The notes under the pieces are model-generated. The model did not search any database and was not told the origin of the DNA. It worked only from the letters and a program-made list of their open reading frames with translations. A program made the translations under genes and the position numbers. 64,000 bases of DNA. Source: Spirochaetae bacterium HGW-Spirochaetae-2. Lineage in GTDB: Bacteria; Spirochaetota; Spirochaetia; Sphaerochaetales; Sphaerochaetaceae. The stretch is from assembly GCA_002839355.1 (NCBI GenBank), contig PGXW01000008.1, positions 1 to 64,000 of the forward strand, given 5' to 3'. This document shows positions 1 through 64,000 of this stretch, piece after piece. How positions within the stretch are numbered: position 1 is the first letter of the stretch; each line of letters begins with the position of its first letter.

Positions 1-1
1 G

Positions 2-511
2 GTGGACAGACCGTTGAAGAAGGTGGTGGTGTATCTCGACCCCGGTGAATTCAGGACCACCTGGTTGGGCAACAAGAGCATCTACCGGACCCGCATGGCG
101 ATCGCCGACGGAGGCGAGCTCATCGTGCTGGCCCCCGGTGTGCATACCTTTGGAGAAGATAAGGAAATCGACCGTCTGATTCGCAAATACGGGTACAAGG
201 GTACCGATTTCGTCCTCAAGTCTGTCGCCCGAAACGATGAATTGAAGGAAAACCTCTCCGCGGCCGCCCATCTGATCCACGGATCGTCCGAAGGGCGTTT
301 CTCGATCCGCTATTGCCCCGGAGCCCTGACGACCGAAGAAGTGGAATCGGTGGGATACCTGTACGGAGACCTCAAGCAGATGCAGGAACGTTATGGCAAC
401 AACGAGGCCACCGAAGGCTGGAATACCACCGCCGACGGCGAAGAATATTACTACATATCGAATCCCGCGGTCGGGCTGTGGGCACACGCCGACCGTTTCA
501 AAGATGCATGA
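2..511 (+). CDS. C-terminal part of a LarA-like (DUF2088) protein, cut by the window edge
   Basis: The frame is open from the window edge, so the 5' part lies outside. The visible 169 residues match the C-terminal half of the nickel-dependent lactate racemase family (LarA, DUF2088): a 'GELIVLAPGVHTFGED' stretch (about residues 38-53) followed by 'IRKYGYKGT', both typical of that fold. LarA interconverts D- and L-lactate with a nickel pincer cofactor, but many paralogues act on other 2-hydroxy acids, so the substrate is open. It ends 45 nt before gnd on the same strand, with no terminator between them, so co-transcription with a sugar-acid or pentose phosphate gene is plausible. The GTG at base 2 is only the first possible start in view and should not be taken as the real one. 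Confidence 0.75.
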   Translation: MDRPLKKVVVYLDPGEFRTTWLGNKSIYRTRMAIADGGELIVLAPGVHTFGEDKEIDRLIRKYGYKGTDFVLKSVARNDELKENLSAAAHLIHGSSEGRFSIRYCPGALTTEEVESVGYLYGDLKQMQERYGNNEATEGWNTTADGEEYYYISNPAVGLWAHADRFKDA

Positions 512-556
512 AATACAAAATAAGCATATACTTAGGCAACCATAAGGAGACCCAAC

Positions 557-2014
557 ATGGGAAAGCAGGCTGACATCGGATTGATCGGATTGGCGGTAAT
601 GGGCCAGAACCTGGTCTTGAACATGAACGACCACGGATACACTGTAGCGGTGTACAACCGTACCGTTTCGAAAGTGGACGAATTCCTCAATGACGCGGCC
701 AAGGGTCGCGACACAATCATCGGCACCCGCTCGATCGAGGAATTGGTCGCATCGTTGGCAACACCGCGCAAGGTGATGCTCATGGTCAAGGCCGGCGAGG
801 TCGTCGACTCGTTCATAGACCTCCTGGTTCCCCACCTGGAGAAAGGCGATGTCATTATCGATGGTGGAAATTCCCATTTCCCCGACACCAACCGACGGAC
901 CGCGCAATTGCGTGAGAAGGGTATCCTCTATATCGGAACCGGTGTCAGCGGTGGAGAGGAAGGCGCGCGACGCGGTCCATCCATCATGCCGGGCGGAAAC
1001 AAGGAAGCATGGCCGTTGGTCAAGAATATCCTCCAGGACATCTCGGCGAAAGTGGACGATGGCAGCCCCTGTTGCGACTGGGTCGGCGAGGACGGTGCGG
1101 GCCACTATGTGAAGATGGTGCACAACGGGATCGAGTACGGCGACATGCAGATGATCTGCGAAGCCTACGACCTGCTGCATACCGGATTGGGACTGGACCA
1201 CGACGAACTCCACGACATATTCTCGGATTGGAACAAGGGCGACCTCGACTCCTATCTGATCGAAATTACCCGCGACATCATGAAGACCCGCGACGAGGAC
1301 GGCCAACCGTTGGTGGACAAGATCCTCGACAAGGCCGGACAGAAGGGAACGGGCAAATGGACGGGAATCAGCTCGCTGGACCTTGGTGTGCCGGTGACAT
1401 TGATTGTCGAAGCCGTGTATGCCCGTTGCCTCTCAGCACTGAAGACCGAACGGGTCAAGGCCTCCAAGATCATCGGTGGACCCGACCGTGCGATAGAAGG
1501 GGACCGGAAGGCCATTGTGGAGGATGCCCGCAAGGCGCTGTTCGCCTCCAAGATCGTCAGCTACGCCCAAGGGTACATGCTCATGCGCGAAGCGGCCAAG
1601 GAGAACGGTTGGGACCTGAACTATGGTGGCATCGCCCTCATGTGGCGTGGTGGATGCATTATCCGCAGCGTGTTCCTCGGCAAGATCAAGGAAGCGTTCG
1701 ACCATGACCCCCAATTGAGCAACCTGCTGGTCGACCCCTACTTCGTGCAGGTCATGGCCGATTGTCAGGGAGCCTGGAGACGAACGGTGGCCCGTGCGGT
1801 GACCGCGGGAATTCCCGTGCCCGCCATGAGCTCGGCGCTCTCGTTCTTCGACGGGTACCGCAGCGAGAAATTGCCCGCGAACCTGCTGCAGGCCCAACGC
1901 GACTACTTCGGTGCACACACCTACGAGCGCACCGACAAACCGGCCGGCGAGTTCTTCCACACGAACTGGACAGGAACCGGCGGCAACGTCTCGTCCTCGA
2001 CCTACCAGGTCTGA
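557..2014 (+). CDS. gnd: 6-phosphogluconate dehydrogenase, decarboxylating
   Basis: This 485-residue protein has the family's usual length for the long form. It oxidises and decarboxylates 6-phosphogluconate to ribulose 5-phosphate with NAD(P)+ in the cytosolic oxidative pentose phosphate pathway. The N-terminus shows the dinucleotide-binding loop 'GLIGLAVMGQN' (residues 8-18) and 'YNRT'. The substrate signature 'GVSGGEEGARRGPS' followed by 'IMPGG' lies near residues 130-148, and 'KMVHNGIEYGDM' near 185-196 carries the catalytic lysine region. The C-terminal tail 'LLQAQRDYFGAHTYER' is also typical. An AAGGAG ribosome site lies 8 nt upstream of the ATG. A strong terminator follows directly. 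Confidence 0.97.
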   Translation: MGKQADIGLIGLAVMGQNLVLNMNDHGYTVAVYNRTVSKVDEFLNDAAKGRDTIIGTRSIEELVASLATPRKVMLMVKAGEVVDSFIDLLVPHLEKGDVIIDGGNSHFPDTNRRTAQLREKGILYIGTGVSGGEEGARRGPSIMPGGNKEAWPLVKNILQDISAKVDDGSPCCDWVGEDGAGHYVKMVHNGIEYGDMQMICEAYDLLHTGLGLDHDELHDIFSDWNKGDLDSYLIEITRDIMKTRDEDGQPLVDKILDKAGQKGTGKWTGISSLDLGVPVTLIVEAVYARCLSALKTERVKASKIIGGPDRAIEGDRKAIVEDARKALFASKIVSYAQGYMLMREAAKENGWDLNYGGIALMWRGGCIIRSVFLGKIKEAFDHDPQLSNLLVDPYFVQVMADCQGAWRRTVARAVTAGIPVPAMSSALSFFDGYRSEKLPANLLQAQRDYFGAHTYERTDKPAGEFFHTNWTGTGGNVSSSTYQV

Positions 2015-2037
2015 TTGTCAAACAATCCACTCCCTAG

Positions 2038-2070
2038 AAAGGAGGCGCCCGGCGCCTCCTTTCCTGTTTT
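2038..2070 (+). terminator. Rho-independent terminator after gnd
   Basis: AAAGGAGGCGCC (2038-2049) pairs with GGCGCCTCCTTT (2051-2062), followed by a pyrimidine/T-rich tail. It separates gnd from the polyamine operon. Confidence 0.85.
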
Positions 2071-2179
2071 CCATCCGCTGTGCACGGCGGGAAAACACCT
2101 CGCCAGACGGGTGGAAGGCACAGGCGGCCACCTGTAGCCGGGTAGAGTGAAAAACCTCCGAATTGCTACTTGGAATCTA

Positions 2180-2208
2180 TTGACATGGAGGGTAAAATAC
2201 CCTATTAG
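2180..2208 (+). promoter_or_regulatory. Promoter of the pot operon with an overlapping palindrome
   Basis: TTGACA (2180-2185), a 17-nt spacer and TATTAG (2203-2208) form a good sigma-70-type promoter. The spacer contains the perfect inverted repeat AGGGTA-AAA-TACCCT (2189-2203), which reaches the first base of the -10 box. It is a candidate operator for an unidentified regulator. The remaining sequence from the gnd terminator to here (about 2071-2179) shows nothing else I can name. Confidence 0.6.
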
Positions 2209-2277
2209 TATCGCGTGCTTGCAGTAGTCCCCCGTCTCCTTTGCACAGGAATTCGGGCAACACGGCTACAAGGAGGA

Positions 2278-3414
2278 ATGGGAAAAAGATTGAAAGGTTT
2301 TGACGTTACGGTTAAGGACGTATCGCGGGCGTATGGAAGTTTCAAGGCCCTCGATGACGTAAGTATTGAAATCAGGAAAGGAGAGTTCTTCTCCCTTCTC
2401 GGTCCTTCCGGTTGCGGAAAAACCACACTCCTGCGGATCATAGCCGGCTTTGATTCGCCAGACAATGGAGTGGTCTTATTGGATGGCAAGGACATCCTCC
2501 CGCTACCCCCTGACAAACGGCAGGTGAACACCGTCTTCCAAAGCTATGCGTTGTTTCCCCATCTGAGCGTCTACGAGAATGTCGCGTTCCCGTTGCGCCT
2601 ACGCAAAGTCCCGGCGGCCAAGCTCGACGCGAAGGTTCGGGATTACCTGCACCTGGTACAACTCGACAACCACATGGACAAGAAACCGAGCATGCTCAGC
2701 GGCGGACAGAAGCAGCGTGTGGCCATAGCCCGGGCGTTGATCAACGAACCGAGCGTACTGCTGCTCGACGAACCGCTTTCGGCGCTCGATGCGAAGTTGC
2801 GGCAGAACCTGCTGGTTGAACTCGACCATCTGCACGACCAGATCGGCATCACCTTCATCTATGTGACCCACGACCAGAGCGAAGCGCTGTCGGTAAGCGA
2901 CCGTATCGCTGTCATGAACCAAGGCAAGGTCTTGCAGATCGGCACCCCGTATGAGATCTACGAGAGCCCGGCAACCGATTTCGTCGCACGGTTCATCGGC
3001 GAGACGAACCTGTTCCCGGCGGTCGTGAAACAATGCGTTCCCTATGAAGACTACTACATGACCACCTTGGATATCCCCGCGTTGGGAACCGAGATCAAGG
3101 TCACCGACTACGACAACCTCGCGGTCGGCCAGCATGTCTCGTTTACCGTCCGTCCCGAGAAGCTGAAGATCACCGGACACCAACCGACACGCGTCGGCAA
3201 GGACATCAACCTGTTCCGCGGCATTGTCGAGGAACCGATCTACAGCGGATTCCAGTCGAAGTACTATGTGAGCCTGGAGAACGGCACGGTCATCAAGGTT
3301 ATCCAACAGCACGCCAACTACATGGACGAAGGCCCCGACATCGATTGGAAGGACCAGGTTTTCGTATCGTGGAGTGCCGAGGACGGCTATATCGTCGAGG
3401 TGGTCGATTCATGA
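2278..3414 (+). CDS. potA: Spermidine/putrescine ABC transporter, ATP-binding protein
   Basis: This cytoplasmic ATPase of the PotABCD polyamine importer has 378 residues from ATG 2278. Walker A 'GPSGCGKT' is at residues 42-49, the signature 'LSGGQKQRVAIARAL' near 140-155 and 'LLLDEPLSALD' (Walker B, D-loop) just after, followed by a C-terminal TOBE-type domain with 'FTVRPEKL'. The frame is open further upstream to 2215, but those residues are not family-like. The AGGAGG at 2271-2276 is only 1 nt from ATG 2278, so the in-frame TTG at 2290 (13 nt away) is a possible alternative start. It overlaps potB by 4 nt (ATGA), which indicates translational coupling. In this operon the ATPase comes first, as in the classic potABCD order. 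Confidence 0.93.
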   Translation: MGKRLKGFDVTVKDVSRAYGSFKALDDVSIEIRKGEFFSLLGPSGCGKTTLLRIIAGFDSPDNGVVLLDGKDILPLPPDKRQVNTVFQSYALFPHLSVYENVAFPLRLRKVPAAKLDAKVRDYLHLVQLDNHMDKKPSMLSGGQKQRVAIARALINEPSVLLLDEPLSALDAKLRQNLLVELDHLHDQIGITFIYVTHDQSEALSVSDRIAVMNQGKVLQIGTPYEIYESPATDFVARFIGETNLFPAVVKQCVPYEDYYMTTLDIPALGTEIKVTDYDNLAVGQHVSFTVRPEKLKITGHQPTRVGKDINLFRGIVEEPIYSGFQSKYYVSLENGTVIKVIQQHANYMDEGPDIDWKDQVFVSWSAEDGYIVEVVDS

Positions 3415-4313
3415 ATAGCCACATCCAGGAAAAACGCGGCCGACGGTTGGGAATCACCTATTCGGCGCCGATGGGCTTGTGGCTGACATTCTTTTTCCTC
3501 GTGCCGCTGTGCATCATCATCCTCTACAGCTTTTTGAAGAAGGGTCTCTATGGTGGTGTCGAGTGGGAATTCACCCTCACCGCCTATCGGCAGATGTTGA
3601 ACCCGAACTTCATGCGGGTGTTCCTCCGCACCTTGTGGGTAGCCGCCCTCTCCACCGTGATCACCATCACCTTGGCCCTTCCCTGCGGGTACGCCATGGC
3701 GCGCAGCCGGCACCAGGTCATGTGGCTCGCACTGGTGATCATCCCGTTCTGGACCAATTCGCTCATCCGCATCTACGCGTGGATCGCAATCCTCTCCAGC
3801 GAGGGGTTTGTCAACGAAGCGTTGAAGGCGTTGGGTGTCATCGGGGAGAGTCTTCCGCTCATCTACAACCAGGGGGCCGTGATCACCGTCCTCATCTACA
3901 TGTACATTCCGTTCGCCATCCTGCCGCTGTTCACCACGATCGACAAGTTCGATTTCCAGCTGCTCGAGGCTGCCCGTGACTTGGGGGCCTCGAAACCGGA
4001 ATCGATCTTCAAGGTCATGATACCGAATATCCGCAGCGGCATCATCACCGCGGTGATCTTCACCTTCATCCCGATCTTCGGTGCCTATACCGTTCCGTTG
4101 CTCGTCGGTGGAAAAGACTCCTACATGATCGGCAACATCATCGTCGACCAGGTCACCAAGACACGCAACTGGCCGCTGGCCTCCGCCTTCAGCCTGGTCA
4201 TCACGGTGGTCAGTACCATCGGTGTGATCTGGATGATGACCTCGACAGCCAGCGAACGGGCACGGTTGAAGGCCCCGGCGCAGGTCGTCGACGCCAACGG
4301 AGGTATCACATGA
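3411..4313 (+). CDS. potB: Spermidine/putrescine ABC transporter, permease PotB
   Basis: This 300-residue inner-membrane permease has several hydrophobic segments, the first at about residues 22-42. The cytoplasmic EAA loop, which docks to the ATPase, reads 'LLEAARDLGASKPESIFKVM' near residue 190. The start ATG overlaps the potA stop (ATGA), and the same 4-nt overlap joins it to potC. Longer upstream readings in this frame lie inside potA and are not used. The order A-B-C-D and the paired permeases support a polyamine rather than a sugar importer. Confidence 0.93.
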   Translation: MNSHIQEKRGRRLGITYSAPMGLWLTFFFLVPLCIIILYSFLKKGLYGGVEWEFTLTAYRQMLNPNFMRVFLRTLWVAALSTVITITLALPCGYAMARSRHQVMWLALVIIPFWTNSLIRIYAWIAILSSEGFVNEALKALGVIGESLPLIYNQGAVITVLIYMYIPFAILPLFTTIDKFDFQLLEAARDLGASKPESIFKVMIPNIRSGIITAVIFTFIPIFGAYTVPLLVGGKDSYMIGNIIVDQVTKTRNWPLASAFSLVITVVSTIGVIWMMTSTASERARLKAPAQVVDANGGIT

Positions 4314-5242
4314 GCACCTCCCCAAAAATGAAGTCCGCCGCAGTCGCGGCAAAGCTGAAGAAGCAGCCGAAGAAGACACGGTTGGAGCCGTCCCGGTTGG
4401 TCGAGGCCCCGAAGGGAACGCAGGGGCCCTACAAGCTGCCGAAGAACCAGATGTTCCAGGACCACCGCAAGTTCGGTTTCTCGAATATCATGCTGGTGTT
4501 GGTGATCGCCTTCCTGTTCATGCCGCTGTTCGTGGTGGTGACCTATTCGTTCAACGCCTCCAGGGGGATGCGCTGGACCGGGTTCTCGCTCCAATGGTAC
4601 TACAAGCTGTTCTTCGATTCGAAGGAGTTGTGGCGTGCGTTCGCCAACAGTTTCGTCATCGCGATCACCAGCTCGATTGTCGCGACGTTCCTGGGTTCGC
4701 TCTCGGCGATCGGTATCAAGTGGTACAAGTTCAAGTCGCGCGCGTATATCCAAGTCGTCAGTTTCCTACCCATGGTCCTGCCCGAGGTGATCATCGGTAT
4801 CTCCATGCTGATCTTCTTCACCGCGGTAAGGATTCCGTTGGGCATGTTCTCGATCTTCGTGGCACACACCACGTTCAACCTTCCGTTCGTCTTCCTGTTG
4901 GTCTCGGCACGCCTGGAGGAGTTCGACTTCTCGGTCATCGAAGCGGCCCGGGATTTGGGTGCGACCGAACGGCAGACCTTGATGAAGGTGATCGTACCGT
5001 CGATCATGCCGGGTGTCATGTCCGGGTTGCTCATGGCGATCACGATGAGCTTGGAGGATTTCGTCATCACGTTCTTCGTATCGGGTCCCGGGTCCACCAC
5101 CCTGCCCCTATACGTGTACTCGATGATCCGTTACGGGGTTTCGCCGGTGATCAATGCCCTCTCGCTGGTACTCATTTTAGGTATCATGCTGTTGGCATTG
5201 GGCTTCAGGCGCTTCCTCAAGACGATCGCAGCATCGAGTTAG
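4310..5242 (+). CDS. potC: Spermidine/putrescine ABC transporter, permease PotC
   Basis: This is the second inner-membrane permease, 310 residues. The N-terminal 50 or so residues are a lysine/proline-rich cytoplasmic extension ('KLKKQPKKTRLEPSR') not usual in PotC, where the first membrane helix starts almost at once. From about residue 60 it matches PotC, with the EAA loop 'VIEAARDLGATERQTLMKVI' near residue 205 and 'PSIMPGVMSG' after it. It starts within the potB stop (ATGA). The extension could be a lineage-specific feature, or translation might start later; no better ribosome site is visible inside. Confidence 0.92.
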   Translation: MSTSPKMKSAAVAAKLKKQPKKTRLEPSRLVEAPKGTQGPYKLPKNQMFQDHRKFGFSNIMLVLVIAFLFMPLFVVVTYSFNASRGMRWTGFSLQWYYKLFFDSKELWRAFANSFVIAITSSIVATFLGSLSAIGIKWYKFKSRAYIQVVSFLPMVLPEVIIGISMLIFFTAVRIPLGMFSIFVAHTTFNLPFVFLLVSARLEEFDFSVIEAARDLGATERQTLMKVIVPSIMPGVMSGLLMAITMSLEDFVITFFVSGPGSTTLPLYVYSMIRYGVSPVINALSLVLILGIMLLALGFRRFLKTIAASS

Positions 5243-5359
5243 TGCTCTGTACCGGCATGGGCTGTACAGAACACCGACTCCCCTACACAGTCGATAGCGT
5301 CCCAGGGTATGGCCGTATGGTTGTCCTGGGCGTTCAAATACCCTCTTAAGGAGGATACT
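5243..5359 (+). promoter_or_regulatory. Intercistronic inverted repeats between potC and potD
   Basis: Two inverted repeats lie here: CTGTAC/GTACAG around 5247-5269 and CCCAGG/CCTGGG around 5301-5330. The latter sits 30 nt before the potD start. Such hairpins between transporter genes often stabilise or uncouple expression of the binding protein; that role here is inference. AAGGAGG at 5348-5354 is the potD ribosome site. Confidence 0.45.
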
Positions 5360-6439
5360 ATGGAAAAGAAAGCGTTCACTAGAGGTTGGATGGTCGCCGT
5401 GGCCGCCACACTTCTCGTCGTTTCTCTGTTCTTCGCAACCGGATGTTCGAAAGACGAGGCATCCTCGAAAGGCAGCGGGAAGACGCTGTATCTCTACAAC
5501 TGGACCTATTATACCCCGGAATCCGTGATCGAGAAATTCGAGAAGGAATACGGTGTGAAGGTCGTGCTGGACTACTTCGCATCGAACGAAGACATGTTCG
5601 CCAAGCTCAAGGCCGGTGGAAGCGGGTACGATATCGTATTCCCATCGCAGGACTACACCTCGATCATGATGGCCGAGAAGATGTTGCTGCCGATCGACAA
5701 GAGCAAGATTCCCAACCTGCAGTACATCAGTCCCCTGGTGCTCGGCAAAGCCACCTACGATCCCGACATGTCGTGGTCGGTCCCCTACTTCATGGGTGCG
5801 AGTGGTATCGCGGTCAACAAGACCAAGGTTGCCGATTATGCACGCGACTGGAGTATCTTCGCCGATAAGAAGCTTGCCGGACGTATGAGCATGCTCGACG
5901 ATATGCGGGAGGTCATGGGTGATGCCTTGGCGCACCTCGGATACTCGGTCAACTCGACCGACGATGCCGAACTTGCGGCGGCACAGAAGCTGGTGAATGA
6001 AAAATGGAAGCCCAATCTGGTCAAATTCGACGCGGAAGGGTTTGCCAAGAGTTTCTCCACCGGTGAATTCTGGGTAGTGCACGGGTATGCCGAAGCGGTG
6101 TTCGAGGAGCTTGAGGAGAACCGTTGGGACGAGGTCGATTTCTTCCTCCCACCCGAAGGCGGTCCGATGTATCTCGACTCCATGGTCATTCCCAAGGGGG
6201 CCAGGAATATCGAGTTGGCCCACCAGTTCATCGACTTTATCCATCGTCCCGAGATCTATGCCGAGTTCCTCGACCGGTTCCACTTCCCCGCTTCGGTCCA
6301 TACCAAGGCAGCCGAGCTCATGACGGTCGAACCGTTCTATCAGGGTGAGGATCTGGCGAACTATGAATTGAAGAACGATGTCGGTGCAGACCTCGAGAAA
6401 TACAACGAGATCTGGCAGACGATCCGGTACGTAAACTGA
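5360..6439 (+). CDS. potD: Spermidine/putrescine-binding lipoprotein PotD
   Basis: This is the solute-binding protein of the importer, 359 residues from ATG 5360, which has AAGGAGG 5 nt upstream. The N-terminus is a lipoprotein signal: basic start, hydrophobic core, then 'FFATGC' with the probable lipidated Cys29 (a relaxed lipobox, as in spirochaetes). The mature part opens with 'LYLYNWTYYTPESVIEKFE', the hallmark of PotD/PotF proteins, and contains 'GSGYDIVFPSQDY' and 'SVPYFMGASGIAVNK'. It should be anchored to the outer face of the inner membrane and deliver polyamines to PotBC. It ends the operon ahead of a bidirectional-looking terminator. Confidence 0.94.
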   Translation: MEKKAFTRGWMVAVAATLLVVSLFFATGCSKDEASSKGSGKTLYLYNWTYYTPESVIEKFEKEYGVKVVLDYFASNEDMFAKLKAGGSGYDIVFPSQDYTSIMMAEKMLLPIDKSKIPNLQYISPLVLGKATYDPDMSWSVPYFMGASGIAVNKTKVADYARDWSIFADKKLAGRMSMLDDMREVMGDALAHLGYSVNSTDDAELAAAQKLVNEKWKPNLVKFDAEGFAKSFSTGEFWVVHGYAEAVFEELEENRWDEVDFFLPPEGGPMYLDSMVIPKGARNIELAHQFIDFIHRPEIYAEFLDRFHFPASVHTKAAELMTVEPFYQGEDLANYELKNDVGADLEKYNEIWQTIRYVN

Positions 6440-6464
6440 CCAATTCCACAAGACTTGAAGATTC

Positions 6465-6496
6465 GGGGGATGCCTTCCAGGGTGTCCCCCTTTCCT
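6465..6496 (+). terminator. Terminator after potD, between convergent genes
   Basis: GGGGGA (6465-6470) pairs with TCCCCC (6485-6490), and the stem can be extended by inner GCC/GG pairs. A T-rich run follows. It lies between potD and the convergent SDR gene. Confidence 0.7.
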
Positions 6497-6514
6497 TATC
6501 CCAACACCAGACAT

Positions 6515-7315
6515 TCAGGCCCCGATATCCAGCCATTTCCCTTGTGATTTTGTCCACCGTTTGTACAACACCATCGTTATGAACGTACGGGGCAGCAAGT
6601 GCCCGAAAAGCGACAGGATGCGGTTGGCAATTCCGGGAATGTAGACTAGTTTTCCGGCCAGGGCCCTGTCGATGGTGTTCCGGGTGACAACCTCGATCCT
6701 GTTGGTTGTCATATCTCCCCAAATTCCCTGCGCCTTGATACCATCCATCGCATCCCGGGTAGTCACCAATCCGCCCGGACATACTGCCAGAACATGTACG
6801 TGGCGATTTTTCAGTTCTTCTCCAAGAGCGTAGGCAAAATCAAGCAGGAATCGTTTGGATGCCGCATATGTGGCTTTCAAGGGAATGGGATACTGGGATG
6901 CCAGACTGGACACGAACACCAGTGAGAATGATTTCCCTATTGCCCGCCGGGAAAGGATGGCATGGGTTATCCGCAATGTGGCGCAAATGTTCAGCGAGAC
7001 TATGGTCAACACATTTTTTCGCGATTGTTCGAGAAAGCCTCCCTCGAAATCCAATCCGGCCACATTGAGCAACATATCGAATTGGATACCATACGTGTCG
7101 AGATGTGCGAGAAGCCTGTCCACATCCATATCGTCGGTGAGATCGCACGCCATGGTCGCGACAACCACCGGGAATTGTCGCTCCACACCATTGCGCAGGG
7201 AGTCCAGACCCGTTTTGTTGATATCGGTCAAAAACAGGTGGTAACCCCGACGGGCACACTCGATTGTCAATGCCCGTCCCAATCCACCACTGGCACCGGT
7301 GATCAAGACATTCAT
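6515..7315 (-). CDS. Short-chain dehydrogenase/reductase (SDR)
   Basis: This is a 266-residue classical SDR. The cofactor loop is 'TGASGGLG' (residues 6-13), followed by 'DLTDD', 'LLNVAGLDFEGG' (NAG-like motif), a catalytic serine in 'VFVSSLASQYP' and the 'YAASK' active-site pair. 'VCPGGLVTT' matches the PG motif. The C-terminal segment 'ILSLFGHLLPRTFITMVLYKRW' is hydrophobic and basic, as in membrane-associated SDRs of the DltE/YqjQ type, so it may act on a lipid or steroid-like substrate; this is inference. ATG 7315 was chosen because it begins the Rossmann strand and overlaps the stop of the next SDR by 4 nt. Confidence 0.88.
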   Translation of the reverse strand: MNVLITGASGGLGRALTIECARRGYHLFLTDINKTGLDSLRNGVERQFPVVVATMACDLTDDMDVDRLLAHLDTYGIQFDMLLNVAGLDFEGGFLEQSRKNVLTIVSLNICATLRITHAILSRRAIGKSFSLVFVSSLASQYPIPLKATYAASKRFLLDFAYALGEELKNRHVHVLAVCPGGLVTTRDAMDGIKAQGIWGDMTTNRIEVVTRNTIDRALAGKLVYIPGIANRILSLFGHLLPRTFITMVLYKRWTKSQGKWLDIGA

Positions 7316-8166
7316 GATACATCTCCATAGGTAACGGCACATAACCGTTCGCTGAGAGCGAACAGTCGCCGTGCGTTGTCATCCGTTACTTGATGACTGT
7401 ACGATTGTTCCTTACATCCGTAGTAGTAGAACCCCGACGGATATTCCTGCTGTGAACAAAGATACCGGTAGGTTTGGGCGGGAATGCTTGGAGCGACCCC
7501 AAATCTTTTCCGTATCGACCATATCAGGCTTACCATGCTTCCGGTCTGCTTGTTCCCGATATCGGTCTGCACCAATCCGGGATCCACCGCATAAGCACGC
7601 AAACCTAGGGACCCATAACGGTTGTTCAGTTCCTTCGTGAACAGGAGGTTGCACAGTTTGGATTGTTTATAGGCTAGAAGGGGATTGTAACTCCGTTCCA
7701 ACATGATATCGTCCCAATGGATCCTTACTCCCTTGTGTGAATTGCTCGAAGTCATGACAACCCTTCCCCTGGCAGCAAGCACATACGGCAACAATCGGCT
7801 GGTCAACAGGAACCCTGCCAGATGGTTGAGTGCGAACTGCTGCTCATACCCCTCTTCGGTCGTTGCATACCAGCTCCTGACGCCACCGACGTTGTTAATC
7901 AAGGCGTGCACCTTGCCCCCACAGGTTTGGACAATATGCGGTTCCAGTTCATCGGCTATGCGATGCACCTCCCGTTGTTGCATAAGATCGGCGGCCTTGA
8001 ATAGACATTCACCCGTGGGATCCGATGCGTGAACCAATTGTTCCGCTTTGCGGCAAGACTGTTCGCTATGCCCTATCCCGATAACCCGGTATCCATCCAT
8101 GGCCAGTGTTGTAGCGATAGCAAGTCCTATCCCGGAGGTTGCTCCAGTGATGATGATGGTTTTCAT
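7312..8166 (-). CDS. Short-chain dehydrogenase, retinol-dehydrogenase-like
   Basis: This is a 284-residue SDR, translated just before and coupled (ATGA overlap) to the SDR at 6515-7315. It has 'TGATSGIG' (residues 7-14), 'NNVGG', 'VMTSSNSHKG' with the catalytic serine, and 'YKQSK' with Tyr/Lys. 'VDPGLVQTDIG' resembles the retinol dehydrogenase/WWOX-like subgroup. The ATG at 8166 has AAAGGA 9 nt upstream; another ATG 9 nt earlier is possible. The long upstream open frame overlaps the next gene and is not used. Two adjacent SDRs of different subgroups suggest a two-step redox conversion of one hydrophobic substrate, but nothing here names it. Confidence 0.88.
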   Translation of the reverse strand: MKTIIITGATSGIGLAIATTLAMDGYRVIGIGHSEQSCRKAEQLVHASDPTGECLFKAADLMQQREVHRIADELEPHIVQTCGGKVHALINNVGGVRSWYATTEEGYEQQFALNHLAGFLLTSRLLPYVLAARGRVVMTSSNSHKGVRIHWDDIMLERSYNPLLAYKQSKLCNLLFTKELNNRYGSLGLRAYAVDPGLVQTDIGNKQTGSMVSLIWSIRKRFGVAPSIPAQTYRYLCSQQEYPSGFYYYGCKEQSYSHQVTDDNARRLFALSERLCAVTYGDVS

Positions 8167-8180
8167 TCCCTGCATTCCTT

Positions 8181-8891
8181 TTATCGGACAAACCAGTTCC
8201 AAACATGCCAGAACCCCAAGGCACCGGCTTTCGTAGCGAGAACCGCATACCCTATGGTAAAAAAGATGACGAACACTATAATCGATACTTGCAAGGTCCG
8301 TTTGAATACGTTGGCTTTTGTTCCTGACAGGTGGTACCCCCAAGGCAATGGAGGATACTGGGCTCCGAAAAGCATCCTCTTGTGCCACCGGATACTTGCC
8401 TTGATCATTTGCCCAACCTGCATGCCCAGACGGTAGACACAGAGCGCCAGCACGAGAGCAAGACCAAGGCAAGATACCCCTAGCAACACAGCACCAGAAT
8501 AAGGCATAGGTGGGATAATCTGCGCAATATCGATGTCACTTATCAGCAGTATCCCCAATACAGCGAAGGCCAGGGCCGAGGCTGCCAGCAATGTCACCAA
8601 ACCAGCGAGTAGCAGGTATCCCGCCCCTTCACCGATCGATGCAAAGAACAGCCCGATCCGCACGGTCCAGGAGTCTTCCGGTTTCCCTGTCACGTCCCCT
8701 TTCTCCATAACGTATTGTGCAGCGATTTCTTGTGGAGCGCCCAGTTTTGCAGCCACTTCCTCCTCGGTATGTCCATCGGACAACTTGAAGGCAAAATGTT
8801 GTTCATATTCAGAGAGAATATCTTCGATATCCTCGACATCCATCTTTTTCAACTCACTCTTCAATTGATTGAAGTACTCACGCCTTGTCAT
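8181..8891 (-). CDS. HAAS/DUF1700 domain membrane protein
   Basis: This is a 236-residue protein. The N-terminal 75 residues ('MTRREYFNQLKSELKKM', 'ILSEYEQHF', 'EEEVAAKLGAPQEIA') match the HAAS/DUF1700 domain, which is commonly found next to PadR regulators. The rest contains about four hydrophobic segments (near residues 85-110, 125-150 and the C-terminal 205-225). It overlaps the end of the PadR gene by 14 nt, so the two are co-translated. PadR plus HAAS pairs are widespread and thought to respond to envelope conditions; the exact signal is unknown. The downstream SDR genes start 14 nt later and may belong to the same operon. Confidence 0.82.
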   Translation of the reverse strand: MTRREYFNQLKSELKKMDVEDIEDILSEYEQHFAFKLSDGHTEEEVAAKLGAPQEIAAQYVMEKGDVTGKPEDSWTVRIGLFFASIGEGAGYLLLAGLVTLLAASALAFAVLGILLISDIDIAQIIPPMPYSGAVLLGVSCLGLALVLALCVYRLGMQVGQMIKASIRWHKRMLFGAQYPPLPWGYHLSGTKANVFKRTLQVSIIVFVIFFTIGYAVLATKAGALGFWHVWNWFVR

Positions 8892-9204
8892 ATCGTTCCT
8901 CCTTGAGCAATTCCCCTACTATTTTTGCGAAGGCCAAGTAGTCGGCACAATCCTTGTCATACATGGAGCGTCCAAGCAGTGTCAAAGAGTAGTACTTCCT
9001 TGGTGGACCTCCGCTTTCTTCAGAAAGATAGGTAGTGACCAACCCATCGCTCTTGAGCTTCCTCAGAATCGGATACACCGTCCCATCGGCAATATCGATA
9101 TGTCTGGACAGATATTCCGATATCTCATATCCGTACCTATCCTGTTTCTTAAGCAGGGACAGGACACAGAGTTCCAGGACGCCTTTTTTGTATTGAATAT
9201 TCAT
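8878..9204 (-). CDS. PadR family transcriptional regulator
   Basis: This small winged-helix repressor has 108 residues. 'LELCVLSLLKKQDRYGYEISEYL' covers helices 1-2, 'DGTVYPILRKLKSDGLV' is the recognition helix region and 'GPPRKYYSLTLLGR' is the wing; all are hallmarks of the PadR family. ATG 9204 has AGGAG 7 nt upstream. The longer frame to 9294 runs through the promoter. An inverted repeat overlaps the -10 box of its own promoter, which suggests autoregulation of the PadR-HAAS(-SDR-SDR) transcription unit. Confidence 0.9.
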   Translation of the reverse strand: MNIQYKKGVLELCVLSLLKKQDRYGYEISEYLSRHIDIADGTVYPILRKLKSDGLVTTYLSEESGGPPRKYYSLTLLGRSMYDKDCADYLAFAKIVGELLKEERYDKA

Positions 9205-9249
9205 CCGACAACTCCTCGATATAGCACACACCAATAGTAAATCTAGAAC

Positions 9250-9287
9250 ACTACTAGCCATTATATAGTAGTCATGAAAAACGTCAA
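9250..9287 (-). promoter_or_regulatory. Promoter and candidate PadR operator
   Basis: Reading leftwards, TTGACG (9287-9282), a 16-nt spacer and TATAAT (9265-9260) form the promoter. The inverted repeat ACTACTA (9250-9256) / TAGTAGT (9266-9272) flanks the -10 box, leaving a 9-nt gap. This is the geometry expected of a repressor that blocks its own promoter. Confidence 0.65.
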
Positions 9288-9331
9288 GCCCCATCTCTAC
9301 TCATGTAAGTTTTTTACCCTTTGATTGGATG

Positions 9332-9457
9332 CTATTTCTTTTGGACCTGTATGGAGAAGTTTCCGAACCCATCGGATAAACGGGCTTCGGTATTCACGTA
9401 ATGATTCATGAGTTCGATACCCCCGAACGACGTTGTGATGACAACTTGGTCCTTCAT
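9332..9457 (-). CDS. Possible 41-residue small protein, unknown
   Basis: An open frame of 41 codons runs from ATG 9457 to TAG 9332. It reads MKDQVVITTSFGGIELMN..., with a balanced, protein-like composition and no membrane segment. A weak purine-rich site (GGAAAAAGAAAG) precedes the ATG. I do not recognise it. It may equally be a remnant of a longer gene. It sits in the otherwise empty 9288-9560 interval, which also holds the inverted repeat CGAAAAAC/GTTTTTCG (9481-9488 / 9504-9511). Confidence 0.3.
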   Translation of the reverse strand: MKDQVVITTSFGGIELMNHYVNTEARLSDGFGNFSIQVQKK

Positions 9458-9560
9458 GCTTTCTTTTTCCGACTGATAGTCGAAAAACGCTGAAAAAAGA
9501 AAAGTTTTTCGATTTGTAATCGTAAATTTGTAAGTGAGACAGTTGGGATAGTGAAAATCA

Positions 9561-10685
9561 CTATATCAGCAATGCCATGACGATCGAATCGTGGAAGCTG
9601 CCGTTGCTGTACATCGTACGACCGACTCTCCCTTCGGTCACGAATCCACACCGTTCATACAGGGCTATGGCCCGGGTGTTCTCGGCACGCACCTCCAATC
9701 CGATGCGGTGGATACCCACCTGTGAGGCCCAATTGACCAGCCGTTGCAGCAACGCGGTTCCAATCCCATGGCCCTGGAACGATTGCAACACCGTCAGACT
9801 GAATTCCCCGGCGTGGCAGGTCCGTCTTCGGTTCCCGGCGGCAAACGACAGCGTACCGACCAGCGTTCCCTCGTGTGTAAAGGCTCCGATATACAACTTG
9901 CGCTCGTCCTGCAGGTACTGCGACAGAATCGCCTGCTCCTCGGTGCGGGAAAACTGCAGCCCCTCGGTACCCAGTTGCAGGTAATCGGTCTCGGTGACGA
10001 TCTGGTCAAAATAATCGAGGACCGCCTGGGCATCGCCAGGTTGCAATTCCCGGATCGCGACAGGTCCTTGCAAGGCTATCCGCTGTGGTGCCACGTCGGA
10101 GACGGCTGCGTTCGCATAGGATACATCCGATTCTTCGGACGATGCATCACCAAGTGCAAGGCCCATCCACAACAGGTCGACATACTCGCCCCGGATGCGC
10201 AGCACATGCCGCAGGACCGCCTCGTCGACAAAGCCGAACTTGCGGTAGAGGGCAATGGCCCGTGGATTGTCGGTACGGACTTGCAGATGGATCTTTCCGA
10301 TCTGCGCCTTATCGGCCCAGGTCACCAGGGACCGCATGAGCGCCGACCCGATCCCCTTGTCCCACCAGGTGCGCTCCACGGTAATACCGAATTCGCCGAT
10401 GCGCTTCACCTTCGGACGGGTTCCCCCGATAAAGGTGAGGCTTCCGACAATCGCTCCTTCGTGTTCGGCGACCAGCGCCAGGGCATTGGGCGAGGTCTCC
10501 AGATGCTCCAGGAACATCGCCTCGTCGGCGAACATGGCCGTTTCATCGGGTTCGAAGGTCAGGTTGTCCGATTGTGCGGTGACTGCAATGAAATAATCGA
10601 CCAGGGCTTCGGCATCGTCCGCTACGGCAGAACGGATCACCACGTTGTGCCGATGCAGCAGTATCGGTTTCTCCAAAAATGCCAT
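9561..10685 (-). CDS. Tandem-GNAT acetyltransferase
   Basis: This 374-residue protein consists of two consecutive GNAT N-acetyltransferase domains. The first (about 15-175) has 'FGITVERTWWDKGIGSALM' as its acetyl-CoA loop and 'NPRAIALYRKFGF'. The second (about 210-374) repeats the pattern with 'FSLTVLQSFQGHGIGTALL' and 'NTRAIALYERCGF'. Each copy keeps the Q/R-x-x-G-x-G/A acetyl-CoA binding motif in slightly modified form. The acyl acceptor cannot be predicted. It starts 9 nt after the phosphorylase stop and may be the last gene of the salvage cluster. Confidence 0.88.
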   Translation of the reverse strand: MAFLEKPILLHRHNVVIRSAVADDAEALVDYFIAVTAQSDNLTFEPDETAMFADEAMFLEHLETSPNALALVAEHEGAIVGSLTFIGGTRPKVKRIGEFGITVERTWWDKGIGSALMRSLVTWADKAQIGKIHLQVRTDNPRAIALYRKFGFVDEAVLRHVLRIRGEYVDLLWMGLALGDASSEESDVSYANAAVSDVAPQRIALQGPVAIRELQPGDAQAVLDYFDQIVTETDYLQLGTEGLQFSRTEEQAILSQYLQDERKLYIGAFTHEGTLVGTLSFAAGNRRRTCHAGEFSLTVLQSFQGHGIGTALLQRLVNWASQVGIHRIGLEVRAENTRAIALYERCGFVTEGRVGRTMYSNGSFHDSIVMALLI

Positions 10686-10694
10686 GGCTCTCCC

Positions 10695-11441
10695 CTAGTG
10701 CCCTGGTTGTGCGAATGTCACGGACAGGGCACCTTCCACCAGCGTGGTCAACCGGTCGATGATCCGGTCGGAGATCTCATCCTCGATGAAACTGAGCCCT
10801 TCGGCGTCCAATCCTGCCGCCCAGTTGATCGAATAGACGGTCCCGGCGAACTCGATGCCCGTTTCGTTGGCAAGGATCGTTTCGGTCGCCGCTGTCATAC
10901 CCACATAGTCGGCACCCCATCTGCGGAACATGCCGATCTCGGCCGGAGTCTCCAACCGCGGTCCGTTGGTACAGACATAGGTACCCTTGGTCGCGATGGA
11001 AATGGACATGCGGGCCGCTTCCTTGATGAGCGCTGCCCGCAACCGGCTGCTGAACGGTGCGACCATGGGGATATGGCGCACGCCGGAACCGTTGCCGGTG
11101 AAGAAGGTCGCCTCGCGCCCCCCACCGGTAAAATCGATGAATTGGTCCATGATTCCCAAGGTTCCCGGCAACACGACACTGGTGATCGAGCCCACGGCAT
11201 AGATACCGATCGCCTGGGTGACCCCCAGCTGTTTCAACGCGGCGATATTGGCGCGGTAGTTGACAAGATGCGGCGGCACCACATGCCCTTCGCCATGGCG
11301 CAGCAACAGGTACAATGTGTCGTCGCCGCGCTTGCGCTCGAAGACAACCGCCAAACCGTAGGGCGTGGAAATCTCGTGCCGAAGCGCATCGTCACCAACA
11401 ATACGTTGGCAACCCGTCCCTCCAATAATCGCCGATATCAT
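10695..11441 (-). CDS. MTAP/PNP-family nucleoside phosphorylase, probable methylthioinosine phosphorylase
   Basis: This 248-residue enzyme belongs to the 5'-methylthioadenosine/purine nucleoside phosphorylase family and cleaves a nucleoside with phosphate to give a (methylthio)ribose 1-phosphate and a purine base. It starts with 'ISAIIGGTG', has 'LLLRHGEGHVVPPHLVNYRAN' (written in two parts by the family as RHG and PP-VNYRAN), 'GTYVCTNGPRLETPAEIGM' and 'VGMTAATETILANE'. At the purine-selecting position it reads 'SINWAAG', with Asn where MTAP has Asp ('ATDYD'). Family knowledge links Asn there to 6-oxopurines, so methylthioinosine or inosine-type substrates are more likely than methylthioadenosine. 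It overlaps the MtnA-like gene by 4 nt. Confidence 0.85.
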   Translation of the reverse strand: MISAIIGGTGCQRIVGDDALRHEISTPYGLAVVFERKRGDDTLYLLLRHGEGHVVPPHLVNYRANIAALKQLGVTQAIGIYAVGSITSVVLPGTLGIMDQFIDFTGGGREATFFTGNGSGVRHIPMVAPFSSRLRAALIKEAARMSISIATKGTYVCTNGPRLETPAEIGMFRRWGADYVGMTAATETILANETGIEFAGTVYSINWAAGLDAEGLSFIEDEISDRIIDRLTTLVEGALSVTFAQPGH

Positions 11442-12520
11442 GGAATATCTCCTTGTCCCGCCGCCGTGGCCACACCGTACAGTGCGCCGATTCCGGCCGG
11501 GGTCGTCAGACCTCTTGGGGTTATGATCGCGTCCACCAGGGACGCCGGAATGCAATCGAATGCGGGATATCGTCCCACCATGGTTTCCAATGTGGTGGGT
11601 ACTCCGTTGAAACGCAGGATTTCCGCACCGTCGCGTTCCTCCATGACGATATCCGACAAGCCCGCCTTGGTAATGTCGGGCGACATGGCGAACACATGGT
11701 AGGGAATATGGTAATAATCGGCTCCCACCGCATTGGCCAAGGTACCGACCTTGTTCACCACCGTTCCGTCCATGGCCACCAGGTCTGCGGCGGTCATGTA
11801 GTGCGATACCGCACCTTCGGCCATCATATGGACACCCATGCCGTCGGTGATCAGATAGGCTTGGATACCCAGTTCGGCCAATGCCGGTGCGGTCAAGCGG
11901 GCACCCTGCAGATAGGGACGGGTCTCCGGGACATAGATGGTTATCCGCTTGCCCTGTTCGCGTGCCTTCACGAGGCTGAGGATAAACGAGTGCTCGGCGA
12001 AACAGGTGGTCAGGATCCCCTCGCCGTCTGCGATGGTGGTAGAGCCGATATCGCTCATCGTATCATAATCGGCATCGAAACGTTGTTCATAGGTATCCAC
12101 GACAGTATCGACGAAGGCAACGAAATCGTCTCCATAGGCCTGTTTCATGTCGCCACATTGGTACCAGGAGGCAATGTCGACGACTATACTGTCGAGCGTG
12201 CGATGCATGGTGGTGTTGGTGCTTCGGGCAGCCGACAACAGTCGCGCCGCATCGAGAAAAGTATTCATGGATGCCGAAACGGTCCCATCATGGATCTGTC
12301 GGGCCAGAAACCGCATGGTGGTCATGGCGACTTGGAGCGGTCCTCCGCCTTGGGTGACCATATCCCGGATTGCCCGGGCGATATCGTCGACCGAAGCGCA
12401 CGAAACGAACGTGTGTTCCCACGGATACCGCCGTCGGTCCCCGACCAGCAAGGAGTTTCCCGATATCCGTGCGATATTGGCTTTTTTCAACAACGAGGGA
12501 AGTCGCGAGTCCACGTCCAT
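11438..12520 (-). CDS. MtnA-like S-methyl-5-thioribose-1-phosphate isomerase
   Basis: This 360-residue member of the MtnA/eIF2B-related aldose phosphate isomerase family has the family's usual length. It would convert the sugar phosphate made by the adjacent phosphorylase to the ketose phosphate. Recognisable motifs are 'VPETRPYLQGARLTAPAL', 'LTTCFAEHS' with the candidate catalytic Cys, 'AMDGTVVNKVGT' with the candidate Asp, and 'TPAGIGALY' at the end. Several positions differ from canonical MtnA (HCNAG is CFAEH here), so a related substrate is possible. ATG 12520 has GGAGA 6 nt upstream. ATGA overlap with the phosphorylase gene shows coupling. Confidence 0.8.
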   Translation of the reverse strand: MDVDSRLPSLLKKANIARISGNSLLVGDRRRYPWEHTFVSCASVDDIARAIRDMVTQGGGPLQVAMTTMRFLARQIHDGTVSASMNTFLDAARLLSAARSTNTTMHRTLDSIVVDIASWYQCGDMKQAYGDDFVAFVDTVVDTYEQRFDADYDTMSDIGSTTIADGEGILTTCFAEHSFILSLVKAREQGKRITIYVPETRPYLQGARLTAPALAELGIQAYLITDGMGVHMMAEGAVSHYMTAADLVAMDGTVVNKVGTLANAVGADYYHIPYHVFAMSPDITKAGLSDIVMEERDGAEILRFNGVPTTLETMVGRYPAFDCIPASLVDAIITPRGLTTPAGIGALYGVATAAGQGDIP

Positions 12521-12574
12521 AGCGATTCTCCACACCAGGCGGGTGTTCGGCGAGACACCCCGGCCAAACAACGG

Positions 12575-13081
12575 TCAGTCCCAGAACCCTTCGTGATCCT
12601 TTCCGATACGCTGGGCCAGATCGGCATCGTCCACCGGACCGACCACCACGATATCCTTCTGGCCACGTGCCAACACGTCCCTGCACGGTAGGTCGAAGGT
12701 GGGATTCTCGGGGTTGCTTCCGGTCATTTCGAGCAACCGGTGCTCGGTAAGACCGTACACCAAGCGCCCGACGTTCGCCCAATAGAGAGCCCCCGAACAC
12801 ATGGCACAGGGCTCGATGCTCGTATAGAGACTACAGGTGGCGAGGAAATCACGGTCGAACGCTTTCGACGCCCGCATGAGGAGCATCGTCTCGGCGTGGC
12901 CGCAATCATTGTGTCCGGTCACCACCTCGTTGTACTGTTCCATGAGGATGTTGCCGTCGGCATCGGCGAGCAAGGCACCGAACGGATGGTTTCCCCCAGC
13001 GCGGGATTCAGTGGCGATTCGGGCGGTCTCGTACAACAACCCGATATCCTTCTGTGTAGGTTCTGTGGTGATCACAGCCAT
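12575..13081 (-). CDS. Nucleoside/guanine deaminase of the cytidine deaminase fold
   Basis: This zinc deaminase has 168 residues. 'GHAETMLL' gives the zinc-binding His and catalytic Glu, and 'EPCAMCSGALYWANV' the two zinc-binding Cys. The 'HPFGALLAD' opening and 'SNPENPTFDLPCRDVL' resemble guanine or nucleoside deaminases rather than tRNA deaminase TadA. It is the first gene of a run with an MtnA-like isomerase and an MTAP-family phosphorylase. It may therefore deaminate methylthioadenosine or a related purine nucleoside before phosphorolysis; this is an inference from context. ATG 13081 follows GGAGG at a good distance; the longer frame upstream is not protein-like. Confidence 0.85.
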   Translation of the reverse strand: MAVITTEPTQKDIGLLYETARIATESRAGGNHPFGALLADADGNILMEQYNEVVTGHNDCGHAETMLLMRASKAFDRDFLATCSLYTSIEPCAMCSGALYWANVGRLVYGLTEHRLLEMTGSNPENPTFDLPCRDVLARGQKDIVVVGPVDDADLAQRIGKDHEGFWD

Positions 13082-13254
13082 GGGAGCCTCCGTCGCAATA
13101 CAAATAAACAGTCCAGAACCAAACATACCACATAGCATCGACATGGAAAAGCAGTATCCTGGTTCTGCCGTGCGGGAAACGACCGTAGTTACCGACATTG
13201 CAACTTTCGGTTTTGGGTTTTTTACGGTAAGGTTTGCACAGCAAGGTTTCCTAG

Positions 13255-13283
13255 TGGTACACTCTGGTACTTCTTGGTATACT
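13255..13283 (+). promoter_or_regulatory. Three TGGTAC direct repeats at 10-bp spacing and a -10 box
   Basis: TGGTAC at 13255-13260, again at 13265-13270, and TGGTAT at 13275-13280 recur every 10 bp, so they lie on one face of the helix. TATACT (13278-13283) overlaps the last copy and could be the -10 box of the XRE gene. A cooperative repressor, perhaps the XRE protein itself, is the likely ligand. The rest of the interval 13082-13355 shows only A+T-rich promoter-like sequence. Confidence 0.5.
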
Positions 13284-13355
13284 ATCAGTTGAATTATTGG
13301 TGAACGGCAGCGGGAATACGATCGTGACCGTGAACTAAACATAAAGGATAGCAGT

Positions 13356-14927
13356 ATGCAATTCAACGAAAAGATAAATTTGTTGATGAAGATGGCAAAC
13401 ACCACCAACACGAAATTGGCCGACGCCTTGGGCATAGACCCTTCGCTTGTCAGCCGTTGGAGGACCGGGGCCCGGCAGCCCAGCGACGACTCCCGATATA
13501 TCCAACTGATCGGCATATATTTCGCCTCCCAGGCCAAGCAGGATTTTCAGCGGGTAGCCATGCTGGAACTCACCGGACACCAGATGGAGGACAAGAATGT
13601 CGGTGAGCCGATCATAGCGAACTACCTCACCCGCTGGTTGTCCGACGAATCGAAGATCAGTCCCAAGTCGATCCAGGTCCTGTTGGACAGCATCGGTTCG
13701 GCCGGGAACACGGAGCACGTCATCCATGCGGTCCCCTTGCCTTCCGAACCTTCCGGGCAACCGGTCCATACCCAATCGTTCAGTGGGCTGCAGGGACTGC
13801 GGGCCGCCACGGTCAAGCTGCTCATGCATGCGTTGAATTCGCCCAAGAAGCAGACCAAACTCTACCTGTACAGTGACGAAAGCATGGATTGGATCATCGC
13901 AGACCCCGAGTTCGCCAAGCAGTGGATGTTCCTCATGAGTGCGAATATCCACCGTGGCATGCACATAGAGATCATCCACACGCTCTCCCGCGACAGCAAC
14001 GAACTGGCTGCCGCGGTCCAACGCTGGTTGCCGTTCTATATGACCGGTTCGATCGTAAGCTACTATTACCCGGAGAAACGGGACGACATGTTCAACCACA
14101 CTTCGTTCGTGCTCGAAGGGGAGGCCACGGCATTCTCGACCAGTGTACGCGGGCAGAACCGCGATACGATCCAATACATCTACGCCACCGATCCATCAGT
14201 GGTTACCGGTGGGGAAGAGACATTCAAACGGCAACTGCAATTGTGCAAACCTCTGGTAAGGACAGCAACCGGTGACAATACCCGCAGCTACGTCGACGAA
14301 CAGATTTCTTTGTTCAGTTCGGCAAGTGGAAGCGGTGTGGGCATGCAAGGTATGCTCCTGTCGGGTATGCCGCCCGAACTGCTCGATCGCATGTTGCAGC
14401 GTCATGAAATTCCCGAGGAGGAACGCAATACGATCCTTGAACAACAGACGAAACGGCTCGAGCGCATGCACCAGCATTTGGAGCGAAAGGATTTCCAGAT
14501 GGTGGTCAGCCTTCCCCGCATCACCGATGTCCTCAAAGGCAAGGTCACTGCGATTGTCCCCGAATTGATCACACAACAACCGTACACCTATCTTCCCATG
14601 GAATACCACGAGCATCTCATGGCCGTCATCGACTTGTTGGAACGGCATGACAGGTTGGAGATTTGTATCCTGCCGAACAAGCATATGCTGCACAATGTCC
14701 AGATCTTCGCCATGCAGAATTCGGGACTGCTGGTGCTCAAGCACCGCGATCCGAAATTCGTGTTCATTTCTGAACAAAAGGACCTGATCAGCGCCATGAT
14801 CGGCTTCATGCGCCAAGTCTCCTCCCGCATCCCCAAACGCGAACGCAACAAGACCTATGTGCTGGACAAGTTGCGTGATTTCGCCAAACGGGTTGAAGAA
14901 GGATCGGCGATGCGGATGCTTCCGTAG
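13356..14927 (+). CDS. Large XRE-family (Cro/C1-type HTH) regulator
   Basis: This 523-residue protein has an N-terminal Cro/C1 helix-turn-helix: 'TKLADALGIDPSLVSRWRTGARQPS' region, residues about 18-43, written here as TKLADALGIDPS followed by LVSRWRTGARQPS. The remaining 450 residues lack any motif I recognise; they include a basic amphipathic stretch 'ILEQQTKRLERMHQHLERK' near residues 360-380. Such long XRE proteins are usually transcription factors with a ligand-sensing tail, but no ligand can be assigned. AAAGGA lies 7 nt upstream of the ATG. It is flanked by divergent salvage genes and a bidirectional terminator, so it is probably monocistronic. Confidence 0.75.
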   Translation: MQFNEKINLLMKMANTTNTKLADALGIDPSLVSRWRTGARQPSDDSRYIQLIGIYFASQAKQDFQRVAMLELTGHQMEDKNVGEPIIANYLTRWLSDESKISPKSIQVLLDSIGSAGNTEHVIHAVPLPSEPSGQPVHTQSFSGLQGLRAATVKLLMHALNSPKKQTKLYLYSDESMDWIIADPEFAKQWMFLMSANIHRGMHIEIIHTLSRDSNELAAAVQRWLPFYMTGSIVSYYYPEKRDDMFNHTSFVLEGEATAFSTSVRGQNRDTIQYIYATDPSVVTGGEETFKRQLQLCKPLVRTATGDNTRSYVDEQISLFSSASGSGVGMQGMLLSGMPPELLDRMLQRHEIPEEERNTILEQQTKRLERMHQHLERKDFQMVVSLPRITDVLKGKVTAIVPELITQQPYTYLPMEYHEHLMAVIDLLERHDRLEICILPNKHMLHNVQIFAMQNSGLLVLKHRDPKFVFISEQKDLISAMIGFMRQVSSRIPKRERNKTYVLDKLRDFAKRVEEGSAMRMLP

Positions 14928-14947
14928 CCTATGCAGGCAGAGCAAAC

Positions 14948-14990
14948 AAAAACCCCAACGCGGAGTCCCACTCCTGTTGGGGTTTTACAT
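14948..14990. terminator. Bidirectional terminator between the XRE and permease genes
   Basis: AAAAACCCCAAC (14948-14959) pairs with GTTGGGGTTTT (14976-14986). A-rich and T-rich flanks on both sides let it serve both converging transcripts. Confidence 0.85.
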
Positions 14991-15011
14991 TTGTAGGCTC
15001 TGTATGTGCCG

Positions 15012-15827
15012 TCAGCCTTTCACTGCGCCCATCGTCAGGCCCTTCACCACGTACTTCTGGAACACCATGGTCAAGATGATCGCAGGCGTCATGATGGCGA
15101 CGGCGGCTGCCATGACCCCACCCCAATCGACTTCGGCATACGACATGAAGTTATAGACGGCTATCGGGAGGGTCCTGGTCTTTTGCATACTCAACACCTG
15201 GCTGAACATGAAGTTGTTCCAAGAGAAGATGAAGCTCAACGTGGTGGCGGTCACGATACCCGGGACCGAAAGCGGCAGGATGATCGCGACGAATGCACGC
15301 TGTTGGGTGGCCCCATCGACCATCGCCGACTCCTCCATTTCCATGGGCACCGACTCGAAGTAGCTGGACATGATCCAGACCACGACCGGAAGAGCGATCA
15401 GAATGTGCGAGAGGATCAGTGCGGTATAGCTATCCATGAGACCAAGGCGCGAAAAGACGATGTACCAGGGCATGAGGAACGAGATTCCCGGCATCAACCG
15501 GGCCACCAGGATCATCATGGAGAGGCGTTTTTGCTTGAACCGCGCGATCGAGTAGGCCGCAGGCAAGCCGAGCAGCAGGGAAACGAAGACCGCCGCGACA
15601 CCGACAATGACCGAGTTTTTCAGGTAGAGCAGGAAATTCTGTTCGTTGAACACCTTGTTGAAGTTCACCAGTGTCGGAGAGAAGAGGAACTTCGGTGGCC
15701 AGGAAATGATATCGACCTGGGTCTTGAAAGCACTCATGAACATCCAGATAAAGGGAAAGATCATGGGAACGACGATTAGCAGGACGAGAAGAGGAAAACC
15801 GATTCTGAATTTCAGGGAATTTTTCAT
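15012..15827 (-). CDS. Carbohydrate ABC transporter permease (MalG type)
   Basis: This 271-residue inner-membrane permease of the CUT1 sugar importer family is last in its operon. Hydrophobic segments begin at residues 10-30. The EAA loop reads 'EESAMVDGATQQRAFVAIIL' and is followed by 'PLSVPGIVT', as in MalG. The C-terminus 'FQKYVVKGLTMGAVKG' is the standard MalG ending. It follows the MalF-type permease by 12 nt with a GGAGG ribosome site in between. No ATPase gene lies in this operon, so a shared MsmX/UgpC-type ATPase elsewhere is assumed. Confidence 0.92.
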   Translation of the reverse strand: MKNSLKFRIGFPLLVLLIVVPMIFPFIWMFMSAFKTQVDIISWPPKFLFSPTLVNFNKVFNEQNFLLYLKNSVIVGVAAVFVSLLLGLPAAYSIARFKQKRLSMMILVARLMPGISFLMPWYIVFSRLGLMDSYTALILSHILIALPVVVWIMSSYFESVPMEMEESAMVDGATQQRAFVAIILPLSVPGIVTATTLSFIFSWNNFMFSQVLSMQKTRTLPIAVYNFMSYAEVDWGGVMAAAVAIMTPAIILTMVFQKYVVKGLTMGAVKG

Positions 15828-15839
15828 GGGTACCTCCTC

Positions 15840-16718
15840 CTACAACTCGAACAATTTGCGGATCTTCGTCACACCGAGGCTGAACAGCAGCACGATGAAG
15901 AAGAGGAACACAAGGATTGACGATGCCTGGCCCATATTGAAGTATTCGAAGCTGAACTTGTACGCCAGGATATTGAGGGTCTCGGAGGAATATCCCGGAC
16001 CACCACCGGTCATGGCGTAGATGATGTCGTAGGTCTTCAACGCATCGACCGCCCGCAGGATGATTGCGGTAAGGATCGTCGGCATGACCATGGGAAGCGT
16101 GATATGCACGAAGGTCTGTACCGATGAGGCTCCATCGACCTTGGCCGATTCGTAGGGTTCGTTCGAGAGTCCAGCCAGGCCTGCCAGCACAATCAGCGAT
16201 ATCATGGGGGTCCATTGCCAGATATCGACCAGCATCAGCGAGGGAAGCACGGTGGATGAAGCGGTCACCCACCCGCTCTGGGGAAGTCCGAAGACGCTCA
16301 ATACATAGTTCAGAAAGCCGATTGTCGGGTCGTAGAACAGGTTGAAGACGATACCCACGGCGACGGGAGTCGCGACCAAAGGGAGCAACAGGATGAACTT
16401 CAAGGCATTCTTTCCACGGAATTCCCGGTTGAGGACTAATGCGATGGTGGTACCGAGCACGGCTTCGGCCAGAACCGCACCGATCGTGAAATAGAAGGTC
16501 CGTCCGACAGCATCCAGAAAGCGCGGTTCGCCCATGATCTTCAGGTAACTGCCGAGTCCGGCGAATTTCATCGGTCTGCCCGAAGTCAGTGTCCAGTCGG
16601 TGAAGCTGACGAACAGCGTGTACAAGACGGGAAACACCATAAGGAGCAGGACAAAAAGCAATGCCGGCAATGGGAACAGGTACTTCAGATTCCTCTCGAA
16701 GAAACCGCTTTTGATCAT
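15840..16718 (-). CDS. Carbohydrate ABC transporter permease (MalF type)
   Basis: This is the partner permease, 292 residues. It has a hydrophobic segment at about residues 12-35, 'FVSFTDWTL' (a common CUT1 element after the first helix) and 'GLGSYLKIM'. The EAA loop 'PYESAKVDGASSVQTFVHIT' lies near residue 190 with 'LPMVMPTILTAI' after it. It lies between the binding-protein gene and the MalG-type permease on the same strand. The heterodimer would form the channel for a sugar or sugar alcohol. Confidence 0.92.
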   Translation of the reverse strand: MIKSGFFERNLKYLFPLPALLFVLLLMVFPVLYTLFVSFTDWTLTSGRPMKFAGLGSYLKIMGEPRFLDAVGRTFYFTIGAVLAEAVLGTTIALVLNREFRGKNALKFILLLPLVATPVAVGIVFNLFYDPTIGFLNYVLSVFGLPQSGWVTASSTVLPSLMLVDIWQWTPMISLIVLAGLAGLSNEPYESAKVDGASSVQTFVHITLPMVMPTILTAIILRAVDALKTYDIIYAMTGGGPGYSSETLNILAYKFSFEYFNMGQASSILVFLFFIVLLFSLGVTKIRKLFEL

Positions 16719-16755
16719 GGAATACCTCCTGGAACACGTAGCCTGGATATGGAGA

Positions 16756-16785
16756 CAGGGGACCGGAGGCTAATCCGATCCCCTG
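16756..16785 (-). promoter_or_regulatory. Intercistronic stem-loop after the binding-protein gene
   Basis: CAGGGGACCGGA (16756-16767) and TCCGATCCCCTG (16774-16785) form a 12-bp stem with one mismatch and a 6-nt loop. It has no long T-tract. It lies between the binding-protein stop and the first permease, the position at which such hairpins protect the upstream mRNA and raise binding-protein levels over permease levels. Confidence 0.65.
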
Positions 16786-16804
16786 AAGGAGTCATACAAG
16801 ACGG

Positions 16805-18076
16805 TTATTTTCCGCCATACTCGCCGTCGGCCTTCAACAATTCGTTGACAGCCTTGACTTTCTCGGTTGCAAGAGCGGGAAGCCGGGTGGATGTGCCCTT
16901 GGTGTTGATTGCTTCGACAATCACTTCACCGATCAGATCACGTGCCTGTCCGACAGCGCTCATGAACGGGCGATCCAAAGGATAGCCATTCTTTGCGGCA
17001 TGGGCTTGTGTGGCGATCAGTTCGGCATTCATGTTCTTGCGAACCGTTTCGTTGGCCCAAGCGGAGTCGCGGGACATCGGGATATTGGCAAGCATTCCCT
17101 TGACTGCCAATTCCTTGCTGGTCGCCCAGTTCAGGAACTGCAATGCAGCATCGGGATTCTTGCTCTTGCTCGACATTGCCATACCCCAGGAAGTAACTAT
17201 GAAGGGACTGTCACCCTTGGGACCGGCGGGAAGCTGTGCGACACCGATATCCTTTGCGGGAATGTTGGTCTTGGTGGGGTCGACAACCTGTCCGAGGAAG
17301 ACAGAGGCATCGGTCCACATGGCCAATTTTCCAGCCTGGAATACTGGCATGAGGTTTTCCCACGACATGGAGGCGATACCCTGCGGTCCGTAGTTGCCCA
17401 ACAGGCGACCATAGTAACGGATACCCTCGAGAGCTTCGGGGCTGTCGAAGACCGCCACGTTGTTCTCGAGATAATTGCCACCGAAGTTGTAGATATAGCT
17501 GGAAATCTGGGTAACAGCGGCAGCACCCTTACCACGGGAACCGAACCCGGCCACGCCGTCTTTGGTGAGGGCTTTGGCAGCGGCTTCAAGCTCGACGAAA
17601 TTTGTCGGAACCTTGATTCCAGCCTTCTCGAAGAGGTCCTTGCGGTAGTACATGACCTGCCACTCGATTACGAGGGGAACGATAAAGGGAACGCCGTCCT
17701 TGCGTCCAAGCTCGACCGAAGCGGCGGGATAGTCGCTGAAATCGTATTTGGCCAAAGAGCCGTACCAGCCGTTCTTGATGAACAACAGACCTTCCTGCAA
17801 CGGGCGGGTCATGAAGACATCGACAGTGGATGAACCGGTCGCGAACTCGGTGGTCAACTTCTGGGTCAGCTGCGATTCCTGCAGACTCTCGTAATTGACC
17901 TTGATGCCGGTCTGGGCTTCAAATTCGGGGATCAATGGTTTCAGCAATTCACCGTAGGGGTGGTTTGCCAACAAGACTCTGATTTCTTGTTGCTTTGCCG
18001 GGGCTTCCGATGCACCCTGGGCAAAAACAACGAAAGAAAGACTTACGATGAGCAACACTGCAAGTACTCTTTTCAT
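16805..18076 (-). CDS. Extracellular solute-binding protein of a sugar ABC importer
   Basis: This family 1 solute-binding protein has 423 residues. The signal peptide is 'MKRVLAVLLIVSLSFVVFAQG', residues 1 to about 20, ending in a short A-x-G-type cleavage zone. The mature part shows 'ALTKDGVAGFGSRGKGA' and 'FVELEAAAKAL', typical of CUT1 binding proteins. ATG 18076 has GGAGA 7 nt upstream; the longer frame reads through the promoter. It is first in the operon and divergent from the RpiR-type regulator. The ligand is not evident; neighbouring kinase and dehydrogenase genes point to a sugar acid, polyol or keto-sugar. Confidence 0.9.
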   Translation of the reverse strand: MKRVLAVLLIVSLSFVVFAQGASEAPAKQQEIRVLLANHPYGELLKPLIPEFEAQTGIKVNYESLQESQLTQKLTTEFATGSSTVDVFMTRPLQEGLLFIKNGWYGSLAKYDFSDYPAASVELGRKDGVPFIVPLVIEWQVMYYRKDLFEKAGIKVPTNFVELEAAAKALTKDGVAGFGSRGKGAAAVTQISSYIYNFGGNYLENNVAVFDSPEALEGIRYYGRLLGNYGPQGIASMSWENLMPVFQAGKLAMWTDASVFLGQVVDPTKTNIPAKDIGVAQLPAGPKGDSPFIVTSWGMAMSSKSKNPDAALQFLNWATSKELAVKGMLANIPMSRDSAWANETVRKNMNAELIATQAHAAKNGYPLDRPFMSAVGQARDLIGEVIVEAINTKGTSTRLPALATEKVKAVNELLKADGEYGGK

Positions 18077-18122
18077 GGTTTCTTCTCCTTTTGTATGTTC
18101 TGCGGCCAATGGCCACTTCCTT

Positions 18123-18163
18123 AGTATCATGCGGAAACCTTTCCATGTCAAATCAATTTTGAC
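18123..18163 (-). promoter_or_regulatory. Promoter of the sugar importer operon with overlapping palindrome
   Basis: Reading leftwards, TTGACA (18151-18146), a 17-nt spacer and GATACT (18128-18123) form a strong promoter. The inverted repeat GTCAAA-TCAAT-TTTGAC (18147-18163) overlaps the -35 box and is a candidate operator for the divergent RpiR-family regulator. A second imperfect palindrome TTTCATTTGCATGAATA sits at 18171-18187. Confidence 0.65.
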
Positions 18164-18199
18164 TTATTTATTTCATTTGCATGAATATTTTTTTCATAG

Positions 18200-18213
18200 T
18201 ATAATCCCCCGCA
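18200..18213 (+). promoter_or_regulatory. -10 box 7 nt from the start codon: probable leaderless rpiR-type mRNA
   Basis: TATAAT (18200-18205) is followed by only CCCCCGC before the ATG at 18213, and no ribosome site is visible. A -35-like TTGCAT lies 17 nt upstream (18177-18182). Transcription starting 7 nt after the -10 box would begin at or next to the ATG. Confidence 0.5.
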
Positions 18214-19079
18214 TGAAAGATCATGACCGGTCGCAATCGATAGACTCCGGATGCATATACACGATAAAGACGATGTATCCCCGACTGAGTGTCAAGGAGA
18301 AGGCGATCGCCGACCATATCCTTTCAAATCCCGCGCAGGCGGTGCATCCGAGCATCGACCAATTGGCCGACAAGATCGGCATCTCCGAGTCCACACTCGT
18401 CCGTTTCGTGCGCAAGCTGGGCTATAGCGGATACCAACGGTTCCGTATCGCCTTGGCCACAGAGGCCATCGGACCTGCCTCCCGACTGTACGAGACACGC
18501 ATCGACGGCACCCAGGACGATGTCGAGCTGGTGTTCGGCAATGCCATGAACACCCTGTCGTTGACCAAGGGAATCCTCGACCGCAAGGCGATCGAAAAAG
18601 CTCGGGACCTCATGACCAACGCCAGACGGGTGCTGATCTTCGGTCTCGGCGGCTCCAATATCGTGGCCCAGGATGCCTTCCACAAGTTCATCCGCACCGG
18701 GCTCGACTGTGTCATGGTCGAGGACTACCACATGCAGCTCATGCTGGCCAGCCAGACGTGCGAAAAGTGTGTCGCCCTGATATTCAGCCATACCGGCACG
18801 AACATGGATACCATAGCGATCGCCGGAGAGTTGCGCAGCCGCAACTGCAAGATAATCGTAGTGACCACCAGTTCCCGGTCGAGCCTCGCCCGTATGGCAA
18901 CGGTCACCCTCCCCGTCGCAGTCGCGACCAGCGGATATGTCTCGGAGGCCTTCTCGGCCAGGATTGCCCAGCAGGTGGTCATAGATGTCCTGTATGTGTC
19001 GATAATGAAGCAGATGGGGCCCGATTCGGTCGAGCATTTGGATGCCATGCGCGAGGTGATCGCAAAAAGAAGAACATGA
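18213..19079 (+). CDS. MurR/RpiR family transcriptional regulator
   Basis: This 288-residue regulator has an N-terminal HTH_6 domain ('YPRLSVKEKAIADHILSNP', 'IDQLADKIGISESTLVRFVR', 'GYSGYQRFR') and a C-terminal sugar isomerase (SIS) domain beginning near residue 130 ('RRVLIFGLGGSNIVAQD', 'LIFSHTGTNMDTIAIA'). SIS domains bind phosphosugars, so it probably senses an intermediate of the sugar imported by the divergent operon. The start at 18213 removes a non-family N-terminal extension that would run through the promoter. It is followed 89 nt later by the kinase gene on the same strand. Confidence 0.9.
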   Translation: MKDHDRSQSIDSGCIYTIKTMYPRLSVKEKAIADHILSNPAQAVHPSIDQLADKIGISESTLVRFVRKLGYSGYQRFRIALATEAIGPASRLYETRIDGTQDDVELVFGNAMNTLSLTKGILDRKAIEKARDLMTNARRVLIFGLGGSNIVAQDAFHKFIRTGLDCVMVEDYHMQLMLASQTCEKCVALIFSHTGTNMDTIAIAGELRSRNCKIIVVTTSSRSSLARMATVTLPVAVATSGYVSEAFSARIAQQVVIDVLYVSIMKQMGPDSVEHLDAMREVIAKRRT

Positions 19080-19168
19080 TATGGCCGAACGGCTGTAATC
19101 AAATCATACAACATGGTAGGATTGCTACCATAATAGAGCTAATAGAGCATTTGACCAGGAGGATGCAC

Positions 19169-20290
19169 ATGGGGAAATTGAGTATACCGGCAGCACAGGC
19201 TGTGGAGCGGACAGTGGTGGAGAAACCGTACGATTTCGTGACGTTGGGAGCATTGGTGACCCGACTCGATCCAGGAATCATTCCATTCGAATATGCCGAC
19301 CGTTATGATATCCATGTCTCCGGTGGAGAATTCAACGTGGCCGCGAACCTTGCCCGGGCCTTCGGAATGAAGACGGCGGTGGTCTCGGCCATGGTCGACT
19401 ACCCTATCGGAAAGAAGATCGAAGCCGACGTACGCAAGATGGGTGTGGACTCGTTCTATGCACGTTTCAAGCACAACGGTGTGCATGGACCGAACATGGC
19501 ACAGGTGTGGAGCGACCAGGGTGGCGGGGTGCGCGCACCGGTGGTATTCTACAACAGGGCCAACGAAGCCGCTGCGCAGTTGAAACCCGGTTCGTTCGAT
19601 TGGAAGGCGATCTTCGGCCATGGCGTGCGCTGGTTCCACTCCGGTGGTATCTTCAGCGCCCTGAGCGATACGACCCCCGAAGTGGTGATCGAAGGCATGA
19701 AAGCCGCCCATGAGGCGGGAGCCGTGGTCTCTTTGGACTTGAACTACCGGGCCAAGCTGTGGGCAGCCAATGCTGCGAAGGGAGTCGATCCCGTGAAGCA
19801 GGCCCAGACTATCCTGAGCCGGATCGTAGAACATGTCGATGTGCTGGTGGGAAACGAGGAGGATCTACAGATGGGTCTGGCCCTCGAAGGTCCCAAGGTG
19901 GATAAGCATTCCAAGCTCGACCCCTCGGTGTTCTTCGGCATGATGGAGACGGTGGCGAAACGCTTCCCCAACATCAAGGCTGTCGCGACCACGATGCGCG
20001 AGGTCCGCTCGACCAACCGCCACGACTGGAGTGCGGTATTGTGGCTCGACGGCCAGGCATACCAGGCCCCCACCTGTTCTCTGGACGTATATGACCGCGT
20101 CGGTGGTGGAGACGGATTCGCCGCGGGGCTGATCTACGGTCTGCTCTCGGGCAAGACTCCCGAGGAGGCATTGCGTCTCGGTTGGGCCCACGGAGCGCTG
20201 TTGACCACGTTCCCCGGGGATACGACCATGGCTACCTTGGAACAGGTCGAGGCATTCGCCCAGGGCGGATCGGCACGGATACAACGCTAA
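19169..20290 (+). CDS. PfkB-family sugar kinase, KDG-kinase-like
   Basis: This 373-residue member of the ribokinase/PfkB family has 'SGGEFNVAANLARAFG' (N-terminal PfkB signature, near residue 52) and 'DRVGGGDGFAAGLIYGLL' (C-terminal signature with the catalytic Asp in GGGD). 'LDLNYRAKLW' resembles 2-keto-3-deoxygluconate kinases, which phosphorylate KDG to KDPG. It would act on a ketosugar or sugar acid in the cytosol. Of two nearby ATGs, 19169 is preferred because it is 6 nt from AGGAGG, whereas 19163 directly abuts it. It lies downstream of the RpiR regulator and upstream of a zinc dehydrogenase, consistent with one catabolic route. Confidence 0.88.
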   Translation: MGKLSIPAAQAVERTVVEKPYDFVTLGALVTRLDPGIIPFEYADRYDIHVSGGEFNVAANLARAFGMKTAVVSAMVDYPIGKKIEADVRKMGVDSFYARFKHNGVHGPNMAQVWSDQGGGVRAPVVFYNRANEAAAQLKPGSFDWKAIFGHGVRWFHSGGIFSALSDTTPEVVIEGMKAAHEAGAVVSLDLNYRAKLWAANAAKGVDPVKQAQTILSRIVEHVDVLVGNEEDLQMGLALEGPKVDKHSKLDPSVFFGMMETVAKRFPNIKAVATTMREVRSTNRHDWSAVLWLDGQAYQAPTCSLDVYDRVGGGDGFAAGLIYGLLSGKTPEEALRLGWAHGALLTTFPGDTTMATLEQVEAFAQGGSARIQR

Positions 20291-20320
20291 GAGATACGAT
20301 AGTATAGGAGCGACAAGCAT

Positions 20321-21355
20321 ATGAAAGCACTGGTGATGGAGAAATACAAGCATCTGACGTTCAAGGAGGTGCCCAAGCCTTCCGTCGCCGGTGCCCACGA
20401 TGTATTGGTACGCGTGAGGGCCGCAGCGATCTGCGGCTCCGACGTCCATGGGTTCGACGGCAGTACCGGCCGACGCATTCCGCCGGTGATCATGGGACAC
20501 GAGGCCTCCGGCGATATCGTCGAGGTTGGCAGTGGCGTGACCACGGTCGCAGTCGGAGACCGGGTGACATTCGACTCCACGATATTCTGCGGAACGTGCC
20601 GGCATTGCCGCGTGGGCGAAGTGAACCTCTGCGACAACCGCAAGGTGCTCGGAGTCTCCTGCGACGAATACCGCCAGGACGGGACCTTCGCCGAATATGT
20701 GCTGGTTCCCGACCATATCATCTACCCGCTTCCCGAAGGACTCTCGTATGTGGAGGCCGCCTTGGCCGAACCGGCCGCCGTGGCCGCCCATGCCTTGCGC
20801 ATCACCCCGGTGGGACTGAACGATACGGTCGCGGTCGTGGGGACCGGTCTGATCGGCCTGTTGCTGATCCAGGTCCTGAAAGCCTCGACCAGCGGAAGGG
20901 TCATTGCCCTCGACACTGATGCGGGACGTCGCAAGACTGCCATGGAGTTCGGTGCCGATGCCGCTTTCGATCCGGCCGATCCGAATATGGCAGTATCGGT
21001 CGCCACAGCTGTGGGCACCGGCGGGATCGACCGGGTTTTTGAAGCAGTGGGTGCCACAGCTCCCATAAAGACAGCAATCTCGATTGTCCGCAAGGGTGGC
21101 TCGGTCACCCTGATCGGCAATGTCAGTCCGACCATAGAACTACCGTTGCAACCGGTGGTTACACGTCAGATCACCTTGTACGGCTCGTGCGCCATGGCCG
21201 GCGAATATCCGCTGGTCCTCGACCTCATGGCCCGCAAGAAGATCGATGTGATGCCGCTGGTCAGCGCCAACGCTCCCCTTTCGGAGGGTCAGCAGTGGTT
21301 CGAGCGACTCTACGCACGTGAAGCCGGATTGCTCAAGGTCGTCTTGGAACCGTAG
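20321..21355 (+). CDS. Zinc-dependent alcohol dehydrogenase (sorbitol/threonine dehydrogenase type)
   Basis: This 344-residue MDR enzyme has the catalytic zinc site 'AAICGSDVHGFDG' and 'GHEASGDIVEVGSGV', the structural zinc cysteines in 'CGTCRHCRVGEVNLC' and the NAD-binding loop 'VVGTGLIGLLLIQV'. Enzymes of this group oxidise polyols or sugar acids such as sorbitol, L-idonate or galactitol 1-phosphate at a secondary hydroxyl. It starts 30 nt after the kinase gene and ends 9 nt before the Gfo/Idh gene, so all three are probably co-transcribed and act on the imported sugar. Confidence 0.92.
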   Translation: MKALVMEKYKHLTFKEVPKPSVAGAHDVLVRVRAAAICGSDVHGFDGSTGRRIPPVIMGHEASGDIVEVGSGVTTVAVGDRVTFDSTIFCGTCRHCRVGEVNLCDNRKVLGVSCDEYRQDGTFAEYVLVPDHIIYPLPEGLSYVEAALAEPAAVAAHALRITPVGLNDTVAVVGTGLIGLLLIQVLKASTSGRVIALDTDAGRRKTAMEFGADAAFDPADPNMAVSVATAVGTGGIDRVFEAVGATAPIKTAISIVRKGGSVTLIGNVSPTIELPLQPVVTRQITLYGSCAMAGEYPLVLDLMARKKIDVMPLVSANAPLSEGQQWFERLYAREAGLLKVVLEP

Positions 21356-21364
21356 GAGGATTAC

Positions 21365-22441
21365 ATGGATACGATTCGTTTCGGGTTGATGGGATACGGA
21401 AAGGTCGCCCACTTGCATGCACAGGCCTTGCGCGAGGCGTTCGGCGGCCAATTGGTATCGGTTTGCGGACGGAACAGCGCCCGTCGCGACGAATTCGCCG
21501 CCAAGTGGAATATCGCCAGCAGGCAGACGGTCGCCGACATGGTGGAACTGGACCATATCGATGCGGTGATCATATCCACTCCCCACCCTCGCCACCACGA
21601 CGATACCCTTGAGGCTTTTGCCGCCGGGTGCCATGTGTTGGTCGAAAAGCCCATGGCACTCACCGAGGCCGAATGCACCGATATGATCCTGGCCGGCGAA
21701 CGGACGGGAAAACTGTTGTCGGTGGTGAGCCAGCGCCGTTGGTATCCGTCGACCATGCGCATCCGCGAGGCGATCGACAGCGGCAAGCTCGGCAAACCGG
21801 CCCTTGCCCAAGTGGTCATCCTGGGCTGGCGTGACGAACAGTACTACAGCAGCGACCCGTGGCGCGGCAAATGGGATACCGAAGGCGGTGGCGTATGCAT
21901 CAACCAGGCGCCCCACCAGTTCGATCTGCTGCACTGGTTCATGGGACCGGTCTCCCGTATCCAGGCCGAGTGGGACAATGTGAACCACCCCTATATCGAA
22001 GTCGAGGATTCCGCGGTCGCGACCGTCAGGTTCGCCAACGGAGGCATGGGTTCGATCCTGGTGAGCAACTCCCAGAAACCGGGAATCTATGCGAAGGTCC
22101 ATGTGCATGGCTCCAGTGGTGCGTCGGTCGGTGTCCAAACCGATGGCGGTGCCATGTTCATTGCCGGAATGAGCGGTGTGGCCGAGCCACCGGTGAACGA
22201 CTTGTGGACGATTCCAGGCGAGGAGGCACTCCTTGCGGCTTTCAAGCAGCAGGACGAGGCCTTCTTCAAGACCGTGGATGCGACCACCTACTTCTTCGCC
22301 CGGCAGATCGAAGACTTGGTGCGCTCGATAAACGAAGGGTCCAGGCCGCTGGTCACCGGGGAAGACGGCAGGGAGACGGTTCGGATCATCGAAGGTATCT
22401 ATCGTAGCGGACGTACACACGAAGCGGTTGCTTTTTCTTGA
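21365..22441 (+). CDS. Gfo/Idh/MocA family oxidoreductase
   Basis: This 358-residue NAD(P)-dependent sugar dehydrogenase has an N-terminal Rossmann domain ('GLMGYGKVAHLHAQ', residues 7-20), the signature 'VLVEKPMALTEAE' with the catalytic Lys, and a C-terminal Gfo/Idh domain with 'GGVCINQAPHQFDLLHWFMG', in which the His region lines the active site. AGGAGG precedes the ATG. As the last gene of the rpiR-kinase-dehydrogenase run it probably performs a second oxidation or epimerisation of the transported compound. Confidence 0.92.
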   Translation: MDTIRFGLMGYGKVAHLHAQALREAFGGQLVSVCGRNSARRDEFAAKWNIASRQTVADMVELDHIDAVIISTPHPRHHDDTLEAFAAGCHVLVEKPMALTEAECTDMILAGERTGKLLSVVSQRRWYPSTMRIREAIDSGKLGKPALAQVVILGWRDEQYYSSDPWRGKWDTEGGGVCINQAPHQFDLLHWFMGPVSRIQAEWDNVNHPYIEVEDSAVATVRFANGGMGSILVSNSQKPGIYAKVHVHGSSGASVGVQTDGGAMFIAGMSGVAEPPVNDLWTIPGEEALLAAFKQQDEAFFKTVDATTYFFARQIEDLVRSINEGSRPLVTGEDGRETVRIIEGIYRSGRTHEAVAFS

Positions 22442-22471
22442 CGTACTCTCCACTTACCGCTAGAGTTCGGT

Positions 22472-22487
22472 TATAATGGTGTATGTG
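22472..22487 (+). promoter_or_regulatory. -10 box overlapping or abutting the lipoprotein start
   Basis: TATAAT (22472-22477) overlaps the annotated ATG (22476) and lies 7 nt before the in-frame GTG at 22485. No ribosome site is seen. If this is the real -10 box, translation would begin leaderless at GTG 22485, as for the rpiR-type gene. No good -35 is apparent, so this is tentative. Confidence 0.35.
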
Positions 22488-24020
22488 AAAAGGTTTTTCC
22501 CTATTGTCCGTTTGCTTGTGCTGGTTGTCGGTGTGGCCCTCGTGTCATTCGGCTGCACCGCCATGGACCGTATCGTCATAGACGGCGAAGCCGCAGTACA
22601 GATGGCCAACAGGATCAACGACCAGTTGTTTGATCCCGAGGGTGCGTTGCGGGGCAATTCGGCTTCCAACATGCGTAACGGTGGCCATGTGCTGACCCAC
22701 GACAATTCGTTGCTGTCAATCAACACCATGACGTTCGAGGACGGCTCGACTGTCCGGTATCTCCAGCGGCTTCCGGTCTCCCAGATCGGCAGCACCACCG
22801 CCCGCAACGATATCCTCGCACCCCTCGATGGTGTACTCGTCGGCATGCGCGGCAGGCATATCGTCTATATCGATGCCACCAGCGACAACAAGCTGTCCAG
22901 CCTGGACACACAGACCTTCGAGGTCCAGCGGTTGCTCGATGCATCGGTCGAATCGGCCGACATGCTCGGAGACACGGTCTATGCGAGTACCTTGGGCGAT
23001 TGGAACCTGTGGAGCATCCACCTGGTCGACGATACCGCGGGGCTCCAATTGGGAATCCCCCAACTGGTGTACAAGAATGCCGGAACCCTGGTCGGTGTCT
23101 CGCAGGGGATTGCCTATATGCTGGCAAATACCGGTGGGGCCTCGGTGATCAGACGTATCGACATTGTCAAGAAGATGATGGCGGGCCGTCTGGTCGGCGG
23201 TCCGTACGAGGATATCCAGCTGGCCGGATCGTGGCTCTACTACAAGCAGGGGACGACGCTCATGCGCCAACAGCTTGTCGGGGGCTATCCCGAGAAGGCC
23301 TTCTACCAGGATGTCGACGAATATGCCGTCTGGGGCCACTGGCTGGCTGCCACATGTACTGCCGGCGGGATATATGTCAGCCATCTGGATGGTTCCGGTC
23401 TTGCCAAGATTGTCTCCGATGGTGCCTCGGGCCTGCAAGTGCTCGACAACAAGGTCTTCTACCGCAATGCCAACGACAACGGGGCCGTGTATATCTTCGA
23501 TTTGGTGGAGGGAACGCGATCGGCGTTGCTCGGACCGACGGTGACCGACGGTGGGCTGCAGTTCTCAACCATCCAGGGACCAGATAGGGCTCCGTTCGCC
23601 GCTGCCTTCACACCCTTTGTCACCGAGGTTGCCGACAAGCATTCCCTCGGGGACCAGTATTGGGGCAACTTGCAGGGAGAGGTGTTGTTTGTTGAAATTC
23701 CGGCCGATGGTTCGCCCCTGCTCTTCCACCGCCATAAGGACGATGCGTTCGCCCCAGAGCAGGTGGGTGCGTTGGTGGTGATATCGACGGTCCAGACGGT
23801 CCTGGGCCAATATACCGACGGTGGCATCGCCTACCGCCAAGATGCCGCCTTGACGCTGTTCGGTCCCAACAACGAGATGCCGTACCTCACCTGGATCGTG
23901 GAGGGTCGTCCCCCTTCGGAGATCAAGATCGGCAGTGGCGACCGCTATGGGATTCCCCTTCCCTGGGACCAAAAGGCGTTGGACCTGCGTGATCTGGTTC
24001 GATCGCGCCAAGGACGTTGA
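22476..24020 (+). CDS. Lipoprotein with DUF5050-like beta-propeller repeats
   Basis: This exported protein has 514 residues. The N-terminus has a basic start, a hydrophobic core (residues about 9-25) and a lipobox-like 'LVSFGC' with Cys27. The body consists of repeated segments such as 'SWLYYKQGTTLMRQQL', 'HLDGSGLAKIVSDG' and 'NKVFYRNANDNGAVYIFDL', resembling DUF5050/WD-like propeller blades that read 'W-hydrophobic-YY...DG'. The function is unknown; such proteins often bind polysaccharides or other envelope parts. It may begin at GTG 22485 instead. It is convergent with the Crp/Fnr gene, 5 nt away, leaving no room for a separate terminator. Confidence 0.7.
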   Translation: MVYVKRFFPIVRLLVLVVGVALVSFGCTAMDRIVIDGEAAVQMANRINDQLFDPEGALRGNSASNMRNGGHVLTHDNSLLSINTMTFEDGSTVRYLQRLPVSQIGSTTARNDILAPLDGVLVGMRGRHIVYIDATSDNKLSSLDTQTFEVQRLLDASVESADMLGDTVYASTLGDWNLWSIHLVDDTAGLQLGIPQLVYKNAGTLVGVSQGIAYMLANTGGASVIRRIDIVKKMMAGRLVGGPYEDIQLAGSWLYYKQGTTLMRQQLVGGYPEKAFYQDVDEYAVWGHWLAATCTAGGIYVSHLDGSGLAKIVSDGASGLQVLDNKVFYRNANDNGAVYIFDLVEGTRSALLGPTVTDGGLQFSTIQGPDRAPFAAAFTPFVTEVADKHSLGDQYWGNLQGEVLFVEIPADGSPLLFHRHKDDAFAPEQVGALVVISTVQTVLGQYTDGGIAYRQDAALTLFGPNNEMPYLTWIVEGRPPSEIKIGSGDRYGIPLPWDQKALDLRDLVRSRQGR

Positions 24021-24025
24021 GGTTT

Positions 24026-24700
24026 CTACTGCAATGCCTTCTCATGCAACGTAAAGTGGTTGCGCTCACTGCTGATCAATCCCTCGTAGATCATGTTCGA
24101 TATTTCCCGTGAGAGTGCGCTGCGGTTCACGCAGAGGTAGTCTGCCAGTTCGTCGCGGTTGAAGGGTATGTCGAATTCGTTCGACATCTTGTCCTGGCTT
24201 TGCCATGCCAGGAAGGTCAGCAGTTTGTCGCGCATGGTTCGTTGGGACAGGATGGTCAGCTTGCGGTTCATCATGAGGTTCCGGTCCGACAGGACGTTCA
24301 TCATGTTCTCGATCACCCGCGAGTGGAAGGAACATGCCCGTGTGCAGGGTGCGACGAGTTTGTGAAACTTCAGCAGCAGGATCTCGCTGTCGGTGTCCGC
24401 CATGACCGAGACCGGACTCGATGCGGCCTTCTTGCTCGCCGCAACCTGGCCGAACAGTTGTCCCGGTCCCAGTTTCGCTGTGATCGAGCGGTTTCCGAGA
24501 AAGTCCTCGGTGATGATTTGCACCTGGCCTTGCAACACGATGCCGAGGTCCTCGGTCACGTCGGTTTCATGGATGATGAATTCCTTCGCTGCGTAGGTTT
24601 TCTTGCGTGCGTTCAGGCAATTGAGCATATGGGGAAGTTCTTCTGCGGTCAGTGAATTGAACAGCGGTGTCTGCATGAGCATGTGATTATATGGTTCCAT
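24026..24700 (-). CDS. Crp/Fnr family transcriptional regulator
   Basis: This 224-residue regulator has an N-terminal cyclic-nucleotide-binding-like barrel (residues about 10-130; 'TEDLGIVLQGQVQIITEDFLG' and 'LGPGQLFGQVAASKK' are its characteristic turns) and a C-terminal winged helix 'FDIPFNRDELADYLCVNRSALSREISNM'. It lacks the N-terminal four-Cys cluster of Fnr; the cysteines at 'APCTRACSFHS' are mid-protein. ATG 24700 has AAGGAA 7 nt upstream. The signal is not predictable. The palindrome just upstream suggests autoregulation. Confidence 0.88.
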   Translation of the reverse strand: MEPYNHMLMQTPLFNSLTAEELPHMLNCLNARKKTYAAKEFIIHETDVTEDLGIVLQGQVQIITEDFLGNRSITAKLGPGQLFGQVAASKKAASSPVSVMADTDSEILLLKFHKLVAPCTRACSFHSRVIENMMNVLSDRNLMMNRKLTILSQRTMRDKLLTFLAWQSQDKMSNEFDIPFNRDELADYLCVNRSALSREISNMIYEGLISSERNHFTLHEKALQ

Positions 24701-24714
24701 GTTGTTTCCTTCTT

Positions 24715-24730
24715 TGTTGCAAAAGCAACA
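24715..24730 (-). promoter_or_regulatory. Palindrome in the crp/fnr-type leader
   Basis: TGTTGC-AAAA-GCAACA (24715-24730) is a perfect inverted repeat with a 4-nt centre, the spacing used by Crp/Fnr-type dimers, although the half-site differs from the classic ones. It lies just upstream of the regulator's ribosome site. CATATGGA occurs as a direct repeat nearby (about 24732 and 24773). Confidence 0.45.
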
Positions 24731-24817
24731 CCATATGGAGATACTAGCGGTTTTCATTTTCTGTTTCAAGTCATATGGACAAAACAGTGATTTTCCCGTA
24801 CCATGTTGCAAGTACAA

Positions 24818-24889
24818 GGGCGCGTAACTCAGCGGGAGAGTGCTACCTTCACACGGTAGAAGTCGTTGGTTCAAACCCAATCGCGCCCA
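24818..24889 (+). tRNA. tRNA-Val (anticodon CAC)
   Basis: A complete 72-nt cloverleaf can be folded. Acceptor stem GGGCGCG/CGCGCCC, D arm ACTC/GAGT, anticodon stem CTACC/GGTAG with loop TTCACAC (anticodon CAC, reading GUG), variable loop AAGTC and T arm GTTGG/CCAAT with loop TTCAAAC. The discriminator is A and CCA is not encoded. It sits at a sharp change from G+C-rich core genes to A+T-richer accessory genes. Confidence 0.93.
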
Positions 24890-24895
24890 TCAAGC

Positions 24896-24926
24896 AACAA
24901 CCAGTCGAACAGGCTGGTTGTTTTTG
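24896..24926 (+). terminator. Terminator after tRNA-Val
   Basis: AACAACCAG (24896-24904) pairs with CTGGTTGTT (24914-24922), followed by a T run. Confidence 0.85.
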
Positions 24927-24935
24927 TCTAGGCAT

Positions 24936-24964
24936 GTAACTGCTACTGTGTGAAGGTAGAAGTC
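24936..24964 (+). pseudogene. Degenerate tRNA-Val-like remnant with inverted anticodon loop
   Basis: GTAACT, GCTAC and GGTAGAAGTC occur here in the same order as in the intact tRNA, but the 12-nt D-arm segment between the first two is missing. The 8 bases between GCTAC and GGTAG are TGTGTGAA instead of CTTCACAC. GTGTGAAGGTAG (24948-24959) is the exact reverse complement of CTACCTTCACAC in the tRNA (24843-24854). This fits a partial tRNA copy whose hairpin loop has been inverted. A chance match at the end of a decayed mobile element is the alternative. Confidence 0.45.
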
Positions 24965-24986
24965 TGATCAGGATCATGTCTAGGAC

Positions 24987-25044
24987 ACACTATGGGGGAA
25001 AAGGGAAAGCTGCACCAGCTCGCCTCCCTTCCCTACGCGCCTTT
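24987..25044 (-). repeat. Interspersed ~90-nt repeat, copy 1 (partial)
   Basis: On the minus strand this reads GGCGCGTAGGGAAGGGAGGC, then GAGCTGGTGCAG and CCCTTTTCCCCC. It matches the repeats at 31.35, 33.06 and 46.36 kb base for base over most of its length. Confidence 0.65.
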
Positions 25045-25330
25045 TAGCTTGGACATATAGATACCAGGTAGGAAATCCACGTTGCCCACGCAATTGGGCT
25101 TAATTTGGTGATTGCTATGGGTTTTCAAGAAATGGGGTTCCATGTAGCGTTTCCAACTTAACCACATTGAGAAGATGTCTCCGTGGGAATTATGTGTGGC
25201 TGGCAGTTGCAAAGCACTTAGCGAGTTTCTATTGCTGGCAGGATTTACATCGACCATTGGCCGGAATTGCTTCAGAATAGTGGTCGGAATTGACCAGCGA
25301 AGTCATCTGAGCATAATCTTTCAAAGCAAA
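25045..25330 (-). mobile_element. Probable decayed IS element (IS21-type end)
   Basis: The minus strand contains closely spaced TCAATTCCGACCA and CAATTCCGGCCA (about 25260-25302), which resemble the repeated TTCCGACC/ATTCCGG units at the ends of IS21-family elements. The 74-residue open frame from 25257 to 25033 has no recognisable domain and looks like fused debris. From 25045 to 25509 I see no intact gene. Family assignment rests on these short motifs only. Confidence 0.3.
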
Positions 25331-25509
25331 GCATCCAAAGGATACTTGCAATCGGTTGAAATCACCGTTTGAAGAACGTTTTTTGATAAATTCTTCAAAA
25401 TTGTATCGATTCCTTTCTTCACATTGCGATAAATCACAAGGCTTGCACTGGAGATTTTTAAGAATTTCTAGATGATTCTTTGCTTTTACTTTATGGATAA
25501 AGCATTATA

Positions 25510-26676
25510 CTATGAAATTTCTTTCAATTTGAAGATTTGTTCCCATGCGGATTTTTCAGATAGTTTGGATTCATCCTGGGGTTGTTTGAATAATCGGTAG
25601 AGGAAAAGACATGCGGCTCCGGTAGATACCTCGTTGTTGCCTTTGTTCGGTGATGCAAAAGCATACTTCGATTGTTGAGAAGCTAAAAATGTGTCCGATA
25701 ATGATTCCTGCAACACCTCATGGATGACATCGACCTTCCCCTTGAGATCACCACCAAAAATAATCGCCTCCGGATCAAAAACCGACGCAATGGGGATGAG
25801 GTTGATTAGCACTTCCTTTACCAAGTCCCTGAGAACCGTTTCATCATGCTGGATACCTGCTAGGCGGGATTGCGGAATGGATACCTGATTCCCGGTCTCG
25901 CAAGCCGTATTCCAATACACGCTGCGTAATTCTCCAGCCTGATTATGTGATCCGTGGATGACCCGGCCATCTATAACCACTCCCATGCCAATTCCCATTC
26001 CAGTATCCACCTGCTCATCTGGGTTGAATTTGGTGGTTCTTGCCAATAGATATAAAAAGGATGAGAATTTTCGGTTCCACGGTGGGAAAAGTTCGCCCCA
26101 TGCGCATGCGTTGGCATCGTTTTCAACAAACACGGGATACCTGAAATGGTCGGCGACCTCTTTTTGAAAATCAAAATCGTTCAGCTGGAACACAAAAGAC
26201 CGGTCAATACTATTTCTTTTTGGGTCTATGATACCTGAAATTGCTATTACGGCACCAATTATAGGTATTCCCTTGGTTTGCATGCTGTGTTCCGATTGTT
26301 GGAGAATAGCCATGCAATTGCGGGAGAATTGGTGGAAAGTGTATGGAAGCTCGTCCTCAAGGACCTGAACGACATGTCCATTCAGATCAAGAACGGTTGC
26401 AATATAGTTGGTCAAATGTATGGCAATGCCAATAGTATAGCCAAAATCTTCAATAATTTGCAGAATGATCGGAGGACGTCCCCCTTTACCGGTAGGCTCG
26501 ACCCGCAGTTCCCGCAAGATTCCGTTTTTAATAAGTTCAGGCACAATTGTAGTGACGGTAGATCGATCGATATCAAGCTCTCTGGCCAAATCGATGCGGC
26601 TTATACCTTTGGTCTCATGGGTGATCTCGAGGATCCGCGCGATGTTTTTCTTTTTCTGATCTTGTTGATAACCCGT
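25510..26676 (-). CDS. ROK-family transcriptional repressor, apparent ACG start
   Basis: This 388-residue NagC/XylR-type regulator has an N-terminal winged helix 'ISRIDLARELDIDRSTVTTI' with 'TGKGGRPP' as its wing, followed by a ROK sugar-kinase-like domain ('FVENDANACAWGE', 'GMGIGMGVVIDGRVIHGSHNQAGE'-type glycine-rich motif in two parts). The zinc-binding Cys set of ROK kinases is mostly absent. The first ordinary start (TTG 26589) would delete the first HTH helices. In-frame sequence continues up to 26676, where ACG is 6 nt after AGGAG, so either ACG is used or an ATG mutated. It is divergent from the second sugar importer, which it presumably represses. Confidence 0.82.
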   Translation of the reverse strand, partial: TGYQQDQKKKNIARILEITHETKGISRIDLARELDIDRSTVTTIVPELIKNGILRELRVEPTGKGGRPPIILQIIEDFGYTIGIAIHLTNYIATVLDLNGHVVQVLEDELPYTFHQFSRNCMAILQQSEHSMQTKGIPIIGAVIAISGIIDPKRNSIDRSFVFQLNDFDFQKEVADHFRYPVFVENDANACAWGELFPPWNRKFSSFLYLLARTTKFNPDEQVDTGMGIGMGVVIDGRVIHGSHNQAGELRSVYWNTACETGNQVSIPQSRLAGIQHDETVLRDLVKEVLINLIPIASVFDPEAIIFGGDLKGKVDVIHEVLQESLSDTFLASQQSKYAFASPNKGNNEVSTGAACLFLYRLFKQPQDESKLSEKSAWEQIFKLKEIS

Positions 26677-26705
26677 ATACCGCTCCTATATCTCTACCGA
26701 TAGGT

Positions 26706-26726
26706 ATTGTTTTTTCAATCAACAAT
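26706..26726 (-). promoter_or_regulatory. Inverted repeat upstream of the ROK gene
   Basis: ATTGTT (26706-26711) and AACAAT (26721-26726) share the TTGTT half-site of the perfect palindrome at 26809-26823. Both may bind the ROK repressor. Confidence 0.4.
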
Positions 26727-26778
26727 TATTGGGGGGATTTATCATTCAGTCAAGCATGTATGGTAAAAATTATTTTTC

Positions 26779-26823
26779 TTGACAAATCGGTAGAACTGTT
26801 TAAAATGATTGTTGTCACAACAA
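26779..26823 (+). promoter_or_regulatory. Promoter and candidate ROK operator of the second sugar importer
   Basis: TTGACA (26779-26784), a 16-nt spacer and TAAAAT (26801-26806) form the promoter. The perfect palindrome TTGTTGT-C-ACAACAA (26809-26823) overlaps the expected transcription start, an ideal repressor position. Confidence 0.65.
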
Positions 26824-26867
26824 ACAAAGCTTGTTGACTATCATGGATCACAAAAAAGGAGTGTAAA

Positions 26868-28118
26868 ATGAAAAGGATTCTTATCGCATTGGTGCTGTTA
26901 TGTTCTTTCTCACTATTGTTCGCGCAAGGAGGTACGGACAATAAGAAGATTTCTCCCAAAGAATTGCATCTGTTCCATTTTAAAGTGGATCAGATAGAAG
27001 AGTGGGAACTCATCTCTAAGGAATACGCCAAAGTCGAGCCAGGTATTAAGCTGGTTATTGAGACCGTTGGTGGCGCTTCAGATTGGAATACCGCCTTGAA
27101 AACCAAATTCGCGGCAGGTAATGGACCTGATATTTTCATCGTCGATGGTCCGGCACTGGCAAAAACCTTCATGGAATACCTTACCGACCTTAGCGACCAA
27201 AGCTGGGCACCACATGTGGTTGCATCGGCAAAAGCCCCGCTGACATTCGATGGAAAGCTGATGGGAATGCCATTCAATCTTGAAGGCTACGGCTTCATCT
27301 ATAACAAACAGATTTTCCGTGATGCCGGAATCTCCAAAGTTCCATCTACAGTGGCGGAGCTTCGCCAGGCAGCCGAAAAAATTCAAGCGATTGGCATCAC
27401 CCCGTTCGGTAATGGATATTCTGAATGGTGGGTGATAGGCATGCATCTCATGAATATTCCTTTCGCATTCCAATCCGACCCACAAGCCTTCTCCATTGCA
27501 TTGGATGCAGGTTCCGCAACCATATATGAAAACGATATTTTCAAAAATTTTAAAGAACTGTTCGACCTTACCATTGAATACGGTAACAAGAATTCCCTTA
27601 CTACGGACCATAATGCGCAAATGTCCCTGTTCAATACAGGAAAAGTCGCCATGGTGCAACAGGGTAACTGGAAAGAAGGTGAAATCTATAGCGCTAACCC
27701 GAATGCAGACATTGGACTATTGCCTATCCCTGTAAATAATGACGCAGATTTCTCGGGTAGAATTCCTGTCGGAGTCCCATTCTATTGGGTAGTGAACAAT
27801 CAGTCGGCACTACAGGATGATGCCAAGAAATTCCTTGAGTGGATGGTGACATCTGAATTCGGTCGAAGTTATATCACCGAGAAATTCGCATATATACCTG
27901 CCTTCGATAATATCGACTCGGTATCACTCGGAGGGTTGAGCCGCGATATCTTGGATTATGCCACACAGGGCAAGACAATCCCATGGTCTTTTACCACTTG
28001 GCACGATGGCATGTATAATGAGTTCGCTGAACATACCCAAAAGTATGTTGCCGGAAGAATATCCTATGACGAAATGTTGGTGGCCATGCAAGCCTCATGG
28101 GAAAAACTCGCTAAATAA
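26868..28118 (+). CDS. Extracellular solute-binding protein of the second sugar ABC importer
   Basis: This family 1 sugar-binding protein has 416 residues. The signal peptide is 'MKRILIALVLLCSFSLLFAQ', residues 1-20; a lipoprotein Cys is absent at the cleavage site. The mature protein shows 'GVPFYWVVNNQSALQDDAKK' and 'AQMSLFNTGKVAMVQQGNW', typical of CUT1 binding proteins for oligosaccharides. GGAG precedes the ATG by 6 nt. It is the first gene of an operon with two permeases and a Gfo/Idh oxidoreductase, divergent from the ROK repressor. Composition is A+T-richer than in the first 24 kb. Confidence 0.92.
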   Translation: MKRILIALVLLCSFSLLFAQGGTDNKKISPKELHLFHFKVDQIEEWELISKEYAKVEPGIKLVIETVGGASDWNTALKTKFAAGNGPDIFIVDGPALAKTFMEYLTDLSDQSWAPHVVASAKAPLTFDGKLMGMPFNLEGYGFIYNKQIFRDAGISKVPSTVAELRQAAEKIQAIGITPFGNGYSEWWVIGMHLMNIPFAFQSDPQAFSIALDAGSATIYENDIFKNFKELFDLTIEYGNKNSLTTDHNAQMSLFNTGKVAMVQQGNWKEGEIYSANPNADIGLLPIPVNNDADFSGRIPVGVPFYWVVNNQSALQDDAKKFLEWMVTSEFGRSYITEKFAYIPAFDNIDSVSLGGLSRDILDYATQGKTIPWSFTTWHDGMYNEFAEHTQKYVAGRISYDEMLVAMQASWEKLAK

Positions 28119-28210
28119 AATGTATCAATACCCCGGGGCAAGAACCGACCCCAAGGAGCGAGAATTTTTTCCTTGCGTTCACAACATTCGCTCGGGATTA
28201 AGCCCCATGC

Positions 28211-28243
28211 ATGATTTCCGAAGCGAGAAGCTTCGGAAATCAT
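28211..28243 (+). promoter_or_regulatory. Perfect 14-bp intercistronic hairpin after the binding-protein gene
   Basis: ATGATTTCCGAAGC (28211-28224) and GCTTCGGAAATCAT (28230-28243) form a perfect stem with a 5-nt loop. There is no T-tract, so it is more likely an mRNA-stabilising or partial-termination element than a full terminator. Confidence 0.75.
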
Positions 28244-28264
28244 GGAATCTTGTAAGGAGTCCAT

Positions 28265-29152
28265 ATGGATGTGAAGAATAAAAAGTGGAGGGAGCGCACC
28301 CTTGCGACAGTATTTCTGGGCCCAAGCACATTCTTTTTCCTATTGGTGATCGCGGTACCGTTTCTTTCGGGTATTTACTATAGTTTCACCAATTGGAATG
28401 GTGTGCAGTCCAAAGCTACATGGAGCGGTCTGAGCAATTTCAAATATCTACTACTACAGGATTCCCAGTTTTTCGCATCCTTTTGGTTCACTTTTCGTTT
28501 TACTCTCACCACTTTGGTGATAACGAACGTAGTGGCTTTTCTATTCGCAATGGCATTGGTTCAACCTCTTCGATTCCGTGGGGCCCTACGAACCGTATTT
28601 TTTCTACCTAATGTGATCGGAGGAGTCCTGTTGGGTTTTGTCTGGCGGTTCATCCTGGTAAACGGATTCGCAACCCTAGGCGAGCTCACTTCAATCAAAT
28701 TGTTTCTGCTCCCCTGGTTGGGTTCTCCAGAAACCGGATTCTGGGGAATAGTCATTGTCTATACATGGCAATCCGTCGGATATCTCATGATCATCTATAT
28801 CGCCCATCTACTGAATATCGACTCTCAGTTGCTCGAAGCAGCTCAAATAGACGGGGCCCACGGCTTTTTCCTATTCACTCGGATGATTCTGCCCCTGTCC
28901 ATGCCCGCGATCACAGTCTGCCTATTCCTTGTACTTTCATGGACATTCAAGAGTTTCGATATCGTATTGTCATTGACCGCGGGAGGCCCGTTTCGATCGA
29001 CTGAGACAGTCGCATTGAACATTTATCGGGAAGCCTTTACCTACGGTAATTATGGCATCGGTTCGGCTAAGTCCATTATCTATTTTCTTGTTGTTGGTGG
29101 AATCACTTTTGTCCAGGTCCGCCTTACCAAGAAGATGGAGGTCGAAGCATGA
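28265..29152 (+). CDS. Carbohydrate ABC transporter permease (MalF type)
   Basis: This is a 295-residue inner-membrane permease. The first hydrophobic segment follows a short basic N-terminus (residues about 14-35), with 'YYSFTNWNGV' and 'GLSNFKYLL' as CUT1 hallmarks. The EAA loop reads 'LLEAAQIDGAHGFFLFTRMI' with 'LPLSMPAITVC' after it. AAGGAG lies 6 nt before the ATG. Its stop overlaps the start of the next permease by 4 nt. Together they form the channel of the second sugar importer. Confidence 0.93.
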   Translation: MDVKNKKWRERTLATVFLGPSTFFFLLVIAVPFLSGIYYSFTNWNGVQSKATWSGLSNFKYLLLQDSQFFASFWFTFRFTLTTLVITNVVAFLFAMALVQPLRFRGALRTVFFLPNVIGGVLLGFVWRFILVNGFATLGELTSIKLFLLPWLGSPETGFWGIVIVYTWQSVGYLMIIYIAHLLNIDSQLLEAAQIDGAHGFFLFTRMILPLSMPAITVCLFLVLSWTFKSFDIVLSLTAGGPFRSTETVALNIYREAFTYGNYGIGSAKSIIYFLVVGGITFVQVRLTKKMEVEA

Positions 29153-29982
29153 TTGCGAAAAACAGAAACATGACGGTACGGCTTTTGGAATTGCTGATGG
29201 TGTTCTTCGCATTTCTTTTTCTGACTCCGTTTTATTTTGTCCTGGTCAATTCGCTAAAACCATTTGGCGAGATACTGAATAATGCTGCATCGATACCGAC
29301 CGTGGTTGCCTGGGGCAACTATTCGAATGCCTTTCAGAAAATCAATTTCGTTAGTGTTCTTCTGAACTCTTTGTCCATCACTGTAATTTCCATCATACTG
29401 TTGGTGGCCATGGGATCCATGGCATCTTGGTGGATGGTCCGCAATGGAACGAAATTCACCACCATATTGTTCTATGCATGTATAGCAGCGATGATCACTC
29501 CCTTCCAATCTTTCATGATTCCTCTCATGAGGGTGGTGACTACTCTTGATCTAGTAAACAGTAGAAAAGGGCTTATCATTGTGTATCTCGGATACAGCAC
29601 ACCCTTCACTGTTTTTCTCTACCACGGGTTCATTAAGTCCGTCCCAATCCAGATGGAGGAGTCGGCCTTGATTGATGGTTGTAATAGATTCCAGATATTC
29701 TTCTATATAGTGCTACCACTCATCCGCAGCATGACGGTGACAGTGATCATTCTCCAGACATTGTTGATCTGGAACGACTTCCTGCTCCCCTTGCTTCTGT
29801 TGACCGATCGTTCTTTGCATACCATCCCTTTGGCAGTATTTAGTTTTTTCGGCCAATACACCAACCGATGGGATTATGCGTTGGCGACATTGGTCCTGGG
29901 GATGCTACCGATAATTATTTTCTTCTTGATAATGCAAAAATATGTTGTTGCTGGTGTTCGTGCTGGTGCAGTCAAAGGATAA
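29149..29982 (+). CDS. Carbohydrate ABC transporter permease (MalG type)
   Basis: This is the 277-residue partner permease. The segment 'FFAFLFLTPFYFVLVNSLK' is the first membrane helix, the EAA loop reads 'QMEESALIDGCNRFQIFFYI' and the C-terminus 'MQKYVVAGVRAGAVKG' is the canonical MalG ending. It starts in the stop of the preceding permease (ATGA). No ATPase gene is present between here and the end of the operon, so this importer too must use an ATPase encoded elsewhere. Confidence 0.93.
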   Translation: MIAKNRNMTVRLLELLMVFFAFLFLTPFYFVLVNSLKPFGEILNNAASIPTVVAWGNYSNAFQKINFVSVLLNSLSITVISIILLVAMGSMASWWMVRNGTKFTTILFYACIAAMITPFQSFMIPLMRVVTTLDLVNSRKGLIIVYLGYSTPFTVFLYHGFIKSVPIQMEESALIDGCNRFQIFFYIVLPLIRSMTVTVIILQTLLIWNDFLLPLLLLTDRSLHTIPLAVFSFFGQYTNRWDYALATLVLGMLPIIIFFLIMQKYVVAGVRAGAVKG

Positions 29983-29986
29983 TACA

Positions 29987-31246
29987 ATGAACAGCAAGAT
30001 GAGAAAGGGACTGCATCTAGCGGTTATAGGAGCCGGTAGTCGCGGACGGGCATATAGCGCTTTTGCATTACAAAATCCGGAGAGATTGGTGATCCATGCT
30101 ATTGCCGAACCTATCAAGGTCCGAAGGGACGCTTTTGGTGATCGATATGATATTCCGGCTGAACGTCGTTATGCAACGTGGCAGGATTTGCTCGAAGACA
30201 ATTGTAAAGCCGATGCAGTGCTTATTGCTACCATCGACCGCGAACATGTCGATCCGGCGGTAGCTTTTGCCAATGCAGGCTACAACATTCTCTTGGAGAA
30301 ACCTATGGCGATTGATTCTCACGGGTGTTCTCTCATTGTGGATGCGGTACAACGGAACAACATCCTGTTCGGAGTATGCCATGTGCTGCTGTATACACCG
30401 CATACCATAGCTGTGCAGGAAATTGTGGGTTCAGGAAGAATCGGAGAGATTGTCTCGCTCCAACGGGTGGAACCAGTGGGTTTCTGGCATTTCGTACACT
30501 CATATGTCCGGGGCAACTGGCGAAGGGAGGATACGAGCAGCCCGGTACTTCTAGCCAAGTCCTGTCATGATCTTGATTGGATTATCAGCATCATGGGAGC
30601 AGAAGTACAATCCATTTCATCTTTTGGTTTTAAAAACCATTTCCGCAAGGAATTCAAACCTGAGCATGCTTCGGACCGTTGTGTGACTTGCCAAGTGGAA
30701 TCCAACTGTCCCTATTCCGCTGCACGATTTTATACAAACCTATTTCAAAAGGGTGAATTGGTGTGGCCGCTTGATACGATGATAGATGAACTTTCAGAAG
30801 TAGCCCTCAATGAAGCTTTATACTCAGGGCCCTATGGGCGGTGTGTCTATGCGTGTGACAATTCCGTCATGGACAATCAGGTGGTAAACCTTGCCTTTAA
30901 GGGCAATAAGACGGCAAGCTTTTCAATGGTGGCTTTTTCCGATGTATCAGATAGAAAGACATGCATATTCGGGACCAGAGGGATGTTGGAGACCAATGGC
31001 GAGATTATCAGAATATACGACTTCTTGACCGACTCATGGGAAACAATGCAAATAAGTTGTGGCGATGCCACCGCGGCCGAAGGGCACAGCGGGGGTGATT
31101 TTGGATTGATGGATGCATTTGTATCAGCATGGGAGACAGGGGATTGGTCTCGGATTAAAAGCAACGCCTTGGAGGCCAGGGTAAGCCATGAGGTTGTTTT
31201 CGCCGCTGAACAGGCTCGGTTGGAAAATACCGTGGTGCACTTGTAG
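29987..31246 (+). CDS. Gfo/Idh/MocA oxidoreductase with a cysteine-rich insert
   Basis: This is a 419-residue NAD(P)-dependent dehydrogenase. The N-terminal 'LAVIGAGSRGRAYSAFAL' is the Rossmann loop and 'ILLEKPMAIDSHG' carries the catalytic Lys. The mid-region 'DRCVTCQVESNCPYSA' (near residue 230) contains three closely spaced Cys, an insert absent from the Gfo/Idh paralogue at 21365 and suggestive of a metal site; this is inference. ATG 29987 has AAAGGA 7 nt upstream; the longer frame starts inside the permease. As last gene of the operon it probably performs the first oxidation of the imported glycoside or sugar. Confidence 0.88.
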   Translation: MNSKMRKGLHLAVIGAGSRGRAYSAFALQNPERLVIHAIAEPIKVRRDAFGDRYDIPAERRYATWQDLLEDNCKADAVLIATIDREHVDPAVAFANAGYNILLEKPMAIDSHGCSLIVDAVQRNNILFGVCHVLLYTPHTIAVQEIVGSGRIGEIVSLQRVEPVGFWHFVHSYVRGNWRREDTSSPVLLAKSCHDLDWIISIMGAEVQSISSFGFKNHFRKEFKPEHASDRCVTCQVESNCPYSAARFYTNLFQKGELVWPLDTMIDELSEVALNEALYSGPYGRCVYACDNSVMDNQVVNLAFKGNKTASFSMVAFSDVSDRKTCIFGTRGMLETNGEIIRIYDFLTDSWETMQISCGDATAAEGHSGGDFGLMDAFVSAWETGDWSRIKSNALEARVSHEVVFAAEQARLENTVVHL

Positions 31247-31353
31247 GCACAAAGAAGCCAGTATAAGCTGATAAATTCTTAAGAAGACAATACTGGAATT
31301 CATCCTTCTCGGCATCCTCATACCAACCCAGAATGGATAACGTCGTCTTCCTT

Positions 31354-31449
31354 ACACACTCCTCAAGCGGCCACCGGCCGATAGGCGCATAGGGATAGGA
31401 TGCGAGCTGGCGCTACCTACCCTTTTCCCCCAACATCACCTGAAAGATC
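31354..31449 (+). repeat. Interspersed ~90-nt repeat, copy 2
   Basis: It runs from CACACTCCTCAAGCGG through GGCGCATAGGGATAGG, GCGAGCTGGCGC and CCCTTTTCCCCC to AACATCACCTGAAA. Copy 3 (33056) aligns over its full length; copy 4 (46359) aligns to the 3' half and continues with it into the palindromic repeat. The upstream bases 31247-31353 hold only a weak inverted repeat CCAGTAT/ATACTGG (31258-31296). Confidence 0.7.
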
Positions 31450-31472
31450 CGAAGAAACAATTAACGGTTAAT

Positions 31473-31510
31473 ATTTTGAATACATAATACAAAAACGGAA
31501 CCAGGTACTT
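31473..31510 (+). repeat. Palindromic repeat unit 1
   Basis: ATTTTGAATACATAATACAA followed by AACGGAACCAGGTAC is a diverged copy of the family whose intact core is ATTTTGTATACAAAAT plus GGTGCCAGGCACC. It lies between repeat copy 2 and the end of the TetR gene. Confidence 0.6.
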
Positions 31511-31522
31511 GCCTTGGCAATT

Positions 31523-32227
31523 TTAGCGATTCTCGAGTTCAAATACAATTCGCTCGAGTTCCCGCCCAAACAATTCGTCTCCGTTGGGAAAGAACGGTGG
31601 CAGCTGATGACCCAGTTCCACCATCATGAGTCCCTGGACTCTGGTTGCGATAGTGAACGCCAGATAGAGAATATCGGGATGCACGTGGTGTATCGCATCG
31701 CTCCACGCTTGCAGGGCAGCAAGCAATTCCGGTGACGCTGTTGGATGTACAGGTAGCTGTAGATCTCCGCAGGCACGGGCATCATTGATGGTACGGATCA
31801 AGGCAGTCAGTGATGCACCGGCGATCTGCATCGTCTGTTCCCACGGAGCCTCATATTCATTGATCGGTTCACCGAAAATTAAGCGGAATGCGGCAGGTTG
31901 CTCCAGTGCCCACCTGCGGTAGGTCAATCCCAGTTCACGCAGTCGTGTTTGCCAGGGCAACGATTGCAATCGCTGTGCCGTCGCATCCAATGCAAGTCTC
32001 AACGAATCGAACGCATCCAGGATCAAAGCAGTCACCAGCTCCTGTTTGCTGGGGAAGTACCGGTACAAAGCTGGCGCAGAGAGCCCCAGGGAAGATGCGA
32101 TACCACGCAGGGACAATGCGGAGGCTCCGTTGGCATGGATTTGTATCCACGCGGCCTGCTTGATCTCTTCCTTCGTCATCTGCTGCAGACGTTCGCGTCT
32201 CCCTAAGGTCGGCTTCTTTTCATTCAT
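31523..32227 (-). CDS. TetR family transcriptional regulator
   Basis: This is a 234-residue repressor. The N-terminal HTH reads 'LSLRGIASSLGLSAPALYRYFPSKQEL' (written in the family as SLRGIA...YRYF.SK), residues about 40-68. The C-terminal part with 'YRRWALEQPAAFRLIFGEPI' matches the WHG/TetR_C_13 domain. The upstream secreted-protein gene ends 1 nt before this start, so both form an operon. A frameshifted copy of its last 40 or so codons lies at 46234-46357. The ligand is unknown. Confidence 0.9.
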   Translation of the reverse strand: MNEKKPTLGRRERLQQMTKEEIKQAAWIQIHANGASALSLRGIASSLGLSAPALYRYFPSKQELVTALILDAFDSLRLALDATAQRLQSLPWQTRLRELGLTYRRWALEQPAAFRLIFGEPINEYEAPWEQTMQIAGASLTALIRTINDARACGDLQLPVHPTASPELLAALQAWSDAIHHVHPDILYLAFTIATRVQGLMMVELGHQLPPFFPNGDELFGRELERIVFELENR

Positions 32228-32228
32228 G

Positions 32229-32894
32229 TCAACGCTCCTCGTAGGTAACCCTGAGGTCCGAAAACAGCTGCAATGCGGTATCCAAACCTTCCAGCCCTTC
32301 CGTTATCTGTCCATCGAGCCCGGCAGGATCGCCTTGGCCCACCGGCTGGAATTCCATTTCCACCGGACCTTGTCCTATGGTGATATCCGCCCGATAGATG
32401 ACCGACGGTTGTCCATTCACTCCCAGCTTCTTGGGAAATATGGCATTATAATCATAACTCCTGTTTGTCTCCAGTAGCACACGATAGGTTCCCGGAGCAA
32501 GATTGTCGGAAATTCGGACTGATTTCTGGACTCCCGATTGCGAGGTGGCAGCCGATACATCGTCCACTTCGGTCTCGTACAGATGATTCCAGACGGGAAG
32601 CGCTTCAGGCCTTCCCGACTTCGGGGCTGCACGCCAAGCTTTCTCGGCACCCCTGAGGGTTACGTACAAGGTTTCCAGGTATTCACCCTCTGCTGTCTCC
32701 AGCCACACGGCAACCTGTGGTTCCACATCGTAGCCGAAGATGAACCAACCTCCCCTTCCCGTATAGTACGGCCCTGGCGTCAATTGGATTTCGAGTGAAC
32801 GGGAAGCTTGCGTTGAAGAAGAGAAGATCGGCAAGCCAAGTGCGGAACATACCAGAAGGCATGCGATGCAAAGTTGAATGCGTAGCGATTTCAT
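32229..32894 (-). CDS. Secreted DUF2271-like protein
   Basis: This exported protein has 221 residues and an N-terminal signal peptide (basic 'MKSLRIQ', hydrophobic to about residue 27). The mature part 'PQVAVWLETAEGEYLETLYVT', 'LPVWNHL' and 'LAPGTYRVLLETNRSYDYN' resembles DUF2271 proteins, which are periplasmic and often associated with flavin or iron redox proteins. DUF2271 proteins usually have a lysine- or histidine-rich N-terminus that is not present. ATG 32894 lies after a weak purine site (GGAGTACC region). It is the first gene of an operon with the TetR repressor. Confidence 0.65.
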   Translation of the reverse strand: MKSLRIQLCIACLLVCSALGLPIFSSSTQASRSLEIQLTPGPYYTGRGGWFIFGYDVEPQVAVWLETAEGEYLETLYVTLRGAEKAWRAAPKSGRPEALPVWNHLYETEVDDVSAATSQSGVQKSVRISDNLAPGTYRVLLETNRSYDYNAIFPKKLGVNGQPSVIYRADITIGQGPVEMEFQPVGQGDPAGLDGQITEGLEGLDTALQLFSDLRVTYEER

Positions 32895-32942
32895 AGGTAC
32901 TCCATGAGCCCCTACGGGCACATTGTAAAATTTACAGTAATT

Positions 32943-32995
32943 ATTATAATTAACACTGTTAACTTTGATTTACACCGTTACACAATTTTTGTCAA
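32943..32995 (-). promoter_or_regulatory. Promoter of the DUF2271-tetR operon with palindrome
   Basis: Reading leftwards, TTGACA (32995-32990), a 17-nt spacer and TAAATC (32972-32967) form the promoter. TTAAC-ACT-GTTAA (about 32950-32963), just downstream, is a candidate TetR operator. Confidence 0.5.
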
Positions 32996-33055
32996 GTTGT
33001 TTGCATAGCAAAACAAAAAACATGAAAAAAAATTTTCCAGGGAAGAAATGGAAGG

Positions 33056-33148
33056 TACACACTCTTCAAGCGGGCATCGGTCGATAGTTGCGTAGGGATG
33101 GGAGCGAGTTGACGCAGCCTTCCCTTTTCCCTCGATGTCGCCTGATCT
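33056..33148 (+). repeat. Interspersed ~90-nt repeat, copy 3
   Basis: It runs from ACACACTCTTCAAGCGGG through TTGCGTAGGGATGGGAGCG, GACGCAGCCTTCCCTTTTCCC to GTCGCCTGATC and aligns with copy 2. It sits between the TetR operon and the ATPase/TOPRIM module. The rest of 32996-33329 shows no gene. Confidence 0.7.
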
Positions 33149-33329
33149 ACCATAAATTCAAGTCCAAATCCTCAAACCACACATCTAATAGGCTGCAATA
33201 TAAGTTTTGGATCGTTGCACACGATTCTTCGAAAACTATTGCTGTCATGATAAAAAATCTCATGAATTCATACCATCAGCAAAATACATCAAGTTGAACT
33301 ATTTACTACACTTCATTATAAATTTGTAT

Positions 33330-33358
33330 TTGATTTTATTAACTATTGATATTATAAT
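33330..33358 (+). promoter_or_regulatory. Promoter of the ATPase/TOPRIM module
   Basis: TTGATT (33330-33335), a 17-nt spacer and TATAAT (33353-33358) lie 40 nt before the ATPase start, in very A+T-rich sequence. Confidence 0.65.
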
Positions 33359-33397
33359 ATACCAAGAAGTTGAATTTGGAAATATCGGGAAAATCAA

Positions 33398-34711
33398 ATG
33401 AAAATTAAAAGCGTATCCATCGGCGGGTTCACGAATCTGAAAAAAACAAGGATTGAGGTTGATCGAATAACCGCACTGGTCTCACCGAATAATTATGGGA
33501 AGTCCAATTTCCTTCAAGGAATTGACTTTGCCTTGTATTTCTTGAGTGCAGGAGAAAAAAGCCGGAGAAAGATGACCTCTTGGCAGAAAGGAATTCCATT
33601 GAATCCCATTTCTGCGAATGATCCGTTTTTCTTCGAGATTGAGTTCCATGACCCTTCACTCGAAGAATACCAATATGTCCGATACGGATTCTCGTTCACA
33701 TGGCTACGTGACGATGCTTCAGGACAACGAATTGTTGACGAGTGGCTGGAGATGCGAGTGAGTGAAAGTGTCAAATATACACGATATCTGAAGCGGGATG
33801 AGGGACTCTATCGGAAATCCAAAACCACCAATGCATTCAGGAACATTACACTCGGTGATTTCCAATTGGCAATCGATACACTGTCTTCAATCGATGACAT
33901 TGCCTTTACCGCTGTGCTCAAACAAATCAAACATCTCTCATTCAAGACGTGCTCATCCTTGGATATGGATAGGCACTATCAGTCTGTCCCTTTTGAAGTG
34001 GGAGAACCCACTCCTTCCCTCTTGAACACAAGTGATATCCCGAGACTGCTCAATGTACTCAAGGAAACGGACCAGGATAGATATGAACTATTCAAGGAAG
34101 CCATAACAACCTTATTTCCCGAGATAACCAATGTTGAAGTGGTGAAGGCTAAATTCGATCCTCACCCAGAGCATATCAAGATGTTTTCCATGAAAGATGG
34201 AGCAATGGTTGCAAGCGATGATCCGGAAATACCTCCTTTTACGTGGAAAAACGAAATCCATAAGATTTTTGTAACAAACAGGCACATGAATCAACCTATG
34301 GATATCACCATGCTGTCTGCAGGAACCAAACGACTGTTCTGGATCATGACGATCCTTTTCAGTAGCAACTCGGATACCCATATGATTGGCATAGAGGAAT
34401 TGGAAACCAGCATCCATCCGAGACTCTTGAAGCAAACCTTGGAGATTCTCAACGAATACCTTGGAGACATAACCCTTCTCATAACGAGCCACTCGCCGTA
34501 TCTTGTCCAATACCTTAAACTGGAAAGGATTTACATCGGAGTTCCAGATGAGACAGGGGTTGCATCTTTTGATAACATCACCGAGAGCAGGGCGAAGGCA
34601 TTGATCAACGCATCCCATACGCTTGGACTCTCTGTGGGCGAGTACCTGTTTGACTTGATGTCGGGCGATGCCAAATCTTCCTACATTCTCAAAAAATACC
34701 TCAAGGGTTGA
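33398..34711 (+). CDS. AAA (OLD/AAA15-like) ATPase of a two-gene module
   Basis: This 437-residue ATPase has the ABC/SMC-like architecture of AAA15/AAA21 proteins. 'MKIKSVSIGGFTNLKKTRI' is the first strand, 'SPNNYGKSNFLQGIDFAL' a Walker A (with Ser-Pro in place of the first Gly), 'MLSAGTKRLFWIMTILF' the ABC signature region, 'MIGIEELETSIHP' Walker B with the catalytic Glu, and 'LLITSHSPYLV' the H-loop. It ends 6 nt before a TOPRIM-type gene. ATPase-plus-TOPRIM pairs occur in phage-defence systems such as PARIS, Gabija-like and Rlo modules. That the present pair does so is inference. Base composition is low in G+C. Confidence 0.82.
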   Translation: MKIKSVSIGGFTNLKKTRIEVDRITALVSPNNYGKSNFLQGIDFALYFLSAGEKSRRKMTSWQKGIPLNPISANDPFFFEIEFHDPSLEEYQYVRYGFSFTWLRDDASGQRIVDEWLEMRVSESVKYTRYLKRDEGLYRKSKTTNAFRNITLGDFQLAIDTLSSIDDIAFTAVLKQIKHLSFKTCSSLDMDRHYQSVPFEVGEPTPSLLNTSDIPRLLNVLKETDQDRYELFKEAITTLFPEITNVEVVKAKFDPHPEHIKMFSMKDGAMVASDDPEIPPFTWKNEIHKIFVTNRHMNQPMDITMLSAGTKRLFWIMTILFSSNSDTHMIGIEELETSIHPRLLKQTLEILNEYLGDITLLITSHSPYLVQYLKLERIYIGVPDETGVASFDNITESRAKALINASHTLGLSVGEYLFDLMSGDAKSSYILKKYLKG

Positions 34712-34717
34712 ATAGGT

Positions 34718-35380
34718 ATGAATCACCATCCCTATTCCAGTGGAGTTGCGTTCATCTTCGAAGGAGAGACAGAACAGATTTTCTATGAAAGACTGCTCTG
34801 CCATTTCAATGGGAACCATCCGGAATTCTCATACTCCAATACATTTGACAATGTAGTAAATGACTTCATTTCCGTCTCAACCTCTGCGGATAATTCCGTG
34901 ATAATTCGAATGAACTCCGTGAAAACAATCACTCAGGTAACACATTCCGCAGATTGGTTCAACAACAATTGCAAAAAGGTCTATCCCGGTGTCAGATGGA
35001 CAATTTTCCTGTGCTATGACACCGACTCCCATCTTGCAGATATTTCAAAATTCCATGAAGGTGATTGGCTCACTTTACGGAAAAAGATGACAGGTAGAAA
35101 CATCGAAATTATTGACCTTGCTGCACGTGCAATGATCGAGGATCTTCTTCTCTATGATATGGAAGGAATCTGCACCTACTTGGGAGCTACTCATCAAACC
35201 ATTCCTCGAAAAGGAAGTGGCAAGAACACTTTAAAACAGTTCTTCCGTGAATATGGCAAGACGTATCATGAAGGGGAACGAGCTTCGGATTTGATATGGT
35301 GTTTGGATATGGATCGGATCATTCAATGTAGCGAGATTCAATTGAATTTGGTTGGGGAGCGTTGTTTCCCACTCTCCTGA
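34718..35380 (+). CDS. TOPRIM-like putative nuclease, partner of the AAA ATPase
   Basis: This is a 220-residue protein. 'AFIFEGETEQIFYERLL' (residues about 10-26) looks like the TOPRIM Glu motif and 'IFLCYDTDSHL' (near 100) the DxD metal motif. 'AMIEDLLLYDMEGICTYLG' (near 145) resembles the E-x-W/L-L element of RloB/DUF4276/DUF4435-type nucleases. C-terminal 'GKNTLKQFFREYGKTYHEG' is basic. It would be the effector cutting nucleic acid (DNA or tRNA) once the ATPase senses infection. Exact family cannot be fixed by eye. Gap to the ATPase gene is 6 nt, so they are co-translated. Confidence 0.72.
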   Translation: MNHHPYSSGVAFIFEGETEQIFYERLLCHFNGNHPEFSYSNTFDNVVNDFISVSTSADNSVIIRMNSVKTITQVTHSADWFNNNCKKVYPGVRWTIFLCYDTDSHLADISKFHEGDWLTLRKKMTGRNIEIIDLAARAMIEDLLLYDMEGICTYLGATHQTIPRKGSGKNTLKQFFREYGKTYHEGERASDLIWCLDMDRIIQCSEIQLNLVGERCFPLS

Positions 35381-35606
35381 GAAAGATAGCAATCATTACA
35401 GCAACCATGCCTCATAAACATATATCTCCACCTAGCCAATAGACGCGAAGGAAGACAATCGGTACCAAGAAAAAAATCCACATTGGGATACTAAAACGTA
35501 CTCGGATCTGTTGTGGCAAACCCATTGTAACAGAAGCCCATGGGACTCCTGTATCTTTTTCCCCTTTCAGCGTGCATTTCATTTTACTGTGCGCGTCTAG
35601 TGAATG
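35381..35606. other. Non-coding gap between the TOPRIM gene and the next operon
   Basis: No gene-like frame, strong terminator or repeat of the two families is visible here. It carries only low-complexity A+T-rich and mixed sequence. Confidence 0.4.
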
Positions 35607-35612
35607 TATAAT
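35584..35612 (+). promoter_or_regulatory. Promoter of the binding-protein/kinase/regulator operon
   Basis: TATAAT (35607-35612) is clear. A weak -35, TTACTG (35584-35589), lies 17 nt upstream. AAAGGA precedes the first gene. Confidence 0.45.
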
Positions 35613-35643
35613 GAATTAGCCCGTACACAAAAGGACCCTATCA

Positions 35644-36663
35644 ATGTTTCTTCATAACAAGCGAATCAGTAACCAATTCCGTATAATCCTTCTTATCCTG
35701 ATCATAGGTTGTTTTGTCGGATGCGGAGCTCAAAAAAAGAATCTCTCGCAAATAGAAGATAATGATGGGATTATTGTAGGTTTTTCGCAGATAGGTGCTG
35801 AAAGCGCCTGGAGAACATGTAACACCCGCTCAGTCCAGGATGCTGCAGCTGAACGGGGTGTGCAGCTGGTGTATGACAACGCTGAACAAAAACAGGAGAA
35901 TCAGATAAAAGCATTGCGATCCTTTATCGCCTATCAAGTTGATGTAATAGTATTTGTACCGATTGTTAAGGATGGCTGGGATAATGTACTGCAAGAAGCC
36001 CGGGATGCCGGAATTCCAGTTCTGGTCACCGACCGGAAAATTGATGTTGAGGATCAATCCTTATATGCAGGATTTATCGGTACCGACAGCCTGAAGGAAG
36101 GCAGGAATGCTGGATTGTTTGTATTGGATAAATTTAAAGACAGCTGTGAGCAGTTCGACAAAACCGAAGAACATATCAATATCGTTGAATTATACGGGAC
36201 AGAAGGCTCTTCGGTAGCCCTAGGTAGGGCTGAAGGCTTTAGGGAAGTTCTGGATCCGCATCCGGAGTTCCGAATACTATACAGTAAATCAGGTGATTTT
36301 CTCCGCTCAAGGGGATACGAATTGGCTGTTGAATTTCTCGAGATGCATGAAGATATCGACGTTATCTATTCCCACAATGATGGCATGACGCTTGGAGCTA
36401 TCGAGGCGATGGAAGAAAAGGGACTTGTTCCTGGTACCGACATTGTTATTATCACCATTGATGCACAGCAGGCAGCAATCGATGCGTTGCGCGACGGCAA
36501 GGTAAATTGTGTCATCGAGTGCAACCCTAAGACCGGTCCTGAAATTATCCAGCTGGCTGAGAGACTGGCAGCTGGAGAAACTATACCACGACTGCAATAT
36601 GTGCATGAAGAAGTGTTCTATGAAACCGATGACCTTTCACTCATAGAGCCCCGTGGGTATTAG
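35644..36663 (+). CDS. YtfQ/RbsB-type sugar-binding lipoprotein, probable sensor partner of the kinase
   Basis: This type 1 periplasmic binding protein has 339 residues. The hydrophobic N-terminus ends in 'IIGCFVGCGA', a lipobox with Cys27 as probable lipidated residue. The mature part opens with 'IIVGFSQIGAESAWRTCNTR' and 'ENQIKALRSFIAYQVDVIVF', close to galactofuranose-binding YtfQ. It is transcribed with a LytS-like kinase and a YesN-like regulator rather than with the transporter. That resembles XylFII-LytS three-component sensing, in which a binding protein presents sugar to the kinase. A second binding protein (43552-44538) serves the transporter itself. Confidence 0.85.
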   Translation: MFLHNKRISNQFRIILLILIIGCFVGCGAQKKNLSQIEDNDGIIVGFSQIGAESAWRTCNTRSVQDAAAERGVQLVYDNAEQKQENQIKALRSFIAYQVDVIVFVPIVKDGWDNVLQEARDAGIPVLVTDRKIDVEDQSLYAGFIGTDSLKEGRNAGLFVLDKFKDSCEQFDKTEEHINIVELYGTEGSSVALGRAEGFREVLDPHPEFRILYSKSGDFLRSRGYELAVEFLEMHEDIDVIYSHNDGMTLGAIEAMEEKGLVPGTDIVIITIDAQQAAIDALRDGKVNCVIECNPKTGPEIIQLAERLAAGETIPRLQYVHEEVFYETDDLSLIEPRGY

Positions 36664-36664
36664 T

Positions 36665-38137
36665 ATGAAGAATAGGATATCAGTAGTTGATAAGATTTTC
36701 TCAGTGTTTAAAAGTAGAAGCATAAAAGAGAGGATAAAGATCTCCTACGTGATCATAATCCTTCTGATGATAACACCTCCGGTTATTACCGTTTTTTCGT
36801 TTGTTCTCCAAATGGTTCGCTATGACCTTATCATAACCAATGTCAGCAAGGCAAACCGACTCAACCAGACAGTAAAGGAGGATATCTCCAACGAGATATG
36901 GGATATCGTAGCTGGAAACAAGAAATTCGATGAAGGCAGCCAGTATGACATAATCAACGGGATCAATGAGAGCCTGGAAGATATCATGAGAACGACTGAA
37001 GAGCGAGAGAACCGACAGATGCTCGAGGTTGCCGGTCGTGCGGTCGATACACTGAAGCGCAATGTGGACAGGCTGGGGAATCAGATGGCAAACCATTCCC
37101 TGGTGAGTGAAAATGAAGAGAGCCTTGATGAAATCAGAGGAGTCTCCGCCCTTATCTCGGACATCCTTCAGGATTTTATCGTACGTGTGATAGAGTCGGC
37201 AACGATAACAAACGAGCATCATAAGCGTATTACTTTTGTACTCACGGTCATACAGGTTTTTACCGTGTTCATTGTAACTATCTTCGCAATTTTTACGCAG
37301 CGCTCAGTGACCACGAGTATCAATAATCCAATAAAAAAACTTGAGAACCTGTCAAAAAGAATTGCCGAGGGAGATTTCACTGCCAGAGTAAAACTTCCTC
37401 AGGTAAGTGAGCTTGATGGTCTGACCGACAACCTGAACATCATGGCAGTCAAGATCCAAGCATTGATCGCAGAGAATGTCAGGGAACAACAAAACCTTCA
37501 GAAATCGGAGATGAAAGCCCTTCAGGCTCAGATCACACCGCATTTTCTCTATAACACATTCGATACGATAGTCTGGCTTGCCGAAGAAAAGAGAAATGAT
37601 CAGGTAATTGACATAACACGCGCCTTTTCAAGCTTTTTCAGATTATCTCTCAACAAGGGCAAAGACTTTTTGTCGGTCAGCAAGGAATTCGAACATGTCA
37701 AAAGCTATCTGACCATTCAGAAAATCAGATACCGGGATATCCTGGATTATGAAATTGAGTACCAAAGCGAGATGGCAGACTGTCAAATCTTGAAACTAGT
37801 GCTCCAACCTCTCGTTGAAAACGCATTGTACCATGGAATCAAGAACAAAAGGGGTCGCGGATTGATATCGGTGAAGGGATGGCGTGAAAACGAGCGCCTG
37901 TGTTTTTCCGTGGAAGATAATGGAATCGGCATGACGGAAGAAAAAATTGCAAACATCATCCAGCAGATCAGTGGTTCAGCCGATCCCGAGGATTTGAACA
38001 ATGTCTATGGGCTGTATAATGTTAACAAGAGGCTTGAACTGTATTATGATGCAAGCACGAAACTGCAAATAACAAGTCGGTATAAATTGGGCACTACCGT
38101 GTATTTCAGTGTTCCAGAGGTTGGATTCAATGTATAA
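36665..38137 (+). CDS. LytS/YesM-type sensor histidine kinase
   Basis: This is a 490-residue membrane kinase. Helix 1 (about residues 25-50) and helix 2 (about 195-215) flank an all-helical extracytoplasmic domain of about 140 residues. HAMP follows ('TTSINNPIKKLENLSKRIAEGDF'-like segment near 225). The His_kinase domain has 'LQAQITPHFLYNTFDTIVWL', with the phosphorylated His in PHFLYN, and the ATP-binding N box 'LVLQPLVENALYHGI' and G box 'VEDNGIGM'. The preceding gene's stop lies 1 nt before this ATG; GTG 36653 is an alternative start that overlaps it. The next gene overlaps its end by 8 nt. Confidence 0.9.
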   Translation: MKNRISVVDKIFSVFKSRSIKERIKISYVIIILLMITPPVITVFSFVLQMVRYDLIITNVSKANRLNQTVKEDISNEIWDIVAGNKKFDEGSQYDIINGINESLEDIMRTTEERENRQMLEVAGRAVDTLKRNVDRLGNQMANHSLVSENEESLDEIRGVSALISDILQDFIVRVIESATITNEHHKRITFVLTVIQVFTVFIVTIFAIFTQRSVTTSINNPIKKLENLSKRIAEGDFTARVKLPQVSELDGLTDNLNIMAVKIQALIAENVREQQNLQKSEMKALQAQITPHFLYNTFDTIVWLAEEKRNDQVIDITRAFSSFFRLSLNKGKDFLSVSKEFEHVKSYLTIQKIRYRDILDYEIEYQSEMADCQILKLVLQPLVENALYHGIKNKRGRGLISVKGWRENERLCFSVEDNGIGMTEEKIANIIQQISGSADPEDLNNVYGLYNVNKRLELYYDASTKLQITSRYKLGTTVYFSVPEVGFNV

Positions 38138-39719
38138 GGTGTTTATTGCAGAAGATGAGATAGTAGTACGTGAAGGGTTGCGAAACAGCATACAGTCGGG
38201 GACAGGTCCTTATGTCCTTGCAGGTGAAGCTTCAGACGGTGAGATGGCCCTGTCAATTATGAAGGATGTGAAACCGGACATACTGATTACCGATATTAAA
38301 ATGCCGTTTGTTGATGGACTTTGCCTTTCAAGAATCATCAAAAAGATACTTCCCTGGATAAAAATAATAATAATCTCAGGTCATGACGAATTCCAGTACG
38401 CGCAAGAAGCCATATCAATCGGTGTTGACGAATACATGCTCAAACCCATATCCGCCTCAGATATGCTCTCAACACTCAACAAACTGGTAGATACGATCGA
38501 ACAGGAGAAAATGCATCTTTCAAGTATAGAAAATCTGAAACAGCAAGCCCAGTCCAATTCGGACCTGATCAGGGAACGCTGGTTGTGCGACCTGGTAACC
38601 GGAATTGTCAAAACGGAAGATGCGCTTGAGAAAGGAGGTGATATGGGGATAGATTTCATCGCCCATGGGTACCTTGTGGCAATCATCAAGCTCTCCACCT
38701 CCGCTGAAAACTATTCGGAACTGATTACCGCCAAGCTCCATATAAACAGCCTTGTCGACAATCAGGAAGAGGTGATTTGCTTTTCACAAAGCAGAGATTC
38801 CATCATCTTGTTGTTGATGCAGCTTGAATCCGAATCGATCGAAGAAACCGCTTATACATTGGGACAGGCGATCAAATATGAGATTGAACGATACACCGAC
38901 TGCATGGTGGCTATTGGAATAGGCTCTTTGGTTGAACGAATCGGGAGCCTGTCCCAATCATATGCCGATGCGGAAAAAGCCGTGAAATTCTCTGTCAAGA
39001 CTGGGCAGAAACTGATAATCGGAACACATGATCTGAACGCCTTTTCCGAAATTGATTTTTTGAAATTGGACGGAAGCCCCATATCGGAGCGGCTGAAATA
39101 TGTGAAGAAATCAGGTATCGATGAGATCATCACCCAGTATATCGCCATGATAGGCAATAACCCTTTTCAGATCACGCTCACAGGATATTACCTTCTGTGT
39201 GATCTTATGGTGGCGCTATCGAAGATAATTGATGAACTGGGGGGTGTAGTTCAGGAAGTTATGCCATGGTTGTCACATAAAACGCAACTTTCAGAGATAG
39301 CGAGCTCAAAAGAGACCTTCTGTGACGGGGTGAAATTAATCCTAGATACGTTCATAGATTTCAGGGAATCAAAATCAGCGGGAAAATATTATACAATGAT
39401 CCAGAAAGCAAAGCAGTATATAGACCTTCATTTCTCCGACCAAGATATTTCCCTGCACTCGGTGGCATCGGTCGTACATGTAAGTCCAAACCATTTCAGT
39501 ACCATCTTTTCTCAGGAAACCGGTGAAACCTTCATTGAATATCTTACGCGGGTCCGTATCAACAGATCGAAGGACCTGCTGCTGACGACACCTCTCAGAA
39601 GCGCGGACATCGCGTATGATGTAGGATTTGGAGATCCTCATTATTTCAGTTATATTTTCAAGAAACATACAGGTACTTCCCCCCGGGAATTCAGAACCGG
39701 AGGGAAAAGCCTCATTTGA
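38130..39719 (+). CDS. YesN-type response regulator (REC + AraC HTH)
   Basis: This 529-residue response regulator has a receiver domain at residues 1 to about 120 ('VFIAEDEIVVREGL', acidic pocket; 'DILITDIKMPFVDGL' with the phosphorylated Asp; 'ISGHDEFQYAQEA'; 'MLKPIS' with the conserved Lys). A long linker is followed by a C-terminal AraC double HTH, 'ISLHSVASVVHVSPNHFSTIF' and 'SADIAYDVGFGDPHYFSYIFKKHTG'-type segments in family order. GAGG lies 9 nt upstream of ATG 38130. It probably activates the convergent Ytf-type transporter genes in response to extracellular sugar. Confidence 0.92.
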   Translation: MYKVFIAEDEIVVREGLRNSIQSGTGPYVLAGEASDGEMALSIMKDVKPDILITDIKMPFVDGLCLSRIIKKILPWIKIIIISGHDEFQYAQEAISIGVDEYMLKPISASDMLSTLNKLVDTIEQEKMHLSSIENLKQQAQSNSDLIRERWLCDLVTGIVKTEDALEKGGDMGIDFIAHGYLVAIIKLSTSAENYSELITAKLHINSLVDNQEEVICFSQSRDSIILLLMQLESESIEETAYTLGQAIKYEIERYTDCMVAIGIGSLVERIGSLSQSYADAEKAVKFSVKTGQKLIIGTHDLNAFSEIDFLKLDGSPISERLKYVKKSGIDEIITQYIAMIGNNPFQITLTGYYLLCDLMVALSKIIDELGGVVQEVMPWLSHKTQLSEIASSKETFCDGVKLILDTFIDFRESKSAGKYYTMIQKAKQYIDLHFSDQDISLHSVASVVHVSPNHFSTIFSQETGETFIEYLTRVRINRSKDLLLTTPLRSADIAYDVGFGDPHYFSYIFKKHTGTSPREFRTGGKSLI

Positions 39720-39741
39720 AGCACTAGTCTCTCTGCAGACT

Positions 39742-40839
39742 TCACGGCTCCCTTTGGTCCCCGGTCTGTTCCTTGCCTGACAGTCGCAGCCAAGGTGGTA
39801 GCGCTATGCTGAATCTCCTCCTGTCACGTAGCGACATGATGACGCTTTGCAGCACTATGAAGAAATACAGCAAAAGGCCGCTTACCATTGCTTGGAAGTT
39901 TGATTGAACTCCCGCTGCACGGATCAGTTCATTGATTACCAGAAGCGTCAATGTACCTATTGGCGCCCCCAGCAAGTTCCCCACTCCACCATTGAGCAGT
40001 GTTCCACCAATGATAGCCGAGGCGATTGCTTTCATTTCGGCTCCTGCCGCATTTCCAACATTGCCGGCCCCTGTTGTCATTATGTACACAAACCCTGCGA
40101 TACCGGCTGTCAATCCACTTACCACATAGGTGATGAAAATCGTTCTCTTTACGTTGATGCCGAGCATCATTGCGCTATGACTATTGCCACCGACGGCGTA
40201 GACATTACGCCCAAAACGCGACCACTTCATCAAGGAGGCAAGGATGACCAGAAGTACCACAACAATTACCGTACCAAGTTTTATTTCACTCGGGATGAAA
40301 ACACCCAATCTGTTTTTCGTACCAAGCCATGCAATCACTATATCAAAATCCCTCAACCCCACGAATGCAGGCATAGTCACATTGATCGGATCTTTATGGA
40401 GTGTCGTCAATAGTCCCTGTGCCAAGAACAACCCTGACAACGTAATGATAAACGGTTGAATCTCAAGATAGGCTATAAGATATCCTTGCAGGATTCCGAA
40501 TGCGATACCTATGCCCAATGCAACAAGGACGGCACCCCAGACGCTCCCCATCTTGGATTCCAGAAAGACGGCACAGGCCATTGTCACCAACCCGCATACT
40601 GCACCTATAGAGATATCGATACCGCCCCCGATCATGACAATACACAAACCAAGTGTCATGATGATGAGTGGAGCATTTAGATTGAACAAGTCAAAAAACG
40701 TCTGAAACTGCAAAAAACTGTTTGGAAAACTGATGATTGCAAACAGATACATCACCACAAATATGACCGCAGCTATGAGAAACAGAATATTCGAGTTCGA
40801 TAGTCTTGCTTTTGGTTTGAACACGTTCACAGATGCCAT
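39742..40839 (-). CDS. RbsC/YjfF-type sugar ABC permease
   Basis: This 365-residue permease of the ribose/galactofuranose (CUT2) importer type is last in its operon. 'LGLCIVMIGGGIDISIGAVCGLV' contains the GGIDLSVG-like signature. 'GGNSHSAMMLGINVKRTIF' is the cytoplasmic loop that docks the ATPase, and 'AIIGGTLLNGGVGNLLGAPIG' the second signature. ATG 40839 follows AGGAGG closely and the previous gene stops 1 nt before it. It pairs with the next permease as in ytfT-yjfF. Confidence 0.9.
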   Translation of the reverse strand: MASVNVFKPKARLSNSNILFLIAAVIFVVMYLFAIISFPNSFLQFQTFFDLFNLNAPLIIMTLGLCIVMIGGGIDISIGAVCGLVTMACAVFLESKMGSVWGAVLVALGIGIAFGILQGYLIAYLEIQPFIITLSGLFLAQGLLTTLHKDPINVTMPAFVGLRDFDIVIAWLGTKNRLGVFIPSEIKLGTVIVVVLLVILASLMKWSRFGRNVYAVGGNSHSAMMLGINVKRTIFITYVVSGLTAGIAGFVYIMTTGAGNVGNAAGAEMKAIASAIIGGTLLNGGVGNLLGAPIGTLTLLVINELIRAAGVQSNFQAMVSGLLLYFFIVLQSVIMSLRDRRRFSIALPPWLRLSGKEQTGDQREP

Positions 40840-40840
40840 C

Positions 40841-41929
40841 CTATTCCTCCTCCTTCTCGGCAATATATGTGGTGGAAAGGGCACTCTCCTTGGGTTGGCT
40901 TAGAGAAAGTCTCCAGGTTCGAACCCGGTCCAAAGCTTTCTTCATGAAAACCCTGACTACAGGCGATGAAACCACCATGAGAATGATAATGAAGACCGCC
41001 TTGAAGACCTTGATGGTTGCGGGTTCTATCTCCAGCCTAAGCAGAGTCCTGTTCAGCATCTCTATGGTATACGCACCGATTATGGAACCGGTAATGCTGA
41101 ATTTTCCACCGATCAGCGAGTTTCCGCCTATTGCCACAGCCAGAATCGCATCCATCATAATAAGTTTGAGCAAGTTGACGCTGTCGTGACGCCCTGCCTT
41201 GTTCACTGCGATGAAACCTGCGACTGCAGTACAGATTCCCATAATCAAGAAGGTGAGAAATATAATTTTCTTCGGATTTATACCATTCAGACGTGCAGCA
41301 TTCGGGTTGATTCCAACCGTCTCCACATAGAGCCTGAGATTCGTAGTCTTGAACAGTACTGCAACGAGAGCGATGAAAACAACAGTTAGGATTATTGGAG
41401 TCTGTATCGGTACTCCAGGAATTACCGTGCCTATGTGATTCGATATATCGTTGGCCAGAATGGGAGATAATTTCCCGTCAATCATAAAGGCTATTGACCT
41501 GCCCCCCGTAAACAGTATGAGGGATGCCACCATTGGCTGAACCTTGAATACTGAAACCAGAGTACCGTTGAATGCGCCAAGAAACAAACCTACAACGCAA
41601 CTCAAGAGGAAACCCACCACTATGGTAAGCAGTGTGACCTCACCGGCTTGCAGGACATACTGGACAAATACGGCGGAAGTGATGGTGGCACTTACCCCTA
41701 TGCTGATGTCCTGTCCTCGTGAAGCTGCAGTCACCAAAGTCATACCAATGGAAAGGATGACCAACTCGGAGGCTCCAAACAAGATATTCGGTATATTCCC
41801 GTAGAATGCTCCGTTTACCATGGTAATGCGGAAATAATCAGCACCCTTTATCAGATTGATGATAATGAGCAGCGTCATAACCGAGATGGGAAGAACCAGG
41901 TGGGAAAAGCTCTTTGTCAATTTGTGCAT
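40841..41929 (-). CDS. RbsC/YtfT-type sugar ABC permease
   Basis: This is a 362-residue CUT2 permease. 'VTAASRGQDISIGVSATIT' corresponds to the GGIDLSVG signature (here with GQDISIG), 'GINPNAARLNGINPKKIIFL' is the ATPase-docking loop, and 'AVAIGGNSLIGGKFSITGSIIG' the second signature. ATG 41929 has AGGGAGG upstream; its start overlaps the end of the ATPase gene by 13 nt. It and the following permease would make the heteromeric channel. Confidence 0.9.
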   Translation of the reverse strand: MHKLTKSFSHLVLPISVMTLLIIINLIKGADYFRITMVNGAFYGNIPNILFGASELVILSIGMTLVTAASRGQDISIGVSATITSAVFVQYVLQAGEVTLLTIVVGFLLSCVVGLFLGAFNGTLVSVFKVQPMVASLILFTGGRSIAFMIDGKLSPILANDISNHIGTVIPGVPIQTPIILTVVFIALVAVLFKTTNLRLYVETVGINPNAARLNGINPKKIIFLTFLIMGICTAVAGFIAVNKAGRHDSVNLLKLIMMDAILAVAIGGNSLIGGKFSITGSIIGAYTIEMLNRTLLRLEIEPATIKVFKAVFIIILMVVSSPVVRVFMKKALDRVRTWRLSLSQPKESALSTTYIAEKEEE

Positions 41930-43434
41930 ATATTCTTTCCTCCCTGTGCTATCACGTTCATTACATCGGTTTCCGTCAATTCCGTTCCTTTGAGTTCCCC
42001 CACGATCTCGCGGTCTTTCATGACTATCAAACGGGAACAAGTTCGAATCATCTCGTCAATTTCTGAAGAGATGAATGTCAGACTCATCCCTTGATTAGCG
42101 AGTTTGATCACAAGTTTCTGAATCTCGACCTTGGTTCCAACATCAATCCCACGGGTTGGTTCATCCAGAATCAGGAACTCCGGGTTGGTGAGTAGCCAGC
42201 GGGCCAGGATGACTTTCTGCTGGTTGCCTCCAGAAAGAGATTTGATTGGTGTGTTGGGAGAAGGAGTCTTGATATTCAACTTCTTAATATACTCTTCGGC
42301 AAATGTCTGTGCCTGTTTTAATGAAAAAGGTTTGAAAAAGCCTTTCAGAACCTGCAGTGTCAGAATAATATTGTCGCGTACCGACAAATCATCCACTATT
42401 CCATCGCCTTTGCGGTCCTCCGGCAAATAACCTATTCCTTGTTTCATAGCTTGTAGGGGTGTTTTGATCTTCACCCGCTTACCCTTCATCCTCACTTCAC
42501 CACCAGTCACCTTGTCTGCGGCAAAAATTGCACGGGCACTTTCACTGCGTCCGGAACCGAGCAGACCGGCGAACCCGTTGACCTCACCTCGTTGAACGAC
42601 AAAGTTGAAGGGTCTTACCCCTGCAGCACTCGAAAGCCCTATCCCCTCAAAGACAGGAATGGAAGTGTCGGATACAATCGGCTCATGTTTTTTAATTTTT
42701 GTGATATCCTCAAGCACATTACCCAGCATCTTCGAGATTAGTTCGATTTGGGAAAGCGAGGTTGTTTCATATTCGCCGACCAGCTTTCCATTGCGAAGCA
42801 CAGTAATCCTGTCGCTGATTTCGAATACCTGTTCGAGAAAGTGAGTTATAAAGATAATTCCCACGCCCCGGGCTTTCAGCTCACGCATGAGTTTAAAGAG
42901 TTTATGTACCTCGTCTTCGTCAAGAGAGGACGTTGGCTCGTCCAGTATGAGAATCTTGCACTCCATATCGACTGCGCGGGCGATCGCAATCATCTGCTGT
43001 ACCGCAAGCGAGCAGCTTGTAAGTTCCTGGACTGGGCTTGCCGGAATACCGAGGGAATCAAGCAATTGTCCCGCTTTTTCATTCATCTGCTTCCAATTGA
43101 CGACTGGGCTATGACTACGGCCGATAAACATATTCTCAGCCACAGTCAAATTGGGACACAGCATTATCTCCTGATAGACCGTACCTATTCCCTTGTTCTG
43201 CGCTTCTTCCGGTGCCTTGAAATGGATAGGCTCTCCCTGCAAGGTAATTAAGCCGGCATCTTTTTCGTAGACCCCGGTAATGACTTTTATCAGTGTGGAC
43301 TTGCCCGCCCCGTTTTCGCCCATGAGAGCATGGATCTCACCCTTTCGGAGCTTGAAGTCCACGCTATCCAGAGCTTTGACCCCAGGAAATGATTTGCTGA
43401 TATCCTTCATTTCGAGTATGGTTTCTGACAACAA
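41917..43434 (-). CDS. Double-ATPase sugar ABC transporter protein (RbsA/YtfR type)
   Basis: This is a 505-residue protein with two ABC domains. The N-half has 'GENGAGKST' (Walker A), 'SCSLAVQQMIAIARAV' (degenerate signature) and 'LILDEPTSSLD'. The C-half has 'GLLGSGRSES' (Walker A without the Lys-Ser/Thr pair), 'SLSGGNQQKVILARWL' and 'LILDEPTRGIDVG', as usual for RbsA/YtfR/MglA. The start is TTG 43434, with GGAG 8 nt upstream (a second TTG lies 3 nt on). It energises the pair of RbsC-type permeases that follow. Confidence 0.92.
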   Translation of the reverse strand: MLSETILEMKDISKSFPGVKALDSVDFKLRKGEIHALMGENGAGKSTLIKVITGVYEKDAGLITLQGEPIHFKAPEEAQNKGIGTVYQEIMLCPNLTVAENMFIGRSHSPVVNWKQMNEKAGQLLDSLGIPASPVQELTSCSLAVQQMIAIARAVDMECKILILDEPTSSLDEDEVHKLFKLMRELKARGVGIIFITHFLEQVFEISDRITVLRNGKLVGEYETTSLSQIELISKMLGNVLEDITKIKKHEPIVSDTSIPVFEGIGLSSAAGVRPFNFVVQRGEVNGFAGLLGSGRSESARAIFAADKVTGGEVRMKGKRVKIKTPLQAMKQGIGYLPEDRKGDGIVDDLSVRDNIILTLQVLKGFFKPFSLKQAQTFAEEYIKKLNIKTPSPNTPIKSLSGGNQQKVILARWLLTNPEFLILDEPTRGIDVGTKVEIQKLVIKLANQGMSLTFISSEIDEMIRTCSRLIVMKDREIVGELKGTELTETDVMNVIAQGGKNICTN

Positions 43435-43470
43435 TCAAAGATCTCCTTTTACCGATACGGTACAAGCCAA

Positions 43471-43509
43471 GTGCGGTGCGGTAGGCAGAACCATATCCGC
43501 GCACCGCAC
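43471..43509 (-). promoter_or_regulatory. Intercistronic stem-loop after the Ytf-type binding-protein gene
   Basis: GTGCGGTGCG (43471-43480) pairs with CGCACCGCAC (43500-43509). It has a 19-nt loop and lies between the binding-protein stop and the ATPase start, without a T-tract. Confidence 0.65.
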
Positions 43510-43551
43510 TGCACACTTACCATTGTTGTGATTGTAAATTCTTACAAATAG

Positions 43552-44538
43552 CTACCTTGTGATTACACCTTTACCAGGATCCGCATTGATTCCCCATTTC
43601 GCGATAAGTTCATCGGTAATCGTTTCAGTAGTTAAGAGCAATTCTTCCTGGTAGACAATTCCGCTAGGTATATTACCACTCTTGATCCATTTTGAGATCT
43701 CAGCTGCCTGACGTGGATTACATTGCATATCGGCATCCCAGTAACCAGCCTGTACATTTCTCAGTGCAAATCGGTTAAAGTCAAATCCAATGATTTTGAC
43801 CTTGCCGCCCTTGCCATGACTGATTCCAGCCGCCTGGAGTGCCTGAACAGCACCTTGTGCCATACCATCGTTTTGTGCGTAGATTACGTTGAAATCCTTG
43901 CCTGCGGCAATTGCTGCTTCAACAACTTTACGGGCTTCTTCAAGACTCCAGCTATCTCCACCCGTTCCATCGGCAACTATGTTGAGTTTCCCCTTTCTTG
44001 CGGCATCGAGCACGGCTGCACTCCGGCCTATCTCAGCTGCAGAACCCATCTGCCCGCGAATAAGGATCAGATTAATCTTGTCGAGACCTAGGCTCAACAC
44101 CCATTCCACAGCTTTCTCACCTTCATACGCCATGTCCGAGAGAATTGCCGCCTGGTAATTGGCTTTGTCCGTATCAATCGCACGGTCAAAGAGAATGACC
44201 TGTATACCTGCATCCTTCGCAGATTTTAAGGTATCATCCCATCCAGAAGCGTTTGCTGCTGAGATTAAAAGGTAGTCCACTCCGTCTCGAATGTACCCTT
44301 TTGCGGCAGCGATCTGCTCGCTGTTGTCGAGTGTGTTGGTCTGTTTTGCATCATAGCCGTTAGCTACTGAGAACACATTGTTCATGTCTTCAACATTAGC
44401 TTGCCGATATCCGGATTCTTCTGGTGGCAGATTGACGATACCCACCTTGATTAAACCAGACTCTTTCTGACCAGCGGCAAATAGAACACCCGACCCCAGT
44501 ATAACCAGAATCATTAAAATACCTAGAGTTTTTTTCAT
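43552..44538 (-). CDS. RbsB-type sugar-binding protein of the Ytf-like transporter
   Basis: This 328-residue periplasmic binding protein begins with a signal peptide (MKKTLGILMILVILGSGVLF, residues 1-20, then AAGQKES). The mature part 'GIVNLPPEESGYRQANVEDM', 'KGYIRDGVDYLLISAANASG' and 'VIYAQNDGMAQGAVQAL' follows the type 1 fold. It is distinct from the lipoprotein at 35644 and is first in the transporter operon. GGAGGAG precedes the ATG. Ligand: a pentose, galactofuranose or similar monosaccharide, by family resemblance only. Confidence 0.9.
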   Translation of the reverse strand: MKKTLGILMILVILGSGVLFAAGQKESGLIKVGIVNLPPEESGYRQANVEDMNNVFSVANGYDAKQTNTLDNSEQIAAAKGYIRDGVDYLLISAANASGWDDTLKSAKDAGIQVILFDRAIDTDKANYQAAILSDMAYEGEKAVEWVLSLGLDKINLILIRGQMGSAAEIGRSAAVLDAARKGKLNIVADGTGGDSWSLEEARKVVEAAIAAGKDFNVIYAQNDGMAQGAVQALQAAGISHGKGGKVKIIGFDFNRFALRNVQAGYWDADMQCNPRQAAEISKWIKSGNIPSGIVYQEELLLTTETITDELIAKWGINADPGKGVITR

Positions 44539-44874
44539 GTTCTCCTCCTTTTAAGGAATCATAAAAATTTGGATAGTAGTGTAGCGGCAACGCCGCATCT
44601 ATACCTAGAATCCTAAGGCCGGCTATTTCAGAAGTACATGAAGTATTCTCTCGAGTTTGGTATGATATTTTACGCTTTCAAGACAGATTTTGAGGAAGGA
44701 AAAAAAAGGTTGGATATTTTATTTCAAACTTTCAATTTTTTCCGATAGCTGATGGACTGTTCACGATAAGACCGGTATGTGCACCAAAGTCAATCTTCAG
44801 TGGGATACAAATAATGATATCCGAAATAGATGCTCGATCAAGAACGAAGTAATCGAAATCCTGAAAATAGTGTT
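44539..44874 (-). other. Leader region of the Ytf-type transporter operon
   Basis: This gap of 336 nt between the LacI-type regulator and the binding-protein gene holds no gene. It contains a short stem GCGGC-AAC-GCCGC (44584-44596) and A+T-rich tracts. I do not see a promoter I can support, but one is needed for separate expression of the transporter. Confidence 0.4.
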
Positions 44875-45936
44875 TTAGACACAATCCTCTTCGAAGTCCC
44901 CTGAATGGTTATAGGTATATGAATTGTCGTCCTGAATATTCTCGGGTAACAAAATGTCGATGGGAATAAGAATGTTCTTGTCTGGTTTTTGGTTCAAGAT
45001 ACCCATTCGGTACAATTGATAGATAGCCGTGTATCCTTGAAACTCTGGACGCTGTGAAATAAGGCAATCAACCTTGCCTTCCAGCATCGCTGTACGGTTT
45101 TGTTCCACTATATCATATCCGATAATGATTGTTTGGTTCTTCCGTCCTAGTAAAACGATTCGATCCGCAAAACGGATTACCGCATTGTTAACGATAAAAA
45201 TACCCCGTATATCATTGTGCTGAAGATACATATTCTCTATTGCCAGTTCCCCGTCCTTATCTGAAGTTGTTTCGATTTCCAGGATGTGATAATCAGGATT
45301 GTTTGCGAAGTATGATTTGAATCCTCTTGCACGTTCAGATGAATTATATGCACTCTTATGGGTTTGGATGACAATGTATGTTCCACCCCCCGGACTGAGG
45401 AGTTTCATCATCCTTCCAGCCAAGAAACCTCCCCTAAATGGATTTTGAGCAACAGTAAACACTGCTTTTGCACAGGGAAGGGGAGCGTCGATGAATGCAT
45501 ATGGAAGCTGGGGATACTTGTCTATCAGTGCGGAGGTCTCTTCAGGAAGAAGTGGGGCAAGGAGGACTGCATCAATTTTCTTCTGGAACAGAATGTCTCC
45601 CGCCATTACAAAGGATTTCGGATTCCTTCTGTCATATTCCATCAATTCGATTGAAACGGCTAGCTGTGACAATTCCTTAACGGCTTTGAGTACCCCATCA
45701 TACATAAGCCGCCAATACCCGAACTCAGAGTGAAGTGATGGGATAATCACCCCTATGGTATACTTCTTACTCAACTTGAGATTTCTTGCAAACGCGTTGG
45801 GTTGGTAATTGTGATCCTTCACAATTTGCATGACCTTTTCGATGGTCTTCGGTGCAACCCGGCCTCGGGCATGAAGTACTCTGTCTACTGTACCGATGGA
45901 TACATCGGCAAGTTTGGCAATTTCGGCAATGGTCAT
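44875..45936 (-). CDS. LacI family transcriptional regulator
   Basis: This is a 353-residue repressor. The N-terminal HTH 'TIAEIAKLADVSIGTVDRVLHARGRVA' (in two parts: residues 2-16 and 17-28) and hinge 'NAFARNLKLSK' match LacI. The ligand domain is the RbsB-like periplasmic fold ('IGVIIPSLHSEFGYW', 'AVLLAPLLPEE'). The DxxVAR-like hinge is altered ('NAFARNLKLS'). It lies directly upstream of the transporter operon on the same strand and probably represses it or itself through the palindrome just upstream. Confidence 0.92.
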   Translation of the reverse strand: MTIAEIAKLADVSIGTVDRVLHARGRVAPKTIEKVMQIVKDHNYQPNAFARNLKLSKKYTIGVIIPSLHSEFGYWRLMYDGVLKAVKELSQLAVSIELMEYDRRNPKSFVMAGDILFQKKIDAVLLAPLLPEETSALIDKYPQLPYAFIDAPLPCAKAVFTVAQNPFRGGFLAGRMMKLLSPGGGTYIVIQTHKSAYNSSERARGFKSYFANNPDYHILEIETTSDKDGELAIENMYLQHNDIRGIFIVNNAVIRFADRIVLLGRKNQTIIIGYDIVEQNRTAMLEGKVDCLISQRPEFQGYTAIYQLYRMGILNQKPDKNILIPIDILLPENIQDDNSYTYNHSGDFEEDCV

Positions 45937-45970
45937 GTAAGTTCTCCAGCTTTCACAAATTATGTGTTAA

Positions 45971-45980
45971 ACGTTAACGT
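45971..45980 (-). promoter_or_regulatory. Candidate LacI-type operator
   Basis: ACGTTAACGT (45971-45980) is a perfect 10-bp palindrome 35 nt upstream of the regulator start, in A+T-rich sequence. It also reads GTTAA-ACG-TTAAC when shifted. The remaining interval up to 46208 shows no gene. Confidence 0.45.
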
Positions 45981-46208
45981 ACAATTTTGCGATAAGTCAA
46001 GCAATTAATCTTGGTTGCATATGAAAGAACAGATCTTGTAAATAGTTAATTATAATGAATTTATAAAATATTTGCTAGAATATATACAACAAATATGGTT
46101 TGGATATCCATTGTAGCGTTATCGTAACCGACAAGTACTTGCAACTCCGTTTAGATTAAACATAGATTTAAAGTTAGATTAATCTTTGCCAAACACCTGA
46201 TGATGGTT

Positions 46209-46234
46209 ATTGCAAAACCGGTATCTGGCACTTT
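46209..46234 (+). repeat. Palindromic repeat unit 2 (diverged)
   Basis: ATTGCAAAACC followed by GGTATCTGGCACTTT is a diverged half-unit of the family. It directly follows the stop of the tetR remnant, as unit 1 directly follows the intact tetR. Confidence 0.45.
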
Positions 46235-46357
46235 CAACGTTTCTCGATCTCCAAGACAATCCGCTCGAGGTCCCGCGCAAACAATTCATCCCCGTTGGGA
46301 AAGAACGGTGGTAACCGATGACCCGGTTTCCACCATCCTGAGTCACTGGACTCTGGA
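46234..46357 (-). pseudogene. Remnant of a TetR gene (3' end only)
   Basis: The last codons read 'LPPFFPNGDELFARDLERIV' and match the C-terminus of the intact TetR at 31523-32227 ('LPPFFPNGDELFGRELERIV'). DNA similarity extends to about 46357, but a 1-nt insertion near 46325-46335 shifts the frame upstream of the GH codons. Beyond 46357 the sequence switches abruptly to the ~90-nt repeat. It is therefore a truncated, frameshifted duplicate. Confidence 0.8.
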
Positions 46358-46358
46358 A

Positions 46359-46410
46359 AAGCTGGCGCAGCCTTCCTTTTTCCCAAAAACATCACCTGAA
46401 AAACACGAAG
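46359..46410 (+). repeat. Interspersed ~90-nt repeat, copy 4 (3' half)
   Basis: GCTGGCGCAGCC, TTCCTTTTTCCC, ACATCACCTGAAA and ACGAAGAAACAAC match the 3' half of copy 2 and its flank. The 5' half is replaced by the tetR remnant. Confidence 0.65.
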
Positions 46411-46430
46411 AAACAACTACCAGTAAATAT

Positions 46431-46468
46431 TTTGCATACATAATACAATAACGGTACCAGGCACCTAC
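46431..46468 (+). repeat. Palindromic repeat unit 3
   Basis: TTTGCATACATAATACAA followed by ACGGTACCAGGCACC aligns with unit 1 and lies at the same distance from ~90-nt repeat copy 4 as unit 1 does from copy 2. It overlaps the stop codon of the serine hydrolase gene by a few bases. Confidence 0.65.
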
Positions 46469-48462
46469 AAGAAAGGCTCGAAGACGACCGGCGTATCGGC
46501 GATGAACGCGACATATCCGCCGTCCACTTCCAGGGATGACGGAGCGAAATCAGCATACAATGAATCATACGTATTGGCGTAATCCGATCCGAGCACGATG
46601 ATCCTGCCCCCGGGAGGTATCTCGCATGACAACCTGCCGCTTGATCGTATGCTCCGCCACAAAGAGGACGCATCCCTACCCGCCTCGATTCGCTCACCGT
46701 TGACCAGAGGGGCAATATCATCGGTTTCGATACACCGATACGCACCAACCATCAACCGACCGTCGGCAGCGAGACGAACCGTCATCTGATCACGCACAGA
46801 AGGCAGGACCATAGACGTGCTGCACGCGGACGTGATGGCGTACGGTATGGAGTACTCCCAGGTTACTACGAGATACGAAGGCAACGTATCCCAGAAAGCT
46901 GTATGGAATGGTAGCATGATCAGATCGGATGATGAGAGGTTCTCGGGTAGCCAGGTTCCTTCGGAGAACGCATGCACAGGAGCGTCATGAAGTTCGGGAA
47001 TACGTGTCATGCGCAGATTGGCTTGCCGATAGTGTTTGTTCATCATCAGAACGCCAGGCGCGCCTAGCATGGTGCGCAACGCGAAGCGGACTCCCGAGTC
47101 ATCCTCGAATATTCCATTACCCCGGTGTTGTGCTGTGAGTTTGAGTTCCAATGAAGCATCATTACACGCGTATTGCTGCAGGGACGATGACTCCACCTCG
47201 AATTCTATCCGGTATATTCCGACATCCGATCCATAAAACCCTTCGTAGGAAACATAGTCTTCCGGCAACGGCACCACGGGTGACAAATCCCCCTCCGTCT
47301 GCTCCAATGCAGACGAAATGATCCCTGTCTCCTTCAGCAGTGCATCGAGGATGGGGAGTGTGGCCTCGTGGGGATTGACTTGTCCCGAGCAGACCAGCGC
47401 AACCGCGGAATGCGACTCCGGGATGGCGAACAGCATCGTGGTGTAGTGCAGGGTTCCTCCGGTTTTCCCCAATACACGCACACCTTGCTGGTGATACGGC
47501 TCCCAAGAGACAAAATCCCATCCCAGTCCATGGTCCAACAACCTGCCGAGGTCCATCTCCAAATCGAAATCAGGTCGCTGTTCAGTCATGAATTCCCCGA
47601 TGCTTTCGGACTCGAGTATCACGGGAGTGTCTTCCATGGGAGAGCAAACTGCCAAGGCATACCTGCACAGATCCTCGGCAGTGGTGGTGAGTCCTCCCGA
47701 TGCCATGATATTCACGAACTCGAGGGGAAGGCGTGTCGTCTTGTCCTCATACGCATAGGCAATGTTGTCTTCTCCAGCCAAAAATCCCGCCGAAGTGTGC
47801 TCCAGATGCAGCGGGTCAAAGATCCGTTCCTGCAGGAACTGCGCGAACGACATGCCCGCAAGCTGTTCCACCACCGCCTGCGCTACAGTGAAGCCATCGT
47901 TGCAATACGGAGAAAAGGCTCCGGGATCGTGCTTGAGTGACGATTGTCCCAGTTCCTTCAGCGTCTCAGTCAAATAAGTCGGATCACGTTCAGAGGTGAA
48001 TCCATTGAGCACGTTGGTGCCCCCCATGCCCGAGGTGTGGCTCAGCAGCATCCGTATCGTAATATCCTTGTACCGTTCATCCGCCATGGTGAACCCTGGC
48101 AGCACATCCACCACAGCGTCATCGAGATCGAGCTTTCCATCCTGTTGCAACAACAGTATTGCTGCCGCGGTGAAAGTTTTGCTCACAGACCCCATGTTGA
48201 ATCGTGTATACCGGTCGACCGGCAGCCCTGCCTCCGTATCCCGCAGTCCGAATCCCTGCGAGAATATCATCTCCCCCTCATGTATCACTGATATCGAGAC
48301 GGCAGTCGCATTCCCGGATTCGCTTGTCAGAAAATCGCCCACCTCCCGGGCCACCTTGATCGTTTCCCGATATGGTGTGTCGCTTCCCTCTTGCGTCGAA
48401 AGACACGAGACCATAAGTACCAACACAACACCGCACAACACCATTCGCAACAGTTTGCCCAT
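46465..48462 (-). CDS. Serine beta-lactamase-like hydrolase, lipoprotein
   Basis: This exported protein has 665 residues. The lipoprotein signal ends in 'VLMVSC' (Cys20). The class C beta-lactamase/DD-peptidase-like domain (about 30-400) has 'MGSVSKTFTAAA' with the catalytic Ser-x-x-Lys, 'SPYCNDGFTVAQ' with the Tyr-x-Asn motif and 'VLGKTGGTLHY' with Lys-Thr-Gly. The C-terminal 250 residues form a beta-rich region without recognisable motif. Family members are peptidases or esterases acting on peptidoglycan or small esters. ATG 48462 is chosen because it starts the signal peptide and has AAGGAA close by. It begins 94 nt after the preceding gene's stop. Confidence 0.85.
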   Translation of the reverse strand: MGKLLRMVLCGVVLVLMVSCLSTQEGSDTPYRETIKVAREVGDFLTSESGNATAVSISVIHEGEMIFSQGFGLRDTEAGLPVDRYTRFNMGSVSKTFTAAAILLLQQDGKLDLDDAVVDVLPGFTMADERYKDITIRMLLSHTSGMGGTNVLNGFTSERDPTYLTETLKELGQSSLKHDPGAFSPYCNDGFTVAQAVVEQLAGMSFAQFLQERIFDPLHLEHTSAGFLAGEDNIAYAYEDKTTRLPLEFVNIMASGGLTTTAEDLCRYALAVCSPMEDTPVILESESIGEFMTEQRPDFDLEMDLGRLLDHGLGWDFVSWEPYHQQGVRVLGKTGGTLHYTTMLFAIPESHSAVALVCSGQVNPHEATLPILDALLKETGIISSALEQTEGDLSPVVPLPEDYVSYEGFYGSDVGIYRIEFEVESSSLQQYACNDASLELKLTAQHRGNGIFEDDSGVRFALRTMLGAPGVLMMNKHYRQANLRMTRIPELHDAPVHAFSEGTWLPENLSSSDLIMLPFHTAFWDTLPSYLVVTWEYSIPYAITSACSTSMVLPSVRDQMTVRLAADGRLMVGAYRCIETDDIAPLVNGERIEAGRDASSLWRSIRSSGRLSCEIPPGGRIIVLGSDYANTYDSLYADFAPSSLEVDGGYVAFIADTPVVFEPFL

Positions 48463-48556
48463 TTTTCCTTCCCGACTTACATTTCCACCGACTCGTATTA
48501 CGACAGGGAGATGGAGAAGAAAGGCTATAAAACACGTACCTGGAATTTGCCGAGCA

Positions 48557-49708
48557 TCAGAATGCACGTATGGCTCTCACCCGGTGGTATTCATACCGTC
48601 GTTTGAAGGTTTCGGTTCCACTATAAAAATCCACGACATAGGCTGTATTATCTTCCATCGAAGTGGAACTCCAATACATGTCATCCACAAAGTCTCCCAA
48701 GCCCTCAAGATACAGGGTGTCATACAGAAGCGAAAGTTCTGCACGTGAAGGAAGATACCACTCGTTGGAGATATTGGCGTTCTCTACACCTGACAGGTAA
48801 TAACAGAAACTTGCGGCATAGTCGGATCTGTTCTGATCGGGATCAGTCTCTCCGAATTCTGAGATTATGTTGATGGTATTCATCCACCCACCCCCAAGGG
48901 CACTTACATTAGAAACGACACCTGTCCCTTCCCCTCCCCAATTATTGCCAGCCCCTTCGCTGGACGAAGGAGCAACCTCCAGGTATCTCCAAGAAATTTC
49001 TGTCACCCCCGTCTTGGTCCACGTACCGGTACCCGGATCGTAGGTCCCGATATCCCTGTCGAGAGTCCCCTTGTCAAAGAACACATACCCGCCGCCAGGT
49101 CCGATCGAACCTGCACTATAGGTGATATCGAACGTAGTGGATGCAATCGCAGAGGTTTGATGTCCATCCTTGTAGGCGATTGCCTTGAGGGTACAGGGTC
49201 GGGAGATAGCCAATGCCGTGGTATATAGGTGCCCGGAGGTTGGACTTGGGTCGTTGCCATCGAGGGTATAGCGAATAATCGCATCGTCGGTAGTACTTTC
49301 TATCTCAACAAGTTGTCTTCCGACATACGACCCACCAGGAATGGAGAAGGTCGGATCGGAGACGGGCAAGGTACTGACTGTGAACAAGCCCTCCACGACA
49401 TTGGAGGGGGTATAACCATCCTTGTAGGCAATCGCACGGATGAGCTTTTCTTCCGTTAGACCAATCGGGACCTCGTACACGGTCCCATGCGTTTCGCTCG
49501 GGACACTTGAATCGAGGGTATAGCGAATTGTTGCCCCTTCGGTCCCAGTGCTGAGGGAAACGACAATACTTTCGTCATAAACTCCTGGAGTGTGGGAAAA
49601 AATTGGGTCACTGACGACTTGGATTCCCAACAGCAGGTCACAACCCGATAGGGAAAGGAGGAAAAGAAGAATACCAACACACGCCGAAACCCTCCGAACA
49701 ATGCACAT
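48557..49708 (-). CDS. Lipoprotein with two CHB_HEX_C repeats and a DUF1566 domain
   Basis: This is a 383-residue surface or periplasmic protein. The signal ends in 'LLFLLSLSGC' (Cys about residue 23). Two chitobiase/hexosaminidase C-terminal-type beta domains follow ('TEGATIRYTLDSSVPSETHG' and 'TDDAIIRYTLDGNDPSPTSG'), then a DUF1566-like domain ('GPGGGYVFFDKG', 'SNEWYLPSRAELSLLYD', 'YWSSTS'), which adopts a C-type-lectin-like fold. Such architectures are common in spirochaete exported proteins; a role in polysaccharide binding is plausible but unproven. GGAGG precedes the ATG. It is transcribed with the serine hydrolase. Confidence 0.85.
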   Translation of the reverse strand: MCIVRRVSACVGILLFLLSLSGCDLLLGIQVVSDPIFSHTPGVYDESIVVSLSTGTEGATIRYTLDSSVPSETHGTVYEVPIGLTEEKLIRAIAYKDGYTPSNVVEGLFTVSTLPVSDPTFSIPGGSYVGRQLVEIESTTDDAIIRYTLDGNDPSPTSGHLYTTALAISRPCTLKAIAYKDGHQTSAIASTTFDITYSAGSIGPGGGYVFFDKGTLDRDIGTYDPGTGTWTKTGVTEISWRYLEVAPSSSEGAGNNWGGEGTGVVSNVSALGGGWMNTINIISEFGETDPDQNRSDYAASFCYYLSGVENANISNEWYLPSRAELSLLYDTLYLEGLGDFVDDMYWSSTSMEDNTAYVVDFYSGTETFKRRYEYHRVRAIRAF

Positions 49709-49860
49709 GACACTGTTCCTCCCTCAAAAGGTATGTACGGGTCCGTCAATCCTGCAATCGCCACTCTCAGGAAACAAGTGGTTTTCCTGTCTGCACTTGT
49801 AGTATGTGCCAGTTAATTTGAGAATGCAAGTTGAAAGTATATTGGTTTTGCGAATAATCT

Positions 49861-49877
49861 ACGGTGCCTGGTACTAT
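49861..49877 (-). repeat. Palindromic repeat unit 4 (partial)
   Basis: ACGGTGCCTGGTACT (49861-49875) is a partial GGTGCC-type palindrome. The A+T part before it is diverged (TTTTGCGAATAAT). It touches the stop codon of the broken GGDEF gene. Confidence 0.5.
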
Positions 49878-50466
49878 ACTGTCATTTTTCTTTCTCGTTT
49901 TTTCCGATACATCCGTTCATCCGCGGTCTTGAAGATTTCAGTGATATCGAAGTCCCCTTCCGTATGAATGGCAACGCCAAAAGAAAAGGAGAGCGATGGG
50001 TTCTCTGGATCCCTGTTGTAAAGGGCGTTACTCTTGATCAGGTTGTTTTCCAATCTGCCTGAAATGGCTTCTATCGATTCGGGCATACAATCCTTCACGA
50101 ATATGACAAACTCGTCACCACCGATACGGCATATGGTATCGGTATCTCTGAAGCTCATCTCCAAGGTGCCTGGCACCATATTTCGATTTTGTATACAAAA
50201 TATTATTTTCGTACCAAGTACTGTGCCGTGCTTGTAATATTCATACAGTTCCACGGTATCCACCGTATCTGTGGTTGTGATCACAACGAATGTACTCGCT
50301 TCAGGATGGAAGGTGTTATGGTCGATCCACACACCGCTATTGGCATAGTACTTCCCTTATAGTCGCGCGTGAAATCCGATGAAACAACTATAGACAAATT
50401 TCTGGACAACCGAAGATTTAAACACATCCAAACCGCGGTTAGAACAATAGACATCAATACGTTCAA
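49874..50466 (-). pseudogene. Broken diguanylate cyclase (GGDEF) gene with a repeat inserted
   Basis: The downstream part encodes 'RIGGDEFVIFVKD' and a GGDEF C-terminus ending 'ADERMYRKKRERK'. The upstream part ('SSDFTRDYKG') looks like a sensor domain but is in another frame: a one-base loss near 50360 breaks the reading from DYKG into '(K)YYANSGVWIDHN'. Between sensor and GGDEF, the segment 'GTKIIFCIQNRNMVPGT' is translated from the palindromic repeat unit 5, so about 70 nt of repeat replace the N-terminal part of the GGDEF domain. The gene is therefore almost certainly inactive. Confidence 0.7.
50165..50221. repeat. Palindromic repeat unit 5, full length
   Basis: GGTGCCTGGCACC (50165-50177), an 8-nt spacer, the perfect 16-bp palindrome ATTTTGTATACAAAAT (50186-50201), a 9-nt spacer and GTACCAAGTAC (50211-50221). 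This is the clearest full unit: palindrome-palindrome-palindrome. It lies inside the broken GGDEF gene. Confidence 0.8.
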
Positions 50467-50514
50467 TATATGGAATGTTCAGGAGGATATATCTGGTGTG
50501 TGGGATTAAACAAT

Positions 50515-50641
50515 TGCGTTGCAGTAGGAAGATAACAAAGAAAATAAAATAATAACAGAAAAATTAACAGAAATAGAAAACTAAATCGATCAATATAACT
50601 AGAATTAAGACATCTAGGATGTCAGATCCTACTGCAACGCA
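50515..50641. mobile_element. 127-bp element with perfect 15-bp terminal inverted repeats
   Basis: TGCGTTGCAGTAGGA (50515-50529) and TCCTACTGCAACGCA (50627-50641) are exact inverted copies that flank 97 nt of very A+T-rich DNA without an open frame. This resembles a MITE-like non-autonomous element, though no target duplication is evident. The surrounding 50467-50988 holds no gene that I can support apart from repeat unit 6. Confidence 0.5.
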
Positions 50642-50850
50642 GGGGCACTATACCATGGGTGGACAATCGTGTATATGGTAAAACCACAATTCCAACCATA
50701 ATGCTTCTTGGAGACAGTTGCCCTGGACATAGACATCAAGCTTTCCATGGATGCAGGACTTGCACCCAACCACCGTTTAAATGGGGGGCAGGAAAAGTAG
50801 AGCTGACCAACCTCAAAAGAACGTAAGTAGAATCGATCAGATGGCAAGAT

Positions 50851-50886
50851 ATTGCATACAAAATGCAAAAATGGTGCCTGGCACTT
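50851..50886 (+). repeat. Palindromic repeat unit 6
   Basis: ATTGCATACAAAATGCAAAA followed by ATGGTGCCTGGCACTTT carries both the A+T and the GGTGCC-type palindromes. Confidence 0.7.
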
Positions 50887-50988
50887 TATAATTAATTTTT
50901 TTCTATTTTTTTATTAATTTTCTTAATTAATATATTGCCTTTTATTAATTTTGATAGTAATGTTAGGGCAAGAACACTGGAGGCACCC

Positions 50989-51354
50989 ATGGAACACGAA
51001 TGGCAGAAGTTGACAGCAATGACGAATGGAAAACCCTTTCATATCACCAAGGTGTTTGTACCGGAGGATGGAATCACCATCGAAGGGAACTTCCAGCTGC
51101 CTCCCCTCGGAAAATTGGGGTATGAGGACCAGGTTTTTGTCGCTGCTTTCGTCAAGACCCATGGGTCGATCAAACAGATGGAGGCGATATTCGGCATCAG
51201 TTATCCAACGGTGAAGAACCGGTTGAACGCGATCGCAAGCCGATTGGATATCGTGGATGTCAAGGTGGATTTCACCGATTCGGTCTCTTCCATCCTGGAC
51301 AAATTGGAGCGGGGGGATATCGACGTGTCCCAGGCTTTGCAGGAGATACGGTAA
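50989..51354 (+). CDS. DUF2089 domain protein
   Basis: This is a 121-residue cytoplasmic protein of the DUF2089 family. 'LPPLGKLGYEDQVFVAAFVK' and 'HGSIKQMEAIFGISYPTVKN' (residues about 64-83, helix-turn-helix-like) identify it; the C-terminal 'LERGDIDVSQALQEIR' is typical too. The zinc ribbon found at the N-terminus of many family members is missing. ATG 50989 has GGAGG 5 nt upstream. Its stop overlaps the next start by 1 nt (TAATG). It is probably the regulator of this three-gene operon. Confidence 0.85.
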   Translation: MEHEWQKLTAMTNGKPFHITKVFVPEDGITIEGNFQLPPLGKLGYEDQVFVAAFVKTHGSIKQMEAIFGISYPTVKNRLNAIASRLDIVDVKVDFTDSVSSILDKLERGDIDVSQALQEIR

Positions 51355-51626
51355 TGTTGCCGATGCTGTTTTGGATACGGGTTCATGATGACGAACATTC
51401 GTTCGCCTTCTTCATACCACTGATTCTGGTATACCTGGTGCTCGCACCCGTATACGTGCTCGCCGCACTCGTCTATGCGGTCATGTGCCTGCTGGGAGAT
51501 GAAACGAAGAATGCACGTGGATACGTTTTTATGCTCCTCTCCTTGCCGTCGCTGTTTGCGGCTGCCCGGGGAACGGAAATAGACATACACTCGGATACTT
51601 CCGATGTGACACTATATGTGAAATGA
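51354..51626 (+). CDS. Small membrane protein of the DUF2089 operon
   Basis: This is a 90-residue protein with hydrophobic stretches at about residues 18-48 and 58-70. 'RVHDDEHSFAFFIPLILVYL' begins the first. No catalytic motif is seen. Members of this group are usually found between DUF2089 and YvlB-like genes, and the arrangement here fits. Function unknown; an envelope-associated role is likely from the neighbourhood. Confidence 0.8.
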   Translation: MLPMLFWIRVHDDEHSFAFFIPLILVYLVLAPVYVLAALVYAVMCLLGDETKNARGYVFMLLSLPSLFAAARGTEIDIHSDTSDVTLYVK

Positions 51627-51641
51627 TACTGGAGGAATAGA

Positions 51642-52070
51642 ATGGCTGAAGAAAGGTTACGGATTTTAGGCATGCTGGCCGAAGGAAAGATCACCACCGA
51701 TGAAGCTGACAAGCTGTTGGAGGCCATGGCAAGCAGAACCATGCAGACATCGGTCGAAGAGGTCAAACCCACCAATGGATTCGCCACATGCAAATATATG
51801 CACATCAGGGTGGAGCCCAAGGAGGGGAAGTCTTCCGAACGGGTCGTGGTCAAGGTGCCGCTTGCCTTGGTGAAGGCAGGACTGAACTTCTCGAAATTGA
51901 TCCCAAAGGAAGCCCGGGACAAGGTCCAGGAATCCATGGACAGCAGGGGCATCCCCTTCAACATGAGCGAGATGAAGTTTGAGGATCTCGAGGAAATGTT
52001 CGCGGTTATGGAGGACCTCAGTATAGATGTCGATACGGAAGAATCCACGATCCAGGTCTTCTGCAGATAG
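51642..52070 (+). CDS. YvlB/LiaX N-terminal-like protein
   Basis: This is a 142-residue soluble protein. The first 35 residues 'RLRILGMLAEGKITTDEADK' followed by 'LLEAMAS' match the SHOCT-like/YvlB N-terminal motif that occurs in Firmicutes envelope-stress proteins. The rest ('YMHIRVEPKEGKSSERVVVK', 'VPLALVKAGLNFSKLIP') resembles a short DUF4097-like beta region. GGAGG precedes its ATG. Together with the DUF2089 gene and the small membrane protein it forms a compact operon, convergent with aroE (4-nt gap). Confidence 0.8.
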   Translation: MAEERLRILGMLAEGKITTDEADKLLEAMASRTMQTSVEEVKPTNGFATCKYMHIRVEPKEGKSSERVVVKVPLALVKAGLNFSKLIPKEARDKVQESMDSRGIPFNMSEMKFEDLEEMFAVMEDLSIDVDTEESTIQVFCR

Positions 52071-52074
52071 TCTC

Positions 52075-52962
52075 CTAGGCTCTCTCGAAAAATGCCAAGA
52101 CATCTTCCATCATCACGGCAGGATCAGCTTCGTTACCGGTGAAGGTCTCATACGATACCGCGCCTTGGTGGACCAGCAGATCAAGACCTTCGATACAGAT
52201 ATGCCCCTGTTCCTTCGCAGTCTTCAAGAATTTCGTTTCCCGCGGGTAATAGATCGCGTCGAAAAACATGGAGTCTGGTTTGACGGCGGAATAGGGAAAG
52301 ATTTCATGCAAATCCCCCTGCTCTCCCATGCCGTTCGGCGTACCGTTGGCAATCAGATCGCAGGAGCCCAGGTGCTCTTCCCATGCTGAAGGTATCCAGT
52401 CGACAAGGGTGATCCGAACATCGGGAACGTGCCGTGACATCCTATCCTGGAACCGGCGGAAGCTATCGACGAAAGCCTTTTCCCCAAGTTTGGTGGCAAC
52501 GACAATCTCCCCCACCCCTTGGATCGCACCTTGGGCGACAGCCGCCTTGGCAAACCCGCCGCACCCCAGGACAAACAACTTCCCTATCGCCATTCGATTG
52601 GCGTTCGCCGCTTGGACTGCCTGCCAGAAACCGATACTGTCCGTATTGGAGCCGACAAGTCTTCCACCAACGCTCACCGCGCAGTTGACTGCTCCGATGA
52701 TCTCGGCTTCCGTCGTCAAGGCATCCATATGACCCAAGGCGATCTCCTTGACCGGCATGGTAAAGACGTATCCGGCGAAACCGAGTCTTTTCAGGACAGC
52801 GAACACCTGGTCGAAATCGTTCAGGTTCGCAGGCAAGGCCAGGAAGACCTTGTCCAATCCATCCCGACCGAAGTTCCTGTTCATCAGTACTGGAGACATC
52901 GAGTGTCTAATCGGGTCCCCCAATATTGCATATATCGAAGTATTGCCATTGACTGTATTCAT
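52075..52962 (-). CDS. aroE: Shikimate 5-dehydrogenase-like protein (AroE family)
   Basis: This is a 295-residue enzyme. 'LGDPIRHSMSPVLMN' is the shikimate-binding motif (Ser-x-Ser), 'VFTMPVKE' contains the catalytic Lys, 'GSNTDSIGF' the Asn-Thr-Asp motif, and 'FVLGCGGFAKAAVAQ' the NADP-binding loop. It reduces 3-dehydroshikimate to shikimate. ATG 52962 has GGAGA 7 nt upstream; longer frames run into the promoter. It is somewhat longer than E. coli AroE and 'TMPVKE' replaces the usual 'TxPxK' only slightly, so a quinate/shikimate type activity is also possible. Confidence 0.88.
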   Translation of the reverse strand: MNTVNGNTSIYAILGDPIRHSMSPVLMNRNFGRDGLDKVFLALPANLNDFDQVFAVLKRLGFAGYVFTMPVKEIALGHMDALTTEAEIIGAVNCAVSVGGRLVGSNTDSIGFWQAVQAANANRMAIGKLFVLGCGGFAKAAVAQGAIQGVGEIVVATKLGEKAFVDSFRRFQDRMSRHVPDVRITLVDWIPSAWEEHLGSCDLIANGTPNGMGEQGDLHEIFPYSAVKPDSMFFDAIYYPRETKFLKTAKEQGHICIEGLDLLVHQGAVSYETFTGNEADPAVMMEDVLAFFERA

Positions 52963-53187
52963 CCCACTCTCCAACAAAAAGGCCATTGGCCCAGTATAGC
53001 GGTACCGTACGCGCACTTCCAGAGAATACAATTGGATGCATGACCGAAATGGGTGAAAAATTCTTCAAGTTCTCACGCTTGCATGGCACTGGGAAGTACG
53101 CCATACGGATTTTTACACAATCCAGAGGATTGTACGATTCAGCACTGTAGGGTATGATGGGGAATCATTTTTTATGAGGTTGTGTAG

Positions 53188-54384
53188 TTGAGAATCCTGC
53201 TGTGCACTGAAACGTATTTCCCCATATTGAACGGGATAGTGACCTTTGTGGAAATGTTGGCGAAGGTGTGGACAAGTCAGGGCCACGACGTATTGATTGT
53301 AGCTCCGGACCATACTGCAAGAAGGCATCATATTTCACATGGGGTCCTCCATTGCCCGGCGGTGAAAAGTGAACAGCTCCTTGTGGACCTTTCATTGCCG
53401 ATCGACGCGGTACGGTACAGGAAAGTCCGGGCTTTCAAACCGGATGTGATCCATATACAGGCTGAATGGGGAATCTCGTTGTTCGGTCTGAAAACCGCCC
53501 AATATCTGAAGGTCCCGTTGGTGTACACCCTCCACACGGAGTACAGCAAGTTCTTCACCTATGCGGTCAAACCTTTCATGATTCCATGGGCGACCAGCAC
53601 ATTCGCCTATATCGAACGGTATATCGCCAAACATGCCACCATCATCACCAGCCCTTCGAAAAAAGGCCAAAAATACTTCGAGGCCCTCGGAACCGAGGTG
53701 CACGTCGAAGTGATCCAAAACAGTGTGGAACTGGATGATTTCGACCCGCTCCTATTCTCGGAAGAGGATAAGCGGAAGCTGCGGGATTCGTTGGGCATAG
53801 CCGAACACCAGAAGTGTGCCCTGTTTGTCGGCCGCATGGGACCGGAGAAATCGGTGGATGTCCTCTTGGAGTACTGGGCTGAAAGCATTCGGGCCGAACA
53901 CAACCTTCGTCTGGTGCTCATTGGCGGGGGACCGGAAGACGAGAATCTTCGCAACCGTTCCAAGAAGCTGGGGCTGGAATCACAAGTCATATTCTGTGGC
54001 AAGATCCCGCATGCCCAAATCGGACTCTACTACGCCATATGCGATTTTTATGTCACCGCATCGCTTTCCGAGATGCATTCGGTGGCGATGTTGGAAGGCC
54101 TTGGCTCCGGATTGCCGGTTATCCAACGCCTTGATCCGTTGAACGCCGACCAGCTGCAGGAGGGAGTGAATGGATATTTCTTCACCTCCGCACAAGAGTT
54201 CGGCGGGCACCTGCTGTCGCTCAATGCACTCGACGCCAAGGATATGGCCGAGTTGAAGCGGAAGGTGCGTGAAAGCGTGTTGCACACCAACAGCCCCAAA
54301 GCACTTGCCGAGAAGTACCTTACGCAATACGAGAAAGCGATACGTCTGTACAGAAGGAAACCTTCACCTCCCGAAGAAGCATAA
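53188..54384 (+). CDS. Glycosyltransferase family 4
   Basis: This 398-residue GT-B enzyme begins at TTG 53188, 8 nt after GAGGT. The N-terminal 'ILLCTETYFPILNGIVTFVE' is typical of GT4 lipid and wall glycosyltransferases. 'LVYTLHTEYSKFF' and 'ITSPSKKGQKYF' follow. The C-terminal domain has 'LFVGRMGPEKSVDVLLE', 'LVLIGGGPE' and 'ASLSEMHSVAMLEGLGSGLP' with the E-x7-E motif binding the nucleotide sugar. It resembles 1,2-diacylglycerol 3-glucosyltransferases, which make membrane glycolipids; this is the likeliest role but not certain. Confidence 0.88.
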   Translation: MRILLCTETYFPILNGIVTFVEMLAKVWTSQGHDVLIVAPDHTARRHHISHGVLHCPAVKSEQLLVDLSLPIDAVRYRKVRAFKPDVIHIQAEWGISLFGLKTAQYLKVPLVYTLHTEYSKFFTYAVKPFMIPWATSTFAYIERYIAKHATIITSPSKKGQKYFEALGTEVHVEVIQNSVELDDFDPLLFSEEDKRKLRDSLGIAEHQKCALFVGRMGPEKSVDVLLEYWAESIRAEHNLRLVLIGGGPEDENLRNRSKKLGLESQVIFCGKIPHAQIGLYYAICDFYVTASLSEMHSVAMLEGLGSGLPVIQRLDPLNADQLQEGVNGYFFTSAQEFGGHLLSLNALDAKDMAELKRKVRESVLHTNSPKALAEKYLTQYEKAIRLYRRKPSPPEEA

Positions 54385-54401
54385 TGCCGCTCGTATACCT
54401 C

Positions 54402-54426
54402 CTAGACCTGCTTGCCACTGGTCTAG
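54402..54426. terminator. Possible bidirectional hairpin between convergent genes
   Basis: CTAGACC (54402-54408) pairs with GGTCTAG (54420-54426). It overlaps the stop of the Phd-Uma2 gene. There is no T-tract, so confidence is modest. Confidence 0.4.
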
Positions 54427-55181
54427 AACAACGCATCGACGGCAACCTGTAATCCGGGGAACCGTACCGATCGGGCAGTCTGGCCCCGCATGTACATGGC
54501 ATTCTCCTCGATTTCATGGTTGTGAAAGACATACACTATGACCGCATGGTTGGATGGATCGACAATCCAACACTCGTCGATGCCACTTTCCATGTAGAGG
54601 TCTAGCTTTTTTATCTGATCCTTGCTCCGTGACGAGGGAGACAGTATCTCGATCGCCAGGGTGGGAGTGCCCTTGTACTTGTCGCTGGCATCGATATCCT
54701 TCTCATAGTCGCACAGGACCACGAGATCGGGTTGCACCACATTGATATCATCCTCGGTTAGTTCACGCAGGAGGGCCAACGGCCGATGCATGAGCTCGAT
54801 ATCCAGTGGGGACAAGAACGGCCCGCAATCCTCATGCTCCTTGAAATATTCCCGGAACGCACTATATAGATTCCCCAACACCTTCTGGTGGATGAAACTC
54901 GGAGAGGCCAACAGGTACACCTTGCCGTCGATCAGCTCGTACCGGTGGTCGCTCTTCTCTGTCATCTCGAGAAACTGCCGATAGGTGACACGTTCTTCCT
55001 TCTGTGGAGTTGTGCCGTAGGTGATTGCAGGTTCACCCACCCTTCCCATTTCAGCTCCACCCGGATAGAAGAGCAGGAGGGCCTGTCTCCTGCCATTCTT
55101 GGTGATGATCACATTCTCGGTCTTGCACGCCTTCAGGTATTTGCCGAAATTGTTCTTCACATCTGTCGATGTCACCTGCAT
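54423..55181 (-). CDS. Phd/YefM antitoxin-like domain fused to a Uma2-type nuclease
   Basis: This is a 252-residue protein with two domains. Residues 1-45 ('TSTDVKNNFGKYLKACKTEN', 'VIITKNGRRQALLLFYP') look like a Phd/YefM antitoxin N-terminus, which binds DNA. Residues about 65-252 are a Uma2 (DUF820) PD-(D/E)xK nuclease-like domain: 'VTYRQFLEMTEKSDHRYELI', 'VVQPDLVVLCDY' and 'LAIEILSPSSRSKDQIKKL' carry the catalytic Asp, Glu and Lys-type residues. Uma2 function is unknown, and its fusion to an antitoxin domain suggests sequence-specific DNA binding. It is convergent with the glycosyltransferase gene. Confidence 0.82.
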   Translation of the reverse strand: MQVTSTDVKNNFGKYLKACKTENVIITKNGRRQALLLFYPGGAEMGRVGEPAITYGTTPQKEERVTYRQFLEMTEKSDHRYELIDGKVYLLASPSFIHQKVLGNLYSAFREYFKEHEDCGPFLSPLDIELMHRPLALLRELTEDDINVVQPDLVVLCDYEKDIDASDKYKGTPTLAIEILSPSSRSKDQIKKLDLYMESGIDECWIVDPSNHAVIVYVFHNHEIEENAMYMRGQTARSVRFPGLQVAVDALF

Positions 55182-55380
55182 ACTGCCCTCCCCGACTATT
55201 CAAAATAGCCATTATATTGGTAGTATAGGTTGTAATCAGCTATTAGTGAAGCATTATTTTAGCTAATTTGGAAACGGAACAGGGTGAGCACGAGCCACGG
55301 TCAACCCCAGCGGACGGTTGTAAAAAAGATGGAAAATCCCCCGATTGCCGTGTAATGTGGTGGTATATCCAGGTGGTGAT

Positions 55381-55782
55381 ATGGAAACACGAAAGTATCG
55401 GAAAGCGGCTGACGAAAAGCAGGTGATGGAACTGATTTCCCGAGAGGAGGGCTGGACCTACTCCGACGAATCCATGTCCGCAAGCTATCGGAAAGCCCTG
55501 GAGAGCTCGATCACCTATGTCGCCTACGAGAACGGCGAGCTGTGCGGGTATTCACGATCCCTCGACGATTTTGGCCATTATGTCTATGTATGCGACCTGT
55601 TGGTCGCACCGAAGCACCGCGGCAAGGGGTTGGGACGTAAACTGATGGAGTGCATCCATATCGATTATCCGAGTCGTACCGTCTATGTCATGTCCGATGT
55701 CGACGGATACTATACCAAGCAGGGGTACCAGCGCGCCGGTTCCCTATTCGAAGTCCCCGATTCATCTGCGAATCATACGTGA
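55381..55782 (+). CDS. GNAT family N-acetyltransferase
   Basis: This is a 133-residue single GNAT domain. 'VYVCDLLVAPKHRGKGLGRKLM' carries beta4 and the acetyl-CoA loop RGKGLG; 'DGYYTKQGYQRAGSLFEVP' is the C-terminal alpha4/beta7 region. ATG 55381 has GGTGG 4 nt upstream. Substrate not predictable. Convergent with the DUF4143 ATPase gene. Confidence 0.85.
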   Translation: METRKYRKAADEKQVMELISREEGWTYSDESMSASYRKALESSITYVAYENGELCGYSRSLDDFGHYVYVCDLLVAPKHRGKGLGRKLMECIHIDYPSRTVYVMSDVDGYYTKQGYQRAGSLFEVPDSSANHT

Positions 55783-55793
55783 CACTAGGAAAA

Positions 55794-56990
55794 TTAGTAG
55801 AGGAATCCAAACAACCAAAGGGGTATCTTTCGTCCGAAACCCTGTTCGATACCATCGGAAGCCACAAAGGCATCCGATAGACCTTGCAGTTGTTTGCGGG
55901 TCTTATTTTTTCCACCCACCTCAATGGTATACATTCCATCGACCAAGAAATCACTTTGAGGTGAAAATCGAACATCAGCGACTTGAGAAATCTGATTCAC
56001 AATAAAAGTTTCCCTTTTATTTCCTACCGATAGGGTGTCACCACCCAACAGATGCATGAGATTCGTATTGTCAAGGAATATCTTGTCTGGCTTCTGCAAC
56101 AAACCAATCCCATGTGTGTCACGATAGATCATTCGTATCAATTTCGCCTGTTCCAGATAGTTTAAATAGGTAATGAAAGTCTGCCTATTGATTCCAATCC
56201 GTTCACTCAATTTGGAAACATTGGGTACAAATGGTGCCGATTCCGCAATTATTGCCAGCAATTGCTTTAGCTTTGGGACATAGGCCGGATCCACACCACG
56301 GAGCAAGGGCAACTCCTGCTCCAAGATCATCAGGACGGTTTCCTCAAGCCTCTGTGGATAGTCCTCCACCCCTTCGAGATAATATGGATAATACCCCCAC
56401 TTTAAATAATTCTCAAAATGGGAAAAAGGTTTCACACGGGGGACAATTTCTTGTGTTATTCGGCTGTGCTCATTGCATACTTCACCAATTGCAAGCACAG
56501 GAAAATTGAACTTTGCTTCTATTTGAAGATACTCCCGAAAAGAAAGACCTGGCAATTCATACATCAGGGCCCGTCTACTGAGATCAGCCCTGGCTTTTAC
56601 CATTTCCAGCAACGACGAACCGGTGAAGATAATGTGAAGCGAAGGATACTCGTCATATAGGTTCTTGATTTCAATAGCCCAATTAGGATACTTGTGGACC
56701 TCATCCAAGAAGATATGGGTCCCACCACGCTTCATGAAAAAATCAACCAAATCTATCAAACGGTTGTTCGAGAACCAGATATTGTCCAAACTCACATAGA
56801 GAGCCACATCGGGATTTGTAGAGAAATCCTTTTTGATGTGCTGCAGCATGAGCGTAGTTTTGCCACACCCTCTCGCCCCTTTGATCCCAACAAGCCGTGC
56901 ATTCCATGAAATCTCACGTTCCAGATTCCGAACCAAGGCCATGTCGGTATGTTGTAAACGCCTCCGATAATACTCAAACAATCTATCCAT
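55794..56990 (-). CDS. AAA ATPase with C-terminal DUF4143 domain
   Basis: This is a 398-residue ATPase. 'GIKGARGCGKTTLMLQHIKK' is Walker A, 'THIFLDEVHKYPNW' Walker B and 'LHIIFTGSSLLEM' sensor 1. The C-terminal DUF4143 region includes a winged helix ('VSKLSERIGINRQTFITYLN') and the nuclease-like 'SQSDFLVDGMYTIEVGGKNK'. These proteins are abundant in anaerobes; their role is unknown. ATG 56990 begins the conserved 'MDRLFEYYRRRL'. The reading frame stays open upstream through three 33-nt repeats, so a longer product is formally possible. Confidence 0.85.
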   Translation of the reverse strand: MDRLFEYYRRRLQHTDMALVRNLEREISWNARLVGIKGARGCGKTTLMLQHIKKDFSTNPDVALYVSLDNIWFSNNRLIDLVDFFMKRGGTHIFLDEVHKYPNWAIEIKNLYDEYPSLHIIFTGSSLLEMVKARADLSRRALMYELPGLSFREYLQIEAKFNFPVLAIGEVCNEHSRITQEIVPRVKPFSHFENYLKWGYYPYYLEGVEDYPQRLEETVLMILEQELPLLRGVDPAYVPKLKQLLAIIAESAPFVPNVSKLSERIGINRQTFITYLNYLEQAKLIRMIYRDTHGIGLLQKPDKIFLDNTNLMHLLGGDTLSVGNKRETFIVNQISQVADVRFSPQSDFLVDGMYTIEVGGKNKTRKQLQGLSDAFVASDGIEQGFGRKIPLWLFGFLY

Positions 56991-57010
56991 AGCATCAGTA
57001 TAGCATGGTT

Positions 57011-57103
57011 GGTTATTTTGTACACTATAATCACCATTTTCTAGAGTATTTTGTTTATTACAGTAACCATTTTTTGATAGATTTTGTACACTACAACAAC
57101 CAT
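57011..57103 (-). repeat. Three 33-nt tandem repeats just upstream of the DUF4143 ATPase
   Basis: ATTTTGT recurs at 57015, 57048 and 57081, exactly 33 nt apart, each followed (plus strand) by a diverged stretch ending in ACCATT. In the minus frame that leads into the ATPase they would encode 11-residue repeats (NGCCSVQNLSK, NGYCNKQNTLE, NGDYSVQNNQP). They are either an operator with three sites or part of the protein. Confidence 0.7.
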
Positions 57104-57152
57104 TATTGCCCAAATCCATCGGGTTGAGCCAAATCCCCAAGTGTGGAATAGT

Positions 57153-57692
57153 ATGCCTATGCCGATCACCATCCGACCGTTGGAACATGACGATATTCCC
57201 CGCATTATGGAAATTGAACACCGCTGCTTCGACAGCGACGTGTGGGAAAGCGCGGAAATCTACGGTGAACGCATCGATACCTTCGGCCACGGGAACCTGG
57301 GATTCTTCCACGGTGACACACTCATCGGTTTCTTCTGGTGCGAATTGTGGAGTCGCGAGGAGCGGTACGACTTGGCGCGATTCGAACTCTCACACCATCC
57401 CCGACAATTCTTCGACCCGAACGGTACGGAAATGTACATCTCCAGCTTTGCTGTCGACCCGGACTACCGCCATCTGCTGCGCGGCAAGGAAACCTTTTCG
57501 CTCGGTATGGCCCGCATGCGGGAAACCCACCCGTTTGAATCGGCGATCCTACTGGTATCGGCGCAATGGCATGCGGCCCGAACCATCTATACGCAATGGG
57601 GGTTTTCGGAAGTACAACGCATCGAAGGTTTTTTCACGGATGCATCGGGAAGGCATCACCCGGGAATCCTCATGGGAACAGCGTCCCGATGA
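57153..57692 (+). CDS. GNAT family N-acetyltransferase (RimI-like)
   Basis: This is a 179-residue GNAT protein. 'ITIRPLEHDDIPRIMEIEHRCF' is the standard RimI-type opening and 'MYISSFAVDPDYRHLLRGKE' the region of beta4 and the acetyl-CoA loop, in which the usual Q/R-x-x-G-x-G/A motif is distorted (RHLLRGKE). 'HAARTIYTQWGF' is the C-terminal signature. It may start at 57153 (ATG ATG-like pair MPMP) after a weak GGAA. It ends 1 nt before the convergent transporter gene. Confidence 0.82.
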   Translation: MPMPITIRPLEHDDIPRIMEIEHRCFDSDVWESAEIYGERIDTFGHGNLGFFHGDTLIGFFWCELWSREERYDLARFELSHHPRQFFDPNGTEMYISSFAVDPDYRHLLRGKETFSLGMARMRETHPFESAILLVSAQWHAARTIYTQWGFSEVQRIEGFFTDASGRHHPGILMGTASR

Positions 57693-57693
57693 T

Positions 57694-58608
57694 TCACAAC
57701 ACCATCGCCCACAACGGAATGGTGAGCATGGACAAGACCGTCGAAATGGAGACCAGCTGACTGGCGAACGAGGCATCGCCCCCGTATTTCGAAGCCAATA
57801 TCGCCGTGGTGCTGCCCACCGGCATACCCGCGAGCACCACCGATACCCCGGTGATCAACGGATCGACTGAAAAGAGGCGGCACCCCAGCAGGCACGCGAG
57901 GGGAATCAGCACAAGACGCACAGCCGAATACACCAGGGAAAAGAGATCGATCTTCACCTGCGAGCGATCCATCTCCCCCACGATCGAACCGATAAGCATC
58001 ATCGAAAGCGGCGTGGTACACGCTCCGATCGAGGACATCGTCTGCTCGATGAACATCGGCAGGCGCAAGTGGGCCAGCATCAACGTCAACCCGATGTACA
58101 CGGAAACCATACCGGGATGGAACGCGAAATTCTTGACCATACCCTTCCAATTCGCATCCTCGGGCGAGAAGCAGGACAACCCGGCCGTCCACATGACCAC
58201 CCGCTGCGGAATCAGATAGATGGAGGCATACATCAGACCCCCGGCGCCGAACAGCTCGCCTGCGACCGGCAACCCCATGAACCCCGAGTTGGAGACCAGG
58301 ATACCGTACCTGAGCACACTGCGCCGTGATGCGCTCTGCTTGCGGTAGAGCAGCTTTCCCAACACCACGCAAAACAACTGGACAATCACCGAAACCAGCA
58401 GGACCAGGGCGAACGAGAACAGCACGGAAGTCTCGATATCGATCATGAAGGAGAGGATGATGCTGCACGGCATGGTCACGAATAGGACGAAATCGGTCAA
58501 GAACGCCTTGGTCGATGCGGTGAAGATACCGATCCGACGCAACAGCACGCCTACACCGAGCATCAGCAACAATTGTCCCTGTACATTCCAGAGGTTCATC
58601 AAATCCAT
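57694..58608 (-). CDS. AEC-family (auxin efflux carrier-like) transporter
   Basis: This is a 304-residue inner-membrane protein with about ten hydrophobic segments in two halves. 'LGVLLRRIGIFT'-type opening, 'NSGFMGLPVAGELFG' near residue 100 and 'AGMPVGSTTAILASKYGGDA' near the end are hallmarks of AEC proteins, which export or import organic acids such as malate. ATG 58608 has GGCGG 8 nt upstream; ATG 58599 is an alternative. Substrate unknown. Confidence 0.88.
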   Translation of the reverse strand: MDLMNLWNVQGQLLLMLGVGVLLRRIGIFTASTKAFLTDFVLFVTMPCSIILSFMIDIETSVLFSFALVLLVSVIVQLFCVVLGKLLYRKQSASRRSVLRYGILVSNSGFMGLPVAGELFGAGGLMYASIYLIPQRVVMWTAGLSCFSPEDANWKGMVKNFAFHPGMVSVYIGLTLMLAHLRLPMFIEQTMSSIGACTTPLSMMLIGSIVGEMDRSQVKIDLFSLVYSAVRLVLIPLACLLGCRLFSVDPLITGVSVVLAGMPVGSTTAILASKYGGDASFASQLVSISTVLSMLTIPLWAMVL

Positions 58609-58824
58609 GCGCGCGCCGCCTGATCCATATTGACGCCCCGCCCGTTCAAAAGCACCGGCAATCGGGTACGTACCGACACTGTAACAGAAATCGCACGGCA
58701 AGACAGTACCCATACGTCATGTTTCCCGGGGATTTCGGAATGTGGGAATGTGGGAAAAGGGGAAAGGCCACCAGGTGATGCCCGCCCGATACCCATTCCT
58801 CCTCCAGCAGCATGGTACGTAGGA

Positions 58825-59394
58825 TCAGAATCGGTAGCGCAAACTCACCTGCGGCAGGATCTCCAGAGCAAACTGCTCGTGCGCCACCGGCTCGATCGGC
58901 CTCCAGAACAGCGCGTACACCATTTCCGTCGAGACAGCGAAATGTTCGAAGAACACAGCCTCTACCCCCACACCGCCGCCCAAGCCGAACTCGGGATGGA
59001 AGTCCCCGGCGACATAAGTACCGGAATATGGTGGTGTTTCGACCGCCTCCTTGTAGCCCCGGTGGTTGATACCCGCGAGCACATAGAGCCTGCTCGACAG
59101 CCACGTGGAGAAATCGTCGGAGAATATCGCATAATAGCCTTGTGCCCCGGCATTGTAGTTGAACACATCGTGCCCGTCATCCATGAGCGGATGGTACAAC
59201 GCTCCCGCCGCGAACTGGTAGCCCCACGGACCGTCCCACTTCTGGTAACTCAACCCGATTCCCGCGATCCTGCCGACTTGGACACCCAACGCCCGTGGGA
59301 ATGTGGTGAACGCCAGGTCTTCGGCATGCACAGTGCCCACCATTGCGACTAGAACCAAGAGGAATATTGCAAAAAATTGAAACGACTTTCGCAC
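58825..59394 (-). CDS. Small outer-membrane beta-barrel protein
   Basis: This is a 189-residue exported protein. A signal peptide of about 24 residues ends in 'GTVHAED'. The mature part alternates hydrophobic and polar residues in short strands rich in Gly, Tyr and Phe ('FGLGGGVGVEAVFFEHFAVS') and ends in a Phe preceded by 'VSLRYR', the usual signature for outer-membrane barrel insertion. Length fits an eight-stranded barrel. Function unknown. It is divergent from the ECF sigma gene, whose repeat-rich upstream region it shares. Confidence 0.72.
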   Translation of the reverse strand: MRKSFQFFAIFLLVLVAMVGTVHAEDLAFTTFPRALGVQVGRIAGIGLSYQKWDGPWGYQFAAGALYHPLMDDGHDVFNYNAGAQGYYAIFSDDFSTWLSSRLYVLAGINHRGYKEAVETPPYSGTYVAGDFHPEFGLGGGVGVEAVFFEHFAVSTEMVYALFWRPIEPVAHEQFALEILPQVSLRYRF

Positions 59395-59410
59395 GGAATG
59401 AGTATATCAT

Positions 59411-59493
59411 AGGTACCAGGTACGAAAGTAAGTTTTTGTATTCAAAATGTGAACATGGTACCAGGTACGAAAAAGGGATTATGTATACAAAAT
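59411..59493. repeat. Palindromic repeat units 7a/7b, double copy
   Basis: GGTACCAGGTAC (59412-59423), a TTTTGTATTCAAAATG core near 59434-59449, a second GGTACCAGGTAC (59457-59468) and ATGTATACAAAAT (59481-59493). The start codon of the ECF sigma gene is the ATG of the last motif. Confidence 0.75.
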
Positions 59494-60092
59494 CCGAGAC
59501 CGATGGAAAGCATCACGATCTCGATACCCAGTTGGTATACCGTACGTTGCATGAGGACAAGGAAGCTTTCGGCCAACTTGTCTCATCGTATACGCCGACG
59601 TTCTATGCGCTCGTCAAACGCATGGCCCCCGACAAGTCCCCCGAAAGCATCGAGGACGACTTGCAGGAGATTTTCCTACGCATCTACCGGGCACTGCCGA
59701 CCTTCCGCGAAGGCAGTCCGTTCTTTTCGTGGGCCTACACCATTGCCATCAACTGGATCCGCTCGCAACGGCGCAAGGAACGGACCCGCAAAGCTGTCTC
59801 CCCCATACCCTATGACGAAGAAGCCGCGGTATTGCAAGGGAACCACCATACCGACGCACCCGAGGAAGCTGCGATCGTAGCCGAAGCAGAGCATCTGGTG
59901 ATGCAGGCCCTCAAGGAGCTCAAACCCGCCTACCGCGAGGTCTTCATCCTTCGCATGATGCAAGGCCTCTCGGTCACCGATACGGCCAAGGTGCTGCGCA
60001 TACCCGAAGGGACGGTAAAGACCTATCTGCATCGTGGACGCAGGAAACTGCGCGACTGGTTGGTGAAACACCATTGGAATCCAGAGGATTGA
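59481..60092 (+). CDS. ECF-type RNA polymerase sigma factor
   Basis: This is a 203-residue sigma factor. Region 2 runs from 'FYALVKRMAPDK' to 'SIEDDLQEIFLRIYRALPTF' and 'FFSWAYTIAINWIRSQRRKE'. Region 4 has 'LKELKPAYREVFILRMMQGL', 'SVTDTAKVLRIPEGTVKTYL' and 'HRGRRKLRDWL'. It directs RNA polymerase to a specific set of promoters. The ATG is provided by the palindromic repeat and lies 4 nt after a weak GGGATT, so expression may be low. The anti-sigma gene follows 69 nt later. Confidence 0.92.
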   Translation: MYTKSETDGKHHDLDTQLVYRTLHEDKEAFGQLVSSYTPTFYALVKRMAPDKSPESIEDDLQEIFLRIYRALPTFREGSPFFSWAYTIAINWIRSQRRKERTRKAVSPIPYDEEAAVLQGNHHTDAPEEAAIVAEAEHLVMQALKELKPAYREVFILRMMQGLSVTDTAKVLRIPEGTVKTYLHRGRRKLRDWLVKHHWNPED

Positions 60093-60161
60093 GCCAAATT
60101 GTGAAACCGATATATACCGAATGCGTACGGTATGTATAGGCTGCAAAAAGGAGGGGCTACC

Positions 60162-60833
60162 ATGAACTGCAAAGAATGCAACGCATACATCGATCGATTT
60201 CTCGGACAACTGGAGCAGACCGGACCCGCCGGCACCTCTTTTGCAGACATCGATCGGCAGGTGCTCGACCACATGTCCCGTTGCCACGCTTGTGCGGTAC
60301 GGATGCAAGCCGCTCGCATGGTAGTCCACACGAGTGGGCACGATGCGGCCACAGTACCGGACCTGCCCGACGGATTGCAGGCCAGGGTCACCGAGTCGGT
60401 GCTCGCCGCAATTCGGCAGGAGGATGCGCACACAGTGTTCAAGGACCGCTCGAACCGGCGTTCCCGCCTACAAAAGTACCTGGCGGCGGCTGTAGCCGTT
60501 CTGGTGCTGATCCCGCTTGTCGGCGATCGCGACCGGGGCTTCATACCGGCACAGGAATCCGCCTCCCAAGTGGCACAGGTCGTGTTGCAGCTCGAAGCCC
60601 CGCAAGCCGAGGTTGTGGTGGTGGTCGGCGACTGGAACAACTGGGACCCGCAGGTCCAACACCTCGCCAAAAGCAACGGGGAAGGAACATGGAGCATCAT
60701 GATGGAACTGGAGCGTGGTAGGGAATACCGCTACCAATTCGTCATCGATGGAGAGCGATGGATACCCGATCCGAATGCCTACCTACAGGTGGACGATGGA
60801 TTCGGCGGCAAGAACTCTGTTCTTGAAATGTAG
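60162..60833 (+). CDS. Membrane anti-sigma factor with an external glycogen-binding-like (CBM48) domain
   Basis: This is a 223-residue protein. Residues 1 to about 50 form a zinc-finger anti-sigma domain ('MNCKECNAY', then 'HMSRCHACAVRM'). A single membrane helix ('YLAAAVAVLVLIPLVG') lies near residues 107-122. The C-terminal 85 residues match the AMPK/CBM48 glycogen-binding fold ('VVVVVGDWNNWDPQVQHLAK', 'REYRYQFVIDGERWIPDPNA'). The topology predicts that the CBM48-like domain faces the periplasm and might sense a glucan. GGAGG precedes ATG 60162. It would hold the ECF sigma factor inactive until a signal arrives. Confidence 0.85.
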   Translation: MNCKECNAYIDRFLGQLEQTGPAGTSFADIDRQVLDHMSRCHACAVRMQAARMVVHTSGHDAATVPDLPDGLQARVTESVLAAIRQEDAHTVFKDRSNRRSRLQKYLAAAVAVLVLIPLVGDRDRGFIPAQESASQVAQVVLQLEAPQAEVVVVVGDWNNWDPQVQHLAKSNGEGTWSIMMELERGREYRYQFVIDGERWIPDPNAYLQVDDGFGGKNSVLEM

Positions 60834-60842
60834 GAGCGACAC

Positions 60843-61460
60843 ATGAAACGATTGGTAACGATGGTAATGATACTGGCTTTGGTGTTCGGATCGGTGTATG
60901 GCGCCGAGAGCGCGACTTCGGATGGAAGTGCATTCCTCTCCGAATTGGCATACCAACTGCGGTTGCGCGGGTGGAATGAAGGGGAACTAGGCACATTCAC
61001 CGAACAAGCCCGCCTGATGCAGTGGGATGAAGCCCGCATGGCCGACCCCGCGATGGTGGCCTATGCCCTCCACTATGGTACCCACGACGAGGCCGACATC
61101 TCCGGGGAAATGGCCACGGTCCGTGCCCAGCTGGCGCTGCAATTGGCGATCGAGACCCGTGAGTTGGAGCGGTTGGGATATGGCACCCAAGCTATCGCCC
61201 AAGGCGCGGCACTGGGCGTCCGCGATATTACAGCCCAGATACGCGCCGAGGCGACCGAACGTACCGGTACACCTATGGGACCCGAGATGGGCCTCCTGGT
61301 TCGGAATTCCGTGCGCAACGCAGTGGCCCAGCAACAAAAGAATGCTCCCCGCAACGCATCAGCAGGTAGCGCCGGCAAAGGATCCGCGGTAACATTCGGT
61401 CAACCGATGCCAGGATTGGGCAACCGTCCCGGCAGCAACCCGGGTGGCATGAAGAAGTAG
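60843..61460 (+). CDS. Secreted protein of the sigma operon, unknown
   Basis: This is a 205-residue exported protein. A signal peptide ('MKRLVTMVMILALVFGSVYG', residues 1-20) leads into an alpha-helical, Ala/Glu/Leu-rich region, and the last 40 residues are low-complexity and Gly/Pro/Ala-rich ('RNASAGSAGKGSAVTF', 'GNRPGSNPGGMKK'). No known domain. It starts 9 nt after the anti-sigma stop and is followed 9 nt later by another exported helical protein with a similar opening. Confidence 0.75.
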   Translation: MKRLVTMVMILALVFGSVYGAESATSDGSAFLSELAYQLRLRGWNEGELGTFTEQARLMQWDEARMADPAMVAYALHYGTHDEADISGEMATVRAQLALQLAIETRELERLGYGTQAIAQGAALGVRDITAQIRAEATERTGTPMGPEMGLLVRNSVRNAVAQQQKNAPRNASAGSAGKGSAVTFGQPMPGLGNRPGSNPGGMKK

Positions 61461-61469
61461 GAGCATAAC

Positions 61470-62180
61470 GTGGCGATGCATGGCAGCAAGACAACAATTG
61501 TTCTCATCCTCATGGTTCTGTGGATTCTGGCAGGGAGCTTGCTCTCTGCCGATTCCTCGTTTGCACGGGTCGAGCAGAAGATGCAATCGTCCCAATTCTC
61601 CGAAACCGACAAGGCACAGATGATGGGTATCCTCGAGCAAGCCGAGCAGCAGTCCATTCCCACCGAAGTGCTGGTCCTGCGTCTCGAGGAAGGCTTGGCC
61701 AAACGCATCCCCCCACACTCGCTTTACAATGCATTGATGTTGGAACTGCAGGCATACAATGAGACACGGAAGCTTGTCCTGGACCACCTCGGTCACCAGG
61801 AGGGCACACGATTGCTGTCAGACAGTACCATTTGGTCACGAACCGCGACATTGTATCGGCAGGGAGTTCCCGAAGTGGACCTGGCGGCATTGCTCGACAT
61901 GTTCAACCACCAGGAGTCGCAGGAGAAATGGGACAACTACCGCTATGGCGGAGGCCTGCTGATCGCGCTCCGGCATTGGGGACTGGACAATGGGCCCAGC
62001 TTCTCGGTGATCGAAGCCTTGTCCCGCTCCCCCATACCGGGGGAAGACTACCGCGTTGTCGTCGACCTGTTCACCAAGGGATTCGCCAACCGCATTTCAC
62101 CGGACGATATGGTCCGCCGAATCGTACAATCCGCCCCAAGGAGCCGTTCGATCTCCATGCTCGAGCGGTTGGTACGATAA
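61470..62180 (+). CDS. Secreted helical protein of the sigma operon, unknown
   Basis: This is a 236-residue protein. A hydrophobic segment (about residues 9-27) acts as signal or anchor. The rest is helical ('FARVEQKMQSSQFSETDKAQ', 'VLVLRLEEGLAKRIPPHSLY') and the C-terminus 'FTKGFANRISPDDMVRRI' repeats the earlier 'LAKRIPPHSLYNAL' theme, hinting at two related halves. GTG 61470 is 6 nt from AGGAG; ATG 61476 is an alternative. No known domain. Confidence 0.72.
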   Translation: MAMHGSKTTIVLILMVLWILAGSLLSADSSFARVEQKMQSSQFSETDKAQMMGILEQAEQQSIPTEVLVLRLEEGLAKRIPPHSLYNALMLELQAYNETRKLVLDHLGHQEGTRLLSDSTIWSRTATLYRQGVPEVDLAALLDMFNHQESQEKWDNYRYGGGLLIALRHWGLDNGPSFSVIEALSRSPIPGEDYRVVVDLFTKGFANRISPDDMVRRIVQSAPRSRSISMLERLVR

Positions 62181-62196
62181 CATGAGGAGACTATCC

Positions 62197-63144
62197 ATGC
62201 GACTGTTCAACAAAAGGCTCATCGTGCTTGGTATCATAGCTTTGGCAACCGTACACGGCATAGGCGCGCAGTCCTCGGTGTTTCTCGGTGCGTTCGGCGA
62301 CTACGCCTACACCGACAGTCCCCCAGCGCACTCGGGCGAGATCGGCCTCCATGGAAATTTCGATTACCGCTCGCTGATCGGATCGGCCGGATACTTCAAC
62401 CTGACTGCTTTCGGGGAAATTTCCATCGATCCGACCGATTCCGCCACCTCAGATTACCTCGCTGTCGATGCGCACGGGTTGTGGTATGTGGGTGACAACG
62501 ATATGGAATTGACAATCGGCTCCGAATCCTCCTTCGCCGGCTATGACGGCTACGAGGCGTACTGGTCGCCCCATTGGGAACTCGCCTACCGTATCCAACG
62601 GGGACGCACATCGATCAATCCCAGCATAACCTACTCGGGATATGCGACCTCGACCCACGTTTCGCATGGCGCGCAGGTAGGCATCACCCGGGCTCCCAAG
62701 GTCGAACTGGAATATTCGGTGGCGGCCGGGGGTGGAATCGACACCTATGCCGATGCCGGCCAGACGGATCTATTCGCCTCCCTCACCTACTCGGTCAATG
62801 GATTGTCGGGATACTTCCTCAGTTGGAACATCCTCGGCTCATCGACCTACCGTTCGTCAGACGACAACACCAGGGAGGGGTTCTCCGGTTCCCTGTCGGC
62901 CCAAGCCACACTGACACCTTCGAGCACCCTGCAAGTGCGCTTCACCCCCACCTGGTACTGGAAATATCTTACCTCCACATCGCAATGGGACCAAGGGTGG
63001 GACATTTCCGCCCGCGCTGATGTGGCGATTTCCGAACACGTGTACTGCTATGCCGGTCCATCGATAATCGTCGGTCGGATGTTGGATCCCGCGGATGCAC
63101 CCTGGAGTGTGCACATCACAGCCGGAGTGGACGTAAGTCTCTGA
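62197..63144 (+). CDS. Outer-membrane beta-barrel protein of the sigma operon
   Basis: This is a 315-residue exported protein. The signal peptide ends in 'HGIGAQS'. The body is a series of short strands with alternating hydrophobics and many Tyr, Ser and Gly ('ELAYRIQRGRTSINPSITYS', 'LQVRFTPTWYWKYL'), compatible with a 12- to 16-stranded barrel. It ends 'HITAGVDVSL', with Leu in place of the usual terminal aromatic. ATG 62197 is chosen over upstream ones because AGGAG lies 7 nt before it. As last gene of the ECF operon it is a likely structural target of that stress or sugar response. Confidence 0.75.
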   Translation: MRLFNKRLIVLGIIALATVHGIGAQSSVFLGAFGDYAYTDSPPAHSGEIGLHGNFDYRSLIGSAGYFNLTAFGEISIDPTDSATSDYLAVDAHGLWYVGDNDMELTIGSESSFAGYDGYEAYWSPHWELAYRIQRGRTSINPSITYSGYATSTHVSHGAQVGITRAPKVELEYSVAAGGGIDTYADAGQTDLFASLTYSVNGLSGYFLSWNILGSSTYRSSDDNTREGFSGSLSAQATLTPSSTLQVRFTPTWYWKYLTSTSQWDQGWDISARADVAISEHVYCYAGPSIIVGRMLDPADAPWSVHITAGVDVSL

Positions 63145-63146
63145 CC

Positions 63147-63202
63147 GTGCCAGGTACCGTTTTTCAATTTTGCATACAAAATACAAATTTGGTGCCAGGC
63201 AC
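63147..63202. repeat. Palindromic repeat unit 8, full length
   Basis: GTGCCAGGTACC (63147-63158), the core ATTTTGCATACAAAAT (63167-63182) and GGTGCCAGGCAC (63191-63202). The whole 56-nt unit is nearly self-complementary. It directly abuts the -35 box of the next promoter. Confidence 0.8.
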
Positions 63203-63231
63203 TTGACGTGCGCATTTCCAAGGAGTATAGT
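63203..63231 (+). promoter_or_regulatory. Promoter next to repeat unit 8, leading to rsgA
   Basis: TTGACG (63203-63208), a 17-nt spacer and TATAGT (63226-63231). The -35 box starts directly after the repeat's GGCAC. Confidence 0.6.
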
Positions 63232-63304
63232 TCTTTCGGTTCCAGTGATTTGTACCTGTAATAGTTTGTACGGATCACCAGAAATATCATAGTACGGAGA
63301 TTGG

Positions 63305-63355
63305 ATGTCCAAACAGTATTTGGCTTCGGTCGTCTACCCCGGCAACGGGCAGTGA
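63305..63355 (+). CDS. Possible 16-residue leader peptide upstream of rsgA
   Basis: ATG 63305 follows GGAG at a good distance and opens a 16-codon frame (MSKQYLASVVYPGNGQ) ending at TGA 63353. It lies within the ~250-nt leader of rsgA, which otherwise shows no gene. It could be an upstream leader peptide or chance. Confidence 0.25.
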   Translation: MSKQYLASVVYPGNGQ

Positions 63356-63483
63356 TGACGAGAATGCCAGCGTAACAGTCCAGCACAGCTCGTTCATATC
63401 ACACAACCCGTTCCGGGCATGTTCCACCAAAAGACAGTGGTCAGCTGTTTTATTACCCGAACATAACGACCGGATGGTGTTTT

Positions 63484-64000
63484 ATGGACAGTACACGAAC
63501 GTACAATACAATTTTCACATATGGATGGCACGAAAGTCTCGCCAAGCAGTTCGAACCCTACGAAAACCTAGGGTATATTCCCATGCGCATAGTCAGACAA
63601 GGCCGGGGCCTTTACAAAGGAGTTTCGGGTGATGCATCGCTCCTGCTCGAGCTTTCCGGCTCTTTCTTAAATCTACAGGACCTGGGAATCCAACAATCGC
63701 CGGTTGTGGGCGACTGGTGCGCGGTACGGCAGTACGCATCGGACCGTGGTCGCATCGAAGCCATCTTGCCGCGGATGAATATCCTGCACAGGCCGGTGGC
63801 ACACGACCGTCAAGGGTCCAACGGTGTCGAAGGATCGGCAAAACTGGTGGCTGCGAATATCGACATGGCAGCGATTATCCAAGACTGCCGGTATGATTTC
63901 AATCTCCGGCGGATCGAACGGTTCATCTCGCTGCTGCACGCCGACTCGATCCCAGCGATACTCGTGCTCACCAAAATCGACCTGGTAGAGGATCCAGAGG
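63484..64000 (+). CDS. rsgA: Ribosome small-subunit-dependent GTPase A, 5' part
   Basis: The gene starts at ATG 63484 and runs off the window; 172 codons are visible. Residues about 28-105 form the OB-fold domain ('PMRIVRQGRGLYKGVSGDAS', 'SPVVGDWCAV', 'GRIEAILPRMNILHRP'). The GTPase domain begins with 'AANIDMAAIIQDC', then 'NLRRIERFISLL' and 'ILVLTKIDLVED', the G4 motif (TKID) of this circularly permuted family. RsgA assists 30S ribosome maturation. It is likely transcribed from the promoter beside repeat unit 8. Confidence 0.88.
   Translation, partial: MDSTRTYNTIFTYGWHESLAKQFEPYENLGYIPMRIVRQGRGLYKGVSGDASLLLELSGSFLNLQDLGIQQSPVVGDWCAVRQYASDRGRIEAILPRMNILHRPVAHDRQGSNGVEGSAKLVAANIDMAAIIQDCRYDFNLRRIERFISLLHADSIPAILVLTKIDLVEDPE

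Follow-up and report, generated by a model that had tools for sequence, protein, structure and literature searches.

Gene content and conservation of the operon

The stretch of DNA analysed here (the window) is 64,000 nt long, and at positions 59481-63144 of its forward strand it contains five genes on the same strand with short intergenic gaps (Table 1). An initial annotation had described a one-direction operon of a sigma factor, an anti-sigma factor, two exported helical proteins, and a barrel, and all five genes were indeed found at this place. As judged from the sequences, the five-gene arrangement is more than chance: 16 spirochaete loci repeat the order, and relatives tend to encode the proteins jointly. 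A sequence scan of the region recovered no convincing sigma-70-type promoter and no terminator-like site inside the operon, which we count in favor of reading the locus as an autoregulated module.

Table 1. Genes, putative promoters, and protein regions of the operon, with window coordinates.
Feature	Position	Strand	Evidence
Putative promoter P1 (TGAAACG-N16-AGTATA), 5′ of the sigma gene	59378..59406	+	Motif 5′ of sigma in almost every locus whose flank is complete
ECF sigma factor, 203 aa	59481..60092	+	Pfam/NCBIfam above cut-off; orthologue in 16 loci
Putative promoter P2 (TGAAACC-N15-CGTACG), in the sigma/anti-sigma gap	60102..60129	+	Motif in 14/16 loci
P0002, anti-sigma factor of 223 aa with a zinc motif, a transmembrane helix, and a CBM48/AMPK-type domain at the C-terminus	60162..60833	+	
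Predicted transmembrane helix of P0002, aa 106-122, positive residues on N-terminal side	60477..60527	+	Hydropathy
CBM48/AMPK-type domain of P0002, aa ~136-223	60567..60830	+	Profile matches, alignment
P0003, exported helical protein, 205 aa	60843..61460	+	
P0004, exported helical protein, 236 aa, GTG start	61470..62180	+	
P0005, probable outer-membrane beta-barrel, 320 aa	62182..63144	+	

The genome-collection scan took in 80 loci. Orthologues of the anti-sigma factor were present in 16 named loci from spirochaete MAGs, with the same gene order wherever the contig allowed: 14 had all five genes ordered alike, some being cut by contig ends, and two ran off the contig. With 91% identity in the anti-sigma factor, Spirochaetae bacterium HGW-Spirochaetae-4 was the nearest named record. 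In a set of 60 relatives, P0002, P0003, and P0004 co-occurred. An apparent P0003-P0004 fusion in one locus (L065) was rejected as an artefact of N runs. Within the window's own family the operon was patchy, with a minority of near relatives having it, and this counts against the module reading.

Across 393 Spirochaetota genomes, a sigma factor with a membrane CBM48 protein recurred, with or without the zinc motif and often followed by a P0004-like gene. No relative was found on viral contigs. The zinc-less sigma/membrane CBM48 operons (L217-L219, L221-L222, L225-L226, L228, and L230) included several with a P0004-like gene after them. Stand-alone exported CBM48 proteins were seen in other spirochaete families (L027-L032), mostly beside a protein of ~1000 aa, and several of these also adjoined an oligopeptide-type transporter. 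In L223, a second CBM48 lipoprotein-like gene (1119-1475, minus strand) lay directly 3′ of the membrane CBM48 gene.

The sigma factor and two putative promoters

The sigma factor scored 103 bits against TIGR02937 in profile searches, with Sigma70_r2 and Sigma70_r4_2 above cut-off, and it has region 2 and region 4 only, as ECF (group 4) sigma factors do. Located 5′ of the sigma gene in relatives was a shared pair of elements, TGAAACC and CGTATA (TGAAACC-N15-CGTATA), which was repeated between the sigma and anti-sigma genes. A P2-type motif occurred within 150 nt before the anti-sigma gene in 14 of the 16 loci, versus 0.014 expected from first-order shuffles, and before later operon genes in none of 35 flanks. 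Nearly every operon thus appears to have two copies of one putative ECF promoter, a new finding of this analysis. It is their conserved position that suggests recognition of P1 and P2 by the sigma factor, which would then direct its own operon through both, making the module autoregulated. The TGAAAC and CGTA cores, at about the same spacing, resemble Bacillus sigma-W-type ECF promoters; the latter belong to another phylum and have other predicted targets than the spirochaete motif, the likeness being one of motif only.

Other features were noted around P1. A divergent gene (58825-59394, minus strand) encodes a 189-aa small barrel-like protein and has a GTG start that falls inside P1. An interspersed repeat of ~38 nt, ATTTTGCATACAAAATnCAAAAATGGTGCCTGGCAC, has six copies in the window, one between P1 and the sigma start (59412-59493), one directly 3′ of the barrel gene (63146-63204), and others at 31473, 46429, 50186, and 50849. 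Additionally, three 24-nt copies of ATTTTGTACACTATAATCACCATT were located at 57015-57104 with 33-nt spacing.

The anti-sigma factor and its CBM48-type domain

The anti-sigma factor probably starts at the MNC at 60162 and not at the upstream ATG at 60132. Its N-terminal domain contains Cys3 and an Hx3Cx2C motif (His37-x3-Cys41-x2-Cys44), all four residues being invariant in the orthologue alignment. Zinc-type class I anti-sigma domains are generally recognised by this motif (PMC7406223). No curated anti-sigma family passed its cut-off (NF052375, 36 bits versus 100; zf-HC2 reached just E=0.054, in one member), so that membership of the zinc class I group rests on motif and context, and binding and inhibition of the cognate sigma factor are predictions. 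The transmembrane helix corresponds to the sole hydrophobic stretch of the protein and agrees with the positive-inside rule, placing the CBM48-type domain on the outer side. The linker between membrane and domain ranged from 9 to 46 residues across members, with 16 in the window protein, and was short in most. Zinc motif, topology, and Pfam matches therefore agree with the earlier description of an anti-sigma factor with a zinc finger, one membrane helix, and a CBM48/AMPK-type outer domain.

The outer domain belongs to the CBM48/AMPK type by profile score (AMPK1_CBM, 34.6 bits with a cut-off of 26.8; CBM_48, 34.6 bits with a cut-off of 22.4), and CBM_48 matched 16/16 core members at E≤0.1. It was the most conserved part of the anti-sigma factor, including the exposed loop residues DGFGG-NS. 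In the window genome, this was the sole CBM_48 protein found, and six GH13 matches exist there.

The sugar-holding residues of AMPK are Trp100, Trp133, Lys126, and Asn150 (PMC9788615), and both Trp are indispensable in PTST, a CBM48 protein of plants (PMC4339375). In the window protein, Trp100 aligned with Trp161, Trp133 with Trp200, Lys126 with Gln192, and Asn150 with Asn218, the last pairing being taken from the loop pattern; profile alignments end before Asn218. The initial annotation had pointed to the key CBM48 residues and held that its reading would fail if the glucan-binding ones were lacking and homologues showed the domain to pack onto the membrane only. Such a loss was not seen, as three of the four are kept in the core: the equivalents of Trp100, Trp133, and Asn150 were retained throughout the complete core orthologues (15-16 of 16), whereas the Lys126 position is Gln in every complete core member, which counts against a glucan ligand. 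Among 18 more distant anti-sigma-like proteins, Trp was present at the two positions in 18/18 and 15/18, and Asn at the Asn150 position in just 5/18. The Trp of the FNxW motif is widespread in CBM48 domains generally and is for this reason weak evidence of binding, Trp200 being the more telling of the two. The likeness to the AMPK beta glycogen-binding domain comprises the Pfam match and the expected placement of two binding Trp and one Asn, while the spirochaete domain differs in having Gln for Lys126, in being periplasmic, and in being fused to an anti-sigma factor. The domain may bind a glucan or similar glycan and may be the sensor of the switch.

Exported proteins

Profile searches returned no Pfam or NCBIfam family for P0003, P0004, or P0005. 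AlphaFold models built from 17-sequence alignments were all-helical for both P0004 (mean pLDDT 90.9) and P0003 (76.9), the latter with a disordered, Gly/Pro-rich tail (aa 174-205), and fold searches of the PDB matched neither model at E<0.001. P0005 has a signal peptide and 15 alternating beta segments, compared with 8.2 in shuffles (2/1000 shuffles were as high), and its orthologues have a hydrophobic/aromatic C-terminal end, in keeping with a probable outer-membrane barrel.

Predicted targets

Genome-wide scans with the strict motif gave 37 sites versus 4 reversed-control sites in eleven more distant genomes and 18 versus 11 in the seven nearest genomes. Single sites in the nearest genomes mean little for this reason. 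In the six nearest genomes the scan hardly exceeded its controls once the operon and DUF4382 sites were set aside, and this counts against the module reading. The window genome had one extra site in common with its nearest relative, and this precedes the gene for a DUF4382 lipoprotein; a DUF4382 lipoprotein gene also lies behind the motif in the distant genome G065, where it is divergent from the operon. Moreover, a paralogue of P0003 stands behind its own motif in G061 and G066. A relaxed scan revealed no further site common to the window genome and its relative. The regulon search by promoter motif that had been suggested initially returned few sites, those backed by more than one genome being at the operon, the DUF4382 gene, and the P0003 paralogue, and no alpha-glucan enzyme was among the targets predicted by the scans, so that a sugar-utilisation regulon is not supported.

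Lone sites without a counterpart in a relative (e.g., G000:C47 and C80, and those at hydrogenase, GH11, and DOMON genes elsewhere) were rejected as targets because control sites occurred at a similar rate. One of the distant genomes has a gene for a GH11 protein with a CBM60-like stretch (L207, 1985-2950, minus strand) 190 nt behind a motif site, which may be chance.

Proposed mechanism and alternatives

As the best reading, at a probability of roughly 0.45, we tentatively favor an ECF module for envelope homeostasis that is autoregulated and has its CBM48 sensor close to the membrane. The genes, their order, the zinc motif, topology, domain, kept residues, and both promoter sites are read from the sequence, whereas we infer sigma recognition of the sites, proteolysis, a ligand, and an envelope role, as follows. 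The cytoplasmic zinc-motif domain of the anti-sigma factor would hold the sigma factor at the inner membrane, and the CBM48-type domain, in the periplasm ~16 residues from the membrane, would be the sensor, with a glucan or similar glycan as its probable ligand. Altered occupancy of the domain would open or close the linker to proteolysis, and sigma, once freed, would fire P1 (sigma itself), P2 (the anti-sigma factor, both helical proteins, and the barrel), and the DUF4382 lipoprotein gene elsewhere in the genome. Because P2 would raise the anti-sigma factor together with the output, the response would shut itself off. The envelope role is suggested by the exported products, and the envelope programme proposed initially fits promoter sites before the module genes and before an envelope lipoprotein gene. 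The alpha-glucan signal proposed with it fared less evenly: the Trp and Asn residues are kept in the core, but predicted targets lack alpha-glucan enzymes and the Asn150 position is not kept in distant relatives.

Loss of Lys126 and predicted targets without sugar enzymes would suit a CBM48-type domain that offers P0003, P0004, or the barrel a docking face, with these as co-regulators in the manner of RseB on RseA, and that reports the status of envelope proteins and not sugar. P0003 and P0004 always accompany the anti-sigma factor, and P0004-like genes stand after even the zinc-less variants. However, distant members keep both aromatic positions of the glucan face (18/18 and 15/18 Trp), neither of which pure docking needs, and we consider this explanation unlikely. 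Still less probable is an outer domain that is a ligand-free structural spacer, or a cap over the cleavage site, with the true signal acting on the membrane helix or a protease; although the linker is short in most members and CBM48 folds can be structural, a domain that is the best-conserved part of the protein, exposed loop included, argues otherwise.

The least probable explanation is a polysaccharide-utilisation switch like clostridial RsgI, in which external starch or another glucan triggers the sigma factor to express degradation and uptake genes. In its favor, the kind of domain and the topology are like those of RsgI, which binds polysaccharides through its outer domains (PMC4711584), the genomes encode several GH13 proteins, and a motif site precedes a GH11 xylanase gene in one of the distant genomes. 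Yet sites common to the window genome and its nearest relative comprise the operon and the DUF4382 lipoprotein gene only, and the xylanase is an isolated case that chance could explain, control sites having a similar per-genome rate.

Relation to known systems

The SigI/RsgI systems of Clostridium thermocellum have the same plan of a cytoplasmic sigma-binding part, one span, and an outer carbohydrate-binding domain, and rsgI5 is served by a separate sigma-I promoter located between the sigma and anti-sigma genes (PMC4711584); there, the sigma factor drives its own operon, as proposed for the spirochaete module. In contrast, sigma-I is not ECF, RsgI lacks a zinc anti-sigma domain at its N-terminus, CBM3, PA14, or GH10 takes the place of CBM48, and the targets are cellulosome genes, which were not seen in the spirochaetes here. 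Profile searches of the spirochaete proteins gave no RsgI family match, placing them outside SigI/RsgI; RsgI works alike but is not homologous to the spirochaete anti-sigma factor. Zinc proteins with a class I anti-sigma domain (ASDI), e.g., RsiW and ChrR, have in common with it the Hx3Cx2C motif and N-terminal sigma-binding part, and membrane-bound forms are common among them (PMC7406223). No ASDI protein with a CBM48 outer domain was described in the literature searched.

At the level of sequence, support is good for both the module and its layout of two promoters, and a glucan signal is a candidate. A more speculative and doubtful proposal is a spirochaete phylum-wide family in which a periplasmic AMPK-type domain on the anti-sigma factor senses an envelope glycan and a two-promoter feedback controls two new exported helical families and a barrel. 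If true, the polysaccharide-sensing anti-sigma factors of clostridia would have a Gram-negative counterpart of the ECF type, two families of exported proteins with unmatched folds would be tied to a defined pathway, and spirochaete envelope biology would gain a named module of regulation whose promoter code can be tested.
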